In this document: piece by piece, positions 1-55,421 of the stretch | Layout: every line of letters starts with the position of its first letter | How positions within the stretch are numbered: the first letter of the stretch is position 1 | Source: Pseudomonadota bacterium | GTDB lineage: Bacteria > Pseudomonadota > Alphaproteobacteria > Micavibrionales > Micavibrionaceae | Assembly (NCBI GenBank): GCA_963204715.1 | Contig: CAUJHK010000076.1 | Span: 1 to 55,421, forward strand | Reading direction: 5' to 3' | Length of the DNA: 55,421 nt | Program-made: the position numbers and the translations under genes | Notes under the pieces: generated by a model | What the model was told of the DNA's origin: nothing | Database searches by the model: none | Seen by the model: only the letters and a program-made list of their open reading frames with translations

Positions 1-94
1 TGCTGCTATCTCGCAAGTCATAGAAGACATTGTCAATGAACTGATAGAAGCCAGCGTATCAAAGCTGGACAGAATACCCGACGAAGCGGCTTAA
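1..94 (+). CDS. C-terminal fragment of a CDS entering from the left edge (…AAISQVIEDIVNELIEASVSKLDRIPDEAA*)
   Basis: Open frame from base 2 to TAA at 92-94, continuing upstream of the window. Confidence 0.55.
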   Translation, partial: AAISQVIEDIVNELIEASVSKLDRIPDEAA

Positions 95-113
95 AGGGCA
101 TTTAAAATCTATT

Positions 114-662
114 ATGGATGATGATATAAAAAAAACTTCTAACCTTTCTTCTGACCAAGACGTGCAAGACATATTGGCGCAAGAAGACGTGGCGCTGGAT
201 GACGTTTTAAAAACCCAAGCCAGAAAACCGCAAGATGAAGTCGCGCTTCAGAAAAAGAAAAAATTTATAAAATATGGCTCCATAGGCGGCGCATGTTTGT
301 TTGTCTTGTTTTTGCTTTTCTCGTGTCAGCCCAGCAAAGGCCCTATGGAATATGGGGTTTGTTCTGTCTTCTTGGAAATGAACACGCCCTATCCTCACAC
401 GCTGAACTACACCGCCGTTGAAGGGTCTGCGACAGTTATTAGAATTTACTACACAAGCGTTGATCCCTTTGGCCAGTACAAAGAAGAAATGATCGAATGT
501 AAATACAGGTCTGATAAATGGGAGCTGGCGGAAATTAATAAGAATCGCCGCCCCATAGACCCTCAAGAGGTTAAGAAGTTTAACAGGCTTATTCCCAGCA
601 TTGTTGAAAGCGATCCATACCGTGTGATGCCGCCAAACTGGGAAAACCCGCTGACACGCTGA
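114..662 (+). CDS. Hypothetical single-pass membrane protein
   Basis: 182-aa ORF; one hydrophobic segment (YGSIGGACLFVLFLLFSC) after a basic stretch. Confidence 0.7.
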   Translation: MDDDIKKTSNLSSDQDVQDILAQEDVALDDVLKTQARKPQDEVALQKKKKFIKYGSIGGACLFVLFLLFSCQPSKGPMEYGVCSVFLEMNTPYPHTLNYTAVEGSATVIRIYYTSVDPFGQYKEEMIECKYRSDKWELAEINKNRRPIDPQEVKKFNRLIPSIVESDPYRVMPPNWENPLTR

Positions 663-663
663 T

Positions 664-1881
664 CTATTTCAGGGCAGATTTTCCCATCGCCTGATGCATA
701 AAAAAGCGGCGTACCTTTGGCAGTTTTTGTACCAACTTGAGGCCCAATGTTCTGGCGATGCGCACAGAAGTGGAGTTGTTGGAGAAAAGTCCGTTTAAAA
801 GGTCTGTCGCACCCGCCATCAAAGAATTGTCCAAACGACGCAGATGTTCATATTGCTTGAGCATTTTTTCATCACCATAGTCCTGTTGTTTTTCTTTGGC
901 GGCTATCAAAAGAGATGCCAGCGCGTCAATATCCCGCAGCCCCAGATTCAAACCCTGCCCTGCAATAGGGTGTATACCATGTGCGGCATCCGCAACCAAA
1001 GCCATCCGCGGTGCGGTATAGGATTGCGCATGCAGTAGCGTAAGTGGGTATGAAAAGCGTGTCCCTGCTTGCTCCACACGCCCGTAAGATGCGGGGAATC
1101 TTTCCTGCAAGGCTGCATTGAATGTTTTTTCATCCCACTCAAGGCAGGAATCTTTTTTGGCGCTGTGCTGTGTCCAGACGATAGAAGAGCGGTGGTTGCC
1201 GTTTGCGTCATCTGGCAGTGGCAGAATCGCAAAAGGGCCTTCTTGCCTGAAATCCTCTATCGCTATGTTGTTATGCGGATGTTCATGTCTGACAATGCAG
1301 ACAACCGCTTTCTGGTTAAAATCCTTGTTTCGTGTGGGTATGCCCGCCCATTGCCTTGTGAAAGACTTTCGGCCATCCGCACCAACCACAAGGCGCGACT
1401 TTATAGTTCTGCCATCTTCCAAAGTGCTGATAATTCGATCTTCCAAAAGCTGGTAGTCGGTGATGCGGGCAGGGGCTATATGGTGACAGGACGGAAATGT
1501 TTTTAACGCATCAAACAAAGCACGACGTAAGTCACGGTTTTCAACAACCCACCCAAGGCTTTGGGTGCTGACGTCTGTTGCTAGAAAATCCAGCAAAGTG
1601 GGAGATCCCGTTTCCACAACCTGAATGGTTTTGATGGGGCAGGCTTTTTCCTCTATTGTCTTCCACAGGCTGGCGCGCTGCATAATGATGGACGATCCGT
1701 AAGATATGGCCAGCGTGCGCCCGTCGAATGATTTTTTTTCAATGTCTTCAGGGTTGTCCATGTCAACGCAGGTGACATCAATGCCAGCTTTGCCAAGCAT
1801 CGCTGCCAGCGCGCACCCCGAAGGCCCGCCGCCTGCAATCAGAATATCTGTATTTATAACGGTGCTTTTGTTTTTGCGCAT
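664..1881 (-). CDS. UbiH/UbiF/VisC/COQ6-family FAD-dependent monooxygenase
   Basis: N-terminal DILIAGGGPSGCALAAMLGKAGIDVTCVD, GADGRKSFTR and LVADAAHGIHPIAGQGLNLGLRD motifs. The track start (2016) overlaps the upstream gene and its terminator; ATG at 1881 preferred. Confidence 0.85.
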   Translation of the reverse strand: MRKNKSTVINTDILIAGGGPSGCALAAMLGKAGIDVTCVDMDNPEDIEKKSFDGRTLAISYGSSIIMQRASLWKTIEEKACPIKTIQVVETGSPTLLDFLATDVSTQSLGWVVENRDLRRALFDALKTFPSCHHIAPARITDYQLLEDRIISTLEDGRTIKSRLVVGADGRKSFTRQWAGIPTRNKDFNQKAVVCIVRHEHPHNNIAIEDFRQEGPFAILPLPDDANGNHRSSIVWTQHSAKKDSCLEWDEKTFNAALQERFPASYGRVEQAGTRFSYPLTLLHAQSYTAPRMALVADAAHGIHPIAGQGLNLGLRDIDALASLLIAAKEKQQDYGDEKMLKQYEHLRRLDNSLMAGATDLLNGLFSNNSTSVRIARTLGLKLVQKLPKVRRFFMHQAMGKSALK

Positions 1882-1929
1882 AGCTTCATTGTATAGCCCC
1901 AGCTTTTCGCAATGACAAGGTTGGGCCAG

Positions 1930-1953
1930 AAAAAGGGGGCCATAAAGGCCCCC
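1930..1953 (-). terminator. Rho-independent terminator after the IcmC-like gene
   Basis: Minus strand: GGGGGCC-TTTAT-GGCCCCC followed by TTTTT. Confidence 0.7.
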
Positions 1954-1981
1954 GTCGAGTTTTTTTACCAGGGAGGTAAAA

Positions 1982-2968
1982 TCAGTTGAAGATGATTCCG
2001 TAATTGGTAATACCAAGCGTGTTCTGTACCGCCATAATCACCGCACCAAGGTTGATGGCCAGCGCGCCGCCAATCAGGTGGGTAATGCCCGCCATCATGG
2101 ACGCTTGTGAGTTTCCTTCCGCCACGCCGCGCACGATAAACAACCCGCGCACAACAGATATCCAGCCAATAATAACGGCAAAGCCAATAATGGCTGAAAT
2201 CACGGCATGGACATGAGTAACAGATGTCCCAAGGCCTGCTGTGTATTGCAATGTGCCTTGTGGCGTGATGGTGGTGTTACCAAACAATGTTCCATTCAAA
2301 AAGGTGACGATGGAGTTGATGGAAAACAGGGCGCCAGCAATCATAAACGTGGTGAATGTGCCTATGCCTGTAGGGCCGCGCGGGCCTTCTTGTTCAGATT
2401 TCAAGAGGCGTGAAATGCCTATAAAAACAAAAACGAAAGCCGCTAGCCATGCAACCCAGCTCGCCGCGAAAATAGTCGGGCTCATCAGATTGCCAACAAG
2501 CTGGACAATCATGGCATCAAGACCAGAGCCCCCTGCCGTATGTGCAACGTTACCGCCGCTTGTGGTGTATGAGGCTCCAGGGCCTTGAATGGTGGTAATA
2601 ACAGCATCCACGATCATGGGGGTGGCCAAAAACGCACCGCCTGCCAAAAATCGTTTTATGGGGTCCCATATAGGGACAGAGTTGGGATTTTCAACATGGT
2701 CGCGCAGTTTCATAATGGCCAAAAATCCGCAGATAAGCCCGCACGTATAGGCAAGGCCAGCAAAAATACCAGGCAGGGTGGATGTTCCGTTCAAAAAGTT
2801 ACACACCATGCCGCCCAGCGTCCCAGCGGTGCATGACCCCCCCGTCGCAGGTGTCGGTGCGGCTTGTGCAAAAGCCTGCGCGGGTATCATAACCCACAGG
2901 GCGACCATGGCCCAGACGCCAGTCCGCATAATGGAAAATCCTGTATCATTGTCTTTAATCTTGTTCAT
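1982..2968 (-). CDS. Multi-pass membrane protein with signal peptide, IcmC/DotE-like (type IVB secretion/conjugation family)
   Basis: Signal peptide MRTGVWAMVALWVMIPAQAFA; several TM segments; MKLRDHVENPNSVPIWDPIKRFLAGGAFLATP resembles IcmC/DotE family. Confidence 0.55.
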   Translation of the reverse strand: MNKIKDNDTGFSIMRTGVWAMVALWVMIPAQAFAQAAPTPATGGSCTAGTLGGMVCNFLNGTSTLPGIFAGLAYTCGLICGFLAIMKLRDHVENPNSVPIWDPIKRFLAGGAFLATPMIVDAVITTIQGPGASYTTSGGNVAHTAGGSGLDAMIVQLVGNLMSPTIFAASWVAWLAAFVFVFIGISRLLKSEQEGPRGPTGIGTFTTFMIAGALFSINSIVTFLNGTLFGNTTITPQGTLQYTAGLGTSVTHVHAVISAIIGFAVIIGWISVVRGLFIVRGVAEGNSQASMMAGITHLIGGALAINLGAVIMAVQNTLGITNYGIIFN

Positions 2969-3083
2969 AGATGTCCTTACCCCATATCTACACTTCAAAG
3001 TATATCATAGAGGCTTAATAAAATGGAAATTTGCCACTATCGAGCAAAAAAACCGTAAAAACTGTTGTTTTTCAATGTGTTAT

Positions 3084-3752
3084 TTATGCAACGGGGGCGT
3101 CAACCTTGACGGACAAATCCGTGGCGATGGGCTCATCATCCACCATGCGGATCATTCCGCCGGGTTCGACTGCAAAATTGGCAATAAACAAAGCGTTGGA
3201 GTAATAAACCACGGCATCGCACATAAAGTTGCCCGTTTCGCTTTTGCCTTCATAGGAGGCGGGGCGGATGGTGCCTTCAATGACCGAGCGGGTACGATCA
3301 TCAATATTTTTGGGCATATAGGGGTCATCCATGCTTTCCGCAATCAGGAAAGGCCCATCTTCTCCGCGCACAAAAAAGCAGAAAAACTTTAAGTATTCCA
3401 ATACGTTATCATCTGTAATTTTAACAGGTGCCTTGGCATTGACCTCATGAATAGGGGGTGATGTGCCATTGAGCCAGTAAAGGTTGCCTTGGTCTGTCAG
3501 GTAGTAAATATAAAGGTTTGCTGGTGTCCAGGCGGGGTCTTTGACGCGGATCATGGCAACCTGATCATAAAAGGGTAGCATGCGGTAGTCCACTTTGGTC
3601 GTGGCCGCGCTTACTTTATATTTTCCGCCAATGGGGTTGACCTGATCCAGAAATCCAGCCAATTCATCCCCTTCAACGGGTGTCCATTTGTTGTCTATAT
3701 ACATGGGTAAAAATACCTGCGAAATTGCGTCAAAGTCTATGGTTACAGCCAA
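3084..3752 (-). CDS. Hypothetical protein
   Basis: 222-aa ORF with good coding character; no family recognised. Confidence 0.65.
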   Translation of the reverse strand: MAVTIDFDAISQVFLPMYIDNKWTPVEGDELAGFLDQVNPIGGKYKVSAATTKVDYRMLPFYDQVAMIRVKDPAWTPANLYIYYLTDQGNLYWLNGTSPPIHEVNAKAPVKITDDNVLEYLKFFCFFVRGEDGPFLIAESMDDPYMPKNIDDRTRSVIEGTIRPASYEGKSETGNFMCDAVVYYSNALFIANFAVEPGGMIRMVDDEPIATDLSVKVDAPVA

Positions 3753-3906
3753 TAGGATAAAGCCTTAAGTGCCTGAAATCAATGCCTGTCTTATTGGCAC
3801 TATGGCCGCATAAAAATTAAATCGCAAGAAAAATTGACATCGGGGTCATTACGGGTTAAAACAACGTCCGAAATTACACAAAATAAAGAAAAAATAAGGT
3901 TTACCC

Positions 3907-4041
3907 ATGAAACGCACATATCAACCAAGCCAACTTGTTCGCAAACGCCGCCATGGTTTTCGCGCCCGTATGGCAACTGTCGATGGCCGTCAGGTTTTGG
4001 CACGTCGTCGCGCAAAAGGCCGCAAGCGTCTTTGCGCTTAG
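3907..4041 (+). CDS. rpmH: 50S ribosomal protein L34 (44 aa, absent from the ORF track)
   Basis: Direct translation [44 protein letters not shown]; followed by rnpA. Confidence 0.98.
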
Positions 4042-4088
4042 TTTTTGGCCCTTGCGACGTTAGGCCAATTTGAAAAGGGTCTAATGGA

Positions 4089-4454
4089 ATGAAAGCCACC
4101 AAATCAGATCTTCAAAAAATAGACCGCCTTCAAAAGCGGTCTGATTTTTTATTGTTGAACACGCACGCCACAAAGTGGGTTTCAAAAAGCATGATTGTGC
4201 TTGCACTGGACAACCAGCTTGGCCATCCTCGCTATGGCATTACAGTCACCAAAAAGCTTGAAAAAACATCGGTGGGGCGCAACCGCATGAAAAGAAGGTT
4301 GCGCAACATAGCGGCTGAACATTTAAGCGCACATGCGCATCTCTCTAAAGACTATGTGCTGATAGCGCGTAGCGGCGTGGCCACAAAGCCTTATGAGGAT
4401 TTGTCACGTGAATTTCTATGGTGTCTGGAAAAGCTTGGCCATGTGGGCAATTGA
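4089..4454 (+). CDS. rnpA: Ribonuclease P protein component
   Basis: [23 protein letters not shown] motif; rpmH-rnpA-yidD-yidC synteny. Confidence 0.95.
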
Positions 4455-4740
4455 TCTTCCCAAAAATCTACTCAAACTCCTTATCCGTGGTTATGGCTAT
4501 GTGCTCTCACCCTGGCTGGGCGTGAACAAGTGCCGCTTTTGCCCTACCTGTTCGCACTATGCCCTTGAGGCGCTGGACAGGCATGGGGCTATAAAAGGCA
4601 GTGTTCTGGCCCTTAAACGTCTTATGAAATGCCACCCATGGTATAAAGGCGGGATGATAGATGAAGTGCCATCGAGCATTGATTGGAAAGGTATCATGGG
4701 CTATAACTCGGCCTGCAAAAGCAAGGACATGCCTGACTAA
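4441..4740 (+). CDS. yidD: Membrane protein insertion efficiency factor YidD
   Basis: [32 protein letters not shown] signature; start overlaps the 3' end of rnpA. Confidence 0.93.
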
Positions 4741-4785
4741 AGGCAGCTCTTTGCATGGATTATAATTTTTAAAAAAGAAACAAGC

Positions 4786-6675
4786 ATGCAAAACAACAAT
4801 CAAATGCACCCGCAAGATATGCGAAACCTTATTCTCTTTGCGGTTTTTTCCATTGCCATGTGGCTGTCCTACGATCATTTCATCGCTCGCCCGCATGCGC
4901 TGGAATTACAAAAAACGCAGGCGGCCGTGAAAGCGGCAACCATGGCGGCAGCCCCTGCCGAAATGCTCGACACAGCCATTGTAAAACCGCGCGCGGAAAT
5001 TCTTGGCGATACGGGCCGCGTTGTCATTGACACACCCTCGCTCAAGGGCTCAATCAATCTGGTCGGTGCAAGGCTGGATGATCTTGCGCTCAAAGCCTAT
5101 TTCAAAACTGTTGATAAAAAAGACCCTGTGGAATTGCTCTCGCCTGCGCGCACAGCCTATCCAAGATATGTGGAAACGGGCTGGGTTACAAAATCACAAG
5201 TTTTGGGACTGCCAGATGATAAAACACAATGGTCGGTATTATCAGGCGATAAACTCACACCCCAAACGCCTGTGACGCTTTCCTACACGGCCGATGGTGT
5301 GCGCTATGAAAAGATTTTTAGTGTGGATGATGATTTTGGTTTTTCTATAGAAAACCGTATCACCAATATATCAGGCGCGGCGTTAATATTGCACCCCTAC
5401 GCCCTGGTGACAGAACATGGCATGCCAGAAGATTTTAGCAATATGGGCGTGGTGCATGAGGGGCCTATAGGCTACATCGATGAAAAACTCCATGAAAGAA
5501 ACTATAAATATTTTGAAAAAACACCTGAAGATATTTTGTCTGGTAAAAACGGATGGATTGGATTAACAGGAAAATACTGGCTTACCGCCCTCGCGCCTGA
5601 AGCACCTGAAGATACGCGCTTTCGCTTTATATCCTCCAAAGCCATTAGTGAAAAAACCAAAACCCGTTATCAAACAGATATTACAGGCACTGAGCATATC
5701 ATCAAGACGGGGGATTCCCTGTCCTACAAGCTGCATGTTTTCTCAGGGCCCAAAAAGCTGGATATGCTTGAAAAGTATGAAAAGCAGTGGGGTATCCCGC
5801 ACTTTGACTTGGCCGTGGATTTTGGCTGGTTTTATTTTTTGACCAAGCCTTTCTTTCTAATCATCAACTGGCTTTATGGCGTGGTGGGAAATTTTGGTAT
5901 TGCCATTATTTTGTTCACTTGCATTTTGCGCGTGTTTATTTTCCCGCTGGCCAACACATCCTATAAATCTTTTGCCAAGTTGCGTAAAGTTTCGCCAGAG
6001 ATGTATGAAATCCGTCATAAATATAAAGACGACAAGGTAAAGTTACAGCAAGAGCTGGTTGCCCTGTACCAGCGTCATAACGTCAATCCTATGGCGGGGT
6101 GCCTGCCAATCATTGTGCAAATTCCTATTTTCTTTTCTTTGTATAAGGTTTTGTCAAACACCATTGAAATGCGTCACGCCCCCTTCTTTGGATGGATTCA
6201 GGATTTGTCAGCCAAAGATCCTACCAGCATCACAAATGCCTTTGGCCTGCTTCCTTGGGATGCCCCCAATTTCCTGCATGTTGGTATCTGGCCAATTTTG
6301 ATGATGCTGGGCATGATTGTGCAAAAGAATTTATCACCCCCGCCAGATGATCCTATACAGGCTCGCATCATGGGGCTTATGCCTTATATGATGACGCTTA
6401 TCATGTCACGCTTTGCCAGCGGTCTGGTCATTTACTGGACTATCAACAACCTTTTGGGCATCATCCAGCAGATGATTATCATGCGCTCCATGGGTGTTCC
6501 TATCCACTTGTTCTCATCCGACAAAGACAAGAAAAAGCTGGAGCAGGAAATTAAGGAAGGGCCTTCTGTTCATCCTTCTCTTGAAATGATTGAAGAAGAG
6601 ATAGAAGAAACGCTCGAGGGGCTGGATGGAAAAACCATTTCCAAACCAAAGCCCAAAAAGAAAAAGAAAAAATAA
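4786..6675 (+). CDS. yidC: Membrane protein insertase YidC
   Basis: 629 aa; VVGNFGIAIILFTCILRVFIFPLAN, NPMAGCLPIIVQIPIFFSLYKVL; Lys-rich tail. Confidence 0.97.
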   Translation: MQNNNQMHPQDMRNLILFAVFSIAMWLSYDHFIARPHALELQKTQAAVKAATMAAAPAEMLDTAIVKPRAEILGDTGRVVIDTPSLKGSINLVGARLDDLALKAYFKTVDKKDPVELLSPARTAYPRYVETGWVTKSQVLGLPDDKTQWSVLSGDKLTPQTPVTLSYTADGVRYEKIFSVDDDFGFSIENRITNISGAALILHPYALVTEHGMPEDFSNMGVVHEGPIGYIDEKLHERNYKYFEKTPEDILSGKNGWIGLTGKYWLTALAPEAPEDTRFRFISSKAISEKTKTRYQTDITGTEHIIKTGDSLSYKLHVFSGPKKLDMLEKYEKQWGIPHFDLAVDFGWFYFLTKPFFLIINWLYGVVGNFGIAIILFTCILRVFIFPLANTSYKSFAKLRKVSPEMYEIRHKYKDDKVKLQQELVALYQRHNVNPMAGCLPIIVQIPIFFSLYKVLSNTIEMRHAPFFGWIQDLSAKDPTSITNAFGLLPWDAPNFLHVGIWPILMMLGMIVQKNLSPPPDDPIQARIMGLMPYMMTLIMSRFASGLVIYWTINNLLGIIQQMIIMRSMGVPIHLFSSDKDKKKLEQEIKEGPSVHPSLEMIEEEIEETLEGLDGKTISKPKPKKKKKK

Positions 6676-7304
6676 TGGATGACTTTACACCAGAAGAGCT
6701 GGAAGCGGCGCGCATTATATTTGCCGGCAATTGTGATTTCATGTGGGGCTCGGCTGATTTACAACAGCTTCCCCCGCCTGATTTTACCGAAATTGCCTTT
6801 GCGGGGCGATCAAATGTCGGAAAGTCATCTCTTGTAAACGCGCTGACAGGGCGCAACACGCTGGCAAAAACATCGAACACGCCAGGGCGCACCCAGCAGC
6901 TCAATTTTTTTAATCTGGGCGGGTATGTATATCTGGTGGATATGCCAGGCTATGGTTATGCCAAGGTGTCCAAAGAACAGCGCAAAAATTGGGACAAGCT
7001 TATCTTTGAATATCTGCGCGGCCGCCCCAATTTAAAATCAGTCCTTATATTGATTGACTCGCGCCATGGCCTGAAGGAATCGGATATCCATTTGATGGAT
7101 CTTTTGGATAAGGCCGCAGTGGGGTATCGCATCATTCTTACCAAGGCAGACAAATCTTCCAAAAAGCAGATAGAAGAGGTTTCAAAGTCTGTTATGGATG
7201 TTTTGAAAAAGCACCCCGCCGCCTACCCTTCTGTCTTTGTCACAAGTTCTGAAAAAAGCACAGGGCTTGAAGAATTGCGCGCTATGATTATTGCGCTAAA
7301 ATAA
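6675..7304 (+). CDS. engB: Ribosome biogenesis GTP-binding protein EngB/YsxC
   Basis: AGRSNVGKSSLVNALTGR, TPGRTQQLNFF, DMPGYGYAKV, TKADK motifs. Confidence 0.96.
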   Translation: MDDFTPEELEAARIIFAGNCDFMWGSADLQQLPPPDFTEIAFAGRSNVGKSSLVNALTGRNTLAKTSNTPGRTQQLNFFNLGGYVYLVDMPGYGYAKVSKEQRKNWDKLIFEYLRGRPNLKSVLILIDSRHGLKESDIHLMDLLDKAAVGYRIILTKADKSSKKQIEEVSKSVMDVLKKHPAAYPSVFVTSSEKSTGLEELRAMIIALK

Positions 7305-7968
7305 TATTGTAATAGGCAAATATTGTCGCGCCCGCGTCTGACACACAAAGGGCGGGGTAACCGTCACAGGCGGCGCAGCTTGTTGTATCCAAAACATCTC
7401 CGCCGCCGCCATCCTCTGTTGAAAGAAGGATGTTTTTAAACGTGCCTGCCAGGGCGGGAATAGTGGTGTCATCTTTAATTTTTTTGTTCAAATTCTCGCA
7501 GATGGATTGTGATATGCCATAGGCCACAAGCATTACATCGTTTTCGCTTGAAGGCGTCCACTCTATGTTGGTTTCGCCGTTGATGTACCATCCGCTTGCT
7601 GGCACTGTGGTGGCTGGAAAAATGCTTGTATCGGCAATTTGATAGCTCAAGCCGCCGCCTTGGGGGTGGAACACTTTGTCCGCGTAGGGCGCGTTGTCAA
7701 AACTGGGGCTATTGGGGTGTGAAAAGACAAGATTGGCAGAATTTGTTCCGCTCATCACCATCTGGTCAATGACGTTTTTGGCAGAACCTGTATAGGCAAT
7801 CACCTTGGTTGTTAACACCTCTTTGGTTTCATAGCTTAAATCATCATTGTCCTGATCACCTTGCTGCGCAATCACCATTGTCAGGGCGGCCAGCAGTGCC
7901 AGCGCCAGAATGATATAAATCAGGGCATTTCCGTTTTGGGTTTTTGCTCTTTTGGTCTCGAAATTCAT
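7288..7968 (-). CDS. Pilin-like membrane-anchored protein (paralogue of the 53.2 kb ORF)
   Basis: N-terminal QNGNALIYIILALALLAALTM anchor; shares VFxPxGGGxxY, CExxN and a terminal YYxxxL pattern with 53205..53921. Confidence 0.65.
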   Translation of the reverse strand: MNFETKRAKTQNGNALIYIILALALLAALTMVIAQQGDQDNDDLSYETKEVLTTKVIAYTGSAKNVIDQMVMSGTNSANLVFSHPNSPSFDNAPYADKVFHPQGGGLSYQIADTSIFPATTVPASGWYINGETNIEWTPSSENDVMLVAYGISQSICENLNKKIKDDTTIPALAGTFKNILLSTEDGGGGDVLDTTSCAACDGYPALCVSDAGATIFAYYNIILAQ

Positions 7969-8007
7969 TGGAACTCACTGCAAATTATGGTTATTCTCTA
8001 ACCTATC

Positions 8008-9252
8008 ATGGATATAGCATCATTTTTACAAGAACTTGGCCTTCATCCCCTGTCTTTGGCAGTAGGGGCACTGGCGGGCACAGCCATCACAGGGCTATGG
8101 CTGGGTTTAAGCCTTGCGCGCGCGGGGCGCGATATTGCCGCGCTCGAGGCAAGGCTGGATTCTGAAAAAAATGCGATGGGAGATCATTTTAAAGCATTGG
8201 CGCAAATAGCCCTGCAATCCAACAACGAACAATTTTTGGCACTGGCGGGCGAACGGTTAAAGGCGGCGAATGAACGAGGCGCGAATGACCTTGATAAAAG
8301 AACCATTGAAATTGAAAAACTGGTCAAGCCCATTGAAAAAGAGCTGGTGCGCCTCAATACGCTATCCGAACAAATGCAAGGCACAGACAAAACTTTGCGT
8401 GAGGAATTGTTATCGCTTCAAAAAGAAACATCTAAATTATCGGGCGTTTTGCGCAACCCCTCCGCACAAGGTAAATGGGGCGAGTTTGTGCTGGAAACCA
8501 TATTGGACAAAGCGCATCTAATTAAAGGCATTCATTATAATACCCAAGAACAGATTGAAGGCGGCAAAAGACCTGATGTTATCATCAATCTGCATGATGG
8601 GTTTCGAATTGCAATAGATTCAAAAGCCCCTATCAATGACTACATCAGGCGACTGGAAGATGATTTGTCGGATGAGGATTCCATGCATATTCAGGCCAAC
8701 ATGGCGCGCGCCGTTCGCGCCCATGTCAAAGCTTTGGGGTCAAAAACATATCAAGACAATATTTCGGGAAGTGACTTTGTTATCTTGTTCTTGCCCTCTG
8801 AAGTTGTGTTTAGCGCAACCTTGCGCTCAGACCCAGACATTGTGGATTTTGCATCTGAAAACCATGTGGTAATAGCATCGCCCACCTTGATTATATCCCT
8901 TTTGCGCGTTGTGGGCTTGTCATGGCGTCAGGTTGAAATGGCCAAAAACGCGGCGGAGATTGCAAATCTGGGTGCAGAACTTCATAAGCGGTTTTCAAAA
9001 TTTCTTGATCACTTTGGGAAAATCGGCAAAAACATCAATGCGGCGCTTGTGTCTTACAATGACGCTGTAGGGTCGGCAGAACGCTCCGTTCTTCCAGCTG
9101 CTCGTAAATTTGAAAAACTAAATGCGATTGCGCCAGCCTCTCGCGTTCCTGATATGGCGGTCATTGAAAACGCGCCGCGCCGATTGCTCAGTGATATGGA
9201 AGTGCAAGACATAGACGACGACACAGATTCGAACAAGGTTATAAATGGATAA
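8008..9252 (+). CDS. rmuC: DNA recombination protein RmuC
   Basis: Coiled-coil N-terminus; AQGKWGEFVLETIL, RPDVIINL, IDSKAPI, ATLRSDPDIVDFA…VIASPTLIISLLR. Confidence 0.93.
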   Translation: MDIASFLQELGLHPLSLAVGALAGTAITGLWLGLSLARAGRDIAALEARLDSEKNAMGDHFKALAQIALQSNNEQFLALAGERLKAANERGANDLDKRTIEIEKLVKPIEKELVRLNTLSEQMQGTDKTLREELLSLQKETSKLSGVLRNPSAQGKWGEFVLETILDKAHLIKGIHYNTQEQIEGGKRPDVIINLHDGFRIAIDSKAPINDYIRRLEDDLSDEDSMHIQANMARAVRAHVKALGSKTYQDNISGSDFVILFLPSEVVFSATLRSDPDIVDFASENHVVIASPTLIISLLRVVGLSWRQVEMAKNAAEIANLGAELHKRFSKFLDHFGKIGKNINAALVSYNDAVGSAERSVLPAARKFEKLNAIAPASRVPDMAVIENAPRRLLSDMEVQDIDDDTDSNKVING

Positions 9253-9769
9253 GTATGACATTATAAAAGTGCCAGACCCTGTTTTAAAGGCTACGGCAAA
9301 AGCTGTCGGCACGGTGGATGATGCGCTTCGCAAGCAATTGGATAAGATGCTTGTCACCATGTATGATGCACCGGGTATTGGCCTTGCCGCCAATCAGGTG
9401 GGCATGCTCAACCGCGTTTTGGTGATGGACATCGCGCAGCGTGAAGAAATTGATACCCGTAAACCTATTTTTATGATTAACCCTGAAATCATCTGGACAT
9501 CGGATGAACCCAGCCTGTGGGAAGAGGGGTGCCTGTCTATCCCTGGTCAATATGCTGAAGTAGAACGCCCCTTAGAAGTGCGTGTGCGCTACATTGACTA
9601 TCACGGCAAACAACAAGAAGATTTGTTCGAAGGGCTTGGCTCGCATTGTGTTCAACATGAAATTGATCATCTGAACGGTGTTTTGTTTATCGACCATATC
9701 TCAAGCCTTAAAAGAAACATGATTTTAAAAAAAATAAAAAAGCAGATGAAAGAATCTGAGGCACTGTAG
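9245..9769 (+). CDS. def: Peptide deformylase
   Basis: GIGLAANQVG, EEGCLSIPG, HCVQHEIDHLNG. Confidence 0.97.
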   Translation: MDKYDIIKVPDPVLKATAKAVGTVDDALRKQLDKMLVTMYDAPGIGLAANQVGMLNRVLVMDIAQREEIDTRKPIFMINPEIIWTSDEPSLWEEGCLSIPGQYAEVERPLEVRVRYIDYHGKQQEDLFEGLGSHCVQHEIDHLNGVLFIDHISSLKRNMILKKIKKQMKESEAL

Positions 9770-9773
9770 GCCT

Positions 9774-10715
9774 ATGTCAAAACCGCTTTCTATTATTTTT
9801 ATGGGGACTCCTGATTTTTCCGTTGGCGCGTTGAACGCGCTGATAGAATCGCAGCACAACGTCATTTGCGTTTACACGCAACCCCCAAGGCCCAAGGGTC
9901 GCGGGCAGCAGGTACAAAAATCCCCCGTCCATCTGGCGGCGGAAAGTGCAGGGATAGAGGTGCGTCATCCGCTGAATTTCAAAAACCCTGATGATGTCGC
10001 GGCCTTTGCTGCCCTGAAGGCTGATGTGGCCGTTGTTGCGGCCTATGGTCTTATTTTGCCAAAACCCATTCTTGAAGCGCCACAGCATGGGTGTATCAAT
10101 ATTCATGCGTCCTTGTTGCCACGCTGGCGCGGCGCAGCCCCCATTCAACGCGCGATTATGGCAGGTGATAAGGCCAGTGGCATTACTATTATGCAGATGG
10201 ATGTCGGGCTTGATACGGGGCCGATGATTGAGATGGAACAAACCCCTATTGAGGATAACACAACCGCAACATCTCTTCATGATGCTTTGTCTTTGCTGGG
10301 CGCAAAGATGATTGTGCCCGTGATGGATGGTTTGGCACAAGTGGGCGGCGTTGCCAAAACCCCGCAACCGCAAGAGGGCATCACTTACGCCCATATGCTC
10401 AAAAAAGAAGAGGGGCATATTGACTGGTTACAAGAGGCCAGCGTGATTGACAGACAAATTCGTGCGCTCAACCCGTGGCCATCAACCTACGCTTTCACGG
10501 CCAGACAAACACGCCTTAAAATTATAGCAGGCGTGATGGCAGATGGGGGTTTCAAAGAGGCTGCGGGGACAATTGTCAATGAAGACGGGCTTGTGGCCTG
10601 CGGTGATAGTCGTGCTATAAAGCTTATAACCATACAACCTGAAAGCAAAAAGCCCATGGCGTTTGTCGAGGCATTGCGCGGTGGGTATATTGCGGTTGGT
10701 GAAATTTTAAAATGA
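9774..10715 (+). CDS. fmt: Methionyl-tRNA formyltransferase
   Basis: FMGTPDFSVGAL, NIHASLLPRWRGAAPIQRAI, LDTGPMI. Confidence 0.97.
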   Translation: MSKPLSIIFMGTPDFSVGALNALIESQHNVICVYTQPPRPKGRGQQVQKSPVHLAAESAGIEVRHPLNFKNPDDVAAFAALKADVAVVAAYGLILPKPILEAPQHGCINIHASLLPRWRGAAPIQRAIMAGDKASGITIMQMDVGLDTGPMIEMEQTPIEDNTTATSLHDALSLLGAKMIVPVMDGLAQVGGVAKTPQPQEGITYAHMLKKEEGHIDWLQEASVIDRQIRALNPWPSTYAFTARQTRLKIIAGVMADGGFKEAAGTIVNEDGLVACGDSRAIKLITIQPESKKPMAFVEALRGGYIAVGEILK

Positions 10716-11458
10716 CGCGCTGGAAACTGACGATAGAATATCACGGCGCGCCTTATTGCGGGTGGCAAATGCAAAATGGCCAGCCCACTGTGCAAGAAGA
10801 AATAGAAAAGGCCATTACCAAGTTTTGCCAAAAAGAAATTCGCATTCATGCAGCAGGACGTACTGACACAGGCGTTCACGCGGCGGGGCAGGTCGCGCAC
10901 TTTGATTTAGATTATGGCACCCGCACCCTGACTGGGTTTGATTTAGCCAAGGCTCTCAACGCCTATCTTCGTCCCCAACCGATTGCTATTTTAAAGGCGG
11001 AAATTGCGGCGGATGATTTTCATGCACGTTTTAACGCCACCAATAAATTATACCGTTACCGCATTCTAAACCGCGTTGCGCCCATTGCCATAGACCAGGG
11101 TTTTGCATGGCATGTGTGGAAACCGCTGGATGTTTCTTTGATGAACAAGGTTGCGCAAAATTTACTGGGCACACATGACTACACCACCTTTCGGGATTCT
11201 GAATGTCAGGCAAAATCCCCCGTTCGTTCCATCAGCCGCATAGAGCTTGTCCGCAGAAACGATGAGGTTTTTATGGAAGTTGAAGGACGGTCGTTCTTGC
11301 ATCATCAGGTGCGTAATATGATAGGCACATTGTCTTTGGTGGGGGAAGGGAAGTGGGACGAGGATGATTTTATAAAAGCCTTTCACGCCCGTGATAGGAC
11401 CAAGGGCGGGAAAACAGCACCAGCGGATGGCCTTACGCTGGTGCGCATTGATTATTAG
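10712..11458 (+). CDS. truA: tRNA pseudouridine synthase A
   Basis: AAGRTDTGVHAAGQVAHFD, SFLHHQVRNMIGTL; ATGA overlap with fmt. Confidence 0.96.
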   Translation: MTRWKLTIEYHGAPYCGWQMQNGQPTVQEEIEKAITKFCQKEIRIHAAGRTDTGVHAAGQVAHFDLDYGTRTLTGFDLAKALNAYLRPQPIAILKAEIAADDFHARFNATNKLYRYRILNRVAPIAIDQGFAWHVWKPLDVSLMNKVAQNLLGTHDYTTFRDSECQAKSPVRSISRIELVRRNDEVFMEVEGRSFLHHQVRNMIGTLSLVGEGKWDEDDFIKAFHARDRTKGGKTAPADGLTLVRIDY

Positions 11459-11462
11459 ATAC

Positions 11463-11508
11463 ATAAAAAAAGCCCCTTGATGGGCTAGGGGAAAGCATAT
11501 CAAGGGGC
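11463..11508 (-). terminator. Terminator downstream of dapE
   Basis: Inverted repeat GCCCCTTGAT…ATCAAGGGGC followed on the minus strand by a T run. Confidence 0.6.
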
Positions 11509-11654
11509 ATAGTCAGGGGTCAGAGAGAGTCATGAGGGACATGAAAATCATGTCGTCGTGACAAGGCTTAATATGGTGCGGGAATGCATCTTGTGTAGGG
11601 CTGAAAAGTGATGATTTCGTGGAAGATTGTGGCGAAATTAGGCCTTAAAGTCTA

Positions 11655-12800
11655 TTATGCGAAATAACGTTTCAATATTTCGTGGTAAATCATCTCGCAT
11701 TTTTCCAAATCGGCAATATCGCAAGATTCGTCTACCTGATGAATGGTTTTATTGATTAAGCCAAATTCTACCACGGGGCAATATTGTGAAACGAATCGCG
11801 CATCCGATGTTCCGCCGCCCGTTCCAAGCACTGGCCTATGGCCTGTAACCTTTTCAATCGCGCCAGATACTATGGCCGTCCATGCACCCGGCTTTGTTAA
11901 AAACGAATGCGCGCCGCGTGTGAATTTTATCTCATAGTCTTTTGTGACGGCGTTCAAGATTTCCCGTACTTTTTCTTCCAAAGACTGGGTTGTCCAAACA
12001 TCGCAAAACCGAATGTTGAAGGTGGCTTTTCCCATGGCCGGGACAACATTGTTGGATGGGTTGCCGACATCAATGGTAGTGATTTGCAAAGAGCTTGCAG
12101 GGAAAAACTCTGACCCCTCATCCAGCTTTGTTGCAACAAGGATGTTCAGCAGTGATACCAGAACTGGAAGCGGGTTTTTAATGCGCTCAGGGTAGGCCAC
12201 ATGGCCTTGTGTGCCGCGCACGGTTAAATATCCTGTCAATGACCCGCGCCTTCCAATGCGCATTTCCTGCCCCATAAATTCGTTGTTTGATGGCTCTCCC
12301 ACCAGACACACATCGGGGATATGGTTGTTGTCTTTCATCCATTCCAGAACGCGGGCGGTGCCGTTGATAGATTCTTTTTCCTCATCGCCCGTAATTAAAA
12401 AACTGATAGAACCATTGAAGTTTTTTTGTGCCTGAATAAAATTTTGCACGGCGGCGGCAAAGGCGGCAATGTTGCCTTTCATATCAGATGCCCCGCGCCC
12501 GATAAGCTTGCCGTCCTTGATAACGCCTTCAAAAGGCGGCACGCTCCACGCGGCCTCGTCGCCTGCGGGTACAACATCGGTATGGCCTGCAAAACAGATA
12601 TGGGGGGAGGCTGTGCCAAGCCGTGCAAAAAAATTGGGTACAGCGTATGTCCCGCCATTTCCTTCAAACGGTAGGTCATAAATGGTAAAACCCAAATCAG
12701 AGAGGAATGATTTTAAATACACCTGCGCGCCCGCATCTTCGGGCGTGATAGAGGGGCATGAAATCAGTTTTTGCGCGATAGTAAGGGATGATTGCATCAT
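11655..12800 (-). CDS. dapE: Succinyl-diaminopimelate desuccinylase
   Basis: CFAGHTDVVPAGD, GRGASDMKG, TGDEE, GTGGGTSDARF motifs. Confidence 0.95.
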   Translation of the reverse strand: MMQSSLTIAQKLISCPSITPEDAGAQVYLKSFLSDLGFTIYDLPFEGNGGTYAVPNFFARLGTASPHICFAGHTDVVPAGDEAAWSVPPFEGVIKDGKLIGRGASDMKGNIAAFAAAVQNFIQAQKNFNGSISFLITGDEEKESINGTARVLEWMKDNNHIPDVCLVGEPSNNEFMGQEMRIGRRGSLTGYLTVRGTQGHVAYPERIKNPLPVLVSLLNILVATKLDEGSEFFPASSLQITTIDVGNPSNNVVPAMGKATFNIRFCDVWTTQSLEEKVREILNAVTKDYEIKFTRGAHSFLTKPGAWTAIVSGAIEKVTGHRPVLGTGGGTSDARFVSQYCPVVEFGLINKTIHQVDESCDIADLEKCEMIYHEILKRYFA

Positions 12801-14065
12801 CTCATATTAGGAGCATACGTGCCGCCGTTTGGCAAGGTGGCAGAACCTTCTTGGCCTCTCAAAATGCTAGAAAAATCGTGATAAATTCTTAAGTTGGGAA
12901 AAGTATCTATCAACGCAGGCAGGAAAGCGCGTTCGATAATATTTGCTACTCTTCCATCATTTTCTCTTTTTGCTTTTGCTAGCATACGCTCCATTTTTAT
13001 GTGGATCGGATGAAACGCTGGCGGCAGGCCTTGGAAACCTTTAGGCGCATGTTCCAAATAACGTCCAATATTTATTTTGCGGGCATTCGATGATTTGTTT
13101 GGCGAATCAGGGGCAAAATCGTTTAGCGTCTCCAGCATAACTAGGCTAATGCCAAGCATGCCATCAGCTGATTGTATAGCTCTTGTGAGAAAAGGGTATG
13201 CAGCAATAGCATCTTCGTCAAAAGCTTGCCGTCCGTATAGCATTCTTCTTTCTTCGGCATATTTTTTGTCGTCTGGAACGGAAAAAGATTCAACGCCAAC
13301 GCGTGTTACCATGCCCTCAATACCATCCAATAATTTTCCAAAAGCTGAAAAAGGATGCCTTAAAACATTGTGATAGTACACAAGAACATCACCATCAAAA
13401 CGGTCTTGTTTCTTTATTTTACCGTTTTCTTTTCTAACAAAGTTTCCGTTTTCATCCAGAGCAGGAATCTTTCTGGTTAAGCAATCAATGGCAATACCAG
13501 ATGAATCTATTTGTGCATCATATTTTTCTATTCTTTTATTTGAATAAGACAATCCTCTAACGTGTTTTTGAAGTTTTTCTACTATGCTTTGCGCAGAGTT
13601 TCCTGTGTCTTCCCAGCTATCATGCCTTAAAAATGTTGTCTCTAACGCTTCTGCGCCGCCGTAAGGATTGATGTCCTTTTCTAAAATTAGTCCACGTCTT
13701 ATAAAATTAAGAGCCCATAAGTCTTCTCTAAACTCATGATACCAGTTTGGTGTTTTTCCATCGGCTCTAAACTCAAACTCGCCAGTCTTTTCCTGCAACA
13801 ATTCTTCAAAAGAAAATGCGGGCATTGGCTGACCCATGTTTTTTAGGAACTTGCGATAGGCCTGCTTTGTTTTTTCAACATTTTCAGGTTTGATGGATTC
13901 TTCTTCAGTGGGAAACCAAATCTCGGACAGCAGTCTATCAAAATGACGAATTAACCTTTTATTGTGTGACGAGCCCGCGGCCGAAGACATAGCATTGTCA
14001 TTGGTCGCAGATACGCTAAATTCAGGATTTAGCTGTGGCACGGGTACTGGGGTGGTTTTGTTCAT
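12797..14065 (-). CDS. Protein with a degenerate RelA/SpoT-type HD-hydrolase-like region
   Basis: 422 aa; FLRHDSWEDTG resembles HDxxEDT, then LLDGIEGMVTR and a SADGMLG segment in RelA/SpoT-HD order; stop overlaps dapE start. Confidence 0.45.
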   Translation of the reverse strand: MNKTTPVPVPQLNPEFSVSATNDNAMSSAAGSSHNKRLIRHFDRLLSEIWFPTEEESIKPENVEKTKQAYRKFLKNMGQPMPAFSFEELLQEKTGEFEFRADGKTPNWYHEFREDLWALNFIRRGLILEKDINPYGGAEALETTFLRHDSWEDTGNSAQSIVEKLQKHVRGLSYSNKRIEKYDAQIDSSGIAIDCLTRKIPALDENGNFVRKENGKIKKQDRFDGDVLVYYHNVLRHPFSAFGKLLDGIEGMVTRVGVESFSVPDDKKYAEERRMLYGRQAFDEDAIAAYPFLTRAIQSADGMLGISLVMLETLNDFAPDSPNKSSNARKINIGRYLEHAPKGFQGLPPAFHPIHIKMERMLAKAKRENDGRVANIIERAFLPALIDTFPNLRIYHDFSSILRGQEGSATLPNGGTYAPNMR

Positions 14066-14180
14066 TTTTTTTGCATCTAATTACAACAATGCTGTGGTTA
14101 TAACGCATTTAGCATAATCATGTCCATAAAAATATGGAAACAAAAAATATCGCAACATATTGATATATATGTATAAAATT

Positions 14181-15041
14181 TTAATCGCGCAATAATTCGT
14201 TGATGCCAGTCTTGCTTCTGGTTCTGGCATCGACCCGTTTTACGATAACGGCACAAGCTAAAGATGGGGCGGGATCGCCGTTTGGCAAGGTTTTGGATGA
14301 TGGTAATGTGCCTGGAATAACGACGGAATAGGCAGGGACGCGGCCCATGAAAATCTCACCCGTCTCACGATCGATGATTTTGGTAGAAGCTCCCAAAAAG
14401 ACTCCCATAGACAAAACGGACCCTTCTTCAACGACAACGCCTTCGGCGACCTCAGATCGCGCACCGACAAACACATTATCTTCAATAATCACAGGGCCCG
14501 CTTGAAGCGGCTCAAGAACACCGCCAATGCCAACACCGCCCGATATATGACAGTTTTTTCCAATTTGCGCGCATGACCCGATGGTTGACCATGTGTCCAC
14601 CATCGTGCCTTCGTCCACATACGCGCCCAGATTTACAAAAGAGGGCATTAAAACAACACCAGCGGCAATAAAGGCTGATTTGCGAACAATGCAATTTGGC
14701 ACGGCGCGAAAACCTGCCTTGCCAAAATCACCCTCGTTCCACCCGTCAAATTTTGAAGGCACTTTATCCCACCATGTAGATCCGCCAGGCCCGTTTGATA
14801 TGGCCGTCATAGGGTTTAAGCGAAAGGATAACAGCACAGCCTTTTTAAGCCACTGGTTGACATGCCATGTGCCATTGGTTTTTTGTGCAATCCGCATCTG
14901 CCCGCTGTCCAGCAGGTTTAAGGCCTCTGCCACCGCCTCGCGCACCTCGCCTTTTGTGGCAATGGATATGGAATCTTTTTTCTCCCATGCCTCTTCAATG
15001 ATGGCGGCCAGGGAAGGAGCGGATGTTTGGGCGGCGTGCAT
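14181..15041 (-). CDS. dapD: 2,3,4,5-tetrahydropyridine-2,6-dicarboxylate N-succinyltransferase
   Basis: Hexapeptide-repeat protein; [39 protein letters not shown]. Confidence 0.96.
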
Positions 15042-15153
15042 AAGAGCAGTTCCTTTTTAATAAGTTTTACAAGGCTTCAATTCACCACAGAAAAGCCACC
15101 AAGACAAGGTTTTTGGGCTTGCGGGGGCATGTAGAATATCGGAGGGTGGGCGT

Positions 15154-16107
15154 ATGGCTACAAGCATCGAGATAAAGTGGAACACGCTGGATATTTCCCA
15201 ATGGGAGGAAAGATTTAACCGCCTTCCATATTCAAACTTTTTACAAAGTTATAGCTATGCTAAGGCGTACTGCCCGCACGCTAGGCAAAAGGCGCGCTGG
15301 GGTCTTGTGATGATTGATGGCCGCGAGGCGGGGCTTTTGCAAATATTTGAAGCCTGTTTGTTTTTTAAGGCCTTTCATGCGGTGATGGTTGATCGCGGGC
15401 CACTGTGGTTTGAAGGGTTTGGAAACGCCATGCATATCAAGCGGGTGTTTGAGGAGCTCAACAGGCAGTTTCCCCCTCGCTTTGGTCGCAAGCGGCGTAT
15501 TCTGCCAGAGGTTGAAGATGGGCAGAGCATCCGTAAAATGCTGGGCCAGCTGGGTCTACAAAGGCTGGAGCGGGAAAGCCACCAGACCATCTGGCTTGAT
15601 TTGCAAAAGAGGGATGAGGACATTGTCGCAGGTATGAACACCCGCTGGCGCAACAATATCCTGCAATCTGAAAAGGCTGATTTGAGCATTGAATGGGATA
15701 TCATGGGTGCGCACGCTCTCTGGGCAACAGGGGTTTATGCGGCAGACAAGGCTTTTTACAAATATGGCGGGCCATCGCCTCAATTTCTTCAAAAATATAT
15801 TCCACACTTGGTGAAAGATGGGAATTATGTGCTGGGGCGCGCTGTGTCAAAGGGTCAGCCAGTGGCCTTTGTTTTGTTTGTAAAACACGGGAGAAGCGCA
15901 ACATATCTGGCAGGCTGGTCTGAAAAGGATGGACAAGTCAGCTTGGCGCATCATTTGCTTTTCTGGCAGGGCATAAAGATGCTAAAAGAACAAGGTATAA
16001 AGGAACTGGATTTAGGAGACGTCAACAATGACAACGCAAAAGGCATTAAAGAGTTTAAAGAAGGTTTGGGCGGGCGTGTTGTACGCCATGTTGGCCATTA
16101 TATCTAG
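15154..16107 (+). CDS. FemAB-like acyltransferase (GNAT fold, peptidoglycan-bridge family)
   Basis: FLQSYSYAKAY; C-terminal DLGDVNNDNAKGIKEFKEGLGGRVV typical of the family. Confidence 0.75.
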   Translation: MATSIEIKWNTLDISQWEERFNRLPYSNFLQSYSYAKAYCPHARQKARWGLVMIDGREAGLLQIFEACLFFKAFHAVMVDRGPLWFEGFGNAMHIKRVFEELNRQFPPRFGRKRRILPEVEDGQSIRKMLGQLGLQRLERESHQTIWLDLQKRDEDIVAGMNTRWRNNILQSEKADLSIEWDIMGAHALWATGVYAADKAFYKYGGPSPQFLQKYIPHLVKDGNYVLGRAVSKGQPVAFVLFVKHGRSATYLAGWSEKDGQVSLAHHLLFWQGIKMLKEQGIKELDLGDVNNDNAKGIKEFKEGLGGRVVRHVGHYI

Positions 16108-16966
16108 CGCCTCTTTTTTATCTGTGGGCGCACAGGCGGCGACCACCGCATCAAAAAAAGAAGTCATTGCCAAAAAAGAGGCTTATGCCCCCGCTCAAAA
16201 ACAGGTGATGGAGTATGATGTCTATGCAGGTGGATTTCATGTTGTGTCGGCGGACCTGACAATTGATGCACATAAAAAGAGCAATTATTTTTTACGTCTT
16301 GCGGCCTATACTCACGGCATTCTAGCCAAGCTTGCGCCATGGCACGGTGTGTTTGAAACAACAGGGCGCTATGATTCTAAAAAAGAGAGTCCGCACCCAG
16401 ACATTCACCTTTCTGATACCACATGGCGTGATGAAACAGAGCGGGTAGAATTTGTGTATAACAAAGACGGCTCTTTTAAAGAGCACCGCATCTTTAATGA
16501 AAAGGAAAAAGGAAAGCAGCCGCCAAAGCCAGAGCTTAGCAAAGGCTCTACAGATGTTTTAACTTCGACATTAAAAATTATGGCCAGCCTTGCCAAAGGC
16601 GGCGCATGTGAGGGCAGCGATAAAATATTTGATGGCGCCCGCAGTTATAACCTTGTGTTTAAACAACAGGCACAAGACGTTTTAAAACCATCAGGGTATA
16701 ATGTTTATGCGGGGCCTGCGGTGCGCTGTACGGTTGAGGTAAAACCCATTGCAGGAAAATGGCATGAAAAACCACGCGGGTGGATGTCTATTCAAGAGCA
16801 GGGTCGTGAACGCGGCACCATGCCCACGGTCTGGTTTGCCAAGATGGCACAAGGAGAGCCTGCGGTTCCTGTCAAAATTCAGGTCAAAACCGAGTATGGG
16901 GCCTTGATGATGCATTTAACCTCCTATAAGGGGGCGGGTAAAGCCATTAAAATCAGCCAGCAGTAA
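16028..16966 (+). CDS. Secreted DUF3108-type protein
   Basis: Signal peptide MTTQKALKSLKKVWAGVLYAMLAIISSASFLSVGAQA; TDVLTSTLKIMASLAKGGACEGSDKIFDGARSYNL; SD AGGAG at 16014-16018. Confidence 0.75.
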   Translation: MTTQKALKSLKKVWAGVLYAMLAIISSASFLSVGAQAATTASKKEVIAKKEAYAPAQKQVMEYDVYAGGFHVVSADLTIDAHKKSNYFLRLAAYTHGILAKLAPWHGVFETTGRYDSKKESPHPDIHLSDTTWRDETERVEFVYNKDGSFKEHRIFNEKEKGKQPPKPELSKGSTDVLTSTLKIMASLAKGGACEGSDKIFDGARSYNLVFKQQAQDVLKPSGYNVYAGPAVRCTVEVKPIAGKWHEKPRGWMSIQEQGRERGTMPTVWFAKMAQGEPAVPVKIQVKTEYGALMMHLTSYKGAGKAIKISQQ

Positions 16967-17045
16967 AAGCTGGCTTTTCATGTGTTACGCACTGAAATAC
17001 CATGTGATTTGAGCTTGTCCGCATCTTCCTAGAAAAATAAGAACT

Positions 17046-18377
17046 ATGAGTCAAAAAGAACCCCTTGCTATTATTATCCTTGCTGCTGGCAAAGGCACGC
17101 GCATGAAGTCTGACAAACCAAAGGTCATGCATGACATAGCGGGCCGCCCCATGATTGGCTGGCTTTTGGAAACAGCGCAAAGTTTAAACCCGCAAAAGAT
17201 TATTGTTGTGACCGCGCCTGGGATGGATGATGTTGCGGCAGCTGTTGCGCCCCACCAGATTGCTATCCAAAAAGAGCAAAAAGGAACGGGTGATGCGGTA
17301 AAGCCCGCGCTCGAATTTTTAAAAGATTTTAACGGCAAGGTTTTGGTTCTTCTGGGGGATGAGCCGTTTTTGGACAAGGCCGTTTTGGAAGAGATGATAG
17401 GCTGGAATGGCCTGTCCGTTATGGCGGTGCGCCCGCTTTCTCCCAAAGGCCTGGGACGTATGATAGCCAATGATGATGGGACGCTGCATTCCATTGTGGA
17501 AGAACGCGATGCCTCAGAAGATCAAAAAAATATCCGCCTTTGCAATGCGGGAAATTTTTGTATCCCCTCATCACATCTTGGAAAATGGCTATCCCAGCTT
17601 CAAACCAACAACACGCAAGGTGAATATTATTTAACCGATATTCCCAAGATTGCCGAAAAAGACGGGTATCTGACCTATGTCGTCGAAACAGATGTGCAAT
17701 GGGTATGGGGCATCAACACGCGTGCCGAATTGTCTGAACATGAACGCATGGCGCAAATGCGCCTTAGAGATCGCGCCATGGCAGGTGGTGCAACACTGAT
17801 AGACCCCAATACCATCTATCTGGCCTTTGATACGGTTCTGGGTAAAGATGTTGTGGTAGAGCCCAATGTGTTTTTCGGGCGCGGCGTGCGGGTGGAAGAT
17901 GGCGTTACCATTCATGCGTTTTCACATCTGCAAGATGTTCTCATTAAAGCTGGTGCCAGCATTGGCCCGTTTGCACGCATACGCGGCGATGCGCTCATAG
18001 GCACAAATGCAAAAATCGGCAATTTTGTTGAAGTGAAGAAATCAACCATCGGGGATGGCGCCAAAGCCAACCATCTGGCCTATATTGGCGATTGCGATGT
18101 CGGGAAAAAATCGAATATCGGGGCAGGGACTATTACATGCAATTACGATGGGTTTGATAAACACAAAACAAAAATTGGCGATGGCGTTTTTGTAGGCTCG
18201 AACTCAACGCTCGTTGCGCCTGTGACATTGGAAGATGGCGTGTTTGTTGGCGCGGGGTCAGTTGTGACACACAATGCACCAAAAGATTCACTCATTGTCG
18301 CTCGCTCCCACCAGCTCATCAAAAAAGGCTGGGCTGCGCTCTATCGTGCCAGAAAATCAAAGAACAAAGGAAGTTAA
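17046..18377 (+). CDS. glmU: Bifunctional UDP-GlcNAc pyrophosphorylase / glucosamine-1-phosphate N-acetyltransferase
   Basis: LAAGKGTRMKSDKPKVMHDIAGRPM; left-handed beta-helix C-terminus with NLAYIGD-type and TITCNYDG motifs. Confidence 0.97.
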   Translation: MSQKEPLAIIILAAGKGTRMKSDKPKVMHDIAGRPMIGWLLETAQSLNPQKIIVVTAPGMDDVAAAVAPHQIAIQKEQKGTGDAVKPALEFLKDFNGKVLVLLGDEPFLDKAVLEEMIGWNGLSVMAVRPLSPKGLGRMIANDDGTLHSIVEERDASEDQKNIRLCNAGNFCIPSSHLGKWLSQLQTNNTQGEYYLTDIPKIAEKDGYLTYVVETDVQWVWGINTRAELSEHERMAQMRLRDRAMAGGATLIDPNTIYLAFDTVLGKDVVVEPNVFFGRGVRVEDGVTIHAFSHLQDVLIKAGASIGPFARIRGDALIGTNAKIGNFVEVKKSTIGDGAKANHLAYIGDCDVGKKSNIGAGTITCNYDGFDKHKTKIGDGVFVGSNSTLVAPVTLEDGVFVGAGSVVTHNAPKDSLIVARSHQLIKKGWAALYRARKSKNKGS

Positions 18378-18379
18378 AC

Positions 18380-20209
18380 ATGTGTGGAATTATCGCGATA
18401 TTGGGAAAAGAAAATGCGGCGCCAAGGCTGGTCGAAGGCCTTCGCAGACTGGAATATAGGGGTTATGATTCTGCTGGCATTGCCTGCCTCGTGGATGGAA
18501 AAATTGAACGCCGCCGCGCCGAAGGCAAGCTTGTCAATCTGGACAACAAGCTAAAAAAAGAACCTCTGGCAGGCAATATAGGCATTGGCCACACACGCTG
18601 GGCTACGCATGGCGGGCCGACTGAAAACAACGCCCACCCGCATGCCACGGACAAGGTTGCGGTTGTGCACAACGGTATCATCGAAAATTATCGCGAACTA
18701 AAAGAGGAGCTGTCGGCTCACCAATGCCGTTTTGTGACAGATACGGATACCGAAGTCATCGCGCATCTGGTTACGCACAATTTAACACAAGGCATGTCCG
18801 CACAAGACGCTGCCGATGCCGCCATCAATAGGCTGGAAGGGGCTTACGCTATCGCTATAATGTTTGCGGGCAATGATGATTTGATTGTCGGCGCGCGTCA
18901 GGGCACACCATTGGCCGTGGGTTATGGGCAGGGGGAGATGTATCTGGGGTCAGACTCATACGCCCTCGCTTCTCTCACGCGCAAAGTAACATTTTTAGAA
19001 GATGGTGACAGGGTGTCTGTTACAAAGAGCGGCGTTCGCATTTACAACAAAGCCAATGATAATGTTGAACGCCCCATCCGCATCACGGCGCAAAGCGGCG
19101 CGACGACGGGCAAAGGCCCATATCCCCATTTTATGCTTAAAGAAATTTATGAACAGCCTGAGGTGATAGGCGATACGCTCAATTCTTTCGTCAATCCCGC
19201 CACGGGGCAGATTATGATGCCGGATGATATGATGGCTGCCCTTATGGCTGCACCACGTATAACGCTTATTGCCTGCGGTACGGCCTCGTATGCATGTTTT
19301 GTTGCCAAATATTGGTTTGAGCAGGTCGCGCGTGTATCATGCGAAGTGGATATAGCCTCCGAGTTCCGTTATCGCGAAGCCCCCATGGTTGATGACGGCG
19401 TAGCGATTTTTGTATCGCAGTCGGGTGAAACGCTCGATACGTTAGAGGCTCTTCGTTACTGCAAACGCCAAAATCAAAAAATACTTTCTATCGTCAATAC
19501 CATCGAAAGCACCATTGAGCGGGAATCAAACTTTGTGCTTCATACGCTGGCGGGGCCAGAAATTGGTGTGGCCTCCACCAAGGCGTTTACAACACAGCTG
19601 ACCACGCTGGCCTGCCTTGCACTAGCGCTGGCCTCACAAAAAGGCGTGATGGACAATGACAAGACGGTTACTTACACCGACGCCTTAAGGTCACTTCCCA
19701 AACAGGCCGCCGCTATTCTAAACCATGATGGTGCAATCAAAGACATCGCCAAAGAGGTTTATCAGGTGCGGGATATGCTCTATCTCGGGCGTGGGTCGCT
19801 CTACCCCATTGCGCTAGAAGGGGCGTTAAAATTAAAAGAGATTTCCTATATCCATGCCGAAGGATACGCGGCGGGGGAGATGAAGCACGGCCCCATCGCG
19901 CTCATTGATGAAAACGTGCCGGTTGTTGTGGTTGCACCAGGCAATGATGTTTTGTATGAAAAGACTGCCAGCAACGTCCAAGAAACTGTGGCGCGCGGGG
20001 GCAAAATTATTTTGTTTTCCGATGCGGCCGGCGTTCAAAAAATGAAGGCACAATCAACATGGTCTGTCACTTTGGGTGAGGTTCATCCTTTTGTTGCGCC
20101 TATTTTATATTCCCTGCCTGTGCAGCTTTTGGCCTATCATATTGCGGTGGCCAAAGGTACGGATGTGGATCAACCAAGAAACCTTGCCAAATCCGTTACG
20201 GTTGAATAA
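18380..20209 (+). CDS. glmS: Glutamine--fructose-6-phosphate aminotransferase (isomerizing)
   Basis: MCGIIAILG N-terminus, GHTRWATHG, SQSGETLDTLEALR, C-terminal KSVTVE. Confidence 0.98.
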   Translation: MCGIIAILGKENAAPRLVEGLRRLEYRGYDSAGIACLVDGKIERRRAEGKLVNLDNKLKKEPLAGNIGIGHTRWATHGGPTENNAHPHATDKVAVVHNGIIENYRELKEELSAHQCRFVTDTDTEVIAHLVTHNLTQGMSAQDAADAAINRLEGAYAIAIMFAGNDDLIVGARQGTPLAVGYGQGEMYLGSDSYALASLTRKVTFLEDGDRVSVTKSGVRIYNKANDNVERPIRITAQSGATTGKGPYPHFMLKEIYEQPEVIGDTLNSFVNPATGQIMMPDDMMAALMAAPRITLIACGTASYACFVAKYWFEQVARVSCEVDIASEFRYREAPMVDDGVAIFVSQSGETLDTLEALRYCKRQNQKILSIVNTIESTIERESNFVLHTLAGPEIGVASTKAFTTQLTTLACLALALASQKGVMDNDKTVTYTDALRSLPKQAAAILNHDGAIKDIAKEVYQVRDMLYLGRGSLYPIALEGALKLKEISYIHAEGYAAGEMKHGPIALIDENVPVVVVAPGNDVLYEKTASNVQETVARGGKIILFSDAAGVQKMKAQSTWSVTLGEVHPFVAPILYSLPVQLLAYHIAVAKGTDVDQPRNLAKSVTVE

Positions 20210-20221
20210 AATACTTATCCT

Positions 20222-20899
20222 ATGATGCCAAAACCTGTTTCCAGACTCCTGTGGTTGTTTTTACCCATTGCTTTTATGGTTGTGCAAGTGGCGTGCGAGT
20301 TGCTGCTGCCGCCCAATACTCTAGAAACTATGCACTCTGAAAACGGTACGCATGAGTTGTTAGAGGCTCTGGTATCGGGCTTGGCATTTTGTACGGCGGT
20401 GTCCCTAATTTTCAAAATAGACTGGTCGCGCCAGACATTAGTGGGTGCGGCGGTGATTATGGCGGCTTTGGGCACGTTTTATATCACGGGAGAAGAAATA
20501 AGCTGGGGGCAACATATCGCCTCCTGGTCCACGCCAGAGTTCTGGGAAAGCGTCAATGATCAAGGCGAAACCAACCTGCACAACACGTCAGACTGGCTGG
20601 ATCAAAAGCCCCGTATTCTTTTGTATGTGGGCATTGTCGTGGGAGGCTTGCTTGTTCCCTTGTTGCAGAAATTCGCTCCGCATAGGCTACCAGCAAAATT
20701 CTCCGCTCTATATCCGTCCAGTAAACTGGTGCCAACGGCGTTGGGGGTTGTGATTCCTGACCAGATTCAGTCCATTTCTGAACAGATTATCTATGGCGGC
20801 TTCTTCGTGAGGGTCAGCGAGGTGCAGGAGGTCTATATGTACTACTTCGTGCTTTTGTATTTGCTTGATTTAAGAAACCGGGAATTTTCTCAAGAATAA
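20222..20899 (+). CDS. Hypothetical multi-pass membrane protein
   Basis: 225-aa ORF with several hydrophobic segments; ISWGQHI motif. Confidence 0.65.
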   Translation: MMPKPVSRLLWLFLPIAFMVVQVACELLLPPNTLETMHSENGTHELLEALVSGLAFCTAVSLIFKIDWSRQTLVGAAVIMAALGTFYITGEEISWGQHIASWSTPEFWESVNDQGETNLHNTSDWLDQKPRILLYVGIVVGGLLVPLLQKFAPHRLPAKFSALYPSSKLVPTALGVVIPDQIQSISEQIIYGGFFVRVSEVQEVYMYYFVLLYLLDLRNREFSQE

Positions 20900-21100
20900 A
20901 TACATGTTTCCATAAGTTTGTAACATAACCTATTGACTTAAAACAAAAATACAGTTTTTTCGTAAAATAAAAACTTGCTTTTTTCCTAATTTTAGTGTTT
21001 ACTCATACACACACAAAAGACAAACAGTCTCTCAAAGCCAGTAAACTAGGGGCCAGTAAGAGAACGAGAATAGTCTTTAAAAAAGGCGTTTGGTTTTTAT

Positions 21101-21649
21101 ATGAGCAGCATCGAGAGTTCACTGTTATGGCCGCCCAAGGGCTGGCCACAATTTGACCAGATTGAAAAATCTTTCGGTCAGGCTGTTGCCAAAAGCATTT
21201 CCAGCGCGCGCATTTACGGCCTGTCGTACAAAATTGAAACTGTCCCTTTGGTGCGTCAGGAAACGCGCCTGCTCTGCCACCACATTGCTATTGATGGCTG
21301 GGAATATTCTATTTTGAACGAAAGTACCGAATACCCTGTCCTGTCTTTTACCGTGACAGACAGGTTTGACATGACCCAGCCTCAAGAATTCTTTTTGTCT
21401 GACATCAGGTCATATTCTTCGGCCATTCCCCATACGCGCCGCTCGGCCAGCCGTGTCGTAAGCGCGGCTTTGTTTCTTATTCATCAGATTGAAAACGGGC
21501 AAGTGCCTGATGTGAATCGTGTCTTGCGGGTGTATAAGCTTCATCCCTCGCAGGCGTTTTTGTATAAAAAAGACCGCCCATTGTCTTTGAATTTGCAAAA
21601 AGCGTTTGAAGGCGTGTGGGAAAAGTCAACGGGCTCGCATCAGGGTTAA
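21101..21649 (+). CDS. Hypothetical protein
   Basis: 182-aa ORF preceded by an AT-rich 200-bp intergenic region. Confidence 0.6.
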   Translation: MSSIESSLLWPPKGWPQFDQIEKSFGQAVAKSISSARIYGLSYKIETVPLVRQETRLLCHHIAIDGWEYSILNESTEYPVLSFTVTDRFDMTQPQEFFLSDIRSYSSAIPHTRRSASRVVSAALFLIHQIENGQVPDVNRVLRVYKLHPSQAFLYKKDRPLSLNLQKAFEGVWEKSTGSHQG

Positions 21650-21718
21650 GCCCCTTTTATATTGACATAACTTAATAAGTCTGTTTTTTATAACCCTACA
21701 TTGATAGGAGTTTTTAAA

Positions 21719-22033
21719 ATGTCAGAATCCAGGCAATCTCTATTTGAGCAGTTTCAAAAATTTGCAGAGAAAATATGCGATATTCGAAAAAATTTCGCGC
21801 GTGATTTGTCGTCTTCTGGTTTAAGCTCAGATGAAATTTCAAGAATTGAAAATCCCACACGCGAAAACTTTTCTGAAATAACTTTGGCCCAGCTGTCCGC
21901 CTATTTATTTACCTTTGGCTATGAAATGACATTTACTCAAACTGGCACTGGAAAGCTGAGTTCTGAGCCAATAAAACTGACATTGGGGTTAAAACCGATA
22001 ACACAAAAAGTTTCAGCGATTACACCCCGCTGA
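21719..22033 (+). CDS. Small protein, possibly degenerate XRE-type HTH
   Basis: ATAGGAG SD before ATG 21719; ISRIENPTRENFSEITLAQLSAYL resembles the C-terminal half of an XRE domain. Confidence 0.5.
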   Translation: MSESRQSLFEQFQKFAEKICDIRKNFARDLSSSGLSSDEISRIENPTRENFSEITLAQLSAYLFTFGYEMTFTQTGTGKLSSEPIKLTLGLKPITQKVSAITPR

Positions 22034-22050
22034 TGTTGGCGCACTCATTC

Positions 22051-22950
22051 TCACGAAGATTTTTGTAACAACATGGTCATCCACTCGTCTTGCGGGAATT
22101 CCTTGACCAGTTTTAATCCATGGGGCGTGTAAGCCTTTAAAACATCCTGCGCCAACTCTTTAAGAGTGCCCGATAAAATCAAATACCCGTTTTGCGCTAA
22201 TGCTTTTGATTGCTCTTCTGCCATAACAATAAGCGGCCCTGCCAGAATATTGGCGATGATAAAATCATAAGGCGCATTTTGCCAGACGGGGGATTGTTCC
22301 TCATATCCCTCGCTTTGGTAGCAATCAACATTGGTGATGTTGTTGGCCTCCATGTGACGCTTTGAAACAACAACACATTCAGGGTCATTGTCGGCGGCAT
22401 GGACAAGGACATCAGGCCATAGTTTGGCAGCAGTAGCGGCCAAAATGCCTGACCCACATCCCATATCCAAAATATTACGGGGTGAGCAGCCAGCTTCTTT
22501 CACATGTTCAATCGCCCTCATGCATTGCGCGGTTGTGCCGTGCTCGCCAGACCCAAATGCCGTGGCAGCCTCTATCATCAAGGGAATAAAATCTGATGGC
22601 GGCGCATCTGTGTAATGTGACCCATAGATAAAAAATGACCCCACGCTAAAAGGCGGCAGCGCGCGATAGCTTTCGGCCAGCCAGTCTTTGTCTTCCAAGG
22701 TTTCGACAACAAAATCATCAAACAAAGATGTTGGGAGATTTAGGTTTTTGGCAATGGTTTCAAATTCGCTTTGGATGTCTGTTGAGCTTGGCTCATAATC
22801 AAACGTCCATAAAAAATCCCATAATCCTTTGCTCTTTTTGGATGAATAGGATAAAGCCTTTTCATCAAACGCGTCGGCAAAAAAGCCGGTTTGGTCATCC
22901 ACCAAATCGGCTTTTAAGCAAAGTGTTAGGGTGTAATAGACAGGTCCGAT
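22051..22950 (-). CDS. prmA: Ribosomal protein L11 methyltransferase (start proposed at ATC 22950; track start is 22905)
   Basis: ILDMGCGSGILAATAAKLW, FIIANILAGPL, TAFGSGEHGTT. In-frame YYTLTLCLKADLVDDQTGFFADAF upstream of the track start matches the usual PrmA N-terminus. Confidence 0.85.
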   Translation of the reverse strand: MGPVYYTLTLCLKADLVDDQTGFFADAFDEKALSYSSKKSKGLWDFLWTFDYEPSSTDIQSEFETIAKNLNLPTSLFDDFVVETLEDKDWLAESYRALPPFSVGSFFIYGSHYTDAPPSDFIPLMIEAATAFGSGEHGTTAQCMRAIEHVKEAGCSPRNILDMGCGSGILAATAAKLWPDVLVHAADNDPECVVVSKRHMEANNITNVDCYQSEGYEEQSPVWQNAPYDFIIANILAGPLIVMAEEQSKALAQNGYLILSGTLKELAQDVLKAYTPHGLKLVKEFPQDEWMTMLLQKSS

Positions 22951-22952
22951 TC

Positions 22953-23357
22953 TTACTTGTCCTCGTCTTCTTCGGCGATGTCTTCTTCAATGTCATCATC
23001 GTCCAGATCATCAAGGTCATCGTCCAAATCGTCAATGTCGTCATCAATTTCAAGGACGTCTTCGTCCTCATCATCGGAATCTTCATCAATGTCCTCAAGG
23101 CTGACAGTTTCCTCATCGGCCTCAATCTCATCTTCATCGTCTGCAACAACGGCCACGACAACTTCGTCTTCAACTTCTTCTTCGTCCACGACATCTGCAG
23201 GCAAGCGTCCACGGCGGGATTTTACCTTTATCTCGCCCGTGAATTCGGTGCTACAGCTGGGGCAGATGATGGGCTTTTTGTTCAGGTCGTAAAAGCGCGC
23301 GCCGCAGCTCATACAAATACGTTTTAGTCCTTTTAGGTCGGCCAAGGTGCCCTCCAT
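22953..23357 (-). CDS. FYDLN acid domain protein (TIGR02300 family)
   Basis: KRICMSCGARFYDLNKKPIICPSC zinc-ribbon followed by a long Asp/Glu tail. Confidence 0.9.
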   Translation of the reverse strand: MEGTLADLKGLKRICMSCGARFYDLNKKPIICPSCSTEFTGEIKVKSRRGRLPADVVDEEEVEDEVVVAVVADDEDEIEADEETVSLEDIDEDSDDEDEDVLEIDDDIDDLDDDLDDLDDDDIEEDIAEEDEDK

Positions 23358-23544
23358 ATAAAAATCATTTTAAAGCGGTTCTTTGTTGCCTATTATGGGG
23401 GGGATGTCAAACGAAACCTAGGTTTTGCGGCTCTGCAAAACAGAATTTTGACCCATACGGGAGCCTACGCTGTTTATTTCTTAACCCATTCATAGTATTA
23501 TAAAATTTCAATAAGACTCAGCTTCCCACACGGAGATTCATACC

Positions 23545-24672
23545 ATGCAAAAACCAGTTGTCATATGCGGCTATAAACGAAGCCCTTTTCACTTTGCCGG
23601 CAAAGGCGCGCTCGCGGGCGTTCGCCCTGATGATATGGCGGCGGAGGTGATAAAGGCTCTTATTTCTTCTACGGGCGTAAACCCTGCGGATATTGAAGAT
23701 ATTTTGATGGGTTGTGCGTTTCCAGAGGCCGAGCAAGGCTTTAACCTTGCCAAAATCGTTGCGCAATTGTCGGGGCTGCCAAATTCTGTGGCGGGGGCGA
23801 CCGTGAATCGTTTTTGTGGATCCTCCATGACCACCATCCAAATGGCGGCGGGATATATTCAAATGGATGCGGGGGATGTGTTTATCTGCGCGGGCGTGGA
23901 ATCCATGACCCGCATTCCGATGGGCGGGTTTAACCCTATGCCCAACCCAAAACTGGGCGAAATTTACCCGCAGGCCTATATCAACATGGGAGAAACAGCT
24001 GAAAATCTGGCCAAGAAATATTCTGTTTCACGCGGTGAGCAAGAAGAATTTGCGGCTCTCTCCCACCAAAAGGCCTCTGCCGCACGCACGAGCGGAAAAT
24101 TCAATGATGAAATCGTTCCTATCAATGGTGTAACCGAAGATGGCACTATCCGCGAAGGCACAACGGCACAAACACTCGCAGGCCTAAAACTTGCCTTTGA
24201 TGAAAACGGAACGGTCACGGCGGGAACGGCCTCTCCTTTGACAGATGGCGCGGCGGCGGTTTTGGTATGCTCGGAAGACTATGCGGACAAGCACAAGCTT
24301 CCTAAACTTGCCCGCATTAAATCTGTGGCTGTGGCAGGATGTGCGGCGGAAATTATGGGCATAGGCCCTGTGCCATCATCTCAAAAAGCGTTACAACGCG
24401 CAGGCTTAAAAATATCAGATATTGATATCGTGGAATTGAACGAAGCCTTTGCCGCGCAATCCATCCCCGTCATAAAAGACTTGGGCATTGATACAGCCAA
24501 GCTCAACCTTGATGGCGGCGCGATTGCTATGGGGCATCCGCTGGGCGCTTCTGGTGCGCGTATTGTCGGCAAGCTGGCATCCTTGATGGTGCGGGAGAAA
24601 AAGAAACTCGGCCTCGCCACCATGTGTATCGGCGGCGGCCAAGGGACAGCGATTGTGTTGGAGAAGATATAA
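23545..24672 (+). CDS. Thiolase (acetyl-CoA acyltransferase)
   Basis: VNRFCGSSMTTIQMAAG, NEAFAAQ, GGAIAMGHPLGASGARI, CIGGGQG. Confidence 0.94.
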   Translation: MQKPVVICGYKRSPFHFAGKGALAGVRPDDMAAEVIKALISSTGVNPADIEDILMGCAFPEAEQGFNLAKIVAQLSGLPNSVAGATVNRFCGSSMTTIQMAAGYIQMDAGDVFICAGVESMTRIPMGGFNPMPNPKLGEIYPQAYINMGETAENLAKKYSVSRGEQEEFAALSHQKASAARTSGKFNDEIVPINGVTEDGTIREGTTAQTLAGLKLAFDENGTVTAGTASPLTDGAAAVLVCSEDYADKHKLPKLARIKSVAVAGCAAEIMGIGPVPSSQKALQRAGLKISDIDIVELNEAFAAQSIPVIKDLGIDTAKLNLDGGAIAMGHPLGASGARIVGKLASLMVREKKKLGLATMCIGGGQGTAIVLEKI

Positions 24673-27075
24673 ATGACCATTCAAAAAGTTTGCGTTATAG
24701 GGTCTGGCGTGATGGGAAGCGGTATAGCGGCGCAGGTCGCGAACGCGGGTATTCCTGTTGTGCTTTTGGATATAGTGCCGCGCGATATTAAAGACGGCGA
24801 GGACAGAAACAAGTTTGCGAAGGGCGCGATAGAACGCATGTTAAAAACAGACCCTGCGCCCTTTATGTCCCCGCGCAACGCAAAATTGATTACGCCAGCA
24901 AATCTGGAAGATGATCTGGAGCTGTTGCGTGATTGTGACTGGGTGGTGGAGGTTGTACTCGAAGATTTAAACATCAAACACACAACATACGAAAAAATTA
25001 CACCCTATTTGAAAAAAGGGGCGATAGTGTCATCCAACACATCGACCATTCCTTTGGAAATGCTCACCCAAAAAATGAAGCCTGAGCATAAAAAGAATTT
25101 TCTAATCACGCACTTTTTCAACCCGCCACGTTATTTGCGATTGCTTGAAATTGTGACTGGCAAAGACACGGACCCTGCCAAGGCAAAAGAAGTCATTGAG
25201 TTTTGTGATGTCAAGCTCGGCAAGGGCGTCGTGAAATGCAAAGACACACCAGGCTTTATCGTGAACCGTATCCTGACATTTTTTATGCAGTCCGCACTGA
25301 ATGTTGCGGTGTCTGATAATGTTTCCATTGAGGTGGCCGATGCGGTGTTAAGCAAACCTGTGGGCATTCCAAAAACGGGCGTGTTCGGGTTGATTGATTT
25401 GGTGGGTGTGGATTTAATGCCGCATTTGGCGCACAGCCTTTTAACGACGCTGCCAGAAGGCGACCAGTATAGAAAAATTTATAAAGATTACCCCTTTATT
25501 GATGGCATGATAAAGGCGGGCTACACGGGACGCAAAGGCAAGGGCGGATTTTATCGCCTCAATCCAGATGGCTCAAAAGAAAAGCAGGCTCTACCGCTAA
25601 CGGATAAACCATTTGATGAAGCGCAATATACAAAAGCCGATAAGCCGAAACTGGCGTCGATGGACGCGGGCAAGCAGGGCCTGCGCGCCGTTGTGGAGGC
25701 TGATGATGTTGGTGGGCGTTACGCATGGAAAGTGCTGCGTGACACGCTGGTCTATGCCGCCTCTCTTGTCCCCGATATTGCGGACAGTGTGGCAGAGGTG
25801 GATGAAGCCATGCGCCTTGGGACAAACTGGAAGCAAGGTCCGTTTGAAATGATTGATGCGCTCGGCGCGTCATGGTTTGCGGGCAAACTAAAAGCTGAAG
25901 GGCTAAGCGTTCCCAAAATTATTACCTCTGTCGGGGATGATAAATTCTATAAGCCCGTGGATGGCAAGCTTCATTATTTTGGCACGGATGGAAAATATCA
26001 CATCGTGCCGCGCGCGAATGGTGTGCTGTTGTTATCTGATATTAAATTATCTTCCAAACCACTTATCAAAACACCCTCCGCGTCTGTCTGGGACATCGGT
26101 GATGGCGTCTTGTGCGTAGAATTTACAGGTAAGATGAACGCGCTGGATGATCAGGTGTTTGAGGCTTATCAGCAGGCTATCAAGCTGATTGGCAAGGGGG
26201 ATGGCGATTACAAGGCCATGGTGATTTATAACGAAGGCTCAAACTTCTCAGCTGGGGCTAATTTGGGCTTGGCCATGTTCGCCATGAATATTGCCCTCTG
26301 GCCGCAGATTGAAGAATTGGTGTCGGGCGGGCAGAAAATTTACAAGGCGCTGAAATACGCACCCTTTCCCGTTGTGGCTGCGCCATCTGGCATGGCTTTG
26401 GGTGGAGGCTGTGAGATTTTGCTGCACGCCGATCATGTGCAGGCGCATGCCGAAACCTATTGCGGCCTTGTCGAAGTTGGCGTGGGGCTTATCCCTGGCT
26501 GGGGTGGGTGTAAGGAGATGCTGCTTCGCTATCAAGAAGAAGAACGCGAGCAGTTTGATAAAAACACAGGCGGGCGCAAGCTATGGTTCTCACCCAAAAA
26601 CACGCCCATGGGCGCAACGCGCAAAGCGTTTGAAACTATTGCCCTTGCCCGCGTGGCAAAATCCGCGCAAGAAGCGAAGGAAATTCGGTATTTGAAAAAA
26701 ACCGACGGCATCACCATGAACCGTGACCGTTTGTTGTTCGATGCCAAGCAAAAGGCACTGGAGCTGGCCAAAGATTATAAGGCACCTGAACCTCATACGG
26801 AAATTCGTTTGCCGGGCGCTTCAGGCCGCTATGCGCTGGACATGGCTGTGGCTGATATGCGCAAAAATGGCAAGGCCACTCCGTATGATGTGACCGTGTC
26901 AGCGGCGGTTGCCAAAGTATTGTCAGGTGGTGACAAGGCAGACTGGACAAAGCCTCTTCATGAGGATGATCTTTATAGATTAGAGCGTGATGAGTTTATG
27001 AAGTTGGTAAAAAACCAAGGCACCATGGCGCGAATTGAATATATGCTCGAAAAAGGCAAGCCCTTGCGGAATTAA
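24673..27075 (+). CDS. 3-hydroxyacyl-CoA dehydrogenase / enoyl-CoA hydratase, FadN-type domain order
   Basis: N-terminal VCVIGSGVMGSGIAAQVANAG and HFFNPPR; C-terminal crotonase part YNEGSNFSAGANL…ALGGGCEILLHAD. Confidence 0.9.
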   Translation: MTIQKVCVIGSGVMGSGIAAQVANAGIPVVLLDIVPRDIKDGEDRNKFAKGAIERMLKTDPAPFMSPRNAKLITPANLEDDLELLRDCDWVVEVVLEDLNIKHTTYEKITPYLKKGAIVSSNTSTIPLEMLTQKMKPEHKKNFLITHFFNPPRYLRLLEIVTGKDTDPAKAKEVIEFCDVKLGKGVVKCKDTPGFIVNRILTFFMQSALNVAVSDNVSIEVADAVLSKPVGIPKTGVFGLIDLVGVDLMPHLAHSLLTTLPEGDQYRKIYKDYPFIDGMIKAGYTGRKGKGGFYRLNPDGSKEKQALPLTDKPFDEAQYTKADKPKLASMDAGKQGLRAVVEADDVGGRYAWKVLRDTLVYAASLVPDIADSVAEVDEAMRLGTNWKQGPFEMIDALGASWFAGKLKAEGLSVPKIITSVGDDKFYKPVDGKLHYFGTDGKYHIVPRANGVLLLSDIKLSSKPLIKTPSASVWDIGDGVLCVEFTGKMNALDDQVFEAYQQAIKLIGKGDGDYKAMVIYNEGSNFSAGANLGLAMFAMNIALWPQIEELVSGGQKIYKALKYAPFPVVAAPSGMALGGGCEILLHADHVQAHAETYCGLVEVGVGLIPGWGGCKEMLLRYQEEEREQFDKNTGGRKLWFSPKNTPMGATRKAFETIALARVAKSAQEAKEIRYLKKTDGITMNRDRLLFDAKQKALELAKDYKAPEPHTEIRLPGASGRYALDMAVADMRKNGKATPYDVTVSAAVAKVLSGGDKADWTKPLHEDDLYRLERDEFMKLVKNQGTMARIEYMLEKGKPLRN

Positions 27076-27078
27076 ATT

Positions 27079-27107
27079 TTGACATAAGGCGATACGCTTG
27101 TTAAAAA
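27079..27107 (+). promoter_or_regulatory. Possible sigma70-type promoter TTGACA-N17-TAAAAA
   Basis: -35 TTGACA 27079-27084; -10 27102-27107; ahead of ORF 27139. Confidence 0.4.
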
Positions 27108-27138
27108 TATCCTGCAACAAGCAATCAGGAGCTTTTTT

Positions 27139-27600
27139 ATGAGTGTTCATTTTGATTTAGAAGAATTTTCTTCCGCCTTTGGAAGCGCAAGCGGCAGTCA
27201 GTATAATACAGACCCCAAAAGAAACATTTTCTTTGATAATAAAACCATAGAATTTTCTCGCCGCGCCAATCTTTCTGAAGCCATTATTGCGTATGTTGAT
27301 TCAAAATTTGAAAAGGGTGATTATATTGGGTCTGAAATCTACGGGCAAAAAAATAATAACGCGATAGAAATTTTTTTAAGGCAAAACCCTGAAACGTCTA
27401 TCGAAGATTTATCCGCTGCTATAAAGACTGCGCGGTTGGTACAACAGGCAACCCGCAATGGTCGAAGCCTTGTTGCGGTCTGGGATAGCCTTGCTGTGTC
27501 AAAGACACCCCAAACGATCAAGATTTTGGAATCCACATGGTTCGGGGGTGAAGAGTTGGCGGGGGCTCTACGATCAACGCCTGCAAATCCCGCTTTATAA
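27139..27600 (+). CDS. Hypothetical protein
   Basis: 153-aa ORF with SD AGGAG; terminator downstream. Confidence 0.6.
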   Translation: MSVHFDLEEFSSAFGSASGSQYNTDPKRNIFFDNKTIEFSRRANLSEAIIAYVDSKFEKGDYIGSEIYGQKNNNAIEIFLRQNPETSIEDLSAAIKTARLVQQATRNGRSLVAVWDSLAVSKTPQTIKILESTWFGGEELAGALRSTPANPAL

Positions 27601-27622
27601 CTTTAGCAAAAAATCCCAATAA

Positions 27623-27647
27623 AAAAGCCGCCCATAAGGCGGCTTTT
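27623..27647. terminator. Bidirectional Rho-independent terminator
   Basis: AAAAGCCGCC-CATAA-GGCGGCTTTT between convergent genes. Confidence 0.75.
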
Positions 27648-27667
27648 AAATGTCTCACAAAGAAAAA

Positions 27668-27799
27668 TTATTTCGTTTGTGCGTGTTCGAATGTTTTGTC
27701 GCCGTTTACAACGCTTTCATCTTGCGCTGCGCCTGTTGCGCAAGCAGCCAAAGACAATACGAGGGCGAGTACAGAAAATAGTTTTACAAATTTTGTCAT
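27668..27799 (-). CDS. Small (43-aa) lipoprotein, absent from the ORF track
   Basis: MTKFVKLFSVLALVLSLAACATGAAQDESVVNGDKTFEHAQTK*; lipobox LSLAAC; GGAG SD upstream. Confidence 0.65.
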   Translation of the reverse strand: MTKFVKLFSVLALVLSLAACATGAAQDESVVNGDKTFEHAQTK

Positions 27800-27926
27800 G
27801 TTTTTCTCCAAAGCAGATATTAAGTTAAACCGTTTTCGAATATGAAGGTTTCACCTGCAAAGTCAAGCGACGCCCCGTTCTTTTGTGCAGGGAACAAATG
27901 AGGACAGGTCAGGCAAGTCCGCTTAA

Positions 27927-27950
27927 AAAATGGCAGAATTTAGCCATTTT
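27927..27950 (-). terminator. Hairpin downstream of rlmJ
   Basis: AAATGGC-AGAATTTA-GCCATTT with a T run on the minus strand. Confidence 0.5.
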
Positions 27951-28031
27951 AATAGCATATAAAGTCTTTTCAGCCTGTGGCAGACTTGCAACAGGTGGTC
28001 ATGAAAGTGGAGTTTGTGCCCCACGGGCTGG

Positions 28032-28853
28032 CTAGGCGGGTGTCAGCCACTCAAACTCAATGCCGCTTAAGCCCATTTTTTCTCTTAGAAGCGGGGCTAG
28101 TGATTCCACTCGTTCGGGGACAGTAAAAGGTGCATTGAATATAATCACGCCACAGCCATTCAAGGTGCCAATCTGTCTTCGCGGGTGTATAAGTGTTTCA
28201 AAGCACCATGTGCGGGGCAGGCCAAGCTGCCGCGCCGCCTGTTTTAGTCCATCCACGGCCAAATGTTCCTTGATAGGATACCAGAGAATATAAACGCCTT
28301 TTTCAAACCGTTTTTCCCATTCGCTCATTTGGCGCGTCAGGGTGGCAAACTCATCGGTCTTTTCAAAAGGCGGGTCTATCAAAACAACGCCGCGCTTTTC
28401 GGCGGGCGGGATATGCGCGCGGATGCACTCATAGGCATCAAGGTTGGTACAGCGCACGCCTTTAAAGGACGCCATGTTGGCGGTGAGGGTTTGCACATCA
28501 TCAGGGTGTAGTTCATTGACAATCAGCCTGTCCTGATCCCGCAGCATACGCGCCGCAATCACAGGAGATCCTGCATAAAATCCCTGCCTTAAATCATCTT
28601 TGATGAGGTTGTAATAAAGGTTGAAATCACCCTCTTCCAAAGACATGTTTTCAAAGCGGCCTATGCCATCTTTCCACTCACCCGTCTTTTCTGCTTCTAT
28701 GGATTGGAGATTATAAAATCCTATGCCGCCATGCGCATCAAGCACACAAAAAGGCGTGTCCTTCTTTTTCAGGTAATCTAGCACAAGGCAAAGCGTTAAA
28801 TGCTTCATCACATCAGCAAAATTTCCAGCATGGTAGATATGGCGATAATTCAT
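28032..28853 (-). CDS. rlmJ: 23S rRNA (adenine(2030)-N6)-methyltransferase
   Basis: MNYRHIYHAGNFADVMKH N-terminus; VLIDPPFE. Confidence 0.93.
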   Translation of the reverse strand: MNYRHIYHAGNFADVMKHLTLCLVLDYLKKKDTPFCVLDAHGGIGFYNLQSIEAEKTGEWKDGIGRFENMSLEEGDFNLYYNLIKDDLRQGFYAGSPVIAARMLRDQDRLIVNELHPDDVQTLTANMASFKGVRCTNLDAYECIRAHIPPAEKRGVVLIDPPFEKTDEFATLTRQMSEWEKRFEKGVYILWYPIKEHLAVDGLKQAARQLGLPRTWCFETLIHPRRQIGTLNGCGVIIFNAPFTVPERVESLAPLLREKMGLSGIEFEWLTPA

Positions 28854-28900
28854 GGGGAGAATAAGAGCACTCCCTCCATGTTAAAATCAAGAAAAATTGC

Positions 28901-30460
28901 CTATCGCTTGTCGGAAAGATAGCGACGCTCAAAGTGCGACAGCAAGGGCGCAACGCTCAACTCCTGCCCTGCTATCTGCGTCATCAGTTCCATGGTGCCC
29001 GTGCGGCGGCCTTTTTGGAACACATTGTCTTTCATCCATTGGCCTATGGGTTTTAAGTCGCCATAACGCACCATCTCTGAAAAATTAGGCATGACATTGT
29101 ATAGCTTTTCATGAATGGTCGCGGCCATAATGTGTGAAAGCGTGTTGGTTGGGATAAATCCAAAGCGTCCCGTAAACCAGTCAGGGTTTTGCAAAGGCCC
29201 TTGTATGGCGTTTTTAGGAGATATGCCAAGATATTTTTTGCTGTCTTCGTTCCAACGGTCTGGCAGGTCTTTTGTGCTGAGCTGGCCGTTGATAAGGTCA
29301 CGTTCTATTCTATATCTCATCACGTCATGGAAAATTTTGGTCAACTCGTCCGCATCATTACGCTGGGCGGTGGGAGTAATCATCTTTTTCAGACGGTAGA
29401 GATTTTCTGGCTCGAATGATTTGTTTTTAAACTGGCGGAAAACACCTTCGGCGCGCACCGCGACAAAATCAAAAAACTGTGGTGTGCGGCCTATAATGGT
29501 TTCATATAAAATGCTCCCCGCCGTCATCATAAGCGTGCCCAAATCCTGCCCCACGGGCTGGTTGGACCAGTTTTCGGGAAGGTTTTGTAAATACAGGCCA
29601 CACGCTCCTTGGTAGAGCGTATCTTCCATGGAGTTTAAAAAATTATCAGACTGGCCACAGCGCACCAATATACGGGCGTCATCGGAAGACCCTCCCACCA
29701 TAGGCGAAAGTGCGGTCACTTGCAGGCTTCCACGGTTGAAGTCAAAGCCCATCATCTCTAACACGGTTTTGTTCAGCCACATCTGGTCGCCGCGTGAGAA
29801 ATCGCCATCAAGCTTTATGGGTGGTGCAACCTCATTTTGCTTTTGAATGGCCTCATCGCGGATTTTGGCCAGAGGATCGAGAAGAGAATCATAAAGCGTA
29901 TCCATCTGCTTGTCAGAAATATCGCTGGCATAGCCCAGCAGCAACGCTTTGTAGGGTGAATCGACGTTAAACTTTTTTTGCTTTAAGTCCGCAACCTTAC
30001 GGTAAAGGTCTATCACCTGTGAAATATAGGGCTCCACAGCATCCCAGGACTGCCCTTGCGCAGCGGCATGGCGTTTGCGCCCTTCGTTGGCCACTTGGAC
30101 GGAAGCTATATAAATATCAGGAGGCAGGGCCGAAAGGTGGGAGTGGATGCGGCGCATCTCCACCACGTTGGCCAAATCCCACGCATCCCAGTCATCCTTG
30201 TTGTTCTCGGCTTCCGTTTCAACCTGTTCTAAAAGTCTGGTGACGGCTTGCGTCGTGGTTTCGGCGTAAATGCGTTTTGTGATGGCGGTGATATCGTTCA
30301 TGCGGCGGGCAAGTCCTCCCGCAGGCATAGCTGTCATCATGTCCACGGCCAGTGTGCCGCGTATGGAAAAAAGCGTGTTCAAATTCGCAAAATAATATTT
30401 CAGATCCTTGTACCCCGCGGCCTCAAGGCTCACGGCTTTAAGATTTGGCTGTTCGGACAT
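28901..30460 (-). CDS. M32 (thermostable carboxypeptidase/Taq) family homologue lacking the HEXXH motif; predicted pseudoenzyme
   Basis: C-terminal IERDLINGQLSTKDLPDRWNEDSKKYLGI…GRFGFIPTNTL…NLxxQPVG-type context matches M32; HExxH position reads YQGAC. Confidence 0.75.
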   Translation of the reverse strand: MSEQPNLKAVSLEAAGYKDLKYYFANLNTLFSIRGTLAVDMMTAMPAGGLARRMNDITAITKRIYAETTTQAVTRLLEQVETEAENNKDDWDAWDLANVVEMRRIHSHLSALPPDIYIASVQVANEGRKRHAAAQGQSWDAVEPYISQVIDLYRKVADLKQKKFNVDSPYKALLLGYASDISDKQMDTLYDSLLDPLAKIRDEAIQKQNEVAPPIKLDGDFSRGDQMWLNKTVLEMMGFDFNRGSLQVTALSPMVGGSSDDARILVRCGQSDNFLNSMEDTLYQGACGLYLQNLPENWSNQPVGQDLGTLMMTAGSILYETIIGRTPQFFDFVAVRAEGVFRQFKNKSFEPENLYRLKKMITPTAQRNDADELTKIFHDVMRYRIERDLINGQLSTKDLPDRWNEDSKKYLGISPKNAIQGPLQNPDWFTGRFGFIPTNTLSHIMAATIHEKLYNVMPNFSEMVRYGDLKPIGQWMKDNVFQKGRRTGTMELMTQIAGQELSVAPLLSHFERRYLSDKR

Positions 30461-30563
30461 GGTTATGACCCCTTGGTATGGAAAAAGATGCACCCGATCT
30501 CTACTCTCGCCCATTTAGGTTAAAATTGCTTTAATTTCCTGATATTCCATGTAAAATTATACT

Positions 30564-30824
30564 ATGTTCTGGAAGAAAAAAGATAAAAAGCAGCCCATTC
30601 CATCCAAGCCCACCAAACCCACGCGCGATGAAATTCTGGCGCAGGCAAAGGCCAATATGGCTGCCGCGCGTGCGGAGATAGGGGATGAAACGCTCGAAAA
30701 AATAAAGCAGGCCATCTTGAAAAAGCAATCCTCCACCCTTGAAAAAGCCAAGGCACAGATAAAGGCGGCGGACACAGACAAGGTGCGTGACCACATCCAA
30801 TATATGATCCGCGAAGAAAAGTAG
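30564..30824 (+). CDS. Small charged hypothetical protein
   Basis: 86-aa Lys/Ala-rich ORF. Confidence 0.5.
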   Translation: MFWKKKDKKQPIPSKPTKPTRDEILAQAKANMAAARAEIGDETLEKIKQAILKKQSSTLEKAKAQIKAADTDKVRDHIQYMIREEK

Positions 30825-30936
30825 CCCATTGTTTTGCCGCGCAACAATTTAATTCTTTGATTTCAATACTCATTTAAGCAATTTGATTTATACTGAATAT
30901 CACCAGATTTCCCCGCTGTCCTTTTAGGAGACTCCA

Positions 30937-32721
30937 ATGCCTGTTTACAAAGCCCCGCTAGAGAATATGAAGTTTGTTTTGCATGATGTGCTGGGTGTGG
31001 AAACATTGTCTTCCCTTCCAGGGTATGAAGATGCAACACCAGACATGATTGATTCCATTCTGGAAGAGGCCGCAAAAATCTGCGAGGAAGTATTTTTCCC
31101 TATCAACCAGTCAGGAGATAAAGAAGGCTGCACATGGGATAACGGCAAGGTGACAACGCCTTCTGGCTTTAAAGAGGCCTATGATGCCTTTTCCCAGTCT
31201 GGCTGGTGCGGCGCGGTGGCTGATCCAAAATATGGCGGTATGGGTTTGCCTGCCACGGTCGGCATGGCACTTAATGAAATGGTTTGTTCGGCCAATATGT
31301 CCTTGGGCATGTATCCAGGCCTGTCAGAAGGCGCTTATAACGCGCTTTATTTGCATGGAACGGATGAACAAAAAGACACATACCTGCCAAAACTTGTGAC
31401 GGGCGAATGGTCTGGCACCATGTGTTTGACTGAACCACATTGCGGTACAGATTTGGGCTTGATACGCACCAAAGCAGTGCCCAATGGAGATGCGTCATAC
31501 AGTATCACAGGGACAAAAATATTTATCTCTGCGGGTGAGCATGATTTAACATCGAATATTATTCACTTGGTACTCGCCAAGCTTCCTGATGCCCCAGAAG
31601 GTGTCAAAGGCATTTCTCTTTTTGTTGTTCCAAAATTTTTGCCAGACACCATGGGCGTGAACGCCGTTACCTGCGGTTCGCTGGAGCATAAAATGGGGAT
31701 TAAGGCCAATGCTACCTGTGTTATGAACTTTGAAAATTCAAAAGGCTGGTTGGTGGGACAGGCGCATAAGGGCCTTCGTGCGATGTTCACCATGATGAAC
31801 ACGGCAAGGCTCGGAGTAGGCATGCAAGGGTTGGGTATTGCCGAAGTCGCCTATCAAAACGGCCTTGCCTATGCCAAAGACCGTTTGCAGATGCGAAGCC
31901 TGACGGGCACTAAATACCCAGATAAGCCAGCAGACCCCATCATTGTCCACCCTGATGTACGCCGCATGCTGATGATATCAAAGGCCGTGACAGAAGGGTG
32001 CAGGGCTATGTCATTGTGGGTAGGGATGGCGCTTGATGTGTCTGAAAAACACCCCGATGCGGTCATGCGTGAAGAGGCGGATGATCTGGTGGCGCTTATG
32101 ACACCCATTATAAAGGCCTACCAAACCGATATGGGGTTTGAAATTGCCAACCACGCCATCCAAATTCATGGTGGCCATGGCTTTATATGGGAATATGGGG
32201 TGGAGCAATACGCCCGTGACGCCCGCATTGCCCAGATTTATGAGGGCACGAACGGTATTCAGGCGCTAGACCTTGTCGGGCGTAAAATGGGGCAGAATAT
32301 GGGGCGCTTGCTCCGCCGCTTCTTCCATCCGTTGAGTGATTTTATAGAATGCAATCAAGGCAATGCTGCTATGCAAGAATTCGTTTTCCCGCTTGCAAAA
32401 GCCTTTGCTAAACTACAACAATCAACGGCTATCGTTGCCCAAAAGGGTTTGAAAAATCCTGATGAGGCAGGGGCAGCATCTTCGGACTATTTGCGCCAGT
32501 TTGCGCTGGTGGCTCTGGGGTATATGTGGGCCCGTATGGCTTTGGTCGCTGATGATAAATTAAAGACGGACACCGACCCCGGCAAAAAAGAGTTTTATGA
32601 ATCAAAGCTAATGACCGCACGGTTTTTCTTTGAACGCATGTTACCCGAAGCCGATGCCCGCCAGAAAATGGTGCTATCAGGGGCAAGAACCTTGATGGAA
32701 ATGCAAGAATCAGCTTTTTAA
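30937..32721 (+). CDS. Acyl-CoA dehydrogenase
   Basis: MCLTEPHCGTDLG, SITGTKIFISAGEHD, IHGGHGFIWEYGVEQYARDARIAQIYEGTNGIQALDLVGRK. Confidence 0.94.
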   Translation: MPVYKAPLENMKFVLHDVLGVETLSSLPGYEDATPDMIDSILEEAAKICEEVFFPINQSGDKEGCTWDNGKVTTPSGFKEAYDAFSQSGWCGAVADPKYGGMGLPATVGMALNEMVCSANMSLGMYPGLSEGAYNALYLHGTDEQKDTYLPKLVTGEWSGTMCLTEPHCGTDLGLIRTKAVPNGDASYSITGTKIFISAGEHDLTSNIIHLVLAKLPDAPEGVKGISLFVVPKFLPDTMGVNAVTCGSLEHKMGIKANATCVMNFENSKGWLVGQAHKGLRAMFTMMNTARLGVGMQGLGIAEVAYQNGLAYAKDRLQMRSLTGTKYPDKPADPIIVHPDVRRMLMISKAVTEGCRAMSLWVGMALDVSEKHPDAVMREEADDLVALMTPIIKAYQTDMGFEIANHAIQIHGGHGFIWEYGVEQYARDARIAQIYEGTNGIQALDLVGRKMGQNMGRLLRRFFHPLSDFIECNQGNAAMQEFVFPLAKAFAKLQQSTAIVAQKGLKNPDEAGAASSDYLRQFALVALGYMWARMALVADDKLKTDTDPGKKEFYESKLMTARFFFERMLPEADARQKMVLSGARTLMEMQESAF

Positions 32722-32739
32722 AAAGAAGAAGACGAAAAC

Positions 32740-33192
32740 ATGGGTGTCATTGATGTGTCCGCGGGCTTTCCAAAAGTCTGTGAGAAAAAAGCCAATGAAA
32801 AAATATCGACGTTGTTCGAGGGATTAAATAGCCTTACGGCGGAGCAAAGATTTGAAGAGCTTCATAAATCTTTCCAAAAATTTGAAGGCTGTACAAGAGC
32901 TTGCCTCGACAACTTTTATGTTGATAATTTTATAGGCCGTAATAACAATCAAAAAAGTGATGAGCAGTTATCGTGCATGATCCAAGGTGCTCTTCAAGGT
33001 TTTTTTCTGGTGTGCGCCATTCAAGAAGAGATGAAAAAATCCCCGCTCTCGCGCGTAAATGGAACATCATCTATTTTCGCCAAGTGTGCAGATAGTGCCA
33101 TAAGAGTGGAAGATAGCCTTGCTCGCGGTATTGCCGTCTATAAGGCGGAAATGCAGCGCAGGCAAAAACCACCACTTTATGCTGCTCAATAA
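32740..33192 (+). CDS. Hypothetical Cys-containing protein
   Basis: 150-aa ORF between acyl-CoA dehydrogenase and panC. Confidence 0.55.
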   Translation: MGVIDVSAGFPKVCEKKANEKISTLFEGLNSLTAEQRFEELHKSFQKFEGCTRACLDNFYVDNFIGRNNNQKSDEQLSCMIQGALQGFFLVCAIQEEMKKSPLSRVNGTSSIFAKCADSAIRVEDSLARGIAVYKAEMQRRQKPPLYAAQ

Positions 33193-33201
33193 ATAAAATT
33201 C

Positions 33202-34038
33202 ATGCAGAAATTAAAATCTCTTCCTGAGCTACAAAAATTTGTAAAAGAACAACGCGGTCTTGGAAAATCCATTTCCTTTGTCCCTACCATGGGCGCTCTT
33301 CATGAAGGGCATTTGGAATTGGCGCGTGTTGGCTTGCAAAAAACGGATATCTGCATTCCCTATATTTTTATCAATCCTAAGCAATTCGCCCCGACAGAGG
33401 ACTTGGCATCATACCCGAAAACGCTTGAGGAAGATTTGCAAAAATTATCATCAGTTAACGTGAACGCTGTTTATCTGCCGCGCATGGAGGATGTCTATCC
33501 TGATGGGTTTGTGACATCCGTAAAACTGGGCGGCGTCGCGCTACCGTTGGAGGGGGAGCATCGCCCCCATTTCTTTGAAGGTGTTGCTACGGTGGTGGCC
33601 AAGATGTTGTTACAATGCATGCCTGACATCGCGCTCTTTGGTGAAAAAGACTACCAGCAACTTATGGTCATTAAAAAAATGGTGAATGACCTGAATATCC
33701 CCGTTGAAATTATGGGTGTGCCAACGGTGCGGGATTTCCAAGGCCTCGCTTTGTCATCCCGCAATGCATATTTGAACAATGATGAGCTGGGCATCGCCCG
33801 CCAAATCAACAAACTTTTATCACGCATGGGGCAAGAACTGCGTGGAGGAGCGTCTATAGCGGAGATTGAATCCCGCGCTCACAAATCGCTTCTTGATGCA
33901 GGCTTTGATAAGGTTGATTATATCACCATCCGCGATGCCCAAACGTTACTTCCACCTGATAAAAATACAACCTCCTTACGTGCACTCATGGCCGCGTGGC
34001 TGGGCAAGGCGCGATTGATAGACAACATACCCATATAA
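33202..34038 (+). CDS. panC: Pantothenate synthetase
   Basis: FVPTMGALHEGHLEL, FGEKDYQQLMVIKKMV, SSRNAYL. Confidence 0.96.
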   Translation: MQKLKSLPELQKFVKEQRGLGKSISFVPTMGALHEGHLELARVGLQKTDICIPYIFINPKQFAPTEDLASYPKTLEEDLQKLSSVNVNAVYLPRMEDVYPDGFVTSVKLGGVALPLEGEHRPHFFEGVATVVAKMLLQCMPDIALFGEKDYQQLMVIKKMVNDLNIPVEIMGVPTVRDFQGLALSSRNAYLNNDELGIARQINKLLSRMGQELRGGASIAEIESRAHKSLLDAGFDKVDYITIRDAQTLLPPDKNTTSLRALMAAWLGKARLIDNIPI

Positions 34039-34067
34039 AGGTAAAATAATAAAAACAGGAGATAGAT

Positions 34068-34361
34068 ATGGATATTGACGACATCGCAACAAAATTGGAA
34101 ACCCGTCTTGCGGGCTTTAATCACACGCTCAAGCTGGATTTTGAAGAAGATGGCGTATTGTTCGTGGATGCCACGCAAAATCCTCCCGTGGTTATAAAGG
34201 AAGACAAGGATGCCGAAGTGACGCTACGCACATCCTTGGAAACCTTTGGTAAAATTTTAAGCGGGGATCAAGACCCAAACCTTGCCTTTATGATGGGCAA
34301 GTTAAAGGTGTCGGGGTCTATGGGGCTTGCGCTTAAACTAAATTCAATGCTTGAAGACTAA
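34068..34361 (+). CDS. SCP2 sterol-binding domain protein
   Basis: 97 aa; DAEVTLRTSLETFGKILSGDQDPNLAFMMGKLKVSGSMGLALKL. Confidence 0.85.
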   Translation: MDIDDIATKLETRLAGFNHTLKLDFEEDGVLFVDATQNPPVVIKEDKDAEVTLRTSLETFGKILSGDQDPNLAFMMGKLKVSGSMGLALKLNSMLED

Positions 34362-35659
34362 AATTTATATCGTATTCCTGTTGAAATAATCCCGACACTG
34401 CCACTGGTGTCGCCTATCGTGCGTGACCTTGTTCCAGCCACAGGAGATACATCTGTAATGTCCACCCGCTCCTTGGATACGTCCACATACACGCCTGACA
34501 CATCAAAAGACAACCGCTCGTTCACATTGTAGGTTAAACCTGCGGCATACCATTTGCGGTCGCCATCAGGAATGCGGGTGGATCTGAACGCATCCACCGT
34601 GGGCGTGGGGTCATATTGAAATCCTGCTTTTAATTGCAGCTTGTCATTCACATCATAGCGTCCGCCAACGGCAAAGCTCCATGTGTTTTCGTATCCTTGC
34701 TCCGTAATGCTTAACCCTGTGGGAATTTTTACAGGAATATCATCAAAGTTTGACCATTTGTTCCACGTTGCGCTGCCCAAAAGCGTAAAATCACTGCCTA
34801 TCTTTTGCGAAATACCAAGTGATGCGATGGTCGGAAGGTCAAGCTCGGCAGACCCGACAACGCGTGAGGTTGTCCCGCTTAACCCACCCAAAAGCCCGGA
34901 AATGGGCAGGCGGTTTGTCACATGTCCTTCCAGTGTGTGCGACAGACCTTGCTTATAATGCAGGCCAATTTTTGTGCCCTCTACTGGTTTTAACAAAAGG
35001 CCTGCATTAAACCCTGCGGTAACATCATCGCCTTCCAGTGACGTTTCACCGTCTGTTGTGGTTGACTGCGTTAAGCCAGGTGCGGGGATAGCGTTTTTTA
35101 AAGTTGCTTTGGCGTATTGCACGTTCAGTCCGCCGCCAATAGACAGCCAGTTGTTGACTTTATAAGCCGCGCTTGGCGCTACGTCCAATACCATAAGCTC
35201 ACTCTCGGTGGAGTTATAACGCCCTACAAAGTCATCTTCATATTTATCCGCCAGTCCAAACGGTGCGGTCACAGCAAGCCCCAGCCATAAATTGTCGATG
35301 CTTGTAGGTGTTGAAAAGAACAGATTGGGCACAACAGCGGGGTCAAAGGGGTTTCCACCATTGCCGCCCGCTGTGGGTGTTAGCGCGGCGTTGGAGGTTG
35401 ATCCATCATTTTTAAATTTTGCATCGGGGATGATAATGTGTGCGCCAGCATACATTTCTGTCTGGTCCAGCTCTGTCATACCCGCAGGGTTATAAAAGAC
35501 AGTGCTGGCATCTTGCGTGTCCGCCACCGCGCCCGCAAAGGCTGTTCCTAGCCCAGATACAGATTGTTCTTGAATGTAAAAACTCGCTGCGCGAACTGGG
35601 GGTGATAATAAAAAGCTGCAAACGCAAACAAAACTTAGAACGCAATAAGAAAGACGCAT
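34358..35659 (-). CDS. FadL/OMPP1-type outer-membrane transporter
   Basis: Signal peptide; SVSGLGTAFAGAVADTQDASTVFYNPAGMTEL; beta-barrel pattern. Confidence 0.9.
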   Translation of the reverse strand: MRLSYCVLSFVCVCSFLLSPPVRAASFYIQEQSVSGLGTAFAGAVADTQDASTVFYNPAGMTELDQTEMYAGAHIIIPDAKFKNDGSTSNAALTPTAGGNGGNPFDPAVVPNLFFSTPTSIDNLWLGLAVTAPFGLADKYEDDFVGRYNSTESELMVLDVAPSAAYKVNNWLSIGGGLNVQYAKATLKNAIPAPGLTQSTTTDGETSLEGDDVTAGFNAGLLLKPVEGTKIGLHYKQGLSHTLEGHVTNRLPISGLLGGLSGTTSRVVGSAELDLPTIASLGISQKIGSDFTLLGSATWNKWSNFDDIPVKIPTGLSITEQGYENTWSFAVGGRYDVNDKLQLKAGFQYDPTPTVDAFRSTRIPDGDRKWYAAGLTYNVNERLSFDVSGVYVDVSKERVDITDVSPVAGTRSRTIGDTSGSVGIISTGIRYKF

Positions 35660-35774
35660 AATCATTTCCTTTCACATTATTTTCAAGAGAAAGTCCTTAT
35701 GCGTATAATACGCGCATCATTACTGTGCGACAAACAAAAAGCCGCAATGTTTGCCATAGCATGAGGGCATTTGT

Positions 35775-36395
35775 TTATTGCAACTGCGAAATCCATTGGC
35801 GGGTGATGCTGGCCATGGTCTGTGCATCATCAGATGATTTGAAAATATACAAAAGCCTGCCATCGGGGGCTATTAGATACACGAAGGAAGAATGATCCAT
35901 CGTATATTCTGATAAAGACGGGTCTTGCACCTTGGCGGCGTAAATTTTATAGGCCTTGGTGGTGGCTTTAATCTGTTCTGGCGTTCCTGTTAAACCCACA
36001 AGCGAGGGGTGAAAAAGCCCAACATAGGATTTCATTTTTTCAACTGTGTCGCGCTCGGGGTCAACGGTGATGAAAAGAGGTTGTATCTTTTTGGAATCCT
36101 CTCCCAGCGTATTCAAGGCAGAGGTTATTTTGGCAAGCTCCGTCGGGCAGATAGCGGGGCAGAAGGTAAAACCAAAATAAATCAGCTTGTATGTGCCCCC
36201 ATAGTTTTTTTCGGTGACTTTCTTGCCGTTGTGGTCGGTGAGTGTAAAAGGCCCGCCAAAGACATCATCCGTAACAGCCAGCAATCCATGCGGCGCATTG
36301 TCTGGAGATGATTTTTCTAGGTGTGTCAAACCGTATGCCAAGGCCATTGCCACAATCAAGGTTATAACCAGCGTTAAAATATGTTTTGTTTTCAT
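35775..36395 (-). CDS. SCO1/SenC family copper chaperone
   Basis: YFGFTFCPAICPTEL (CxxxC), TVDPERDT, DHSSFVYLI. Confidence 0.93.
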   Translation of the reverse strand: MKTKHILTLVITLIVAMALAYGLTHLEKSSPDNAPHGLLAVTDDVFGGPFTLTDHNGKKVTEKNYGGTYKLIYFGFTFCPAICPTELAKITSALNTLGEDSKKIQPLFITVDPERDTVEKMKSYVGLFHPSLVGLTGTPEQIKATTKAYKIYAAKVQDPSLSEYTMDHSSFVYLIAPDGRLLYIFKSSDDAQTMASITRQWISQLQ

Positions 36396-36494
36396 GGCAC
36401 AAAACTATTCTGAATTCGGCTCTTTGTCCACGCATGAAAAAAGGGGGCGCGAAGGTTATAAAGCCCCGCGCCCCAGCCCTATGAAAAGAAGACC

Positions 36495-37250
36495 TTATAA
36501 AACATCCAGCATTTCGGCCACTAAAGGATGGCGGACAATGTCTTGCTGTGCCAGCTTGACGACAGCAATGTTGGGCAGCACGTCCAGCCTGTTTGCAATG
36601 TCTGATAAGCCTGAAATACCTGCCAGAAGGTCAGACTGGTCAGGGTCACCCGTCACCACCATGGTAGAATTCCACCCAAGGCGGGATAACAGCATCTTTA
36701 ACTGGCCGTAGGTGCAGTTTTGCGCCTCGTCAATCACGATAAAGGCGTTGTTTAGTGTGCGCCCGCGCATAAAACCAACAGGCGCAATTTCTATAGTGCC
36801 TTCATCCATATATTGCCGCACTTTTTTGCCGCCCATGCGGTCGCCCAGGGCATCATATAATGGGCGCAGGTACGGGGCCATTTTTTCATGCATGTCCCCG
36901 GGTAAAAAGCCCAAAGATTCCCCAGCCTCCATCGCAGGGCGTGACAAAATAATTTTCTCAACGCTCCCTTTTTCAAGTGCGTCCACGGCGGCGCAAATGG
37001 CAAGGTATGTTTTCCCCGTTCCCGCAGGGCCAATGGCAACGGTTAAGTTGTGGCTTTCAATCGCTTCCATCAATCCGCGCTGGCCATCCGATCGTGGTTT
37101 TACAGTCTTGATATAGCTTTTGTCGCGTCTTCCATCAATCTCGTCATCCAGCGGGTGCCAGTCCAGATCATCAAAAGCGGGGTGAATCACATTTCCTGAT
37201 TTATGCATGCGTCCTTTTTCATTGTAGTTTTTTTTCGTTTTTTTGGACAT
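36495..37250 (-). CDS. PhoH-family ATPase
   Basis: AIGPAGTGKTYLA, LSRPAMEAGESLGFLPGD, VIDEAQNC, VTGDPDQ. Confidence 0.93.
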   Translation of the reverse strand: MSKKTKKNYNEKGRMHKSGNVIHPAFDDLDWHPLDDEIDGRRDKSYIKTVKPRSDGQRGLMEAIESHNLTVAIGPAGTGKTYLAICAAVDALEKGSVEKIILSRPAMEAGESLGFLPGDMHEKMAPYLRPLYDALGDRMGGKKVRQYMDEGTIEIAPVGFMRGRTLNNAFIVIDEAQNCTYGQLKMLLSRLGWNSTMVVTGDPDQSDLLAGISGLSDIANRLDVLPNIAVVKLAQQDIVRHPLVAEMLDVL

Positions 37251-37318
37251 GGGTAGATCCTTCCTGTTTGGGTTAAAGATGGACAACAAAAGCGTACTCA
37301 GTAAAAATCCTATAAAAA

Positions 37319-37346
37319 AAACCGCGAAGACATTGTCTTGCGGTTT
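37319..37346 (-). terminator. Rho-independent terminator
   Basis: AAACCGCGAAGACA-TTG-TCTTGCGGTTT hairpin with a T run on the minus strand. Confidence 0.65.
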
Positions 37347-37516
37347 ATGATTACGGATTTTTTAAATCGCTGCTGGCAATGGCGTCCACTCTTTCGGCGC
37401 CGCTACCTTCATCGGGATATGTGTATCTAAGTAATATCAAGGAGAACCCTTGTGTAAGAATTAGAATGCACCTTGATTCTATCAGAGTTTTACATTTTAT
37501 CCCACCCAAAAAGTTT

Positions 37517-37837
37517 TTATTTTTCCAACCGCATACCTTTTGGTTTCATTTTTCCGTTTAATATTTGTGCAACCACACCAAAGGAGGGGTCACCGCCCAT
37601 GGCTGGCTCTGTTGGTACGGCGGTCTTGGTCACAAGCGTGTCCTTGCCTGCCTTCATCCACTTGTTCAATATGCTCAAGGCTTTTTCATTGTTTTCCAGC
37701 ACAGCATCTCCCCAGTTGGAAATATAGGGAGGCTGTTTTGCAATCCCGTCCTGCCGTTCATTGATGTCATAAGCAATGGCGCGGAATACTTCCATCAAAT
37801 TATATTCGGCTCTGGTTGTAAGAACATTAATACCCAT
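37517..37837 (-). CDS. Hypothetical protein
   Basis: MGINVLTTRAEYNLMEVFRAIAYDINERQ…; ~106 aa from an internal Met. Confidence 0.55.
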   Translation of the reverse strand: MGINVLTTRAEYNLMEVFRAIAYDINERQDGIAKQPPYISNWGDAVLENNEKALSILNKWMKAGKDTLVTKTAVPTEPAMGGDPSFGVVAQILNGKMKPKGMRLEK

Positions 37838-37986
37838 GGCTACCCTCTTTGCTTTTGTGTGGCGTGGTTGGCGGGTTTTATACAAAAAACACGGTTTAAA
37901 ATCAACAAAATTATGAAAATTATTATTTCCTCAAGTTCTGGTCCAAGGCACTCGCACCGCTCTGGTCACTTTGCACAAAATACATC

Positions 37987-38014
37987 TTGAATTTATTCCT
38001 ATTTGTGATAGAAT
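37987..38014 (+). promoter_or_regulatory. Promoter-like TTGAAT-N16-TAGAAT, part of a dispersed repeat
   Basis: 22 nt TTGAATTTATTCCTATTTGTGA identical to 46531-46552. Confidence 0.4.
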
Positions 38015-38031
38015 ATTGCTCGTAAACACCA

Positions 38032-38065
38032 CCCGTGCGCCAAAAGCGTGCGGGTTTTTTATTTT
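38032..38065 (+). terminator. Hairpin plus T-tract, attenuator-like
   Basis: CCCGTGCGC-CAAAA-GCGTGCGGG (9 bp, two G-T wobbles) then TTTTTTATTTTT. Confidence 0.6.
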
Positions 38066-38080
38066 TGAAAATGATTTATT

Positions 38081-38570
38081 ATGTCTATATTTGATTTTTA
38101 CAATGATTTAAAGCTCAAAGCCCCTGTGGGCAACATCCTTCAAAAACACTGATTTTGATGTGGAGGATGTGATTGAGTTTTATGACAGGTATTTTGATGA
38201 CGCCATGGAAAGCGCAAAGCTGGGCCACGAAAGAAAAAATCTTGGCAAAACCATTCGCGGGTTAGAACTTTTGGGAAAACTGGATAATAAAGTCGGGCAT
38301 GCTGTGGCCGACACGTTTTTTAAAAATGGAAGCGAGGTAGCTGTTAAAATTATTCAAAGGTCTTTGAATGAATATTTGCCGCCCAGGGAAAGATTTAAAA
38401 CTGATCGATCTATAGGCTCTGGCAATTATAAAATGTTACAGGACATCGCTTCGAACAAAGAAAAATCCAGGGCTTTTTTAAAAATACTTGCCCAAAAACG
38501 CACTGAAAAAGAAAAAGACAGTTCAAAAGAAAAAGCGCGGATAGAATATTACCTAAAGTCATTAGAGTGA
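38081..38570 (+). other. Hypothetical CDS interrupted by an apparent frameshift (track ORF is 38160..38570)
   Basis: ATG 38081 gives MSIFDFYNDLKLKAPVGNILQKH* (stop at 38150); the other frame continues NTDFDVEDVIEFYDRYFDDAM… through 38570; A5 run at the junction. Confidence 0.45.
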
Positions 38571-39148
38571 TTAGCGGCATCTTTCGCAGAAGGGTAACAA
38601 TATTCATTAGGATCGATGCGAGCAATTTTTTTTGTGAACATATCAATGTATCTATATATGTTATCCTTGCAAATATCTCCAGCTTTTTGAAGACGACAAT
38701 ATTTGGGATGACCCTTTCTTGAAAAGGTCATCTCCCCTTTATAGTGACAATATTCTTCATCACCCTCTTTTTTGTATATGTCGTCGTCGTCAAAAGATTC
38801 AAGTGTTCCGTTCATTGTAAAGTTGTTTTTTGAAATTTTTGTAATATTGCCTTTCAGCCGGACATACCCGCCTTCTATGTAGTCGGGATAACGAAAATTT
38901 GGATAAAAACAGATATGTTCTGCATCCACCTTGTATGTTTTTTTATGGACTGATATCGCCCCAGTGCCAAATTCACTGTAAAAACCAGGAAGATAGCCAC
39001 TTGTTAAACCATATTGTGAGAACAAATGCCGCCCCAGCAAAAGGGCGGCCTCGTCCTCGTCTTCGACAATGGTTTTGGCGGGCTCACTTTGCGCTATTAC
39101 CGCAGTGGGCATCAACAAAAATGTCAGAATCAGAAAAAGGTTCTTCAT
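38549..39148 (-). CDS. Hypothetical secreted protein
   Basis: Signal peptide MKNLFLILTFLLMPTAVIAQ; Cys-rich. Confidence 0.65.
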   Translation of the reverse strand: MKNLFLILTFLLMPTAVIAQSEPAKTIVEDEDEAALLLGRHLFSQYGLTSGYLPGFYSEFGTGAISVHKKTYKVDAEHICFYPNFRYPDYIEGGYVRLKGNITKISKNNFTMNGTLESFDDDDIYKKEGDEEYCHYKGEMTFSRKGHPKYCRLQKAGDICKDNIYRYIDMFTKKIARIDPNEYCYPSAKDAANHSNDFR

Positions 39149-39220
39149 GGGAATGGATAGTGCCAAATGATTTTAATCTTCACGATAAGAATGTCTTAAT
39201 GTTGACCAACATTCCTATTT

Positions 39221-39243
39221 AAAAAAATGTGGACTTAGTCCAC
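39221..39243 (-). terminator. Rho-independent terminator after the ferritin-like gene
   Basis: GTGGAC-TAA-GTCCAC followed on the minus strand by ATTTTTTT. Confidence 0.65.
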
Positions 39244-39291
39244 CAACATTAACCATTGGGGGTGAAAACAACGCAAAAACGTTAAAGGTCT

Positions 39292-40125
39292 TCAGGCCGC
39301 TTTTGCCATGGCGCGGGCGTCTTTGGTGGTTTTTTGAATCATCCACCACGCCACTTTGGATATGCCTTTGCCTGCAAAGCCCTTGGGGTCAAACCCGCAC
39401 GCTTTGAACACCATGGCGACCGCGCGGTCAACCTGAGGCGCCTGATAGTAGGAATAGGCGCGCTTCATATATTCACGGTTCCATGTTTTGCGGTCATACA
39501 CATCATTGTCGTTCGCGTTGGCGGCGAAGAAGGCATAAGAGAGTTCATCATCCTCTGATTCCGCAATGCGTGAGAGGGCCACTTTCAGCCGCGCCCATTT
39601 TCCCATGTTCTCCCGCGCAAGGTAGCGGTTGAGCGTGTCATAAAAAAGTTTGTAGTGGCGGAATTCATCGCCCGCAATTTTCGCGCAGATTTCTTTTAAA
39701 ACAGGCTCGTCTATGCCGGTGCCAATGGCGGAGTAATAAGAGGACGTTCCCGTTTCCACCATACAGCGTGCCACCATCTCCGCCGCGCGTGATCCGCGCA
39801 CGGAAGTGTCATTGTGAAGATGCTCTATCTGGTATCCTTGGCGAAATTTGTCCATGGCGCGCTCAAGGCTCCAAGTTGGGTCAACGGTTTCGGCCCATTT
39901 GCCAAGTGATTTGCCATGCTGCACCTCTTCGGTTGCCCAGCAACGGGACATTTCCTGAAACGCAGGGTCGTCGGCAAACACGCGCTCAAGATAAGATGAG
40001 TACGCCACCGCGTTATATTCCACCAAAGCTGCCGCCTTGACCACTTTTATAAGGTCGGGCGTTACCTTGGACAGGTCAATCTTGGAATAGTCTATCTCGT
40101 TCATATCCCAGTGGGGCAGGCTCAT
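39292..40125 (-). CDS. Ferritin-like di-iron domain protein
   Basis: Two helix pairs with VEYNAVAYSSYLERV…ATEEVQHG and VETGTSSYYSA…GDEFRHYKLF. Confidence 0.7.
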   Translation of the reverse strand: MSLPHWDMNEIDYSKIDLSKVTPDLIKVVKAAALVEYNAVAYSSYLERVFADDPAFQEMSRCWATEEVQHGKSLGKWAETVDPTWSLERAMDKFRQGYQIEHLHNDTSVRGSRAAEMVARCMVETGTSSYYSAIGTGIDEPVLKEICAKIAGDEFRHYKLFYDTLNRYLARENMGKWARLKVALSRIAESEDDELSYAFFAANANDNDVYDRKTWNREYMKRAYSYYQAPQVDRAVAMVFKACGFDPKGFAGKGISKVAWWMIQKTTKDARAMAKAA

Positions 40126-40209
40126 GGCGTCTTCTCCTTAACTATAAGAGGCTGTTTTACGCCTATTGTGGGCGTGCTTCAAGCGTGGGCTGATAAAAGG
40201 TTGCAATCT

Positions 40210-40266
40210 ATGGCCAATTTGTTAGATAATGGTTTTAACGCACGTGTCTATGGCCCTTCCCAATAA
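40210..40266 (+). CDS. Candidate 18-aa leader peptide upstream of the decarboxylase
   Basis: ATG…TAA: MANLLDNGFNARVYGPSQ; AAAAGG 9-10 nt upstream. Confidence 0.35.
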   Translation: MANLLDNGFNARVYGPSQ

Positions 40267-40330
40267 GAAGTTATGGTTATGCTACGACGGAAACCTTACT
40301 GTTTAACCGAGGCTAAGCCGCCTCCTTTAT

Positions 40331-41557
40331 ATGGGTTTAACGTTGATGGAAAACAACCTTATCGGTGGGGCCCCGATGTCCCCACGCACATCTGCACCTT
40401 CAAAAATTGATAACCTTGATTCTTTTATCATGGAACAAAAACCACAATTTCCTGTGGCTGTTTTACGTCCCGATAAGCTGACCAATCGCGCACAGGAATT
40501 TACAAAAACATTTCCAGGGCGCGTCTTGTATGCCGTAAAGTGTAATCCTGATGTCAGGGTTTTAAAGGCCTTGATAGCGGGCGGTGTAAACAGCTTTGAT
40601 TGCGCCTCCATTGGTGAAGTACGCCTTATAAAACAGCTAAAGCCTGATGCCGTCATCTACTTTATGCACCCCATCAAGTCGCGTGAAGCCATACACGAAG
40701 CCTATGTTACGCATGGCGTGCGCGCCTTTGTTCTGGACAGCGCGGATGAACTGCAAAAAATACTTGATGTCTTGCAGGGCGCGGATGATTTAAAATTGTT
40801 TGTGCGCATGGCCTCACCCAAACAAAAAGTGGCCACAGACTTTTCGGCAAAGTTTGGCGCGCCTCCCATGATGATGGGGGCGTTGTTACAGACCGCGCGG
40901 CCACATTGTGCGCAGCTTGGCATCTCTTTCCATGTTGGCACGCACTGTATGGATACGGTGGCGTATGAAAAAGCCGTTTCGATTGTTTGTGATGTTATAG
41001 CCACCTGCGGTGTTTTGGTGGAGGCACTGGATATTGGCGGCGGTTTTCCAGCGACGCTTGATAAGGAAAATCCACCCCCGCCGCTGCAGGATTATTTTGG
41101 CGTTGTCCAAAAAACACTTGCCGCGCATGGCCAATCACACCTTGAGCTGTTGTGTGAGCCTGGGCGCTCCATGGTGGCTTCGGGCGGTGAGCTTGTCGTG
41201 CGCATTGAAGGACGAAAAGGGGATTTATTGTTTATGAATGATGGCACCTATGGCGGAATGCTTGAAGGCGGGCCTTTGGTGGATTTGGTTTATCCGCACC
41301 GCGTCCTTCGCACCAAAGCCAGTGCTCTTTCTGGCAATGTGCAAGAGTTTCGTCTGGCGGGGCCAAGTTGTGATTCCACGGACATGATGAAAGGGCCTTA
41401 TATCTTTCCCGATAATATCGGGGAGGGGGATTATATTGTGTTCGGGCAGCTTGGCGCCTATGGCGAAATCACCCGCACACCTTTCAATGGCTTTGATCAG
41501 GTTATCCGTGTGGAGTTGTCCGAGAAGAAGAAACAAAAGTCCAAAAAAGCGGCTTAA
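40331..41557 (+). CDS. Group IV PLP-dependent decarboxylase (ornithine/lysine decarboxylase-like)
   Basis: LYAVKCNPDVRVLKAL, FDCASIGEV, SFHVGTHCM, DIGGGFP, CEPGRSMVA, GPSCDSTD. Confidence 0.92.
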   Translation: MGLTLMENNLIGGAPMSPRTSAPSKIDNLDSFIMEQKPQFPVAVLRPDKLTNRAQEFTKTFPGRVLYAVKCNPDVRVLKALIAGGVNSFDCASIGEVRLIKQLKPDAVIYFMHPIKSREAIHEAYVTHGVRAFVLDSADELQKILDVLQGADDLKLFVRMASPKQKVATDFSAKFGAPPMMMGALLQTARPHCAQLGISFHVGTHCMDTVAYEKAVSIVCDVIATCGVLVEALDIGGGFPATLDKENPPPPLQDYFGVVQKTLAAHGQSHLELLCEPGRSMVASGGELVVRIEGRKGDLLFMNDGTYGGMLEGGPLVDLVYPHRVLRTKASALSGNVQEFRLAGPSCDSTDMMKGPYIFPDNIGEGDYIVFGQLGAYGEITRTPFNGFDQVIRVELSEKKKQKSKKAA

Positions 41558-41616
41558 AGTTTTGAAAATAAAAACTGATCTGTTGAATGGCTTTATTTTA
41601 TGCTAGTATTTTTTGC

Positions 41617-42294
41617 ATGAAATATTTGTCTTCTGGTCAATGTCGTGCGGCACGCGGGCTCTTGGGGTGGAGTCAGCCAGATTTGGCAAAACACTCCCAA
41701 ATACATGTCCAAACAATAAGTGCTTTTGAAAAAGGTAACAGTACACCTAGTAAGCGTACTTTAAAAAGAATTACAAAAGTTTTGGAGGACTCTGGCATAG
41801 AGTTTATGGACCATGATGGTTTAAGAAGAAAACAATCTGAATTAGTAAGATTTCAAGGTGCTGATGGCTTTGAATCTTTTCTAGACGATGTATATTTGAC
41901 CGCAATACGTACAGGCACAAAAGACACTCCATGTGAGATTTTTCTTTCAAATGTTTATCATCCAAATTGGATCAAATGGCTGGGTAAAGAAAAATGGGCC
42001 AACCACGTCAAACGTATGACAGAGGCTCGGGATATCATGGATGTCAGAATAATTATAAAAGAGGGGGATATAAATTTTCCTGCATCTGCTTACTCGAAAT
42101 ATAAATGTTTCCCTGTAAAATTTTTTAATGACAAATCATTTTATTCTTATGAGGATAAGTTGGCATTTTTAAATTTCCAAAAAGAGAATGTTGAAATCAC
42201 AATTATGCGTCAGCCAGAATTCGCGCATGGCTACAGAGTGCTTTTTAAAATTGCTTGGGATTATTTTGCAAAGAGTCCTTCTAAGATAAAATAA
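41617..42294 (+). CDS. XRE-type HTH regulator with a C-terminal sensor-like domain
   Basis: ARGLLGWSQPDLAKHSQIHVQTISAFEKGNSTPSKRTLKRI HTH; C-terminus resembles TrmB/PLD-like effector domains. Confidence 0.7.
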   Translation: MKYLSSGQCRAARGLLGWSQPDLAKHSQIHVQTISAFEKGNSTPSKRTLKRITKVLEDSGIEFMDHDGLRRKQSELVRFQGADGFESFLDDVYLTAIRTGTKDTPCEIFLSNVYHPNWIKWLGKEKWANHVKRMTEARDIMDVRIIIKEGDINFPASAYSKYKCFPVKFFNDKSFYSYEDKLAFLNFQKENVEITIMRQPEFAHGYRVLFKIAWDYFAKSPSKIK

Positions 42295-42320
42295 AAACCC
42301 CGCACAACGCGGGGTTTTTT
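42293..42320. terminator. Bidirectional Rho-independent terminator
   Basis: AAAAACCCCGC-ACAA-CGCGGGGTTTTTT between convergent genes. Confidence 0.85.
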
Positions 42321-42336
42321 CCAGAGTTCAAAATGA

Positions 42337-43413
42337 TTACTCTGCCGCAATAACCTCTTTGGCGTCATCATCCGTGCCGCCAATCTTCTTGCCGTAATTG
42401 CCTGAAAAGACATCATCGGAAAATACTTCTTCCCATGTGCCGCCTGTGCTTGCCCTTGAATATTCGGTCGCGCGGTTTTCAAAGAAGTTTGTGTGCTCTG
42501 CCCCGTTCAACATTTCATCCATCCAAGGCAATGGGTTTTTATTCATACCAAAAATAGGTTGAAGGTTCAGCTGTTGAAGGCGACGATCGCCAATATAACG
42601 GATATAGTTTTTTACTTCTTTTGGGGTTAGGCCTTGAATCTCGCCTGCTTCGAACGCAAGGTCGATAAACGCATCTTCAAAACCCACAATCGTGCGGCAA
42701 CATTCAGTAATTTCGTCTTGAAGCTCCTTGTCCCAGATGTCCTGGTTTTCGTTGATGAAGGAGTTGAACAATTTAATCATGGATAAACAGTGCAATGTTT
42801 CATCCCGCACTGACCATGTGACAATCTGCCCCATACCCTTCATTTTATTAAAGCGTGGGAAGTTCATCAAAATTGCGAACGATGCAAACAATTGCAACCC
42901 TTCAGTGAACGCGCCAAACATGGCCATGGTTTTGGCAATGTCACGGCGGGACTTCATAGACACGTTTTGCATGTAGTCAAACTTGTCTTTCATTTCCTTG
43001 TATTTCAAGAACGCGGAATATTCGACTTCTGGCATACCAATGGTATCAAGCAAGTGTGAATAGGCGGCGATGTGAACGGTTTCAATGTTGGAGAAAGCGG
43101 AGAGCATCATGGTCACTTCGACGGGGCCAAACACTTGGGAGTAATGGCGCATATAGCAGTTGTTTACTTCCACGTCGCTTTGCGTGAAGAAACGAAAAAT
43201 TTGTGTCATCAAATTACGTTCTGAATCGGTCAGGTTCTTCTTCCAGTCGCGCACGTCTTCGGCCAATGGCACTTCTTCTGGGATCCAGTGAATGCGCTGT
43301 TGCGTCAACCACGCCTCATAGCACCACGGATACAAAAACGGCTTATACACATGGCGCTCTTGCAGTAGGGGTGAGTTGGATCTTCCGATATCTTCGATTG
43401 ATTTTTGGGCCAT
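42337..43413 (-). CDS. nrdB: Ribonucleoside-diphosphate reductase, beta subunit
   Basis: QIFRFFTQSDVEVNNCYMRHY, SAFSNIETVHIAAYSHLLDTIG, VRDETLHCLSMIKLF. Confidence 0.95.
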   Translation of the reverse strand: MAQKSIEDIGRSNSPLLQERHVYKPFLYPWCYEAWLTQQRIHWIPEEVPLAEDVRDWKKNLTDSERNLMTQIFRFFTQSDVEVNNCYMRHYSQVFGPVEVTMMLSAFSNIETVHIAAYSHLLDTIGMPEVEYSAFLKYKEMKDKFDYMQNVSMKSRRDIAKTMAMFGAFTEGLQLFASFAILMNFPRFNKMKGMGQIVTWSVRDETLHCLSMIKLFNSFINENQDIWDKELQDEITECCRTIVGFEDAFIDLAFEAGEIQGLTPKEVKNYIRYIGDRRLQQLNLQPIFGMNKNPLPWMDEMLNGAEHTNFFENRATEYSRASTGGTWEEVFSDDVFSGNYGKKIGGTDDDAKEVIAAE

Positions 43414-43521
43414 GTTTCTTACTCCTGATTTTTTTAAAATTACGATTCCGACTGTAGAGTTTTACCCCCCGAATCCGAGTCATTTTGATGATTCATCCAC
43501 AGCTTTGGGTTCAAGGGGTGG

Positions 43522-43569
43522 AATCAATATATAGAGATATTGATGCAATAATCATACAATATGTGGTGT
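43522..43569 (-). promoter_or_regulatory. Putative NrdR-box pair upstream of nrdB
   Basis: Minus strand acaCCACATATTGtat (43554-43569) and tctCTATATATTGatt (43522-43537); box starts exactly 32 bp apart. Confidence 0.6.
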
Positions 43570-43683
43570 TTTTGTCGAGGGGGCAGCGCAATCTTTTATC
43601 ACATTTTTTATTAAATTTTTTTAACGTGCCGTCACGTCTCTTTTGTCATTCTCAAGGAGATAAAGGACACGCCGTTCATAACA

Positions 43684-43716
43684 GAAAAAAATCCCCGCGA
43701 ACATTGCGGGGATTTT
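43684..43716 (-). terminator. Terminator between nrdA and nrdB
   Basis: AAATCCCCGC-AATGTTC-GCGGGGATTTTTTT on the minus strand. Confidence 0.75.
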
Positions 43717-43818
43717 AAAATAAGATGGGTGCGAATTGCCGCTTGAGTCCCTAGATTGAAAACTTTACACCACTTTCGTGGTTGGCTTTTCTAGTAATGA
43801 TTGGCAAGCAATCCTGAA

Positions 43819-44001
43819 CTATATCTTCCCGTATCCTTTCGGGGGGAAACCAAAAAATTCATCCAAACTTTTTGGCAGTCTCTCATAAGTAAAAACTTTT
43901 GAGTTGGACACTATTAGTCTTACCCGATTTTTCCCCTTTTAAACATTATATCCAATGTGGATGCACTGGTACTCATTGGGGACTAACAAAAATTTGGCCA
44001 T
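43819..44001 (-). other. 61-codon frame with one internal TAA between nrdA and nrdB
   Basis: MAKFLLVPNEYQCIHIGYNV*KGKNRVRLIVSNSKVFTYERLPKSLDEFFGFPPKGYGKI*; AAAGGA SD, starts 30 nt after nrdA. Confidence 0.35.
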
Positions 44002-44031
44002 AATGTGGTTTCCTTTCTGTTAAACTTGTTT

Positions 44032-45858
44032 CTACTGGCACGCCAAACATTCATCATATTTTGCGGCGCCTTGTTCGGTCAGCTCTGGCTCGCGGCCTTG
44101 GCTTTCACGCGCGCGCACCCATGATGCGTTGCTTTCCGCCCGTTGAATGGATTTTGATCGGCAGTAATACAGTGATTTCACGCCTTTCTTCCATGCTTCG
44201 AAATGGATGCGGTGTAAATCGGCCTTATGCACGTTGGCGGGTAAGAACACGTTCAAAGATTGCGCTTGGCATACAAATGGTGTGCGGTCGGCGGCGTGTT
44301 CAATCAACCATCTCTGGTCAATTTCAAACGCGGTTTTAAACACGTCTTTTTCTTCGGGCGTTAGGAAGTCCAAATGTTGAACAGACCCTTCATTGGTGAA
44401 AATGGATGACCAGATGTCATCGGTGTTTTGACCATGTGCTTCCAGTATTTTTACAAAGTACGGGTTTTTGACGGGGAAGGATCCCGACAATGTTTTGTGC
44501 GTGTACGCGTTCGCGGCCACAGGTTCAATGCCGGGGCTTGCGCCGCCGCAGATAATGGAGATAGAGGCCGTAGGCGCAATCGCCATTTTGTTCGAAAACC
44601 GTTCCATGATTCCATAGTCCGCGGCATCAGGGCATGCACCACGTTCCTGCGCCAGTTTAATGGACGCATCGTCCGCGCCGCGTTTTATGTGTTGGAATAT
44701 GCGTCTGTTCCAGACCTTGGCCATCACGCCTTCCATCGGAATCATTTTTGATTGCAGGAAGGAGTGGAAGCCCATCACGCCAAGCCCGACAGAGCGTTCA
44801 CGCATCGCGGCATATTTGGCGCGCTTCATGGAATCAGGCGCTTTTTCAATGAAATCTGATAGCACGTTATCAAGGAAACGCATCACATCTTCAATAAATT
44901 GCGGGTGGCCTTGCCATTCCTCAAAATTCTCAAGGTTCAAGGATGACAGGCAGCAAACGGCGGTGCGGTCATTGCCCAAATGGTCTTTGCCTGTGGGGAG
45001 TGTAATTTCTGAACACAGGTTTGACATCTTCACGTTCAATCCCGCCATTTTGTGGTGGTCAGGAATTTTGTCATTCACATGGTCGATATAAATGATGTAC
45101 GGCTCGCCTGTTTCAATGCGGGCGGTGAGCAGACGAATCCACAAATCACGCGCTTTTACTTTTGATACAACCGCATTGTCTTTGGGAGACCGCAAAGGGT
45201 ATTCCTCGTCATTTTCGATGGCGAGCATGAATTTGTTGTCCACCAACACACCTTGGTGAAGGTTGAGCGCTTTTCTGTTTGGATCGCCACCGGTTGGACG
45301 GCGCATCTCGATAAATTCTTCAATCTCCGGGTGCCAGATAGGCAGGTAAATCGCGGCAGAACCACGGCGGAGCGAGCCTTGGGAAATAGCCAATGTTAAG
45401 GAGTCCATCACGCGGATAAACGGAACGATACCGCTCGTTTTTCCATTCCGACCGACTTTTTCGCCAATGGAGCGAACATTCCCCCAATAAGATCCAATGC
45501 CGCCGCCCAAGGATGCCAGCCAGACATTTTCATTCCAAAGGGCAACAATGTCTTCCAATGAGTCTTGTGTTTCGTTCAAGAAGCAGGAAATAGGAAGCCC
45601 GCGTGACGTCCCGCCATTTGATAGAACGGGGGTGGAGGGCATAAACCATAGTTTGGAGATGTAATCATACAAGCGCTGGGCATGGGCGCTATCATCCGCA
45701 TAATAAAGGGCAACGCGCGCGAACAAATCCTGCGGTCCTTCTTCAGGCAGCAAATAGCGGTCATAGAGCGTCTCAATCCCGAATTTTGTAAGATTGGAAT
45801 CGCGGCTGCGATCTATCTGAACTCTGTTGCCGCCTTGTATTTGAGCATAATCAAACAT
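44032..45858 (-). CDS. nrdA: Ribonucleoside-diphosphate reductase, alpha subunit
   Basis: STPVLSNGGT, LGGGIGSYWGNVRS, NLCSEITLPT, C-terminal DECLACQ. Confidence 0.95.
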   Translation of the reverse strand: MFDYAQIQGGNRVQIDRSRDSNLTKFGIETLYDRYLLPEEGPQDLFARVALYYADDSAHAQRLYDYISKLWFMPSTPVLSNGGTSRGLPISCFLNETQDSLEDIVALWNENVWLASLGGGIGSYWGNVRSIGEKVGRNGKTSGIVPFIRVMDSLTLAISQGSLRRGSAAIYLPIWHPEIEEFIEMRRPTGGDPNRKALNLHQGVLVDNKFMLAIENDEEYPLRSPKDNAVVSKVKARDLWIRLLTARIETGEPYIIYIDHVNDKIPDHHKMAGLNVKMSNLCSEITLPTGKDHLGNDRTAVCCLSSLNLENFEEWQGHPQFIEDVMRFLDNVLSDFIEKAPDSMKRAKYAAMRERSVGLGVMGFHSFLQSKMIPMEGVMAKVWNRRIFQHIKRGADDASIKLAQERGACPDAADYGIMERFSNKMAIAPTASISIICGGASPGIEPVAANAYTHKTLSGSFPVKNPYFVKILEAHGQNTDDIWSSIFTNEGSVQHLDFLTPEEKDVFKTAFEIDQRWLIEHAADRTPFVCQAQSLNVFLPANVHKADLHRIHFEAWKKGVKSLYYCRSKSIQRAESNASWVRARESQGREPELTEQGAAKYDECLACQ

Positions 45859-45884
45859 GCCTTTACTCCCCGAAATGGTAAAAG

Positions 45885-45929
45885 TTATTCACAAACTGTG
45901 GATTTCTTATGTGGATAGCCTGTGGTTAA
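45885..45929. promoter_or_regulatory. Cluster of DnaA-box-like 9-mers upstream of nrdA
   Basis: TTATTCACA (45885), TGTGGATTT (45897), TGTGGATAG (45910), TGTGGTTAA (45921) against TTATCCACA/TGTGGATAA. Confidence 0.4.
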
Positions 45930-45931
45930 AA

Positions 45932-45979
45932 CCACAAGCCATAGTGGTTAGTTCTTCTTGATGATACAACATCGTGGGT
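45932..45979 (-). promoter_or_regulatory. Degenerate NrdR-box-like pair upstream of nrdA
   Basis: Cores CACGATGTTG and CTATGGCTTG (each 7/10 to CwAtATaTwG), 32 bp apart. Confidence 0.35.
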
Positions 45980-46276
45980 GTCTGTCTATACAAAAACAAC
46001 AAAACACACAGCTGGTATTTGCGTGGCACATACCATGGAAAACACCCCTCAACGCGTTGAAAATGGCTGACATTTTTTCGCCACATTCGAATTGGTTAAT
46101 TTAAAAGACCAAATATTTCAAAATTACAGCTAATGAAAAGTCATTTTTTTGAAGCAATCGCCTCCCCTATTTTGCCCCCCATTTTCACTAACGCAAGGAT
46201 TCGCGCGTCTTACGAAAACGATTCGCAAGAAGAAGGGCGAATCAGTGTGTGAATGCGTTTCTCTCCCTTTTATCTC

Positions 46277-46353
46277 TATCGTCACACTCCGTAATTTTCT
46301 TATCGTCATACTCCGTAATTTTCTTATCGTCATACTCCGCGCAGGCGGAGTAT
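46277..46353. repeat. 24-bp tandem repeat running into a REP-like palindrome
   Basis: TATCGTCAYACTCCGTAATTTTCT x2, then TATCGTCATACTCCGC-GCAG-GCGGAGTAT. Confidence 0.85.
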
Positions 46354-46370
46354 CCAGTTTTTAAAAAGAG

Positions 46371-46421
46371 CATTCCCCTCTTGTCAAAGGGCGGGGAAGG
46401 TTTGGACGGGGGATATTTTTT
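46371..46421. repeat. Dispersed-repeat-like sequence (CCCCTC…CAAAGGGCGGGGAAGG…GACGGGGGAT)
   Basis: Matches the common intergenic 'ATCCCCC…TTCCCC…CTTTGACAAG…GGGG' pattern; translates as PPFDKRG. Confidence 0.45.
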
Positions 46422-46428
46422 AAGTTTT

Positions 46429-46605
46429 AACCACAGCGGCCACAACGCGCACAGCGATGTTTAGTCATTGTCTTCATACTTTTCGTACGCTTCTGGGTTT
46501 AAATTTTTAGTATCATAGGGCAAAACATTATTGAATTTATTCCTATTTGTGAAATAGAAAGTTCGTAAATTCGCCCTTTGTGCCCGCTGTGTTCGCTGTG
46601 GTGAA
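46429..46605. repeat. Inverted pair of AACCACAGCG…CACAGCG-type repeats
   Basis: 46429-46456 AACCACAGCGGCCACAACGCGCACAGCG; 46575-46605 is the reverse complement of TTCACCACAGCGAACACAGCGGGCACAAAGG. Confidence 0.6.
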
Positions 46606-46805
46606 TAAAGCTTTTTTTGCTTTTGCTCAAAAATTACGCAAGCGAGTCCGAAAAGGCCAACATTCTGGAAAACAAAGAAAGGAAGCGGCGAGAAAATTTC
46701 TTCAAAATCAAAAAACGAACTGAACAAAAGTTAACGCCCCCTCATGGACAAAGGGCAATAGTTAACGCATAAAAGAAGCGCATATATATAAGGAGTCATA
46801 AGTTT

Positions 46806-48230
46806 ATGTCATCACTGCGCCGCAACCGCCACACCAAAATCGTCGCCACGCTGGGCCCTGCTTCGGGCAATCCTGAGATGATGGAAAAATTATTTTTGGC
46901 GGGGGTGGATATGTTCCGCATGAATTTTTCCCACGGCACGCATGAGGCGCATGAAAAGAATTTAAAAAGCGCGCGGGCGCTGGAAGCGCAATATGGCCGC
47001 CCCATCGCCATGCTGGCAGATTTGCAAGGCCCTAAAAACCGCATCGGAAAATTTAAAAATGACCGCATAGAATTCGAAGATGGCCACGTCATCCGCTTTG
47101 ATCTGGATTCGGCGCTGGGGGATGAAAACCGTGTGTGTCTGCCACACCCTGAGGTGATTGCGGCCATGCATGTGGGCTCTGAAATTTTGCTCGATGATGG
47201 AAAAGTCCGCGCGAAGATTAAGGAGCAGGGTAAGGATTATCTGGTTGCGCAAATTATGGCGGGCAGCAAATTATCCAACAATAAGGGCTTTAACATTCCA
47301 GGCGTGATTATTCCCATGCCAGCCTTAACTGAAAAAGATTTGATAGATTTGGATGCCGCGCTGGCCATGGGCGCAGATTGGGTTGCGCAAAGCTTTGTGC
47401 AAACGGCCAAGGATGTGCAAGAGGCAAAAGATATTATCAAGGGTCGTGCCGCATTGATGGCAAAAATTGAAAAGCCTTCCGCGCTGGAATTCTTTGGCGA
47501 AATTTTAGAGCATGTGGATGGCATTATGCTGGCGCGTGGTGATCTGGGTGTGGAAATTCCACCTGAAGATGTGCCTTCGGTGCAAAAGCGAATCGTTCGT
47601 CAAACGCGCGATGCGGGCAAACCTATTATTGTCGCCACACAAATGTTGGAATCGATGATTGAATCACCAAGGCCCACGCGCGCTGAAGCGTCCGATGTGG
47701 CGACAGCCGTGTATGATGGCGCGGATGCTGTTATGCTCTCGGCTGAAACGGCAGCAGGGAAATACCCTGTGGAATCGGTAGAGATTATGAACCGTATTTG
47801 CCATTCCACAGAAAGTGATGAGGCATATCGCGGCATTATCCGCTCCAACCATCCACAAACTGAAATGGATGCATCTGATTCCATTACTGTGGCGGCAGCC
47901 GCCGTGGCCAGCGACATTGGCGCGGTCTGTATCGCCAACTACACAACGTCAGGCGGGACAACCTTGCGCACATCGCGCCAGCGCCCAGAGGTGCCCATTT
48001 TGTCTTTAAGCCAGAATTTGGAAACCTGCCGCCGCCTTGCTTTGTCTTATGGTGTGTATCCCGTCCACATGCCCGAAATTTCTACGTTTGCAGAAACTGT
48101 GGAATGGGCAACCAAGCTCGCCAAAGAAAAGGGGCTTGCCAAAAAAGGTGAGCGCATTGTTTTAACCGCTGGCGTGCCGTTCGGGCAGTCAGGTTCTACC
48201 AACGTGCTTCGGATTGCAACCATTGAATAG
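46806..48230 (+). CDS. pyk: Pyruvate kinase
   Basis: TKIVATLGPAS, MFRMNFSHG, MARGDLGVEIP, ATQMLESMIESPRPTRAEASDVA. Confidence 0.96.
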   Translation: MSSLRRNRHTKIVATLGPASGNPEMMEKLFLAGVDMFRMNFSHGTHEAHEKNLKSARALEAQYGRPIAMLADLQGPKNRIGKFKNDRIEFEDGHVIRFDLDSALGDENRVCLPHPEVIAAMHVGSEILLDDGKVRAKIKEQGKDYLVAQIMAGSKLSNNKGFNIPGVIIPMPALTEKDLIDLDAALAMGADWVAQSFVQTAKDVQEAKDIIKGRAALMAKIEKPSALEFFGEILEHVDGIMLARGDLGVEIPPEDVPSVQKRIVRQTRDAGKPIIVATQMLESMIESPRPTRAEASDVATAVYDGADAVMLSAETAAGKYPVESVEIMNRICHSTESDEAYRGIIRSNHPQTEMDASDSITVAAAAVASDIGAVCIANYTTSGGTTLRTSRQRPEVPILSLSQNLETCRRLALSYGVYPVHMPEISTFAETVEWATKLAKEKGLAKKGERIVLTAGVPFGQSGSTNVLRIATIE

Positions 48231-48854
48231 ATGAAGATCTTCTTTGATATAGATGGTGTTCTAATTGACGGGTTTCATACCAATCCCGCACGCCAGAACA
48301 GATGGGACAAAACCATTGAGCAAGATTTGGGTATAGACCCCGCCAAGTTTCAAACCATTTTCAAAGGCTGGTTTTTAGAAGTGGTTCAAGGACGCCTTGG
48401 TTTTGAAGAAGAAATGGATCGCTGGCTGGCTCAGGAAGGGTATGATTTGAAAGCCAAGCGCGTAATTGATTACTGGCATCAAAAAGATTCAAGCTTGAAT
48501 AGGGATATCTGGGACGCCGCCCAGAAACTTTCCCACCTTGAAGGTGTGTCCCTTTATACAGCGACAAACCAGACTCATGAACGCATCCGTTATTTGCGCG
48601 ACCATCTGGGCTTTGGAAAATACTTCAAAGATTTTTTCTATTCGGCAAGACTAGGCTGTCTGAAATACGACCCCTCATATTTTGCCGCAATAGAAGAAGA
48701 GTTGCATTTTAACCCGCACGTTGAAAACCATCTATATTTCGATGACGATAAAAAGAACATAGAGGTTTCATCTGCGCGAGGGTGGAATGCGGTGCTTGTC
48801 GATGGTGCGCAGGACGTGACTATGCATCCATTAATCCAAAGTCTGCTGGGGTGA
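48231..48854 (+). CDS. HAD-superfamily hydrolase
   Basis: FFDIDGVLIDG, YTATNQ, YFDDDKKNIE motifs. Confidence 0.8.
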   Translation: MKIFFDIDGVLIDGFHTNPARQNRWDKTIEQDLGIDPAKFQTIFKGWFLEVVQGRLGFEEEMDRWLAQEGYDLKAKRVIDYWHQKDSSLNRDIWDAAQKLSHLEGVSLYTATNQTHERIRYLRDHLGFGKYFKDFFYSARLGCLKYDPSYFAAIEEELHFNPHVENHLYFDDDKKNIEVSSARGWNAVLVDGAQDVTMHPLIQSLLG

Positions 48855-48872
48855 TGTTATAACGACATCATG

Positions 48873-49784
48873 TTATCTTGAAGACGAAGCAACCACAGTC
48901 ACGTTTGTTTTTGGCTTGGTGTGCAGCCACCAGCTATCACGGTTGATGGAGAATATGGGTTTATAGTGTGATACGCGGTCAACATGCGTGACGGTTTTTA
49001 TCTGGTTGTCCAAAAGCACAGGGCCGTTGTCGGTGTACACAACCAAAACAGCATGCGGAACATTTTTTTGTAAGTCCTGCAAGACCAGAATGCGCATGCG
49101 TTCTTCAGGAATACCAAGAGCGCGCAACGCCACATATTTGGTAATCGCGAAGTCTTCGCAATCTCCGCCATTTTGGATAAACTCAATTGGTGAGGCCCAG
49201 TAGTCGCTTTTGCCGTATATGTCTGAATCATTGATATAGGGGATGCGGTTTACTATCTCATTCACGCCCGAGACCACTTTGTTCATGGGAAGGCCGCGCA
49301 GGAATTCAATTTGAGATTTAAATTGGTTCATGGTGTTTTGTCCGCTTTGCGTGTTGAGCGCAGCGTCAAAATGTTCAAACATCTGCGTCCATTTTGTAAA
49401 GGCCGCCAGCGATTTTGATTCCTTTTCGGCAGATCCGAATATTTTGGGGTATTGTCCCATTGGCGCATAGGCGGCCGCCTGCTGAAAGGCCACGCGGGCG
49501 GGTACATCCTTAATGCTTGCCGCTCTGGCCTGCTTGATACTGCCCATGCCCGAGAATGACAAGAAGATGGTCAAGGTTGCCATCATAAAACGCAAGAGGA
49601 ATTGTTCTACAAGAGTTTGTCTGATAACGGTGCTGTCGACAATATCATCATCCACCAAAACCTGGCCAAGCGTTTTGCCTGTATGTTTGGAAACGACCAA
49701 AGCCTGTTGTAATTCATGGGTAGAGATAAAACCGTCAAGGACAAGAAGTTCTCCAAGGCGGTTTTTGTGAAGACGGATTTTCAT
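48873..49784 (-). CDS. MshEN-like domain / TM / BTLCP (LapG-like) transglutaminase-like cysteine protease
   Basis: RLGELLVLDGFISTHELQQAL…TLGQVLVDDDIVDSTVIRQTLVEQ; hydrophobic LLRFMMATLTIFLSFSGMGSI; catalytic GGDCEDFA, PHAVLVV, LLDNQ. Confidence 0.75.
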   Translation of the reverse strand: MKIRLHKNRLGELLVLDGFISTHELQQALVVSKHTGKTLGQVLVDDDIVDSTVIRQTLVEQFLLRFMMATLTIFLSFSGMGSIKQARAASIKDVPARVAFQQAAAYAPMGQYPKIFGSAEKESKSLAAFTKWTQMFEHFDAALNTQSGQNTMNQFKSQIEFLRGLPMNKVVSGVNEIVNRIPYINDSDIYGKSDYWASPIEFIQNGGDCEDFAITKYVALRALGIPEERMRILVLQDLQKNVPHAVLVVYTDNGPVLLDNQIKTVTHVDRVSHYKPIFSINRDSWWLHTKPKTNVTVVASSSR

Positions 49785-49991
49785 TCCCGTCAAAACGCCT
49801 TTGTTCTCTTTCTTATGGCGGCGAGTATCCCTCACGTGCGCAAATCCCCTGACATAGCAACGACTAACACTATAATTCCATCTTCCAGTATGTCGCAAAA
49901 CAGTTTAAGAAATATTAATATCCTTACAAAAAACTGGCATTTTTGGTTAAAAGCTGGTTAATAGAAGCAGGCTTTTTGGGATAGAAAAACA

Positions 49992-51482
49992 GTGAAAAAC
50001 GGGCAAAAAATACTTCAGAACTTCGCAGGGCAAAAAATTCTCGTCGCGGGGGATTTGATGCAAGACCGCTTTGTCTATGGCGAGGTCAACCGCATCTCCC
50101 CTGAAAGCCCCGTGCCTGTGTTGTCCATCACGCATGAAGACGTCATGCTGGGCGGTGCGGGCAACGTCATTTCCAGCCTGCATGCGCTGGGTTGTGTGCC
50201 TGTTCCCTTTGCTGTGGTGGGGGATGATGAAGCGGGCAAAAAACTATGCGCCATGCTGTCTTCGCACAAGCTGGATATAGCGGGCGTGATGGTGGATAAC
50301 AGCAGGCCAACCACAATCAAAACCCGTTATGTGGCACAGCGGCAGCAATTGCTGCGCAGTGATTTTGAAAAGACTCACGCGCTGTCTGCCGCCCTTCAAA
50401 AAGAGGTATTGGCCAAAGTGGCGCAGGTTATGCCAGCCATGCGTGCGGTTGTTTTGTCAGACTACGGCAAAGGGTTTTTAACCAAAGACCTGATAGAGGG
50501 CATTATTGCGCTGGCGCACAAGCACAATATCCCTGTTCTGGTTGATCCGAAGGGGGATGATTACACGCGCTATCGCGGTGCCGATGTCGTTACACCCAAC
50601 CGTAAGGAGCTGGCACAGGCATCAGGCTATGATCATGTTAAAACCGATGACGAGATAATTTGCAGCGCGCAAAAAATTATCAAGGATTGCGGCATTGCCT
50701 GCGTGGTCGCCACGCGCTCCGAAGATGGTTTGAGCGTTATATCAAAGGCGGGGGATGTTGTTCATATACCCACAAAGGCGCAGGAAGTGTTTGATGTATC
50801 GGGGGCGGGCGATGCTGTTATTGCAACGCTTGCTGCGTGCCTTGCCACGGGGGCTGATACAAAGGATGCGGCCATCATGGCCAATTACGCAGGCGGTATA
50901 GTCGTCTCAAAATCAGGCACCACGCCAGTGCGGCGGGCTGAACTGGAAAGTGCACTTGGGGATGATGCGATGCCATCATCGCCCCATAGTGCAATGATAA
51001 CAGGCTCTTTTGACGAGGCGGCAGAACAGGTGCGCACCTGGCAGGCCATGGGCCTGAAGGTTGGTTTAACCAATGGGTGTTTTGATATTGTCCATGCAGG
51101 GCATGTCAATTACATCAATCAGGCACGCGGGAAGTGTGATCGTCTTGTGCTGGCCCTCAACCATGATGATTCAGTGAAAATTTTAAAAGGCCCGACCCGC
51201 CCCGTGAATGACGAGAACGCGCGGGCGGTTGTGATAGGCGGCCTTGGCGCAGTGGATATGGTTGTGTTTTTTGGCGCCAGAAAAGCGGGAGATGACAACA
51301 CGCCCTGCGCCCTTATTGAACGTGCGAAACCAGACATCTATTTCAAAGGCGGCGATTACACGATAGACCAGCTTCCCGAAGCAAAGATTGTCATGGGTTA
51401 TGGCGGCGAGGTGGCCATTATGGCCATGCATGAGGGCTTTAGCACCACCTCCATCATCCAAAAGACCAGCAAGGCTGGATAG
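49992..51482 (+). CDS. hldE: Bifunctional heptose-7-phosphate kinase / heptose-1-phosphate adenylyltransferase
   Basis: GGAGNVISSLHALG, VSGAGDAVIATLA, GLTNGCFDIVHAGHVNYI, KGGDYT. Confidence 0.95.
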   Translation: MKNGQKILQNFAGQKILVAGDLMQDRFVYGEVNRISPESPVPVLSITHEDVMLGGAGNVISSLHALGCVPVPFAVVGDDEAGKKLCAMLSSHKLDIAGVMVDNSRPTTIKTRYVAQRQQLLRSDFEKTHALSAALQKEVLAKVAQVMPAMRAVVLSDYGKGFLTKDLIEGIIALAHKHNIPVLVDPKGDDYTRYRGADVVTPNRKELAQASGYDHVKTDDEIICSAQKIIKDCGIACVVATRSEDGLSVISKAGDVVHIPTKAQEVFDVSGAGDAVIATLAACLATGADTKDAAIMANYAGGIVVSKSGTTPVRRAELESALGDDAMPSSPHSAMITGSFDEAAEQVRTWQAMGLKVGLTNGCFDIVHAGHVNYINQARGKCDRLVLALNHDDSVKILKGPTRPVNDENARAVVIGGLGAVDMVVFFGARKAGDDNTPCALIERAKPDIYFKGGDYTIDQLPEAKIVMGYGGEVAIMAMHEGFSTTSIIQKTSKAG

Positions 51483-51544
51483 GCTTATTTGGTGCTCTAA
51501 GCTATAATCATCCACAACATATAGATGTTTTTACAAAACCAGTC

Positions 51545-51578
51545 TTGACACAGGTCGATTTATTGAGAATAATTCTCA
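51545..51578 (+). promoter_or_regulatory. Promoter with an overlapping Fur-type operator
   Basis: TTGACA-N17-AATAAT; perfect 7-1-7 palindrome TGAGAATAATTCTCA at 51564-51578. Confidence 0.6.
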
Positions 51579-51663
51579 TTAACAAAGCGGCCTCCTTTCG
51601 CCTCGCCGTCATCGTTTCTACCACTGCTCACATAAACCACCTGCTGATTTGAAGGAGGGTGCC

Positions 51664-51897
51664 ATGCTGCACGATCTCTACCTGCTCTCTTGTTATTTTG
51701 AACCATCACAGGCTTTGCTGTACGAAGAGGCCCTTGAAGAACGATATGGGCAAGAAGCGCTCAGGGAGGCCCTTTTGGCGGGCTGGATAGAGCTTTATGT
51801 TGTCCCTGCCTTTATCAAAAGCCCTGCGCGTCTTATGTGCCGCCTGACAGATTCAGGAATAGGAAAAATAGAACAACCCGAAGCCCGTACGGTTTGA
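51664..51897 (+). CDS. Small hypothetical protein, putatively Fur-controlled
   Basis: MLHDLYLLSCYFEPSQALLYEEALEERYG…; strong SD GGAGGG. Confidence 0.65.
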   Translation: MLHDLYLLSCYFEPSQALLYEEALEERYGQEALREALLAGWIELYVVPAFIKSPARLMCRLTDSGIGKIEQPEARTV

Positions 51898-51973
51898 AAC
51901 GTACTATACGGGGCGTATGATCCTTGCTATCCTGAGCATGGAATTTCAACCAGTAATCACGGGCTTGCCTCTT

Positions 51974-52645
51974 ATGATGTTAAAAAAAATACCTGTTCTT
52001 TTTGTTCTTTGTGGCAGCGTCGGTGCCCTGGCCGCTTGCCAGGTGCCCCACGCTTTTCCATCAGGGTATGTCCATCATGGCAAGGAGTTTAAGTCGGCCA
52101 CGCCCCCGCCGTCCTCAAAATTTACCATGGTACAACGCGCCACCATGGGCGTGGAACAGGCCGAACAGTTCCGCCTTGCGGTGTATAGCCTTGTTGAAAA
52201 CCTGACAACGCGCGCTGGTCTGCCACCCAAGCCTGTTTATGTTTTGCGCGCTGATTCCATGACGCCTTTTTATGCCAACATTGACAATGATGTGCGCGAA
52301 TCTTTGCGGCATATGGGGTATAGACTTTCTGACACGCCAGAAGGTGCCTATATCATGACATATAATGCCATGGCTATAAAACCACCAGAGATGCCAAAAG
52401 GCACGGAACCAGCGCCGATAGTTATATCTGCGCAGGAAAACGCGGCTGTGCCAAACGTTACCATTGGTCTTTTCGTTCATGATGGTGTGGGCGAACAAAG
52501 CAAGCTTTTAACCAAGGAAGAGGGCGACTTTTACATTCGCGGTGCGGATGTTATGAGCATTCCCTTCGCCCAGTTCAAGGATGTAACCAATCCTGCGTTG
52601 ACTTCAGCGGAAGACAGAACAGTGCGCGTCCAGACAACGGAATAA
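51974..52645 (+). CDS. Hypothetical lipoprotein
   Basis: MMLKKIPVLFVLCGSVGALAAC lipobox. Confidence 0.7.
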   Translation: MMLKKIPVLFVLCGSVGALAACQVPHAFPSGYVHHGKEFKSATPPPSSKFTMVQRATMGVEQAEQFRLAVYSLVENLTTRAGLPPKPVYVLRADSMTPFYANIDNDVRESLRHMGYRLSDTPEGAYIMTYNAMAIKPPEMPKGTEPAPIVISAQENAAVPNVTIGLFVHDGVGEQSKLLTKEEGDFYIRGADVMSIPFAQFKDVTNPALTSAEDRTVRVQTTE

Positions 52646-52646
52646 A

Positions 52647-53189
52647 ATGACAAAAGCATCACCCCTTGCAATACTGGCTATTTTTTTGGCGATGCCTTTG
52701 GGGGCATGTGGTGTTTTTGTTGCGGGCGTGGCCGCGCCCAGTATTTTAAAACAGGAAAAAGTAAACGTCACCAACGCATCACATGCCGCGGCAGACATTC
52801 TGGCGCAGCAATCACAGCGCAAGTTTGACCGTCAGGAAAACCTTCTGGTTGTGTCTGATTTGCAGGAAATAGTTGATACCAGCCAAAAAGAGATCATTGA
52901 AAACCCGCAAGTGGGAAAAGTTATTGCGGGCCAGATGCGCACGCGGTTTTTGGAGCTGGGTTATAACATATTTGAAAATAGCAACACTCAAGGCTCAAAA
53001 AATATGGCCGTTGTGACGGGCACATATTCCATCCGTGGCAACAAAATGCAAGTTTATGTGCGCATGACCAACCAAAAAACGGGAGAGGTTATTGGCCTTC
53101 ACGAATATTCTTTGCCTGTGACCTACGATATCAAAAAATATATGACACGGGACAAAAACGGTGTTCCGCCGATGCCGCATATCATATAA
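52647..53189 (+). CDS. FlgO-domain-like lipoprotein
   Basis: Lipobox MPLGAC; NLLVVSDLQEIVDTSQ…VIAGQMRTRFLELGYNIFE…VVTGTYSIRGNKMQVYVRMTNQKTGEVIG. Confidence 0.7.
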   Translation: MTKASPLAILAIFLAMPLGACGVFVAGVAAPSILKQEKVNVTNASHAAADILAQQSQRKFDRQENLLVVSDLQEIVDTSQKEIIENPQVGKVIAGQMRTRFLELGYNIFENSNTQGSKNMAVVTGTYSIRGNKMQVYVRMTNQKTGEVIGLHEYSLPVTYDIKKYMTRDKNGVPPMPHII

Positions 53190-53204
53190 AAAAAACCGCT
53201 GTTT

Positions 53205-53921
53205 TTATCGCTCTAACAAAACTCTATAATAATGATACGTGCCGCCATTGCAGCGCACGCAAAGCTCTTTAGCAGGAGATTTTGGTATCTCCGCTGATGA
53301 TAAAGTGTTGGTGGACGCTCCTGACAAATATGTACCTGTAAAAGGATTTGCCGAATCATAAATACAGCCATTGGCCACAGGGTCTATGTCATTGTCCAGA
53401 TTGACAGGTTGCTTGAGTGAGATGTTTATTTTTTCGCACGCGGCTCTTGTGACATTGGGCAGGACGGTAATCAGCTCGGCACGGCTGCTTGCTGGCGTGT
53501 CCGTACCTATGTCAGGGATGTGGGTTGTTGCATAAAACTGCCATTGTGTTCCATCGTTCAAATTGGCTGGCGGGGCTTTATATTCAACACCGCCACCAGT
53601 GGGGTCAAACACCTGCCTGTCGGGCTCATCTGTGATAAGGCCATAATTGACAACGGAATCAGGATGGGCAAACCGTATATCCGCCTCGCTTCTTTGATTT
53701 CTGCTCAAAATATTATTCACACCGCGTTCAAGGTCTGCGGCATCACCAAACATTTTTTGCACACTGACAGCAATTTTATCCGCATCAATGCCCGCGCCTT
53801 CCTGCGCGTTACCTTTTAAAAGTACAATTAAAATGCCCAAAAGAAAAATGCCGCCCAGAATATAAATCAGCATATTGCCAGACTGGTTTTGTCGTCGGCT
53901 ATGGTAGAAGAAGCGCATCAT
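53205..53921 (-). CDS. Pilin-like membrane-anchored protein (paralogue of the 7.3 kb ORF)
   Basis: QSGNMLIYILGGIFLLGILIVLL anchor; VFDPTGGGVEY, CEKIN, CVRCNGG, YYRVLLER; start overlaps dacC stop. Confidence 0.65.
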   Translation of the reverse strand: MMRFFYHSRRQNQSGNMLIYILGGIFLLGILIVLLKGNAQEGAGIDADKIAVSVQKMFGDAADLERGVNNILSRNQRSEADIRFAHPDSVVNYGLITDEPDRQVFDPTGGGVEYKAPPANLNDGTQWQFYATTHIPDIGTDTPASSRAELITVLPNVTRAACEKINISLKQPVNLDNDIDPVANGCIYDSANPFTGTYLSGASTNTLSSAEIPKSPAKELCVRCNGGTYHYYRVLLER

Positions 53922-55421
53922 TGCGGCGCAACCGGCAGGCAATCACGGAAATAGCGGCAAGCTTCTATGGCCTGCTCTTTTGTCAGGCCGCCCAGCCTTG
54001 CGCGGAACAAATACCCTGCACCAGATTCCAGTGGGGCCACAATGCGGCTGGCGTGGGAGAGGCTTGCGGGCAGTTTTGTTTTGGCAATCATCAAAGCATC
54101 ATCCGTGGCCACACGGCTGGCATAGGCCCCAATTTGGACAGACCATAAATCAGATGATGCCGTGGGTGTAACAGCAGGTTGTTGTAACACCTGTCCTTGT
54201 ACGGCGGATACGGGCTGGACAATGGCTGGGGAAGCATTGGGTGCTTTGGGCTTATAGTCACCTTTGTAAAGGGCTGCGGAAAGCAAGCCTGCCTCTAGCC
54301 TGCGAGTGTCTGCACCGTCAAAATCACCCTCTCCTGTCACTTCGCTATATTCTCCGCGGTTGATGGCACTCTTTATTTCCTGCGCAGCTTTGGCGGCGGG
54401 GTCAGGTTCAGGCAGTGCCACATCCCCTGCAAATCCTTGTACGGGGGCTTGCGCCACGGTCAGGCGACGGGAAGTATCGAGAGATGAGAGGCTGGTAAAA
54501 CTCTGGTCCGTCGGGCGGGCGGGTTGAAGCTGCTGGTTTTGCGCGTATTGCGGCGGGAGCTGAAGTGTGTTTGGCGCAGGTGTGCCCGAGGTGGTTTTAA
54601 ACACGGGTTTTACAGGTGGCGGCGATATCACACTGCCCGCAGAGGGTGCGCGTGCTTCACGCACAGGAAGGGCCGCAGGCTCCACACTCAAAATAGGTTT
54701 GGGGGCTTTGGCAAGGCGCACGGAATCAACATTCCTGAAGCCCTTGTTCAAAAGTTCAGCCATGTGGTCATTGCGGGTTTTGGAGGTGCGACCACCAAAG
54801 ACCACGCCTATCAACCTGTTGTTTCCATGCTTGGCAGAGGCAATCAGGTTAAAGCCTGACGGGTTGATAAAACCTGTTTTGAAGCCATCCATGCCAGGAT
54901 ATGTGTTCATCAGCCTATTGTGGTTGGTCATGGTTTTACCACGGTATGTGAACTGCTTTGTACCAAAGTAGCGGTAATAATTGGGGTAGCGGTGGATGAT
55001 ATATCTGGCAAGGGTGGCCATGTCGCGCGCGCTTGATATTTGCGCAGGGTTGTGAAGGCCAGAAGCATTGCGAAAGTTTGTTGAATTCATGCCAAGGCTG
55101 TGTGCGCGGGACGTCATTTTTTGGGCAAAGCGGGATTCGCTTCCAGCCAGATGTTCCGCAATCGCCACGGTGATGTCATTGGCTGATTTCGTGACCACGG
55201 CCAAAATGGCATCCTCCACGCGGATGGAAGAGCCCGCCGTAAGCCCCAGCTTGCTGGGCTGCTGGGCTGCCGCCCTTTGGGAAATCATGATGCGGTCGTT
55301 CAAACGCACGCTCCCGCGTTCCATGGCTTCAAACAAAAGCAGTAATGTCATCACCTTGGTCAGCGAGGCGGGGTGGAGCTTTTTGTCAGCATTGCTTTCG
55401 GACACCACAACGCCTGTATCA
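53918..55421 (-). CDS. D-alanyl-D-alanine carboxypeptidase with C-terminal SPOR domain (5' end beyond window)
   Basis: HPASLTKVMT (SxxK), KSANDI (SxN), DGFKTGF (KTG); C-terminal WSVQIGAYASRVATDDAL SPOR. Confidence 0.92.
   Translation of the reverse strand, partial: DTGVVVSESNADKKLHPASLTKVMTLLLLFEAMERGSVRLNDRIMISQRAAAQQPSKLGLTAGSSIRVEDAILAVVTKSANDITVAIAEHLAGSESRFAQKMTSRAHSLGMNSTNFRNASGLHNPAQISSARDMATLARYIIHRYPNYYRYFGTKQFTYRGKTMTNHNRLMNTYPGMDGFKTGFINPSGFNLIASAKHGNNRLIGVVFGGRTSKTRNDHMAELLNKGFRNVDSVRLAKAPKPILSVEPAALPVREARAPSAGSVISPPPVKPVFKTTSGTPAPNTLQLPPQYAQNQQLQPARPTDQSFTSLSSLDTSRRLTVAQAPVQGFAGDVALPEPDPAAKAAQEIKSAINRGEYSEVTGEGDFDGADTRRLEAGLLSAALYKGDYKPKAPNASPAIVQPVSAVQGQVLQQPAVTPTASSDLWSVQIGAYASRVATDDALMIAKTKLPASLSHASRIVAPLESGAGYLFRARLGGLTKEQAIEACRYFRDCLPVAPQ

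Follow-up and report, generated by a model that had tools for sequence, protein, structure and literature searches.

A conserved MshEN domain fused to a LapG-type protease in Micavibrionales may link c-di-GMP to adhesin release

The DNA analyzed here, a stretch of 55,421 nucleotides referred to below as the window, comes from a genome of the order Micavibrionales, with Micavibrio sp. UBA7689 as the nearest named relative (76% identity). On the minus strand of the window, an open frame of 320 codons (48873..49835) encodes an MshEN domain, a signal peptide or transmembrane (TM) segment, and a LapG-type protease. The original prediction had placed this frame at 48873-49784; the frame and its motifs are exactly as given there, and the true start lies upstream, at a GTG codon (49833-49835, minus strand; stop at 48873-48875) located 17 codons before the ATG chosen previously, which gives a protein of 320 amino acids. 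A putative ribosome-binding site, AGGGG (49846..49850, minus strand), is found 10 nt before the GTG, and AGGG precedes the equivalent start in several relatives. Within the genus, a GTG or TTG start codon is kept at the equivalent place, 25 codons before R9, many relatives have no start codon between the equivalent upstream site and the RLG motif, and position 1, corresponding to the earlier ATG, is Met in only 3 of 62 relatives. Residue numbers are counted here from that earlier Met, and adding 17 converts them to the GTG-start numbering; ranges in the latter are marked as referring to the 320-aa protein. A start downstream of the N-terminal domain, which would have deleted it and had been raised beforehand as an objection to the fusion, is excluded because internal methionines (MM at 67-68) are not conserved and because, over the 82 codons of the N-terminal segment, second-position changes (12-21) are far fewer than third-position changes (51-59); many relatives also have upstream starts alone. 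The codon-position pattern indicates that the MshEN-coding segment is under purifying selection. Neighbors of the protease gene comprise hldE/rfaE (37 of 47 loci), to which it is divergent in most genomes, and genes encoding D-Ala carboxypeptidase, FlgO-like proteins, and pyruvate kinase. The window also holds, at 51917-53189, two small genes encoding secreted or lipoprotein-like products, the second being FlgO-like (PF17680, E=1e-6), and many relatives keep both of them in the neighborhood of the protease gene.

The C-terminal part of the protein is a protease domain of the BTLCP (Peptidase_C93) family (48915..49346, minus strand). It matches Pfam PF06035 (E=9.9e-21, 74.6 bits, cut-off 27), the family profile matches the solved LapG structures 4U65 and 4FGO (E=2e-35 and 1e-32, respectively), and a Foldseek search with the structural model retrieves Legionella LapG 4FGQ (E=4.6e-11). 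We refer to the protein as LapG-type rather than as LapG because its score against the LapG equivalog model NF045674 (97.7 bits) lies below the cut-off of 320. The catalytic Cys is part of the D208-C209-E210-D211 motif (49152..49163, minus strand; conserved in 62/62, 62/62, 61/62, and 62/62 relatives, respectively), in which the flanking calcium-site residues D208 and E210 were assigned by correspondence with DvhG D316/E318 (PMC13090378). H244 (49053..49055, minus strand) and D259 of the LDNQ motif (49008..49010, minus strand) align with the catalytic His and Asp of LapG. The triad C209, H244, D259 is invariant in all 62 relatives, which agrees with the earlier assignment of an intact C/H/D BTLCP protease. 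A second C93 protease lacking MshEN, whose motif reads GGDCED or SGDCED and whose N-terminus is signal-like, is present at L008:2538-3221, L010:733-1452, L015:2443-3165, and L004:2555-3319; in one genus and a related genome it lies in tandem with the fused gene.

The N-terminal domain (R9-Q61; 49602..49760, minus strand) consists of two 24-residue motifs separated by a 5-residue spacer. A Pfam scan of the N-terminus alone was silent for the sequence of the window and gave only weak matches to other families for its relatives, and profile and NCBIfam searches were therefore needed. The NCBIfam model NF053729, which describes the MshE-related c-di-GMP motif, is matched above its cut-off (45 bits vs. 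38) at residues 26-78 of the 320-aa protein, and is matched by 60/60 aligned relatives at E<=0.001. A profile built from 60 N-termini recovers MshE (5HTL, E=7.8e-17) and also PilF/PilB structures. The AF2 model (mean pLDDT 89) superposes on c-di-GMP-bound PilF-GSPIIB at 1.2 A over 53 residues (42% identity, E=0.23, probability 1.00). The two tandem RLG units had been proposed to form an MshEN-like domain, with a fold comparison of the N-terminus suggested as the check, and both the domain identity and the fold are borne out by these matches.

The protease was found in 136 of 142 Micavibrionales genomes, including 97 of the 98 of good quality; alignments begin at residue 1-9 in nearly all of them, and several family-level groups within the order retain the fusion. 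Among the matches listed from searches of the class (385 genomes) and the phylum (399 genomes), which included many proteases, no full-length fusion was found outside the order. Within it, MshEN is absent in two genomes, G103 and G008, where an ordinary signal peptide occurs instead (loci among L223, L224, L225, and L230); G038 carries a frameshift inside MshEN, and the G007 copy runs to the contig end. An alphaproteobacterial frame of 405 amino acids (G476:C259:4168-4512) matches the profile over MshEN and the membrane segment only (positions 10-123, E=5.8e-14).

Published key contacts of MshEN with c-di-GMP are R9, G11, L25, L29, and Q32 in motif I and R38, G40, L54, L58, and Q61 in motif II. 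The copy of the window has R9, G11, L25, L29, G40, I54, L58, and Q61, and lacks Q32, R38, and the turn glycine G47. The original prediction recognized two of these departures in the second unit, R38T and G47D, and missed a third, Q32S. Order-wide, the contacts are conserved at R/K9 (62/62), G11 (62/62), L25 (62/62), L29 (61/62), G40 (62/62), L58 (61/62), and Q61 (62/62), with less conservation at Q32 (40/62; Ser in 17, including the window), position 38 (variable), and G47 (17/62). Just 5 of the 62 relatives satisfy the published relaxed pattern in both motifs. This conservation is the opposite of that in the non-binding XpsE, which has lost G11, L29, R38, G40, L54, L58, and Q61, with substitutions including G11V, L29R, G40L, L58C, and Q61V (PMC5013675). 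The MshEN_N domain on its own binds c-di-GMP with a KD of 0.35 uM (PMC5013675), PilF-GSPIIB binds it tightly without either Arg, having K/L instead, and PilF-GSPII-C binds it with Pro in the first position of motif II (PMC11731258). Taking together the conserved contacts, the deviations in the window, the comparison with XpsE and PilF, and the low count for the relaxed pattern, we consider c-di-GMP binding likely across much of the order, judged from sequence conservation, and uncertain for the copy of the window's own species; binding may be weakened in that lineage, as suspected earlier.

The deviations at Q32, R38, and G47 would also suit a constitutive LapG-type protease, in which MshEN is a leftover, a structural n-region, or a localization tag, and the release of the adhesin depends only on expression or calcium; the two relatives that lost MshEN and kept the protease point the same way. 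We regard this explanation as unlikely, given the invariance of G11, L25, G40, and Q61 and the presence of R/K9 in 62/62 relatives across the order, the purifying selection on the MshEN segment, and the match of all 60 relatives to a curated c-di-GMP-motif model.

MshEN is followed by a signal-peptide-like segment, R65-A88 (49521..49592, minus strand), comprising a charged residue, a hydrophobic core of 15-19 residues, and a (K)xAxA motif. From the family pattern at -3/-1, signal peptidase I is predicted to cut at ARA↓A (49518..49523, minus strand), between A88 and A89. In the alignment of 62 sequences, R/K65 stands just before the hydrophobic core in 62/62, the -1 Ala (A88) is present in 62/62, and the -3 residue is A, S, V, or T in 61 or 62 of the 62 sequences, according to how gaps are treated (one row has R once gaps are removed). 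The segment has the n-h-c layout and small -3/-1 residues of a signal peptidase I substrate. The two MshEN-less relatives retain it as an ordinary signal peptide (...GGAYA↓V and ...TAAKA↓N). The last contact residue of MshEN, Q61, lies four residues before R65, and the domain abuts the n-region of the predicted signal peptide.

The original prediction joined sensor and protease through one TM segment. The fusion architecture itself is conserved order-wide; the segment carries a signal peptidase I signature. Under the mechanism proposed there, the signal would stay uncut, the protease would be anchored by one TM helix, and c-di-GMP would change its activity or reach through a continuous MshEN-TM helix. 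AF2 indeed predicts that the last MshEN helix and the membrane segment form one continuous helix (residues 68-98 of the 320-aa protein), an N-terminal TM helix anchors D. vulgaris DvhG in the membrane (PMC13090378), and NfrB couples MshEN to TM helices (PMC8669469). An anchor, however, needs neither the invariant -1 Ala nor a small -3 residue, its hydrophobic core would be short (15-19 residues after R65), and the MshEN-less relatives have a plain signal peptide at the same place; permanent anchoring therefore appears improbable to us. The signal peptidase I layout and the plain signal peptide of the MshEN-less relatives lead us instead to view the gene product as a precursor whose export signal bears a sensor in the cytosol. 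The hydrophobic segment resembles a signal peptide that can be cleaved, and cleavage may separate the mature protease from the sensor, with no permanent tether between them. A ligand-gated signal peptide, in which c-di-GMP on MshEN would decide whether signal peptidase releases the protease, and a second messenger would control export or processing in cis, is a tentative possibility. The predicted cleavage site lies exactly between both domains, which would also allow one gene to give two products, with a membrane-held MshEN fragment acting after the cut on another partner, independently of the protease. We consider this very unlikely, as no partner is known and the maintenance of the fusion across several family-level groups suggests that the linkage itself matters.

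A candidate substrate is encoded in the same genome. An operon on contig C68 (L146) comprises genes for an RTX adhesin, a LysM protein, an outer-membrane efflux protein (OEP), an LssB ABC transporter, and HlyD. The adhesin (1378 aa) contains T1SS-143 repeats, RTX repeats, and a T1SS C-terminal target domain, and the LssB/LapB-type T1SS ATPase (TIGR03375) scores 923 bits against a cut-off of 693, which is exceeded in 123 of 135 genomes. The LysM gene (L146:13155-14594), located between the adhesin and the outer-membrane channel in this genome, is not at that place in L147-L149 and L151. The linker that follows the N-terminal domain of the adhesin holds two LapG-type sites, KIETAAGDE and NIETAAGNQ, and adhesins of relatives have the linker motif [I/V]E[P/T]AAG[E/D]. 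The motif [T/P/A]AAG occurs in the linker of 70/70 adhesins examined across the order, namely 51/51 recovered by similarity and 19/19 weaker ones, some of which were recovered partly through the linker stretch itself and are not independent. In the 51 adhesins, the first 350 amino acids contain 105 such sites vs. a mean of 5.2 (maximum 14) in shuffles, and the density in the remainder is 0.3 per 1000 aa. The adhesin model shows beta domains and a helix at 180-195, and then a low-confidence linker holding the sites; the LapG/DvhG consensus [T/A/P]A↓AG is likewise preceded by a beta retention domain and a helix (PMC13090378; also PMC6890996). A fold search with the N-terminal domain gave no convincing solved relative, and its putative identity as a retention module is based on position and architecture in the model.

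The closed genomes G046 and G047 encode adhesins of 2871 and 2904 aa with VEPAAGEA, and we infer that GMV0107 of Micavibrio aeruginosavorus ARL-13 is the same gene. GMV0107 is a "hemolysin-related" RTX protein of 2892 aa, encoded upstream of tolC-hlyB-hlyD, with an RNA-Seq expression of 16.9 in the attachment phase vs. 0.3 in the attack phase (PMC3189940). Its size, gene position, and T1SS signal fit the adhesin described here; it was published as hemolysin-like, and the available part of that account does not mention a LapG-type site (PMC3189940). No adhesin lies beside the protease gene, which is outside the adhesin operon. G103 also lacks the usual adhesin beside its T1SS genes, and G065 (98% complete) is without the protease, an over-cut-off LssB transporter match, or an adhesin match, with joint loss being possible.

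A FecR/FG-GAP protein, found with retention_LapA, was considered as a substrate and rejected: its matches are below cut-off, it has no conserved [T/P/A]AAG, and it was not found in the own genome. Many Micavibrionales carry a second T1SS locus (L123:1110-11830 and its equivalents L124, L125, L130, and L136) with the order OEP, LssB, HlyD, and CHASE2/guanylate cyclase, which converges on a large FecR/FG-GAP protein beside a cNMP-EAL gene of Bd1971-like architecture; cyclic-nucleotide and c-di-GMP enzymes thus surround an adhesin-like protein that has no conserved LapG-type site.

The search for lapD and for an RTX adhesin with a TAAG-like site, suggested together with the original prediction, had a divided outcome: the adhesin is present, with IETAAG, and the LapD periplasmic domain (LapD_MoxY_N) was found in 0/135 genomes of the order. 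As the built-in controls were silent, a separate positive control was run for this domain, and it matched at ~1e-45 in two other genomes. GGDEF proteins are present in 135/135 genomes of the order, with seven matches in the own genome.

Because the adhesin carries LapG-type sites, no LapD domain was found, and GGDEF proteins occur everywhere, we propose a Lap adhesin-release system with the c-di-GMP input on the protease. On balance, we favor the view that Micavibrionales have a Lap-type system without LapD, in which this protein is the protease that releases the adhesin, with its c-di-GMP input fused to it and acting in cis; the protease is probably the cutter of the giant surface adhesin in predatory Micavibrio-type bacteria. 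The protein would be made as a cytosolic MshEN domain, followed by the export signal and the LapG-type protease, which would end in the periplasm. There it would cut the N-terminal linker of the type-1-secreted RTX adhesin at [I/V]E[P/T]A↓AG, and the cut would undo the T1SS/TolC anchoring of the adhesin, allowing the cell to let go of its surface or prey. Bound by MshEN at the cytosolic membrane face, adjoining the signal peptide, c-di-GMP would act in cis. By analogy with LapD, at high c-di-GMP the protease would most likely be tethered or unprocessed and the adhesin kept, and at low c-di-GMP it would most likely be released by signal peptidase and the adhesin cut. The earlier idea of one polypeptide combining sensor and protease agrees with an architecture conserved order-wide together with a LapG-type substrate, GGDEF proteins, and no LapD domain found; its permanent tether appears improbable. 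Constitutive cutting by signal peptidase would count against the favored explanation, since it would part the sensor from the protease and cis regulation would be lost. Further points against it are the missing Q32, R38, and G47 in the window, the few relatives that fit the relaxed pattern (5/62), the position of the protease gene outside the adhesin operon, the two MshEN-less relatives, the missed LapG cut-off, and the failure to find a solved relative of the adhesin N-terminus.

The individual parts of this arrangement are known. With the LapG system (LapD, LapA) of Pseudomonas fluorescens, the Micavibrionales proteins share the protease fold, triad, flanking calcium residues, and di-alanine [T/A/P]AAG site, and with the Lap system also the type-1-secreted RTX adhesin and its LssB/LapB-type ABC transporter. 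In contrast, P. fluorescens LapG has an ordinary signal peptide, and its c-di-GMP receptor, LapD, is a separate protein. In Micavibrionales, MshEN is part of the protease polypeptide, searches did not find the periplasmic domain of LapD, and the protease gene is located away from the adhesin operon. The DvhG/DvhD system of Desulfovibrio vulgaris has in common with that of Micavibrionales a LapG-type protease, an N-terminal membrane segment, a non-LapD c-di-GMP input, and an adhesin with a beta retention domain, helix, site, and disordered linker; however, the receptor DvhD is a separate dCache-PAS-HD-GYP protein, and DvhG has no such cytosolic domain (PMC13090378). The MshEN domains of MshE, PilF-GSPIIB, and NfrB share the fold, the two 24-residue motifs, and the 5-residue spacer, and NfrB also couples MshEN to TM helices, but their outputs are ATPases or a glycosyltransferase, compared with a protease in Micavibrionales. 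No protease is listed among MshEN partners in the main text of PMC5013675, and a literature search over the main text of open-access papers returned none naming both Micavibrio and LapG. The arrangement of MshEN, an export signal, and a LapG-type protease appears to be new.

If the proposed mechanism is true, it would account for prey attachment and release in epibiotic predators that use c-di-GMP but not LapD, and the T1SS "hemolysin" of Micavibrio would be reinterpreted as a releasable adhesin. It would also represent a third wiring of c-di-GMP to LapG-type proteolysis, after LapD and DvhD, and make transmembrane sensing, or export control, directly testable in a single small protein.
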